From an uncultured Erysipelotrichaceae bacterium (lineage in GTDB: Bacteria; Bacillota_I; Bacilli_A; Erysipelotrichales; Erysipelotrichaceae), in assembly GCA_902796465.1 (NCBI GenBank), contig CADBPK010000325.1, forward strand, positions 1 to 18,936: a stretch of 18,936 nucleotides of DNA, in the 5' to 3' direction. Within the stretch, counting starts at the first letter, position 1; every line of letters begins with the position of its first letter. Below, piece by piece: positions 1 through 18,936 of this stretch. A program made the position numbers and the translations under genes. Under the pieces are notes generated by a model, which searched no databases, had not been told where the DNA came from, and was given only the letters and a program-made list of their open reading frames with translations.

Positions 1-36
1 GTAATAACGAGGTCATTTATTTTTCAATTCGGTTCA

Positions 37-124
37 CCCACACGGTAGTGCATCCTGTGACTGCATATTACCCACACGCAAATTCATCCTGGGGGTGCAA
101 ATCCACGGAAGTTCATATTACCTA
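37..124. repeat. Imperfect 34-bp tandem repeats plus partial third copy
   Basis: Two units at 37-70 and 71-104 share CCCACACG, CATCCTG and TGCA blocks at the same 34-bp offset. A third, partial copy follows: CACGGAAGTTCAT at 104-116 matches CACGGTAGTGCAT at 41-53 at 11 of 13 bases. CATATTACC also occurs twice (64-72 and 114-122). No reading frame uses the region. It could be a protein-binding array or the remains of an intergenic repeat element; the function is unknown. Confidence 0.5.
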
Positions 125-144
125 TCTTTTTTGACAATATGAAC
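111..144. repeat. Inverted repeat with 9-bp perfect arms
   Basis: GTTCATATT (111-119) and AATATGAAC (136-144) are perfect reverse complements around a 16-nt T-rich centre. The left arm overlaps the third repeat copy. It is not a standard terminator because no T-tract follows. It could be a hairpin or an operator for something upstream of the window. Confidence 0.45.
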
Positions 145-217
145 ACTGTACGGATGGCGAGTCATCAACACACAATTCCGGGAGTTAACATTATAGAATC
201 AATGAACTGGTTGTTTT

Positions 218-247
218 CATAGTTGATTTCAATCTTGATTGACTATG
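218..247 (+). other. Possible leader hairpin before the phosphoesterase
   Basis: CATAGTTGAT (218-227) can pair with ATTGACTATG (238-247) as a 10-bp RNA stem with two G-U pairs and a 10-nt loop. It ends 17 nt before the first ATG of the next gene. No good ribosome site lies between. The role is unknown, and it could be chance. Confidence 0.3.
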
Positions 248-264
248 CATGAATCTGCAGATAC

Positions 265-1161
265 ATGATAATGACACATGCTTTTATTTCCGTTATGATT
301 ATTGCAGTGAAAAAGAAAATAAAAAACACATTTCTGATCATCCTTGGAGTAATTCTGATCCTTTTTATTCTGATCAAACAAGAATTGGTCAAATCAGCAG
401 AATCACTGACTGTCAATACATTTGTATTTGAAACGGACAAGATCGATAATCCCGTTAATGTTGTGATTATTGGTGATCTGCATAATCATGAATTTGGATA
501 CAAACTGCCGGAAAAAATAAAAGAACTGAACCCTGATCTTATACTGATGGCAGGGGATATGATCGATCAGGAAAAAAAGGATGAGTACATGGTCTGTACG
601 CTGATTGCGGAATTAAAGGATACCGCTCCTGTAATTTATGCTTTGGGCAACCATGAAATGAACTATAAGAAACAGTTTCCGGATTATCTTACGCATGTAA
701 CGGAATCAGGATGTACCGTGCTGGATCAGGAATATCTGGATATTCAGGTTAATGGAAATGATGTACGAATTGGTGCGTTATATGATTATCCGTTCGGTAT
801 GGCTGATAATAATGCAGAAACAGCTTCCGAAGAGATACAGGATTTCATAAAGGATTTCTGCGATACAGAAAACATAAAACTCTTTATAGCACATCGTCCG
901 GACAGTTTTGTATTCGGTAATGTTTCAAAGGTATATGACATTGATATTGTTATTTCCTCCCATCTGCACGGCGGACAGGTCGTCGTTCCCTTTAAGGGTG
1001 GTTTATACGGGGGAGACCAGGGATGGTTTCCGAAATATGTGCATGGGATGTATGAAAAAGACAGGATTCATTTACTCATTACAAGCGGACTGGGAAGCTC
1101 CTCCCAGAAGCTTCCGCGCTTCCTGAATCCGCCGGAGATCATGGCGCTGGAACTGAAATAA
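265..1161 (+). CDS. Membrane-anchored metallophosphoesterase (YkuE/calcineurin-like)
   Basis: This is a probable metal-dependent phosphohydrolase facing outside the membrane. Over 298 residues there is a short N-terminus and one transmembrane helix (about 23-38), followed by the binuclear-metal phosphoesterase signature in order: GDLHNH (70-75), GDMID (97-101), GNHE (128-131), a histidine at 210 and SHLHGGQ (232-238). All core metal ligands are present. The family includes YkuE-type enzymes reported to act on lipid-linked or UDP-sugar substrates; the substrate cannot be read here. The start is uncertain: ATG 265 and ATG 271 have no good ribosome site, and GTG 307 (residue 15) would also leave the helix intact. 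It is closed 12 nt later by an intrinsic terminator, so it is transcribed apart from the PBP gene. Confidence 0.85.
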   Translation: MIMTHAFISVMIIAVKKKIKNTFLIILGVILILFILIKQELVKSAESLTVNTFVFETDKIDNPVNVVIIGDLHNHEFGYKLPEKIKELNPDLILMAGDMIDQEKKDEYMVCTLIAELKDTAPVIYALGNHEMNYKKQFPDYLTHVTESGCTVLDQEYLDIQVNGNDVRIGALYDYPFGMADNNAETASEEIQDFIKDFCDTENIKLFIAHRPDSFVFGNVSKVYDIDIVISSHLHGGQVVVPFKGGLYGGDQGWFPKYVHGMYEKDRIHLLITSGLGSSSQKLPRFLNPPEIMALELK

Positions 1162-1172
1162 ATATTCTGATG

Positions 1173-1200
1173 ACAACAGGGAGAAAAGCCTGTTGTTTTT
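1173..1200 (+). terminator. Intrinsic terminator of the phosphoesterase gene
   Basis: Perfect 8-bp stem ACAACAGG (1173-1180) with CCTGTTGT (1189-1196), loop GAGAAAAG, ending in a run of five T (1196-1200). It lies 12 nt after the phosphoesterase stop. Because it sits inside the extended upstream frame of the PBP, it argues against the PBP starting at ATG 1170. Confidence 0.85.
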
Positions 1201-1220
1201 CTGATAAACTAATAGTAATT

Positions 1221-3698
1221 ATGAGTGAAAACAAGCCCCGGAAAAAGAAACCGCGTATTTTAAGAATAGTGCTTCTGATCATCATACTGCTGTATCTGGC
1301 TGTCTTTGCGGCAGGCGGGGTTTTCTTTTCAAAAATGATGAAAGGCATACCGGAACTGCGTATCCGGGATTTCGTGAGCCAGGAGACTACGAAGATCTAT
1401 GACTGCAACGGTGATCTGATCCAGGAAGTCGGAGCGTATTTCCGTGACAATGTAACATATGATTCATTCCCGGAAAGCCTGATCGATGCTTTCCTGTCGG
1501 TTGAGGATTCCCGTTTCTTTACGCATAACGGATTTGATATTCCCCGTTTTACGAAAGTCGTATGGGAAGCAGTAAAAACGAAGAGCCTCGGTGCCGGTGG
1601 TTCCACATTTACGATGCAGCTGGTGAAGAATACCTATTTCTCGATCGAGAACGGGGATGAGAGTGTGGAACGTACAAAATCAATCTCCTATAAAGTCCAG
1701 CAGATCTGGCTTTCCATGAAGCTGGAAAGACTGATGGGCAAGAAAGAGATCCTGACTTTATATCTCAATAACCTGAACTTCGGAAAGAACATCCGCGGTG
1801 TCAAACGGGCGTCCATGTATTATTTCGGCAAGGACTGCACGGAACTCAATATCGGAGAGTCTGCTTTATTGGCGGGAATCGTCAATATGCCAAACTACTA
1901 TAACCCTTATGAGTATCTGGAACATGCTGTAATACGAAGAAACCAGGTGCTGGATATGATGGCCCTGCATGGTTATATCTCAGAAGAGGAATGTAAACTG
2001 GCAAAAGCAGTTAATATCGAAGACCAGCTCGAGGGAGAATACAGCTTTATCGATGATGAGCAGGTGCACCAGACCTATGTGGATGTCGTGCTGCAGGAAG
2101 CGGAAAGACTGACAGGTAAGGATCCGATGTTAACAGGTATGGATATCTATACTGCCATGAATCCGAATATGCAGGATCTGACAGAAGCCATACAGGACGG
2201 CAGCGGTGGTATCTTATATCCGAATGACCTGATGCAGTCTGCAATCGTTGTCATGAACAATCGGAACGGGGAAGTAGCAGCCATAGGAGGCGGCAGAAAT
2301 TATGAAGGCGTACGTCTTCTGAACCGTGCGTCAGATATGTACCAGCAACCGGGTTCAGCCGTCAAACCGGTATTAAGCTATGCATTGGGTTTTGAATATC
2401 TTGGCTATTCCATGGATGAACTGCTTCTGGATAAGCCGATCACACTGCCGACAGAAACACGTGTCCTGGTCAATTTTTCCAGAACATACCGGGGGGATAT
2501 TTCGATCAAGGATGCTGTTGCGGCTTCCCTGAATATTCCGGCAGTCCTGACATTTGAAGACGCAGTATCAAAAATGGGTGAAAAAGGCGTGATCGATTAT
2601 ATGCATTCGATCGGTTTTTCGCGTATCCCTGACAGCGGCCTGGATTTCCTGTACGCGATCGGCGGCAACCGCTTTACCACTTCACCGATGGAGATGGCAG
2701 GTGCGCACGGAGCTATGATCAACCGCGGCATATACAACAAGCCGCATACCATAACCATGATCAGGACCAGTCTCGGCGAAGTCTATGAACCGGAAGGACT
2801 CAATCAGCAGGTCCTGTCCTCCGGCAGCGCGTATCTGGTATGCAAACTCATGCAGAACAACGTTGAAGGATATATTTTCAACTATATGCAGCTGCTGGCA
2901 AGGGATTACCCGGTCTATGCCAAGACAGGTACGACAGACTACGGCTCTGACGGACTGCAGTACGGTATCCCGCAGGGCGCAGCCAAAGACAAATGGATGA
3001 TCGCGTCCACAGCGGAATATACCAATGCCGTATGGGTCGGCTGGGATAAGGCTGAAAAGAATAAAGACACATACTTTACCAATGAATACAGCAGTATGAA
3101 TATCCCGGGACGGATCAACCAGATCCTGCTGGATGAAGAAGAAAAGTTCTCTGACGGGGCAATGAAAAAAGGCGTTAAGAAACCGGATGATGTGGAAGAA
3201 GTTAAATATATATACGGGACTTATCCACATGTATTGTATGAAGACGGTCTCAACGGCTCCAGGGTCGTTGCGTCACCTGTTTCTTCTGCCGGTTTAAAGA
3301 ATACGCCTTCCGTCACAAAGGCAGACTATCAGAGCGGCAAAGTATCCCTGAAGGGAATACTCGCATCGGTAACCGGATCGGAGATCGCAATTCAGTGGAA
3401 TACCATTACACCGCCTTGTTCAGGTTCCAGAAACATTTCACTGCATGATGAGAAAAATGATATCAACGCATACGGGGCATGTCTGGCAGCCTACGGATGG
3501 CTGAGCCCGGATATGAATTTTAAATATAAGGCAGATATCTATCAGGACGGGAAGAAAATTGATTCTGTTGAAGGAACAAACGGCTTTTATAAGGGAAAAC
3601 TGAAAGACGCGTCGGGAGAAATCAAAGTCTGCGGTACGGTAACGGCAGGCGGTACCACAAGTCAGGAAGCCTGCTTTATAGCGATCCGGAAGGAATGA
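1221..3698 (+). CDS. Class A penicillin-binding protein (glycosyltransferase/transpeptidase)
   Basis: Bifunctional peptidoglycan synthase of 825 residues. A basic cytoplasmic tail is followed by one transmembrane helix (about 13-37). The GT51 transglycosylase domain has catalytic Glu95 in EDSRFF, then GGSTFTMQ (126-133) and the KKEILTLYLN helix. The transpeptidase domain has SxxK as SAVK (379-382, nucleophile Ser379), SLN (436-438) and KTGTT (568-572). A C-terminal tail of about 150 residues after the transpeptidase resembles a small beta domain. ATG 1221 (MSENKPRKKK) is chosen because the frame upstream of it contains the previous gene's terminator; ATG 1170 would add 17 odd residues encoded by that terminator. 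No clear ribosome site precedes 1221, so the start and promoter remain partly open. It is a separate unit from its neighbours and probably a housekeeping cell-wall gene. Confidence 0.92.
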   Translation: MSENKPRKKKPRILRIVLLIIILLYLAVFAAGGVFFSKMMKGIPELRIRDFVSQETTKIYDCNGDLIQEVGAYFRDNVTYDSFPESLIDAFLSVEDSRFFTHNGFDIPRFTKVVWEAVKTKSLGAGGSTFTMQLVKNTYFSIENGDESVERTKSISYKVQQIWLSMKLERLMGKKEILTLYLNNLNFGKNIRGVKRASMYYFGKDCTELNIGESALLAGIVNMPNYYNPYEYLEHAVIRRNQVLDMMALHGYISEEECKLAKAVNIEDQLEGEYSFIDDEQVHQTYVDVVLQEAERLTGKDPMLTGMDIYTAMNPNMQDLTEAIQDGSGGILYPNDLMQSAIVVMNNRNGEVAAIGGGRNYEGVRLLNRASDMYQQPGSAVKPVLSYALGFEYLGYSMDELLLDKPITLPTETRVLVNFSRTYRGDISIKDAVAASLNIPAVLTFEDAVSKMGEKGVIDYMHSIGFSRIPDSGLDFLYAIGGNRFTTSPMEMAGAHGAMINRGIYNKPHTITMIRTSLGEVYEPEGLNQQVLSSGSAYLVCKLMQNNVEGYIFNYMQLLARDYPVYAKTGTTDYGSDGLQYGIPQGAAKDKWMIASTAEYTNAVWVGWDKAEKNKDTYFTNEYSSMNIPGRINQILLDEEEKFSDGAMKKGVKKPDDVEEVKYIYGTYPHVLYEDGLNGSRVVASPVSSAGLKNTPSVTKADYQSGKVSLKGILASVTGSEIAIQWNTITPPCSGSRNISLHDEKNDINAYGACLAAYGWLSPDMNFKYKADIYQDGKKIDSVEGTNGFYKGKLKDASGEIKVCGTVTAGGTTSQEACFIAIRKE

Positions 3699-3744
3699 TA
3701 TTTGCAAGAATTGCATGCATAACCCACATAATAATACAAGTTTA

Positions 3745-3771
3745 AACAACAATTTTGTAATTGTTCATATA
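3745..3771 (+). other. Weak AT-rich hairpin after the PBP gene
   Basis: AACAATT and AATTGTT form a 7-bp stem around TTGT in the AT-rich gap after the PBP. No T-run follows, so it is a poor intrinsic terminator. No better terminator is visible in 3699-3825. Confidence 0.25.
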
Positions 3772-3827
3772 ATTCAAAAACAGTTGGAGATGCAAATTAA
3801 ATTTGTTGGAAATAAGGAAATTTCGGT

Positions 3828-3856
3828 CTTTTTGTGTTTCGGAAACATGCTATACT
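3828..3856 (+). promoter_or_regulatory. Extended -10 promoter for the coiled-coil/signal peptidase/adhesin operon
   Basis: TGCTATACT (3848-3856) is an extended -10 (TG-n-TATACT, five of six to consensus). The -35 position is only T-rich (CTTTTT, 3828-3833), as expected when an extended -10 drives recognition. It lies 65 bp before the ATG at 3921. No other promoter is evident before the three-gene operon. Confidence 0.6.
3835..3847. promoter_or_regulatory. 13-bp palindrome in the promoter spacer (candidate operator)
   Basis: TGTTTC-G-GAAACA is a perfect inverted repeat of 6-bp arms with one central base. It sits between the -35 position and the extended -10 and abuts the TG of the latter. A protein bound there should block RNA polymerase. 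The regulator is unknown. Confidence 0.45.
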
Positions 3857-3910
3857 AAAAAATGTAAACATGTAGTTGTTTTTGTGCACTTTTCATGTTG
3901 GTGATCTTTC

Positions 3911-3915
3911 AGGAG
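3911..3915 (+). promoter_or_regulatory. Ribosome site fixing the coiled-coil gene start at 3921
   Basis: AGGAG with a 5-nt gap to ATG 3921. The same frame is open back to TTG 3876, but that codon lies close to the predicted transcription start and has no ribosome site. Confidence 0.75.
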
Positions 3916-3920
3916 ATATC

Positions 3921-4427
3921 ATGGCAGAACAGGAACTCAGAAAACTGAAGAGAGCGGAACTGCTGGAAATGATGATCGAGCAGGGAAGGGCAGTAGCCAG
4001 ACTCCGCATGGAATTGCAGCAGAAAGATACCCGTATCGAACAGCTGGAAGCCGAACTGATTATCCGTGAAGACGCGATGGATCGTCTGAATGAAAAGATG
4101 GAGCGCCAGGAAAAACTGATGCTGGAGAAGGAAGAGAAACTGAAAGCTCAGGATGCGGCATCTGAACGCCAGGTCAAGGCGATGGGTGTTATCTACAAGA
4201 AACAGAAACGACAGCTGGACGGAAAAGACGCGAAGATCGAACTGCTGGAAAGGGAGATTAGGGAACTCAGGGAAAAAGCAATCGGTATCACGAAAACGGA
4301 TACACCGGAGCAGGCCGCCAGGAAACTGGACCGCGCACTTGAGCAGGCAAAGACCGCAAGCGACATGTATATGGAAGTCTTGAAGAAGGACAGAAAAGAC
4401 AGGTTGAGGGGCCGGGATCAGAAATGA
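3921..4427 (+). CDS. Coiled-coil protein, unknown function
   Basis: A 168-residue, highly charged protein with no signal peptide or membrane segment, so probably cytoplasmic. It begins MAEQELRKLKRAELLEMM, and heptad-like runs of Leu, Ile and Met with Glu, Lys and Arg cover about residues 5-120 (a long coiled coil). A shorter helical tail follows around TPEQAARKLDRALEQAK. The start at ATG 3921 is set by AGGAG at 3911. Its stop overlaps the signal peptidase start by 4 nt (ATGA), so the two are translationally coupled. Similar small coiled-coil proteins beside signal peptidase and surface-protein genes are familiar to me from clostridial genomes, but I know of no assigned function. A scaffold or a partner for the membrane peptidase is a guess. 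Confidence 0.8.
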   Translation: MAEQELRKLKRAELLEMMIEQGRAVARLRMELQQKDTRIEQLEAELIIREDAMDRLNEKMERQEKLMLEKEEKLKAQDAASERQVKAMGVIYKKQKRQLDGKDAKIELLEREIRELREKAIGITKTDTPEQAARKLDRALEQAKTASDMYMEVLKKDRKDRLRGRDQK

Positions 4428-5005
4428 ACCAGGAAACAATGACGGAATATTCCATGGAACAGCTTACTGAGGAGCGGGAACGGGAAAAGTATAAAAAGAG
4501 TTTCTTCTCATCCCTGAAAAGTACTATATATATGCTGATAACTGTCGCGGCTGTGGCGGTCCTGATCGCTGTGCTGGTCATGCCGGTGCTGCAGATCTAC
4601 GGGAATTCCATGTCACCGGCACTGACAGAAGGCAATATCGTATTGTCTGTCAAGGGCAGCAAGTTCAAGACAGGAGATGTCATAGCGTTTTATTACAACA
4701 ACAAGATCCTGGTTAAGCGTGTGATCGCTCAGCCGGGGGAATGGGTCAATATCGATCAGGACGGAACGGTATATGTCAATTCCGCAGCAATCGATGAACC
4801 ATACATTTCAGAGAAGGCATTTGGTGAGTGTGACCTGAAACTTCCTTACCAGGTGCCGGAATCACGTATCTTTGTGATGGGAGATCACAGAAGCGTGTCC
4901 ATAGATTCGCGAAATACATCAATAGGTTGTGTGGCAGAAGAGCAGATCGTAGGGAAAGTAGTGTTCCGCGTCTGGCCGATTACTTCATTCGGGCCGGTCC
5001 ATTAA
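4424..5005 (+). CDS. lepB: Type I signal peptidase, pilus-locus associated
   Basis: Membrane serine protease that removes signal peptides from exported proteins; 193 residues, the size of Gram-positive SipS/LepB enzymes. There is an N-terminal cytoplasmic stretch, one transmembrane helix (about 34-57), box B GNSMSPAL with the nucleophile Ser62, box D with Lys98 in VKRVIAQPGE, and box E GDHRSVSIDSR (153-163; GDN is more usual than GDH). The Ser/Lys dyad marks the bacterial LepB class rather than the Ser/His SipW class. It overlaps the coiled-coil gene by ATGA and lies 63 nt before the adhesin, so it probably serves the adhesin and pilin. Signal peptidases of this kind inside pilus islands are known to support pilus assembly. 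The symbol names the family only. Confidence 0.9.
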   Translation: MNQETMTEYSMEQLTEEREREKYKKSFFSSLKSTIYMLITVAAVAVLIAVLVMPVLQIYGNSMSPALTEGNIVLSVKGSKFKTGDVIAFYYNNKILVKRVIAQPGEWVNIDQDGTVYVNSAAIDEPYISEKAFGECDLKLPYQVPESRIFVMGDHRSVSIDSRNTSIGCVAEEQIVGKVVFRVWPITSFGPVH

Positions 5006-5068
5006 TGAAAGCATATCCAAACAGCAGCTCAATTATGCGATTCTTCGGAAACGGAGGGGGGAAATCGT

Positions 5069-8000
5069 ATGGGAGTTTCAAACGACAGAAAAAAGAGAAG
5101 ATTAAAACCGATAGGCCGGTTTTTGGTCATATTTTTGGCGTTTATGGTCACTTTGACGACTGTAAATGCTTTGATATTGCCTGCAATAACACTGAACGAA
5201 GAAACAGCGGAAGGTGAACCGGGTATCGAAGTAGCAGATAAAGAACCTGAAACAACACCGGAGGCGGAGCCTGAACAGACACCTGAATCAGAACAGGAAG
5301 TCACCGAAGTTTCGGAAACTGCACCTGAGAAAACAGCCGCACCGGAAGTTAAGGAAGAAATTAAATATACAGCAGGTGAACTTGTGTATACAGAAAAAGA
5401 GGATTTCGAGATTACTCTGAAGTATACAGAAGAAGCAAAGCTGACAGATAAAGCCGAACTGCAGATCGTAGAGATCTGGGAAAGAGGAGAATACGAAGAC
5501 TACCTTAAGAAGCTGGAAGAAGATGTATATCCCGAAGAAGAGTGGGAGATCATCGATGCCAGAGTTTTTGACGTTCATACGAATGAGACGGAAGAGATCA
5601 AAGGAAAGACAGAAGTCACATTTGAATATCTGGAAGAAACAGTGCTGGAAAATGAAGAAGAACTGAAGATTCTGGTACTGAATGATAAAGACGAGTATAT
5701 CGAACTGGACGAAAAAGATAATAAGATCGAAATCGAAAGCAAGGAAACAGAGAGCGAAGAAGGAAGCATCATAGAAAGCGTTTCCTTCGAGAAGAAAGAT
5801 CTGGATCATTTCGTTATTGTGTCAGTAAAAGAAAAGAAGGCAGATGAAATTACCGAAGAGTCTGAAGAAACGGTACAAGAAGAAGAGAAGGAATCTGAAA
5901 CTGAAGAAGAAAAAAAGGTCCTTGAAGCAAAAGGAGATACATATACCGTAACACTTACATATGGGGAAGATGCAGAGATTCCTGAGGACGCAGAACTGCG
6001 TGTCAGGGAGATCACGGAAGATGATGAAAAGGAATATTCCGAAATTCAAGAGCAGGTTAAGACCGGACTGGAAGAAGGTACAGAGAATATTCCATCACAT
6101 CCCGTGTTGTTTAACATATCCATCTGGTACGAAGGACAGGAGATCGAACCGGCAGAAGGCAGTGAAGTAAAAGTCGAGATTAAACTGACTGGCGATCCTA
6201 TGAAAGGTATGTATACAGATGATAATTCCCCGGTACTTGTCAATGATGCACCTCTGGATGAAGAAATATCCGAAATGGATAAAGAGATCAAGGTACTTCA
6301 TATCAAAGAAGAAGACGAAGTACATGTGATGGAATCCACAGAAGAGATCAGCGAGGAGAAGGCCGAGTCTGTCTTTACAACGGATTCGTTCTCAAACTGG
6401 CTGCTGTATCTGGATGAAGATCTGACATCGATCGATGTTACGACCGGGGATAGCCTGACACTTCGCCCATATACTGAATGGGTCTGGAAAAATGATGATG
6501 AATCTGCAGCATATCAGGATGGGGAATGGACATTCCCATCAAGTGACTGGGATAAAGTAGACACGGGAGAATGGGTAAATAATGTATGGTTTAATTATAC
6601 GTTATATACGCATAAGACGAATGGTTCTCAATTTCGCTCTTTCACTAAGACGGATGATCAGCTGAATGAGACTTATACTGTTGTTACCAGTGTGTCGTTG
6701 GGCACGGGTAATGATGGAAAGTTCAACCTCACCACAAACAAAGGGAAAACGATCGAAGTACATGTTACAGAAGGCTCTTCCAGCGGGAAACCGGAAACTG
6801 TTGCCGGCATTCCGGATTTGAAAGTCAATTTGTTTGACTATGATATACCCGGATCCGGCAATAATTACAACTTTGCACGCTCCGGAAATCTGGATGTGCA
6901 ATCAAATGTCGCAACAAGTCCGAATAATAATAACAACATCAATACAAACCATGATTTGAAATTCCTGGGTTACGGTGGAAGTAATGTTTCATCAACCGAC
7001 AACTGGTTTTGGATCAACAATTATACAAAAGATCTTCCCCAGCAGGGAATCGTCAAAGAACAATTAGGTTCAAATGGCTATCCTGAACTGACTCCAGGAC
7101 TGAATGGACAAGAAAGAGGAAATCCGAGTCTGAAGTATTTGTTTGATCCGGATGCAACTCCAAATCACAATGTTTATCCATTCCCTGAGGCAGGAGGATT
7201 ATTCCAGAAAGACAATCAGGGTTATTACTACTACAACAGTAACTCAAACTATGCAGAATATGATCGAAGTACAAACCAGTTCATTCTTTATGAGCACACA
7301 TATTCGCAGAATACAGGTGGCTCAAATGGCGCCAATGCAAAACCGATCGGTTTCTTCCCATTCCACGAATATGACACTTCAGATACGCAGCCGTCAATGA
7401 ATTTCAACCAGAATTTGAATCATCACTTTGGCATGAGCATGACGGTCGATTTTGAAATTCCGAAAGATCGTCAGATGGAAGATGATAACGGCGTTCAACA
7501 TGACATTATTTACGAGTTCTCCGGTGATGATGATTTGTGGGTATTCGTTGATGGTGAACTGGCACTTGATATTGGAGGCCTTCATCAGCCTGTAACAGGA
7601 AGTATCAATTTCACTACAGGTGAGATTATTGTGCATGGGCTGAATACCGAAACAAAGACCTTTAGTGTCGGAGCACATACATTGCAGATGTTTTATCTCG
7701 AGCGAGGCGGATGTGATTCCAACCTTTCCGTCAGATTCAATTTTCCTCTTGTAAAAGGTAAAGCTGAAATCAATGTTGCCAAGAAGAGTATGACAGATGA
7801 CGCTACCGATCCGGATGAGTTCCTGGAAGGAGCTATCTTCGGTATTTGGGAGAATGCAGACTGCAGCGGCGATCCTTATCTGACAGCGACATCCGATGCG
7901 AACGGTTATGTTGCATTTGATAATCTGCCGGTCAAAGCACCAGGACAGAAGTTCTATCTGAAAGAAATCAAGGCGCCAGAAGGCTATAACCTGAATTCTA

Positions 8001-10576
8001 AGATCCTTACTGCAACAGCAGTTGGTCCTGATGCGAATGACAATTACACATTCACTATTACTGATGGAGATGAAATTGTTGAAACAATGACACAGGAACC
8101 GTATTACCCGATCATTCGCGATACAAGGCCTGATGCGATCAGTCTGATTGTTAAGAAAGAATGGCAGGATGCAGACGGCAGTGAAATGGAAGCTCCGGAT
8201 GTACAGGCGGAATTTGAAGTAAAACGTCGTTATACTTGGGTCGAAGGAAGCACGGGACCGGCCAACAGCATTATCAATGTATACCGAGTAAACAACAACT
8301 TGCAAAATCCCAATCCCAAGTTGATGGAAACCAGAGAATATGCGGGCAATACAACGGCATATGTAAACTGGACATACAATCAGTATCTAGATAATAGATA
8401 TAAAAATTGGCAGTATCGTGTTAACAACGGAAGTGCACAGACAAAGGGTAATGGCCCTGCATCGATTCAGCTGACTGCCGGAGAAACAACAAATGTATAC
8501 ATTTACGATGGTAATTTAGAAACCCAGTGGGAACAATATGGCGTTGAAAATATTAGTGTTACCGGTGATGCACCGCCATCAGGCGGCGGAGAACTAATTA
8601 CCGGAGAAGGTGAAGATACTGAATATCACGGTCCTGTAATTACACTCCCGACATCAGCGGGATCCTGGACCGATACTGTCAGCAATCTTCCTGTAATGGA
8701 AGAAGATGGCGAAAGAACATATTATTATCAGTATTATCTGGTTGAAAAAACTGTTCCAGATGGATTTGAAGCGATATATCTGGACGGATCCGAAAATCCG
8801 ATCAGTGATCCTTCGAGTCAGATGACAAATATCGATGGGACACAGACAGTTGTCAACCGAAAGCTTCTTGATATTCCGATCAAAAAGGAATGGGCAGATT
8901 TTATTGGTGATGCTTATACCTGGGAAACTACATTCCAGCTTGAAGAAAGGGAAATCAAGGTCAACGAAACCGATCCGGATGCTTCAGATGCGATTACATC
9001 ATTTACACCAGTAGAGGGAAGAGACTCTTTAACGATCGCAAAAGGAATGAATCCAGAACCGAAATTTGAAAATCTTCCGATGTATCGTGTTCATAGCAAT
9101 AGTACGGTATACAGGATAGAGTATTCTGTATCCGAAATTGCATATAAGGTCATGCATGGAAACGATATTGTCGCACAATGGAGTAAGGACGGCGGTCTTG
9201 TTATAGGGAGTCAATATGCTCCGCAGTTCGAACAGGATGCCGGAGAACACGGAGATAATATCAGCGATTATGAGATTCTGGTTGTCAATGCCCTGGAAAA
9301 CCTGATTCCTTCAAGAGGAATTGAACTGTCAGTTCAGAAAACATGGCCGGATGGATCTGATATTGAGAATGATGACAGTGCATATGCAAAATTCGTTCTG
9401 AAACGGTGGACTCATCAAGAATATCGTGATTACTCAAATCTTGATGAAGGTACAAAGTGGGTAGATATCACACTTCAGACATGGGAAAACGGTAAAGGAA
9501 ACCAGACAGTCCATGTACCTGAGGGTACTATAATGCATATTGTCGGCAGTATAAAAGGTAATACCAACGCAAATAAGATCGTCTTTACACAGTCTCCAGG
9601 GGATCCTATTGAGCTGGTATTAGATAATTCACATAACGAAGATAAAGCATTGTTCGATATCACCTTTACAGCTGATCAGCCAAAAACGGTCAGTCTGACA
9701 CGAGGAGATAACTATGTGATCGGCGGAAGAGACGGCTTCTTCCTCTCTGATACATATGGTAACAAAACCAATGATAAGGTAGATCCTGATTTCAAAGTTG
9801 AATTTACACTGAATAAATCGAATCAATGGCAAGAATACTTCGAATATCTGCCACAGATGGTCATGACTGATGTTGATCCGACAGAAACACCGCAGACCGT
9901 TTATGTATACAGTTATTACCTGGAGGAAATTGACTCTAATCCGGATAATTACTCTCCTGTATTTACCGACAACTATGGTACTAAATTGGGAGACATTAAT
10001 AACGGTATTGATACAGATGCGCAGATAATGGCGGAGAATAAATTATCGGTGGCCAGCATTACATTGAAGAAAGTTGATAAGGCTGACGTAAATAAAGAAA
10101 ATCTGGAAGCTTCAGATCTGCTGGATGGCGCAACATTCATTCTTGAAAAGTACACTCAGCTTGATCCGGAAACAGCGGATACAGAATGGAATAATGCTCA
10201 CAATATTGCGAATGCCGGAAACAATGGTGTATTTGAATTCGATAACCTGCCATTCGGTATTTACAAGATCGTCGAAAAGGATTTCCCGGACGGATATGTA
10301 CAAACAACAGCAGCACCTGTATTTGAGATTAAGCAGGACACTGATGGAAACCCTGTCATCGAGATTAAAAACGAAGACGAATTGGACGGATTGGCACGCG
10401 TGGTTGACGGGCAGCTGGTCATAATTGTTGGAAATGAAGCAGGAGCAGTTCTTCCACATACAGGAGGCTCGGGAACTACGATCTTCTATACACTGGGATC
10501 GATCCTGGTGCTGATCGCATCAGCGTGGCTCTTTCAAAACAAAATATCTTACAGAAGAGGAGGCGGCAAACTATGA
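5069..10576 (+). CDS. Giant LPxTG cell-wall adhesin with fibro-slime and Cna_B/SpaA domains
   Basis: An 1835-residue surface protein; ATG 5069 has a strong GGAGGGGG site 7 nt upstream. Order: basic N-terminus and hydrophobic export segment (about 16-36) ending in the ALILPAITL box; Glu/Pro-rich linker (45-95); two related acidic beta modules (106-253, 287-450) joined by a Glu-rich linker; fibro-slime/PA14-like region (about 580-895) with the hallmark GDDDLWVFVDGELALDIGG (819-837); SpaA-like domain (899-1010); three Cna_B-type domains starting near 1024, 1266 and 1418, each with a KK/QK-x-W strand and the first and third unusually long; final SpaA domain (1663-1765) with an E-box-like YKIVEKDFPDGY; LPHTGG (1795-1800), transmembrane helix and RR tail. 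Sortase should anchor or polymerise it through LPHTG. The size and ligand-type domain fit a pilus tip or accessory adhesin. The ligand is unknown. It is last in the operon with the coiled-coil and signal peptidase genes. Confidence 0.9.
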   Translation: MGVSNDRKKRRLKPIGRFLVIFLAFMVTLTTVNALILPAITLNEETAEGEPGIEVADKEPETTPEAEPEQTPESEQEVTEVSETAPEKTAAPEVKEEIKYTAGELVYTEKEDFEITLKYTEEAKLTDKAELQIVEIWERGEYEDYLKKLEEDVYPEEEWEIIDARVFDVHTNETEEIKGKTEVTFEYLEETVLENEEELKILVLNDKDEYIELDEKDNKIEIESKETESEEGSIIESVSFEKKDLDHFVIVSVKEKKADEITEESEETVQEEEKESETEEEKKVLEAKGDTYTVTLTYGEDAEIPEDAELRVREITEDDEKEYSEIQEQVKTGLEEGTENIPSHPVLFNISIWYEGQEIEPAEGSEVKVEIKLTGDPMKGMYTDDNSPVLVNDAPLDEEISEMDKEIKVLHIKEEDEVHVMESTEEISEEKAESVFTTDSFSNWLLYLDEDLTSIDVTTGDSLTLRPYTEWVWKNDDESAAYQDGEWTFPSSDWDKVDTGEWVNNVWFNYTLYTHKTNGSQFRSFTKTDDQLNETYTVVTSVSLGTGNDGKFNLTTNKGKTIEVHVTEGSSSGKPETVAGIPDLKVNLFDYDIPGSGNNYNFARSGNLDVQSNVATSPNNNNNINTNHDLKFLGYGGSNVSSTDNWFWINNYTKDLPQQGIVKEQLGSNGYPELTPGLNGQERGNPSLKYLFDPDATPNHNVYPFPEAGGLFQKDNQGYYYYNSNSNYAEYDRSTNQFILYEHTYSQNTGGSNGANAKPIGFFPFHEYDTSDTQPSMNFNQNLNHHFGMSMTVDFEIPKDRQMEDDNGVQHDIIYEFSGDDDLWVFVDGELALDIGGLHQPVTGSINFTTGEIIVHGLNTETKTFSVGAHTLQMFYLERGGCDSNLSVRFNFPLVKGKAEINVAKKSMTDDATDPDEFLEGAIFGIWENADCSGDPYLTATSDANGYVAFDNLPVKAPGQKFYLKEIKAPEGYNLNSKILTATAVGPDANDNYTFTITDGDEIVETMTQEPYYPIIRDTRPDAISLIVKKEWQDADGSEMEAPDVQAEFEVKRRYTWVEGSTGPANSIINVYRVNNNLQNPNPKLMETREYAGNTTAYVNWTYNQYLDNRYKNWQYRVNNGSAQTKGNGPASIQLTAGETTNVYIYDGNLETQWEQYGVENISVTGDAPPSGGGELITGEGEDTEYHGPVITLPTSAGSWTDTVSNLPVMEEDGERTYYYQYYLVEKTVPDGFEAIYLDGSENPISDPSSQMTNIDGTQTVVNRKLLDIPIKKEWADFIGDAYTWETTFQLEEREIKVNETDPDASDAITSFTPVEGRDSLTIAKGMNPEPKFENLPMYRVHSNSTVYRIEYSVSEIAYKVMHGNDIVAQWSKDGGLVIGSQYAPQFEQDAGEHGDNISDYEILVVNALENLIPSRGIELSVQKTWPDGSDIENDDSAYAKFVLKRWTHQEYRDYSNLDEGTKWVDITLQTWENGKGNQTVHVPEGTIMHIVGSIKGNTNANKIVFTQSPGDPIELVLDNSHNEDKALFDITFTADQPKTVSLTRGDNYVIGGRDGFFLSDTYGNKTNDKVDPDFKVEFTLNKSNQWQEYFEYLPQMVMTDVDPTETPQTVYVYSYYLEEIDSNPDNYSPVFTDNYGTKLGDINNGIDTDAQIMAENKLSVASITLKKVDKADVNKENLEASDLLDGATFILEKYTQLDPETADTEWNNAHNIANAGNNGVFEFDNLPFGIYKIVEKDFPDGYVQTTAAPVFEIKQDTDGNPVIEIKNEDELDGLARVVDGQLVIIVGNEAGAVLPHTGGSGTTIFYTLGSILVLIASAWLFQNKISYRRGGGKL

Positions 10577-10665
10577 GGGTGCACAGAATCCGCGGTAAGC
10601 CATTCTCTTCTGTGAGAATGATGATATCTTTGCTTGTCTGTTCTAAATCACCGCCTTCTTCCTGA
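10573..10665 (+). CDS. 30-codon reading frame coupled to the adhesin stop (small protein or gene remnant)
   Basis: ATG 10573 overlaps the adhesin TGA as ATGA, and GAGGAGG (10557-10563) sits 9 nt upstream, so ribosomes are likely to initiate here. The peptide starts MRVHRIRGKPFSSVRMMISL, a basic head followed by a short hydrophobic run (MMISLLVC), and ends at TGA 10663. It looks like the beginning of a signal peptide that is cut short. Alternatives are the surviving 5' end of a lost pilin or sortase gene, a leader peptide acting on the hairpin 4 nt downstream, or chance. I do not recognise the sequence. Confidence 0.4.
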   Translation: MRVHRIRGKPFSSVRMMISLLVCSKSPPSS

Positions 10666-10669
10666 AGCA

Positions 10670-10698
10670 GCATCTTCGGGATGAAATTCCGGGGATGC
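10670..10698 (+). other. 12-bp RNA hairpin after the mini-ORF
   Basis: GCATCTTCGGGA (10670-10681) pairs with TCCGGGGATGC and its preceding T (10687-10698), counting three G-U pairs, around a TGAAA loop. No T-tract follows, so it is not an ordinary terminator. It could be a 3' stabiliser or processing site for the adhesin mRNA, or a folded element ahead of the pilin. Confidence 0.5.
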
Positions 10699-10962
10699 AG
10701 TTAATAAGATATCGTTAGAAAATGAAGATAAAACAGACAAGTAAAAGAACCGGAAATGATCTGTAGACATATCGAAGAACAAAAACGCATATGCAGGCAG
10801 GTGATTTCCCCGGAAATAACAAACATAATTAACTTCGATCAAACCACAAACAAAATACCTGTAATAATTCGAAAAAAGGATAGCTAATTACAGGAAATAC
10901 TGTCAGAGGGGAGAGACAAACACACAACAACCAACCTAAAAAAGGGAAAGAAAGGGAAAAAA
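10699..10962 (+). promoter_or_regulatory. Upstream region of the pilin gene with a tentative promoter
   Basis: No convincing gene is present (one 14-codon frame starts at 10719). It contains a palindrome ATTTCC-CC-GGAAAT (10804-10817), an extended -10-like TGTAATAAT (10860-10868) with no good -35, and inverted repeats CCTGTAAT (10858-10865)/ATTACAGG (10887-10894) and ACAG/CTGT (10890-10903). An A/C-rich, probably unstructured stretch then leads to the purine-rich AAGGGA ribosome site before ATG 10963. The -10 is the best promoter candidate, giving a leader of about 90 nt. Confidence 0.35.
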
Positions 10963-12780
10963 ATGAAAAGAATTGCGAAAATAATGGCTTTAGTCATTGC
11001 CATGGTGATGGTACTGGCTACAGGAAGTACTGCTTTTGCGGAAGGTGATGATACAGGAAATGATTCTTCTGAAACACTTACTGCTGAATATATCAAACTG
11101 GCTAGTAACGATACCCATACTTATAAGGTATTTCAGGTATTAACTGGTACGCTTGCAACCGAAGGATCTAAACAACTTGGTAATCCTGCATGGGGCGCTG
11201 ATGCAATCGAGGACCCAGGAGATGTAAATGCATTTATCGCTAGTCTTAATGGAAAATCTGAATCTGAAATTGCGGAATTAGTGGCTGCTAAAGTTGATAC
11301 TAGTGGTGATGGACGCGGTATAGTTACCAAGGATACTCCCATCGAGGGCCTTGCTAAAGGTTATTATGTACTTGTTGATATAACGGATCTTAGTGCTGAA
11401 GGCTTTAAAAATGATACTGCAGCTCTTAACGTCGTAAAGGTAGTTAACAATATTGATGCACTTGCAATTAAGCACGGCACAACACAGGATGAAAAAACCA
11501 TCACCGGGGATACTCTGGGTGCTGAAGGCAATGAATTTGATCCTGGTGAAGACAATGATAATGTAAGCGTTGGCGATACTGTTCACTATAATATCGCTGC
11601 TACAGTTCCGGACAATGCGGATAAATTCAAAACAGGGACATTCTTCTTTGTTATTACTGATAAACTTTCAGATGGTTTAACCTTTACTGAGGAAAGCATT
11701 AAAGTATACGAGGGCACCACAGAACTTGCTGCCGATAAATATACTGTTCAGTATGATATTAACGATAATACATTTGAAGTTGGTCTGATTAATGCAGCTT
11801 CTTACAAGGGCAAAACCATTAACGTAAAATATGATGCAGTTCTTAATGAGAATGCAGTGATCGGTGATGCAGGAAACCCCAATACATCAACAGTTAAATT
11901 CTCCAACGATCCTAACAAGACATACGATGGGTCACCTGAAGATACAAATCATCCTGGATTCCCGGATTCCAAGAAAGATGTGCCGACTGGCGAAACTCCT
12001 GAATCCGAGACAAAAACATATACAACCGGCATTGAGATTCTGAAAGTTGACCAGGATGGCAAGGTACTGACTGGTGCTACATTCAAGATCAGCGGTGACA
12101 GTGTTAAAACTGTTCTTAAAGTAACTCAGACCTTTACAGCAGCTGCTGATGGCGAATATTACAAACTTAAGGATGGTACATATACCAAGACAGCTCCTTC
12201 CACTGAAGAGACAATGGTTGAAGCTGAAGCTGGGGCAACAGCCGGATATGTCGTAGATGAGACATACGAAGGGGAAGATAAGAAAGTAATTGGTGAAGTT
12301 ACCTATCGTCCGTATGTTCCTGAAACTGATGAAGGCAAAACTATTTATGTTCTGAAAGAGGGCAACGCTGATCTTTATGACGACACTGATACGAAGTATA
12401 AGAAGACTGAGACTAAGACTACTGAAAATGATGCACAAAATCATGAAGCTAGTCAGGCTGTTGACGCTAATGGTCTTGCCAGATTTGATGGACTTGGTGC
12501 AGGCACCTATACTATTTCAGAAACAGTTACTCCGTCCGGATACAATACTGTAAGTGATGTATCTCTTACTGTAACATTCGATGAAAACGGAACAGCAAAA
12601 TTCTCAGCAGATGGCGCAACTTATGAGGATGGCGTTCTGAAGATCACGGTTGAGAACAAAAAGGGCACAGAGCTTCCTGAAACCGGTGGAATCGGTACAA
12701 CAATGTTCTACATTATCGGTACGATCTTAGTGCTCGGCGCCGGTATTGTGCTGGTATCCAGAAAAAAGATGGAAATGTAA
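10963..12780 (+). CDS. LPxTG backbone pilin (SpaA/FctA type, isopeptide D2 domain)
   Basis: Probable major pilus shaft protein, 605 residues. A Sec signal peptide ends in AFA (26). An N-terminal domain (about 35-160) includes the GYYVLVDI strand typical of pilin D1. A D2 isopeptide-type domain (about 165-350) follows, then a C-terminal SpaA/Cna_B domain (about 355-566) with E-box YTISETVTPSGYN (Glu520), LPETG (571-575), transmembrane helix (579-598) and RKK tail. A class C sortase would join the LPETG threonine to a lysine of the next subunit. The usual YPK pilin motif is absent; Lys170 in ALAIKHG occupies the equivalent place and is my candidate. It has its own long leader and a strong terminator, and its codon choice (many CTT, GCT, ACT) differs from the neighbours, fitting high expression or a separate origin. 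Confidence 0.9.
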   Translation: MKRIAKIMALVIAMVMVLATGSTAFAEGDDTGNDSSETLTAEYIKLASNDTHTYKVFQVLTGTLATEGSKQLGNPAWGADAIEDPGDVNAFIASLNGKSESEIAELVAAKVDTSGDGRGIVTKDTPIEGLAKGYYVLVDITDLSAEGFKNDTAALNVVKVVNNIDALAIKHGTTQDEKTITGDTLGAEGNEFDPGEDNDNVSVGDTVHYNIAATVPDNADKFKTGTFFFVITDKLSDGLTFTEESIKVYEGTTELAADKYTVQYDINDNTFEVGLINAASYKGKTINVKYDAVLNENAVIGDAGNPNTSTVKFSNDPNKTYDGSPEDTNHPGFPDSKKDVPTGETPESETKTYTTGIEILKVDQDGKVLTGATFKISGDSVKTVLKVTQTFTAAADGEYYKLKDGTYTKTAPSTEETMVEAEAGATAGYVVDETYEGEDKKVIGEVTYRPYVPETDEGKTIYVLKEGNADLYDDTDTKYKKTETKTTENDAQNHEASQAVDANGLARFDGLGAGTYTISETVTPSGYNTVSDVSLTVTFDENGTAKFSADGATYEDGVLKITVENKKGTELPETGGIGTTMFYIIGTILVLGAGIVLVSRKKMEM

Positions 12781-12798
12781 TTCATTCCCGTCTTGCTG

Positions 12799-12830
12799 AA
12801 AGGTCATGCTGAAAAGTATGACCTTTTTTT
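12799..12830 (+). terminator. Strong intrinsic terminator of the pilin gene
   Basis: AAGGTCAT pairs with ATGACCTT and the stem continues inward through G-U, C-G and T-A to a GAAA tetraloop, giving 11 or more pairs. Seven T follow (12824-12830). It lies about 20 nt after the pilin stop. Confidence 0.92.
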
Positions 12831-12874
12831 GTGCCCCACTCTATTCTGTTTTAGCGTATTGCTTTAAAATAGTT

Positions 12875-12904
12875 TTGCAGACAGCACAAATTACATAATA
12901 TAAC
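12875..12904 (+). promoter_or_regulatory. Tentative promoter for the zinc-ribbon membrane protein
   Basis: TTGCAG (12875-12880), an 18-nt spacer and TATAAC (12899-12904), about 37 bp before the ATG. The -10 matches at five of six; the -35 is weak. The preceding terminator makes a promoter in this gap necessary. Confidence 0.4.
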
Positions 12905-12927
12905 GATCAGTTTAAAGATTTATTTAT

Positions 12928-12932
12928 GGAGG
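12928..12932 (+). promoter_or_regulatory. Ribosome site fixing the zinc-ribbon gene start at 12941
   Basis: GGAGG lies inside what would be the first codons of an ATG at 12926 and is 8 nt before ATG 12941. This makes 12941 the likely start. Confidence 0.8.
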
Positions 12933-12940
12933 ACACCGGT

Positions 12941-14578
12941 ATGGCAAACAGGAATATTGCGGATATATACTGCCCGAACTGCGGAGCGCCTGCGCGTTTT
13001 GATATCCGGCGTCAGATGTATGTGTGCGGGCACTGCGGCGGGAACGTGAAGATCGATGAAGCACAGAAACAGAGAACAGGTTTCCGTCAGCTGGCGCAGT
13101 CCCGTATGCAGGATGAAGTAAAGAATTACAAACTGATCAGGGCAGACTGTCCCGGATGCGGTGCTGAGATCGTGTTTGAAGAGAACGAAGCACTTTCCGA
13201 CTGTGCATTCTGCGGGAAAGCACTGGTAAGAAAAGAATACCTGTATACAGAAGATATGCCGGAAATGATCATACCTTTCCGTATTACGGAAGATGAAGCA
13301 GAACAATTTCTGCGTGAATGGTGTGATCAGAACAAAGATAAACGAGAAGCCAGGCATATCCGAAAGTACATCAAGGATCTGAAAGGCTTTTATCTGCCGT
13401 ACGAGCTGATCTGCGGACCGATCAGCTGTACTGTGTCCAGGATTGATGGCGGTAAAAACTATTTCTGCGGCGGATATATCGACGAGGTATTTATCAACTG
13501 TTCGAAACAGCTCGATAACCTGCTGCTGGACGGTATGGAACCGTATGAACTGGATGAACTGAAGGAATTTGATTTTGCCTATACAGCCGGACAGAGAATC
13601 AAAATCAGGGATATCAATACAGAGGAACTGGGAAAACGTGTGGAGGCAGAAGTCAGCGAATCGTATACACCCGCTGTACGGAAAACACTGGAGACCAAAG
13701 CGGTGGAGATCGATACTGATGTGCATTCCGTTTTCAGGATGCCGGTGCTTCTGCCGGGATATTATCTGAAATGCGGCAATACCATAGCGGCAGTCAACGG
13801 GCAGACCGGAAAGGTCAGTGTGCGTGCCGCAAAGGAATCACATTATTATTTCCTGCCATGGTGGCTTAAAGCAATTCTTGCGACAATTCTGATCAGTGCA
13901 GTATGTTTTGGCGGCCTGCGTCTGTTCCGCGCTGACAACGCAACAGCCTTGTACCTGACAGGAATACTTGCAATGTTCTTTTTAATCGTAACCCTCTGTG
14001 CTTACAGTGACACGTATCATACAGATTTCGCTGTGAAATCGGGATATAAAGTCTTCCTGTCGGAAGGGGGTGCCTGGCGCAGGGAAAACGGTGTCCTCGT
14101 TCAGGATACGGAAGAACTGAAGAGGAATGTAACAGAACCGGTATTCTTTGAAAAGATAGACGGCAAAGAACAGTCAGTGGTCCTGCGGTTTACTACGCCG
14201 CAGAGAATTATCAGAATGGGACTGCTGGCATTGTTCGTCATATTTCTGCCGGTCGTGCTGGCTTTGTTTATAAACGGATTTAACTTCAAACAGTTGGAAC
14301 TCGGAGGATCAGCCGTCTGGTTCTGTATATTCCTGCCTGTTGTCCCGATCTATGTTCTGAAATTCGGCATCATCGAATTATACGAAAGACCATGGATCTG
14401 GCTGCTTTCAGAAGACGGAAAGAAAAAACGATATCATAAACCGGTCGACTGGAAAGGTATTGGGAAATGGATCCTGTCGGGACTGAAATATCTGTTTATC
14501 CCGCCGGTGTGCTTTGCCATATGGCTGGGAATTGCCAGTTTCTGCGTTATTGTTTATCTGACTGCTTTCGGTTTCTGA
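12941..14578 (+). CDS. Membrane protein with two N-terminal zinc ribbons
   Basis: Function unknown. The 545 residues begin with two four-cysteine zinc ribbons: Cys11/14 with Cys29/32 (CPNCG...CGHC) and Cys70/73 with Cys88/91 (CPGCG...CAFC). Then comes a soluble region with MIIPFRITEDEA and GFYLPYE, and the strand NGQTGKVSV (about 286-294). Membrane segments follow at roughly 307-330, 336-355, 425-445, 462-482 and 512-540. The IIPF, LPY and NGQTGK motifs recall bacterial TFIIB-like zinc-ribbon membrane proteins such as Bacillus YdjG; this is a resemblance from memory, not a search. It is not a PriA helicase, a common misannotation of such ribbons. It stands between the pilin terminator and a nitroreductase with its own promoter, so it is probably monocistronic. 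Confidence 0.8.
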   Translation: MANRNIADIYCPNCGAPARFDIRRQMYVCGHCGGNVKIDEAQKQRTGFRQLAQSRMQDEVKNYKLIRADCPGCGAEIVFEENEALSDCAFCGKALVRKEYLYTEDMPEMIIPFRITEDEAEQFLREWCDQNKDKREARHIRKYIKDLKGFYLPYELICGPISCTVSRIDGGKNYFCGGYIDEVFINCSKQLDNLLLDGMEPYELDELKEFDFAYTAGQRIKIRDINTEELGKRVEAEVSESYTPAVRKTLETKAVEIDTDVHSVFRMPVLLPGYYLKCGNTIAAVNGQTGKVSVRAAKESHYYFLPWWLKAILATILISAVCFGGLRLFRADNATALYLTGILAMFFLIVTLCAYSDTYHTDFAVKSGYKVFLSEGGAWRRENGVLVQDTEELKRNVTEPVFFEKIDGKEQSVVLRFTTPQRIIRMGLLALFVIFLPVVLALFINGFNFKQLELGGSAVWFCIFLPVVPIYVLKFGIIELYERPWIWLLSEDGKKKRYHKPVDWKGIGKWILSGLKYLFIPPVCFAIWLGIASFCVIVYLTAFGF

Positions 14579-14602
14579 CCAAAAGCTTTTTGTGCATCAT
14601 CC

Positions 14603-14631
14603 TTGCGAAAAAATCATGGTGACCATATGAT
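14603..14631 (+). promoter_or_regulatory. Promoter of the plus-strand nitroreductase
   Basis: TTGCGA (14603-14608), an exact 17-nt spacer and TATGAT (14626-14631, five of six), 27 bp before the ATG at 14659. An AGGAGG site lies between promoter and start. Confidence 0.6.
14616..14626. promoter_or_regulatory. Palindrome ATGGTGACCAT in the promoter spacer (candidate operator)
   Basis: Perfect inverted repeat ATGGT-G-ACCAT whose right end touches the -10. A close relative, ATGGATACCAT on the minus strand at 15874-15884, lies upstream of the other nitroreductase. The position suggests repression; the regulator is not identified. Confidence 0.5.
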
Positions 14632-14658
14632 CAAAGTGAAAAAACAGGAGGAATTCAA

Positions 14659-15171
14659 ATGGAATTCAAGGAAGTGATCAGACAGCGTTATTCATGCAAA
14701 AAATACAGTGACATACAGGTGGAGAAAGAAAAGATCGATTCTATCCTCGAGGCAGGAAGACTGGCACCGACAGCGAAGAACCTGCAGGAACAGCACATCT
14801 ATGTGATACAGTCAAAAGAACTTCTTGAAAAGATCGATACTGTAACACCGTGCCGGTACGGCGCGCCGACAGTGATCGTTGTTGCTTATGACAAGACCAA
14901 TGTCTTTACATATCCGGGCGGGAAACGGGATTCCGGTGTGGAAGATGCTTCGATCGTCGCAACACATTTGATCCTTGCGGCAGAGGATGAAGGTGTAAAC
15001 AGCTGCTGGCTCAATTTCTTTGATCCGGATCAGGCGGCGCAAGTGCTCGGTCTGCCTGAGAACGAGGAGATATTAATGTTGATGGATCTGGGATATGCTG
15101 CAGATGGCGCAGGTCCGCTTCCAAATCATGGGAACAGAAAGTCATTGTCAGAAACGGTAACCTGGCTCTGA
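14659..15171 (+). CDS. Nitroreductase-family flavoprotein
   Basis: Probable FMN-dependent oxidoreductase of 170 residues, at the short end for the family. The N-terminus EVIRQRYSCKKY is the RxRxSxRxY-type FMN phosphate contact. EAGRLAPTAKNLQEQHIYVI corresponds to the APTAxNxQP segment, and the DASIVATHLILAAEDEGVNSCW helix is the usual dimer and flavin region. The true substrate (quinone, nitro or ene compound) cannot be told. ATG 14659 has AGGAGG 7 nt upstream. It has its own promoter with a palindrome in the spacer and ends at a bidirectional terminator facing a second nitroreductase on the other strand. The two proteins look like distant paralogues. Confidence 0.85.
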   Translation: MEFKEVIRQRYSCKKYSDIQVEKEKIDSILEAGRLAPTAKNLQEQHIYVIQSKELLEKIDTVTPCRYGAPTVIVVAYDKTNVFTYPGGKRDSGVEDASIVATHLILAAEDEGVNSCWLNFFDPDQAAQVLGLPENEEILMLMDLGYAADGAGPLPNHGNRKSLSETVTWL

Positions 15172-15192
15172 TATCATTTACAAAATATATAC

Positions 15193-15221
15193 AAAAAGTC
15201 AGGAGTAGTTCTGACTTTTTT
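15193..15221. terminator. Bidirectional terminator between convergent nitroreductases
   Basis: AAAAAGTCAG (15193-15202) is perfectly complementary to CTGACTTTTT (15211-15220) around an 8-nt loop. The A-run and T-run give U-tracts on both strands. It can end both the plus-strand gene (stop 15171) and the minus-strand gene (stop 15265). Confidence 0.88.
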
Positions 15222-15264
15222 GCTGGATGAAAAACCCATATCCGGTATGGATATGGCAGATTGA

Positions 15265-15789
15265 TCAGATTCTGTAGATGTAGTTTCCTTTTCTCGGAGC
15301 AGGTTCTTTGGTGGGTTCTGCAGGGTAGCCGAGGATCAGATGTCCGATTCCTTCATAATCACCTTCGATGCCGAGGTCTTTCAGGATAGCTTTGCCTTCT
15401 TCGCTTTCGAATTCTTCCTTTGCCCTGTGGATCCAGCAGCTTCCGATACCGAGATCAGCTGCGGCATTCATCATGTTTCCCATAACGAGACTGCCATCAT
15501 AGAGGTATGTACGTACATTTTTATCTGCCAGTACGATCAGCAGTTCAGGAGCTCCGTAGAATGGATCCATCTCCATCTGCCCACCCATTACTGCAGCGTT
15601 CATTGCGGAGAGTTTATCCCGCATTGCTTTGTCCGTAACCGCAATAATGATCGGGGACTGCTTTCCCATACCTGTTGCGGCATATGTGCCTGCTTCAATA
15701 ATTGCATTGAGTTTTTTTTCTTCGATCAGATCCGGTTTATACGATCTGCAGCTGCGTCTTGTTTTCAGTGTTTTCAATGTTTCAGCCAT
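15265..15789 (-). CDS. Nitroreductase-family flavoprotein (minus strand)
   Basis: Second FMN-dependent nitroreductase-like enzyme, 174 residues. It has TLKTRRSCRSYKPDLIEEKKL (FMN-contact Arg and Ser), EAGTYAATGMGKQSPIIIAV (the segment before the first strand), and DLGIGSCWIHRAKEEF, the conserved GIGSCWI helix. The C-terminus PAPRKGNYIYRI is family-like. The start is supported by GGAGG 6 nt before the ATG at 15789. It is the only minus-strand gene in the window and converges on the first nitroreductase at a shared terminator. The common ancestor was probably old, since only the general family pattern is shared. Substrate unknown. Confidence 0.85.
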   Translation of the reverse strand: MAETLKTLKTRRSCRSYKPDLIEEKKLNAIIEAGTYAATGMGKQSPIIIAVTDKAMRDKLSAMNAAVMGGQMEMDPFYGAPELLIVLADKNVRTYLYDGSLVMGNMMNAAADLGIGSCWIHRAKEEFESEEGKAILKDLGIEGDYEGIGHLILGYPAEPTKEPAPRKGNYIYRI

Positions 15790-15802
15790 ATTCTGCCTCC
15801 GT

Positions 15803-15830
15803 TTTATACACTATAAAATTCCATTTCCAA
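15803..15830 (-). promoter_or_regulatory. Promoter of the minus-strand nitroreductase
   Basis: Read on the minus strand: TTGGAA, a 16-nt spacer and TATAAA (five of six). An overlapping alternative is TTGCGT, 17 nt, TATAGT. Both are close to the start and compatible with the ribosome site. Confidence 0.5.
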
Positions 15831-16024
15831 TGACGCAAGCGGGATGATCGGGACAATTTAAAAAGGCAGACACATGGTATCCATGAAATTATTAATAATC
15901 ATTATTTGATGAACATTTTTTCGTTTTTTTCATCAAAAACCAGTCAAGTAAACAAACACAAAATTGTATGCATGGAAAACAAAGAAAGTGCTTTATTTGT
16001 ACTGTTAAAATGTGCTTCGGTTCA
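15831..16024. promoter_or_regulatory. Divergent intergenic region with three palindromes
   Basis: No gene is seen. Three perfect inverted repeats follow closely: CATGG-TAT-CCATG (15873-15885), ATTATTAATAAT (15888-15899) and TTTGATGAA/TTCATCAAA with a 15-nt T-rich centre (15905-15937). They lie between the minus-strand nitroreductase promoter and the sortase promoter and are candidate operators for either. A TGTTAAAAT extended -10-like sequence at 16003-16011 has no -35. Confidence 0.5.
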
Positions 16025-16053
16025 TTGAAAAACGGGTAGTTTGATGCTATTGT
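16025..16053 (+). promoter_or_regulatory. Promoter of the sortase/BsaA-like operon
   Basis: TTGAAA (16025-16030, five of six), an exact 17-nt spacer, and TATTGT preceded by TGC, an extended -10 (16045-16053). This is one of the better promoters in the window. It gives a leader of about 105 nt to ATG 16168 or about 35 nt to ATG 16093. Confidence 0.65.
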
Positions 16054-16167
16054 TTATAAGGATAACTGTCTTTTTCTGCGCGCATATCATGAATGCAGAA
16101 AAACAGCAAAATTCCACAGCAAAGAACGATACATGCATTTGTAGCATATTACCGGGACTGGATATTC

Positions 16168-17040
16168 ATGAGTGAAGACAAAACACAAAGCAAAAAGAAA
16201 AATGACCGTCTGATCAATGCAGTCCTTGCTGGGATTCTGGTACTGGGTCTGGGACTTCTGGTATATCCGACATTTGCCAACTGGTGGAACAGTTTTCACC
16301 AGTCAAGGGCAGTTGCCTCGTATATGAAAGCTGTTGCGAACCTGGATCCGGAAGAATACGACAAAGTAATCTCGGAAGCGGAAGCGTACAACGGACGTCT
16401 GGCTATGACAGGCATCCTTTGGCACATGGATGCTGCACAACTGGAAGAGTACAACCGGATCCTGGATATTACAGGGACCGGAATCATGGGTTATATCGAT
16501 ATCCCGAAAGCCTCTGTTACACTGCCGATTTATCATGGTTCTGATGAGGCAGTCCTGCAGGTCGCTGTCGGTCATCTGGAAGGCACCAGTCTTCCTGTCG
16601 GAGGCGCAAGCAGTCATTGCGTCGTGACCGGTCACAGGGGTCTGCCAAGCGCCAGACTGTTTACGGATATAGATAAACTCGTTAAAGGAGATACGTTTAC
16701 GATCTCGGTCATGAACCGGACATTGACCTATGAAGTCGATGACATCCATATCGTTGAGCCAACGGATCTCAGCAACATCTCAATTACACAAAATCAGGAT
16801 TATTGTACTCTAGTAACATGTACCCCATACGGCATCAACAGCCACCGCCTGCTGGTTCGGGGAAAGCGTACAGAAAACGCTGCCGGCACGGCAAATGTAA
16901 CAGCTGATGCCATGCAGCTGAAGCCGGTATATGTCGCACCGCTGGTAGCGACACCGATGCTGTTTGTATTACTGCTTGGGATACTGATCAAAACAAGAAA
17001 ACCAAAACCGAAAAAGGAGGGGGACAGCCATGGTGAATAA
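16168..17040 (+). CDS. Class C (pilin-polymerising) sortase
   Basis: Membrane transpeptidase that joins pilin-like subunits; 290 residues. It has two membrane segments, N-terminal (about 14-34) and C-terminal (about 255-276), the double-anchor layout of class C enzymes. The catalytic triad is His156 (VVTGHRGLP), Cys218 (TLVTCTPYG) and Arg227 (SHRLLVRG). MGYIDIPKASVTLPIYHG and GTSLPVGGASSH are typical of the class. The lid motif DP[FWY] is missing where expected; WHMD (85-88) is found. ATG 16168 (MSEDKTQSKKK) gives the usual short basic tail, but its ribosome site is weak. ATG 16093 would add 25 residues and has none either. The 3' end overlaps the next gene by 11 nt, so it leads an operon of at least four genes. 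It may also polymerise the LPETG pilin 3.4 kb upstream. Confidence 0.92.
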   Translation: MSEDKTQSKKKNDRLINAVLAGILVLGLGLLVYPTFANWWNSFHQSRAVASYMKAVANLDPEEYDKVISEAEAYNGRLAMTGILWHMDAAQLEEYNRILDITGTGIMGYIDIPKASVTLPIYHGSDEAVLQVAVGHLEGTSLPVGGASSHCVVTGHRGLPSARLFTDIDKLVKGDTFTISVMNRTLTYEVDDIHIVEPTDLSNISITQNQDYCTLVTCTPYGINSHRLLVRGKRTENAAGTANVTADAMQLKPVYVAPLVATPMLFVLLLGILIKTRKPKPKKEGDSHGE

Positions 17041-18142
17041 GTGGAAGAAGCATATCCGCGTGCTGGCAGCTTTTATGTTGGGCATAGCGGCTGTGCATTG
17101 CATTCCAGGGGAAAGTATCAATGCCGTGGACATATCTGACGACGCAACTTACATACTGGACATTGAACTGGCCGGTGAGAATACCGGATATCTGGAGGAT
17201 CTGGAAAAAGCCAATACGACGGTTGATTTTTACCGCGTCGCTACGCTGATCCCGGATCCGAAATATGATACCTATTCATTCAACAGCCTGATCGATTTTT
17301 CCATTGACGGGAAGAAAGTCGATCTCAGTAAGTATGATGTACTTTCCAAACTGGATGCGGAAAAATGGGACCAGCTCAGCGAACAAGCTGCGGAAAAGGT
17401 ACTGCCTGACGGAACCGGATTTGATAAAAAAGTCAGCACAACATCTGACAGTATTTCTTTGAACCCGGGTCTTTGGCTGGTCGTACCGCATGATACGACA
17501 CAGATCCAGGCAGAAGACAAGGATCTGCCGGAGGGAATCATTTCCCTTGTCCATACACCGCGCTATACCTATGTTTACAGACCGCAGCTGATCGCTGTTC
17601 CGACGACGGACAACGGCTCGACAGACGGTACCTGGCAGAGCAGGAGTACAGCGACTCTGAAACCGGAGAGGCTGAAAAGATATGCAAAGATTCTCGTCAC
17701 GAAAGATCTGCTGAAGTATGAAACCACGACAGAGGCAACATTTGTCTTTGAAGTAAAGGCATCCTATAACCAGGATATGAGTGATCCGGTCTACAACAAC
17801 GTAGTGGCACTGACATTCTCCGCAGCCGAATCGCAGTCGCATCTGTTCGATGATATACCGGCAGATACATTTGTACAGGTTACGGAGACCTATGACGGAA
17901 GTTCCTATACCAAAGAATATTCCGCTGATGATATCCGGCATATTGAGGCATATAAAATTGGAGATGAGGGAGATGAGATAGAAGAATTCAAATTCGGAAA
18001 CTCCTATGACAAGCCTCCGAGAAGCGGTTCCGGCATCAATAACCACTTTGACCAGAGAAAAGATGATCCGGCAAAGTGGAGCTGGGACAAGGAATACAAG
18101 ACAGGGGATTATGAAGAAACGACAGGAGGTACAGAACAATGA
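17030..18142 (+). CDS. Secreted pilin-like protein without a sorting signal
   Basis: A 370-residue exported protein of unknown function. There is an N-terminal signal segment (about 7-32), then a beta-rich domain (about 37-190) containing SISLNPGLWLVVPHD, like the PGLYLV strand of pilin D1 domains. A second beta domain (about 216-325) has ILVTKDL near its start and IPADTFVQVTETYDG near its end, a Cna_B-like K...E layout that could make an isopeptide bond. The tail is polar and ends TGGTEQ. There is no LPxTG, hydrophobic helix or basic tail, so it cannot be sorted in the ordinary way. ATG 17030 has GGAGG 9 nt upstream and lies inside the sortase gene; its stop overlaps the next start (ATGA). 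A fibre accessory or a protein held by the next gene product is plausible. Confidence 0.8.
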   Translation: MVNKWKKHIRVLAAFMLGIAAVHCIPGESINAVDISDDATYILDIELAGENTGYLEDLEKANTTVDFYRVATLIPDPKYDTYSFNSLIDFSIDGKKVDLSKYDVLSKLDAEKWDQLSEQAAEKVLPDGTGFDKKVSTTSDSISLNPGLWLVVPHDTTQIQAEDKDLPEGIISLVHTPRYTYVYRPQLIAVPTTDNGSTDGTWQSRSTATLKPERLKRYAKILVTKDLLKYETTTEATFVFEVKASYNQDMSDPVYNNVVALTFSAAESQSHLFDDIPADTFVQVTETYDGSSYTKEYSADDIRHIEAYKIGDEGDEIEEFKFGNSYDKPPRSGSGINNHFDQRKDDPAKWSWDKEYKTGDYEETTGGTEQ

Positions 18143-18612
18143 AGAAATATAAAATTGTTCTTGCGGTACTTGCGGTCATAATGATCCTGTCCCTTTCCGT
18201 GCAGGGTGCCATGGCGTACTTTACGACCTATGTCAGGGTCAAAGGAACCATTCCCCTGAACCTGCATGAAAAAACAACGATCACGGAAGAAGTCGTTGAA
18301 GGCGAGAAGATCGTAACGATCTCCAATACGGGAACTGTTCCTGTATATGTACGCGCAAAGGCGATTGCGCCTTCAACAGTTACGCTGAAATATAACACTG
18401 ACAGCAATCCTGACTGGACAGACGGCAATGACGGTTACTGGTATTACGGACCGATGCTGATGGGCGGCAGTGAGGAAAACCCGACACAGGCTTCTCCTCT
18501 GCATATCAAGATCGAATTGCCTGAAAACAGCGAACAGACGGAGATCAATGTAGTTGTACTTTATGAGGCAACACATTCCATCGATAATAACGGCAATGCC
18601 GTTTGGGAATGA
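18139..18612 (+). CDS. BsaA/TasA-like protein with SipW-type signal peptide
   Basis: Probable extracellular fibre-forming matrix protein, 157 residues. The signal segment (about 5-26) ends GAMAYFTTY, the AYFT pattern of SipW-processed proteins. The mature part is a beta sandwich with IVTISNTGTVPVYVRAKAIA (58-77) and GYWYYGPML (99-107), a pattern typical of BsaA-family SipW-dependent matrix proteins and more distantly of TasA and CalY. There is no anchor motif. AGGAGG is 9 nt before the ATG, which overlaps the previous stop (ATGA). The signal peptidase at 4424 is a Ser/Lys enzyme, not SipW, so a SipW gene is expected outside the window. The family call rests on remembered motifs. Confidence 0.8.
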   Translation: MKKYKIVLAVLAVIMILSLSVQGAMAYFTTYVRVKGTIPLNLHEKTTITEEVVEGEKIVTISNTGTVPVYVRAKAIAPSTVTLKYNTDSNPDWTDGNDGYWYYGPMLMGGSEENPTQASPLHIKIELPENSEQTEINVVVLYEATHSIDNNGNAVWE

Positions 18613-18623
18613 GGTGAGAGACG

Positions 18624-18936
18624 ATGCTGAATAAGAAAAGAAAAATGCGCGTCTCCCCCGGAACACTGATTCTGGGTATCCTGGCTGCAGTCCTTCTGAC
18701 AGTCGGGACGATCGGCGGCGCAAGAGCGGCTCTCACGATCTTTTCCAATGATTATGATTCCCATATCGAAATGTATGAGATCGGTATTACATTACGGGAA
18801 AGCAACGAAAAAGACGGAGCGAATTCCGTTGCCCGCACCAGCCGTAATTATGCGGTAGGACACGAAACAGAAGCACAGAACTGGCATGAAACCCATGGGG
18901 AGATCCTGCAGGACCTCCTGGCAAAGCACGGTGACA
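18624..18936 (+). CDS. SipW-type secreted protein, cut by the window end
   Basis: Open from ATG 18624 to the last base without a stop; 104 complete codons are visible. AGGTGAG lies 6 nt upstream. A basic head (MLNKKRKMRV) and a hydrophobic segment (about 14-33) lead into GGARAALTIFSNDYDSHIEM, the ARAALT...Y...IEM pattern I associate with SipW-type exported proteins of clostridia, followed by YEIGITLRES. The rest is outside the window. It continues the operon 11 nt after the BsaA-like gene and may be a partner subunit. ATG 18645 is an alternative but poorer start. Confidence 0.8.
   Translation, partial: MLNKKRKMRVSPGTLILGILAAVLLTVGTIGGARAALTIFSNDYDSHIEMYEIGITLRESNEKDGANSVARTSRNYAVGHETEAQNWHETHGEILQDLLAKHGD

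Follow-up and report, generated by a model that had tools for sequence, protein, structure and literature searches.

We suggest that the stretch of DNA analysed here (the window), which has 18936 bases and is the entire contig C325 of the draft genome G000, holds the second half of a locus for a SpaA-type sortase pilus whose base is unusual, a reading that we give a slightly better than even chance. In this model, a class C sortase would build the pilus, while two proteins with SipW-type signal peptides (Sip1 and Sip2) and two further proteins encoded behind them in relatives (ORF5 and ORF6) would form its base and attach it independently of a sortase. We lean, if only just, towards this second part as well, for which the arguments come from sequence comparison.

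The G000 assembly (2.0 Mb, 333 contigs) is a draft and 95% complete, and Sip2 is truncated by the assembly because the contig stops at position 18936. A genome search found no copy of sip2 in G000 beyond this cut piece, and a search of the same 95% complete draft for orf5, run without a positive control, gave no match; the G000 genes for ORF5, ORF6 and the SipW peptidase would lie past the contig end, outside the window. LPxTG tip and shaft pilins with SpaA/isopeptide domains are present on the contig, as in a SpaA-type pilus locus (Table 1). The last four genes are coupled as tightly as the earlier note on this DNA had claimed: the sortase and Cna-like genes overlap by 11 nt, the Cna-like gene and sip1 meet in an ATGA, and sip1 and sip2 are separated by an 11-nt gap. 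Promoter-like sites such as the one in Table 1 are no commoner in the window than in shuffles.

Table 1. Features of the window discussed in the text (aa, amino acids)
Feature	Position	Strand	Remarks
Signal peptidase I (LepB-like)	4424..5005	+	Head of pilus genes
Large tip-type adhesin, 1835 aa	5069..10576	+	Fibro-slime and SpaA domains, LPHTGG tail
Major pilin, 605 aa	10963..12780	+	Isopeptide-forming domain, LPETGG tail
Promoter-like site	16025..16053	+	TTGAAA-17-TATTGT, TG preceding second hexamer
Class C (pilin) sortase	16093..17040	+	NF033745 match
Cna-like basal-type pilin, 370 aa	17030..18142	+	D1-like domain, CnaB domain, tail GxGxxNxF
Sip1, 157 aa	18139..18612	+	SipW-type signal peptide, predicted Ig-like sandwich, distant BsaA relative
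Sip2, N-terminal 104 aa	18624..18936	+	Open at contig end; distant BsaA relative

A search of 272 family genomes with the Cna-like protein gave matches in 22, G000 included, and 13 longer stretches around such matches were annotated. With a Sip2 profile, 135 relatives were confirmed, and the best 80 of the 135 loci were analysed; eight of the 80 are contigs already contained in loci fetched earlier, and these were dropped from protein counts and kept in neighbour tables. Among these best 80 of 135 loci, Sip1 is encoded upstream of Sip2 in 73, while ORF5, ORF6 and a SipW peptidase are encoded downstream in 76, 65 and 63, respectively. A class C sortase and a Cna gene are both upstream in 66 loci, and a class C sortase lies anywhere in the stretch in 70. 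The usual order places the sortase behind an LPxTG pilin and at the head of srtC - Cna - Sip1 - Sip2 - ORF5 - ORF6 - SipW peptidase, with intergenic intervals in the module that are mainly overlaps or short gaps. By these neighbour counts over 80 loci, the association of the genes exceeds chance. A class C sortase is missing from the stretch in ten loci: in seven of them (L061, L063, L080, L087, L095, L104 and L109) the place of the Cna gene is taken by a giant protein, and the remaining three are cut by the contig end (L064, L098 and L103). A SipW peptidase had been expected past position 18936, where the window contig itself ends, and it may lie there, as it does downstream in 63 related loci; two relatives reach 81 and 87 bits against TIGR02228 (cut-off 51.85), yet stay under the cut-off for Bacillus SipW. 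In some relatives, a class B-like sortase gene adjoins the SipW gene (L043 9292-10047, L128 15108-15854 and L131 6614-7387); srtB also lies beside sipW in Clostridium perfringens, according to the available text of PMC7395162.

The assignment of the window enzyme as a pilin-type sortase is confirmed: it matches NF033745, the model for pilus-specific class C sortases, with 272 bits at a cut-off of 160, and it is the only sortase match in a scan of the G000 genome (draft, 95% complete). The complete products encoded downstream, i.e. the Cna-like protein and Sip1, indeed lack LPxTG, and the earlier note had therefore named a nearby pilin or a downstream gene among the possible targets. The nearby pilin agrees well with the relatives. 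Upstream sequence of more than 700 bases is available for 61 loci, and in 50 of these the end of an LPxTG gene lies no more than 1.5 kb from the start of the first sortase; the LPxTGG motif and K170 of the major pilin are identical in 11/11 aligned pilins. Because of this synteny and motif, we infer that the LPxTG pilins are the substrates of the window sortase. The 11 loci without a nearby LPxTG gene include three of the same genus (L033, L035 and L036), in which the pilin is divergent and a signal peptidase is encoded between the sortase and the Cna gene; more generally, signal peptidase I homologues in the pilus loci of relatives precede the pilin or occupy this second position. In most relatives pilin and sortase genes adjoin, and in the window they are separated by three unrelated genes over 3.3 kb, namely a zinc-ribbon membrane protein and two nitroreductase-like genes at 12926-15789 (names tentative). 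Immediately 5' of the signal peptidase gene, positions 3876-4427 encode a small coiled-coil-like protein, and look-alike genes stand before the signal peptidase in some relatives, L037 and L038 among them. Two or more class C-type sortases lie upstream of the Cna gene in 26/80 loci (L055, L058, L066, L089, L110, L122 and others).

The profile of the Cna-like protein matches the first domain (D1) of SpaA, with K211 aligned on the pilin-motif lysine of SpaA; this lysine is invariant in 66/66 Cna-like proteins and is preceded at motif distance by a W in 63 of them. Its CnaB domain has K225, E286 and N324. A C-terminal sorting signal (LPxTG-like motif, membrane segment and basic tail) is absent from the window protein. 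Likewise, 71 of 73 Cna proteins adjoining Sip genes have no C-terminal membrane segment (contig-end pieces left out): it is found in none of the 66 proteins of the usual length (280-430 aa) and in two of seven longer ones (434-518 aa; L066 and L070), where a pattern search found no TG motif with it. By sequence, the Cna-like protein is a basal-type pilin with a putative linking lysine and no wall sorting signal.

Control homologues came from a scan for D1-type proteins in 392 genomes of the phylum, of which 14 had matches. The seven controls are uncut D1-type homologues of less than 400 aa without the tail pattern, one per genome; pilins of at least 500 aa, proteins matched in the CnaB part alone, a cut piece of 166 aa from G199 (L180) and the sip-positive L165 were left out. 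A C-terminal membrane segment is present in each of the seven, and a sorting-like motif (LPYTG, LPQTG, IPQTG, KTGD or PPNT) in six of them, the exception being L172. None of the seven control genomes has a sip2 match, and G576, which carries the tail type, has sip2. The difference between 71/73 and 0/7 proteins without a membrane segment gives a Fisher p = 1.1e-8, calculated over lineages that are not independent and homologues that are distant; the seven controls match the Cna profile weakly, and there may be other kinds of minor pilin among them. A mixed picture is given by G199, with relatives of sip1, sip2, orf5 and orf6 at one place and LPxTG pilins of ~520 aa elsewhere; its diverged sip1-sip2-orf5-orf6 stretch (L182) has no Cna-domain match within 3.4 kb. 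In three loci, a small sortase gene of ambiguous class follows a basal-type pilin that keeps its sorting signal (L170 2132-2737, L171 630-1190 and L176 2214-2795).

Sip1 and Sip2 were said in the earlier note to resemble BsaA/TasA, and this likeness holds for the families at a distance and falls short for the window protein: Sip1 scores 21.7 bits against the BsaA model TIGR04090, below the cut-off of 60, and 13.5 bits against the SipW signal model TIGR04088 (cut-off 19). Across relatives, TIGR04090 matches 35/60 Sip1 (best 2.3e-9) and 47/62 Sip2 proteins (best 4.9e-11) at E <= 0.01. The two profiles are mutually related with 95.7% probability, and full-length Sip2 relatives have ~240-300 aa. 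Both proteins are distant BsaA relatives. Sip1 is predicted to form an Ig-like sandwich in which residues 21-40, behind the signal helix, have low confidence; the invariant F28 and G36 fall within these residues. Each TasA subunit donates an N-terminal strand (residues 28-38) to the one that follows, as described in the available text of PMC9674648, and the conserved N-terminal stretch in the predicted model of Sip1 would fit such a strand donation. TasA itself was absent from the 50 fold matches listed for Sip1 and from the PDB sequence matches.

These BsaA-family matches, together with the SipW peptidase downstream in relatives, are also what would be expected if the operon encoded two machines, a sortase pilus with the Cna-like protein as a secreted minor pilin and a separate TasA/BsaA-like Sip1/Sip2 fibre that is co-expressed and makes no contact with it. 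TasA and BsaA form extracellular matrix fibres, as the accessible parts of PMC9674648 and PMC7395162 describe. However, two independent machines would leave unexplained why a basal-type pilin lacks its sorting signal where sip genes occur, and why giant adhesins with the same C-terminal domain lie beside the same genes (see below); we consider this reading unlikely, if worth keeping in mind.

We regard it as far less probable that the SipW-type proteins themselves are substrates which the class C sortase polymerises or attaches covalently. The tight gene coupling and the sorting-like tail on ORF5 of relatives would suit such an activity, but a C-terminal membrane segment is found in none of 67 Sip1 and none of 72 Sip2 proteins, and two draft genomes carry the module with no detected sortase. 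Both findings run against the covalent polymerisation of a TasA/BsaA-like fibre that the earlier note had proposed. The sortase-linked BsaA fibre that it mentions for C. perfringens is contradicted by the available text of PMC7395162: deletion of srtB beside sipW left the pellicle and the BsaA profile unchanged, and recombinant BsaA made in E. coli also polymerised. That srtB is dispensable for BsaA polymers in C. perfringens likewise argues against the covalent-fibre idea.

The giant proteins extend the association beyond pili. Elsewhere, the position of the Cna gene is occupied by genes for proteins of ~1400-4700 residues, whose C-terminus consists of the same CnaB domain and tail. In 13/13 giants, from which the short or cut pieces L061 (89 aa), L064, L098 and L103 were excluded, the profile match leaves out the D1 part and begins behind it, at position 40-47; a C-terminal membrane segment was found in none. 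Those in L063, L080, L087, L095, L104 and L109 are open at the start, where the stretch begins inside the gene and upstream sequence is absent. The giant gene lies directly before sip1 in 11 of 13 cases; the exceptions are L125, where another giant gene follows, and L127, a stretch without a sip gene. Some, of 3650-4670 residues, have no obvious C-terminal anchor (L125 4615-18624, L127 3737-14689, L129 2578-14571 and L130 3426-15131). No class C sortase match was found in the longer stretches around the complete giants (L125-L131). Moreover, no sortase match was found in either of two genomes with the giants' module, G106 and G121, which are drafts of 95% and 80% completeness; this absence is not certain, and neither is that of a second sortase in G000. 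Taken together, these observations raise the possibility, which we put somewhat short of even, that the SipW-type module serves gut Firmicutes and relatives as a general sortase-independent anchor. It would recognise a CnaB domain with a GxGxxNxF tail at the C-terminus and hold either a pilus base, in place of wall sorting, or adhesins of 1400-4700 residues.

ORF5 offers a different candidate for the base. It has a membrane segment, a loose TG-type motif and a basic tail in 60/68 cases, and ORF6 has a C-terminal membrane segment in 57/58. In relatives, ORF5 with its sorting-like tail agrees with the downstream gene that had been named as a possible sortase target. The tails read TGD or TGE in 53/68 ORF5 proteins (KTGD in 32/68), two controls (L167 and L173) end in the same KTGD, and the sortase B target model is matched by 8/44 ORF5. 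We read this pattern as a transfer of the sorting signal, which would have left the basal pilin and now be carried by ORF5. Ten further sortases were classified, covering part of the sortase matches in carrier genomes, and class B is the nearest class for nine of them, five of which exceed its cut-off, while the tenth comes nearest to classes E/D. Among genomes with the giant form, the 100% complete G213 has a single sortase, closest to class B; G118 also has a pilus-type locus (L044), and G116 has another strong sortase match. Several carriers other than G000, G106 and G121 do have a second sortase, in most cases nearest to class B, and this enzyme could fix ORF5 or the pilus to the wall. In a rival reading, the true base would be ORF5, anchored in the wall through its TGD tail by a class B or C sortase; the Cna-like protein would dock directly on ORF5, and Sip1 and Sip2 would be mere chaperones. 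In lactobacilli, the last motif of the basal pilins is LPQTGD (SpaB) or LPQTGE (LrpB), and the tip and shaft pilins shown have TGG in their tails, as reported in the accessible portion of PMC5536039; this agrees with the ORF5 tails and with the class B-like sortases. By contrast, a class C sortase is the only sortase match in G000 and G069, and in the two genomes where no sortase was matched, the membrane segment of ORF5 is still present (L063, L095 and L098). We consider an ORF5-only base improbable.

For the preferred reading, a sortase-built pilus on a Sip/ORF5/ORF6 base, we envisage the following sequence of events. The sortase would link K211 of the Cna-like protein to the LPxTG Thr of the last shaft pilin, which would terminate the pilus. 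The CnaB domain and tail of the Cna-like protein would then dock onto Sip1/Sip2 without a sortase. Sip1 and Sip2, processed by SipW, would assemble through a TasA-like strand-donation link, and ORF5 and ORF6 would keep this assembly in place at the membrane or wall. Giant adhesins with the same CnaB domain at their C-terminus would be held by this module too. We infer attachment of the pilus through the Sip module from the shared gene position and C-terminal domain, which would also be expected if the module were merely co-regulated with the pilus.

The system resembles several known ones in part. As in SpaA-type pili, such as SpaABC of Corynebacterium, CppA of C. perfringens and SpaCBA of lactobacilli, there is a class C sortase with LPxTGG tip and shaft pilins and a basal-type pilin of two domains in which a lysine occupies the place of the pilin motif; a covalent polymer is predicted. 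Anchoring of sortase pili is described in the available text of PMC5536039 as a handover to the housekeeping sortase, which acts on the sorting signal of the basal pilin. The window differs in that the basal-type pilin has neither LPxTG nor a membrane segment, a SipW-type module is added, and no second sortase was found in G000. With sipW-bsaABCRSD of C. perfringens the locus shares a SipW peptidase (in relatives), BsaA-family proteins and a nearby sortase gene; however, the sortase there is dispensable for the fibre, as the accessible text of PMC7395162 reports, window Sip1 does not reach the BsaA cut-off, and a basal-type pilin gene precedes the sip genes, which in relatives are accompanied by ORF5/ORF6. 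With tapA-sipW-tasA of B. subtilis and TasA/CalY/CapP of B. cereus it shares a small beta-sandwich protein with a SipW-type signal peptide, and the conserved low-confidence stretch of Sip1 sits where TasA has its N-terminal donor strand (PMC9674648, available text). Of these, the B. cereus system is a sortase-independent TasA/CalY system with a wall-associated chaperone, according to the portion of PMC13082335 available. Unlike in TasA systems, the Sip genes accompany either a sortase pilus or a giant adhesin. Across many gut species, a basal-type pilin without a sorting signal adjoins BsaA-like genes. The parts are of known kinds, and their combination was not met in the literature searched. 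A demonstration of docking would make the principle of anchoring new as well. If the module does act as the anchor, a holder would have been found for many unannotated giant adhesins of the gut, and sortase pili and SipW/TasA fibres, which have been thought of as separate, would join in one structure.
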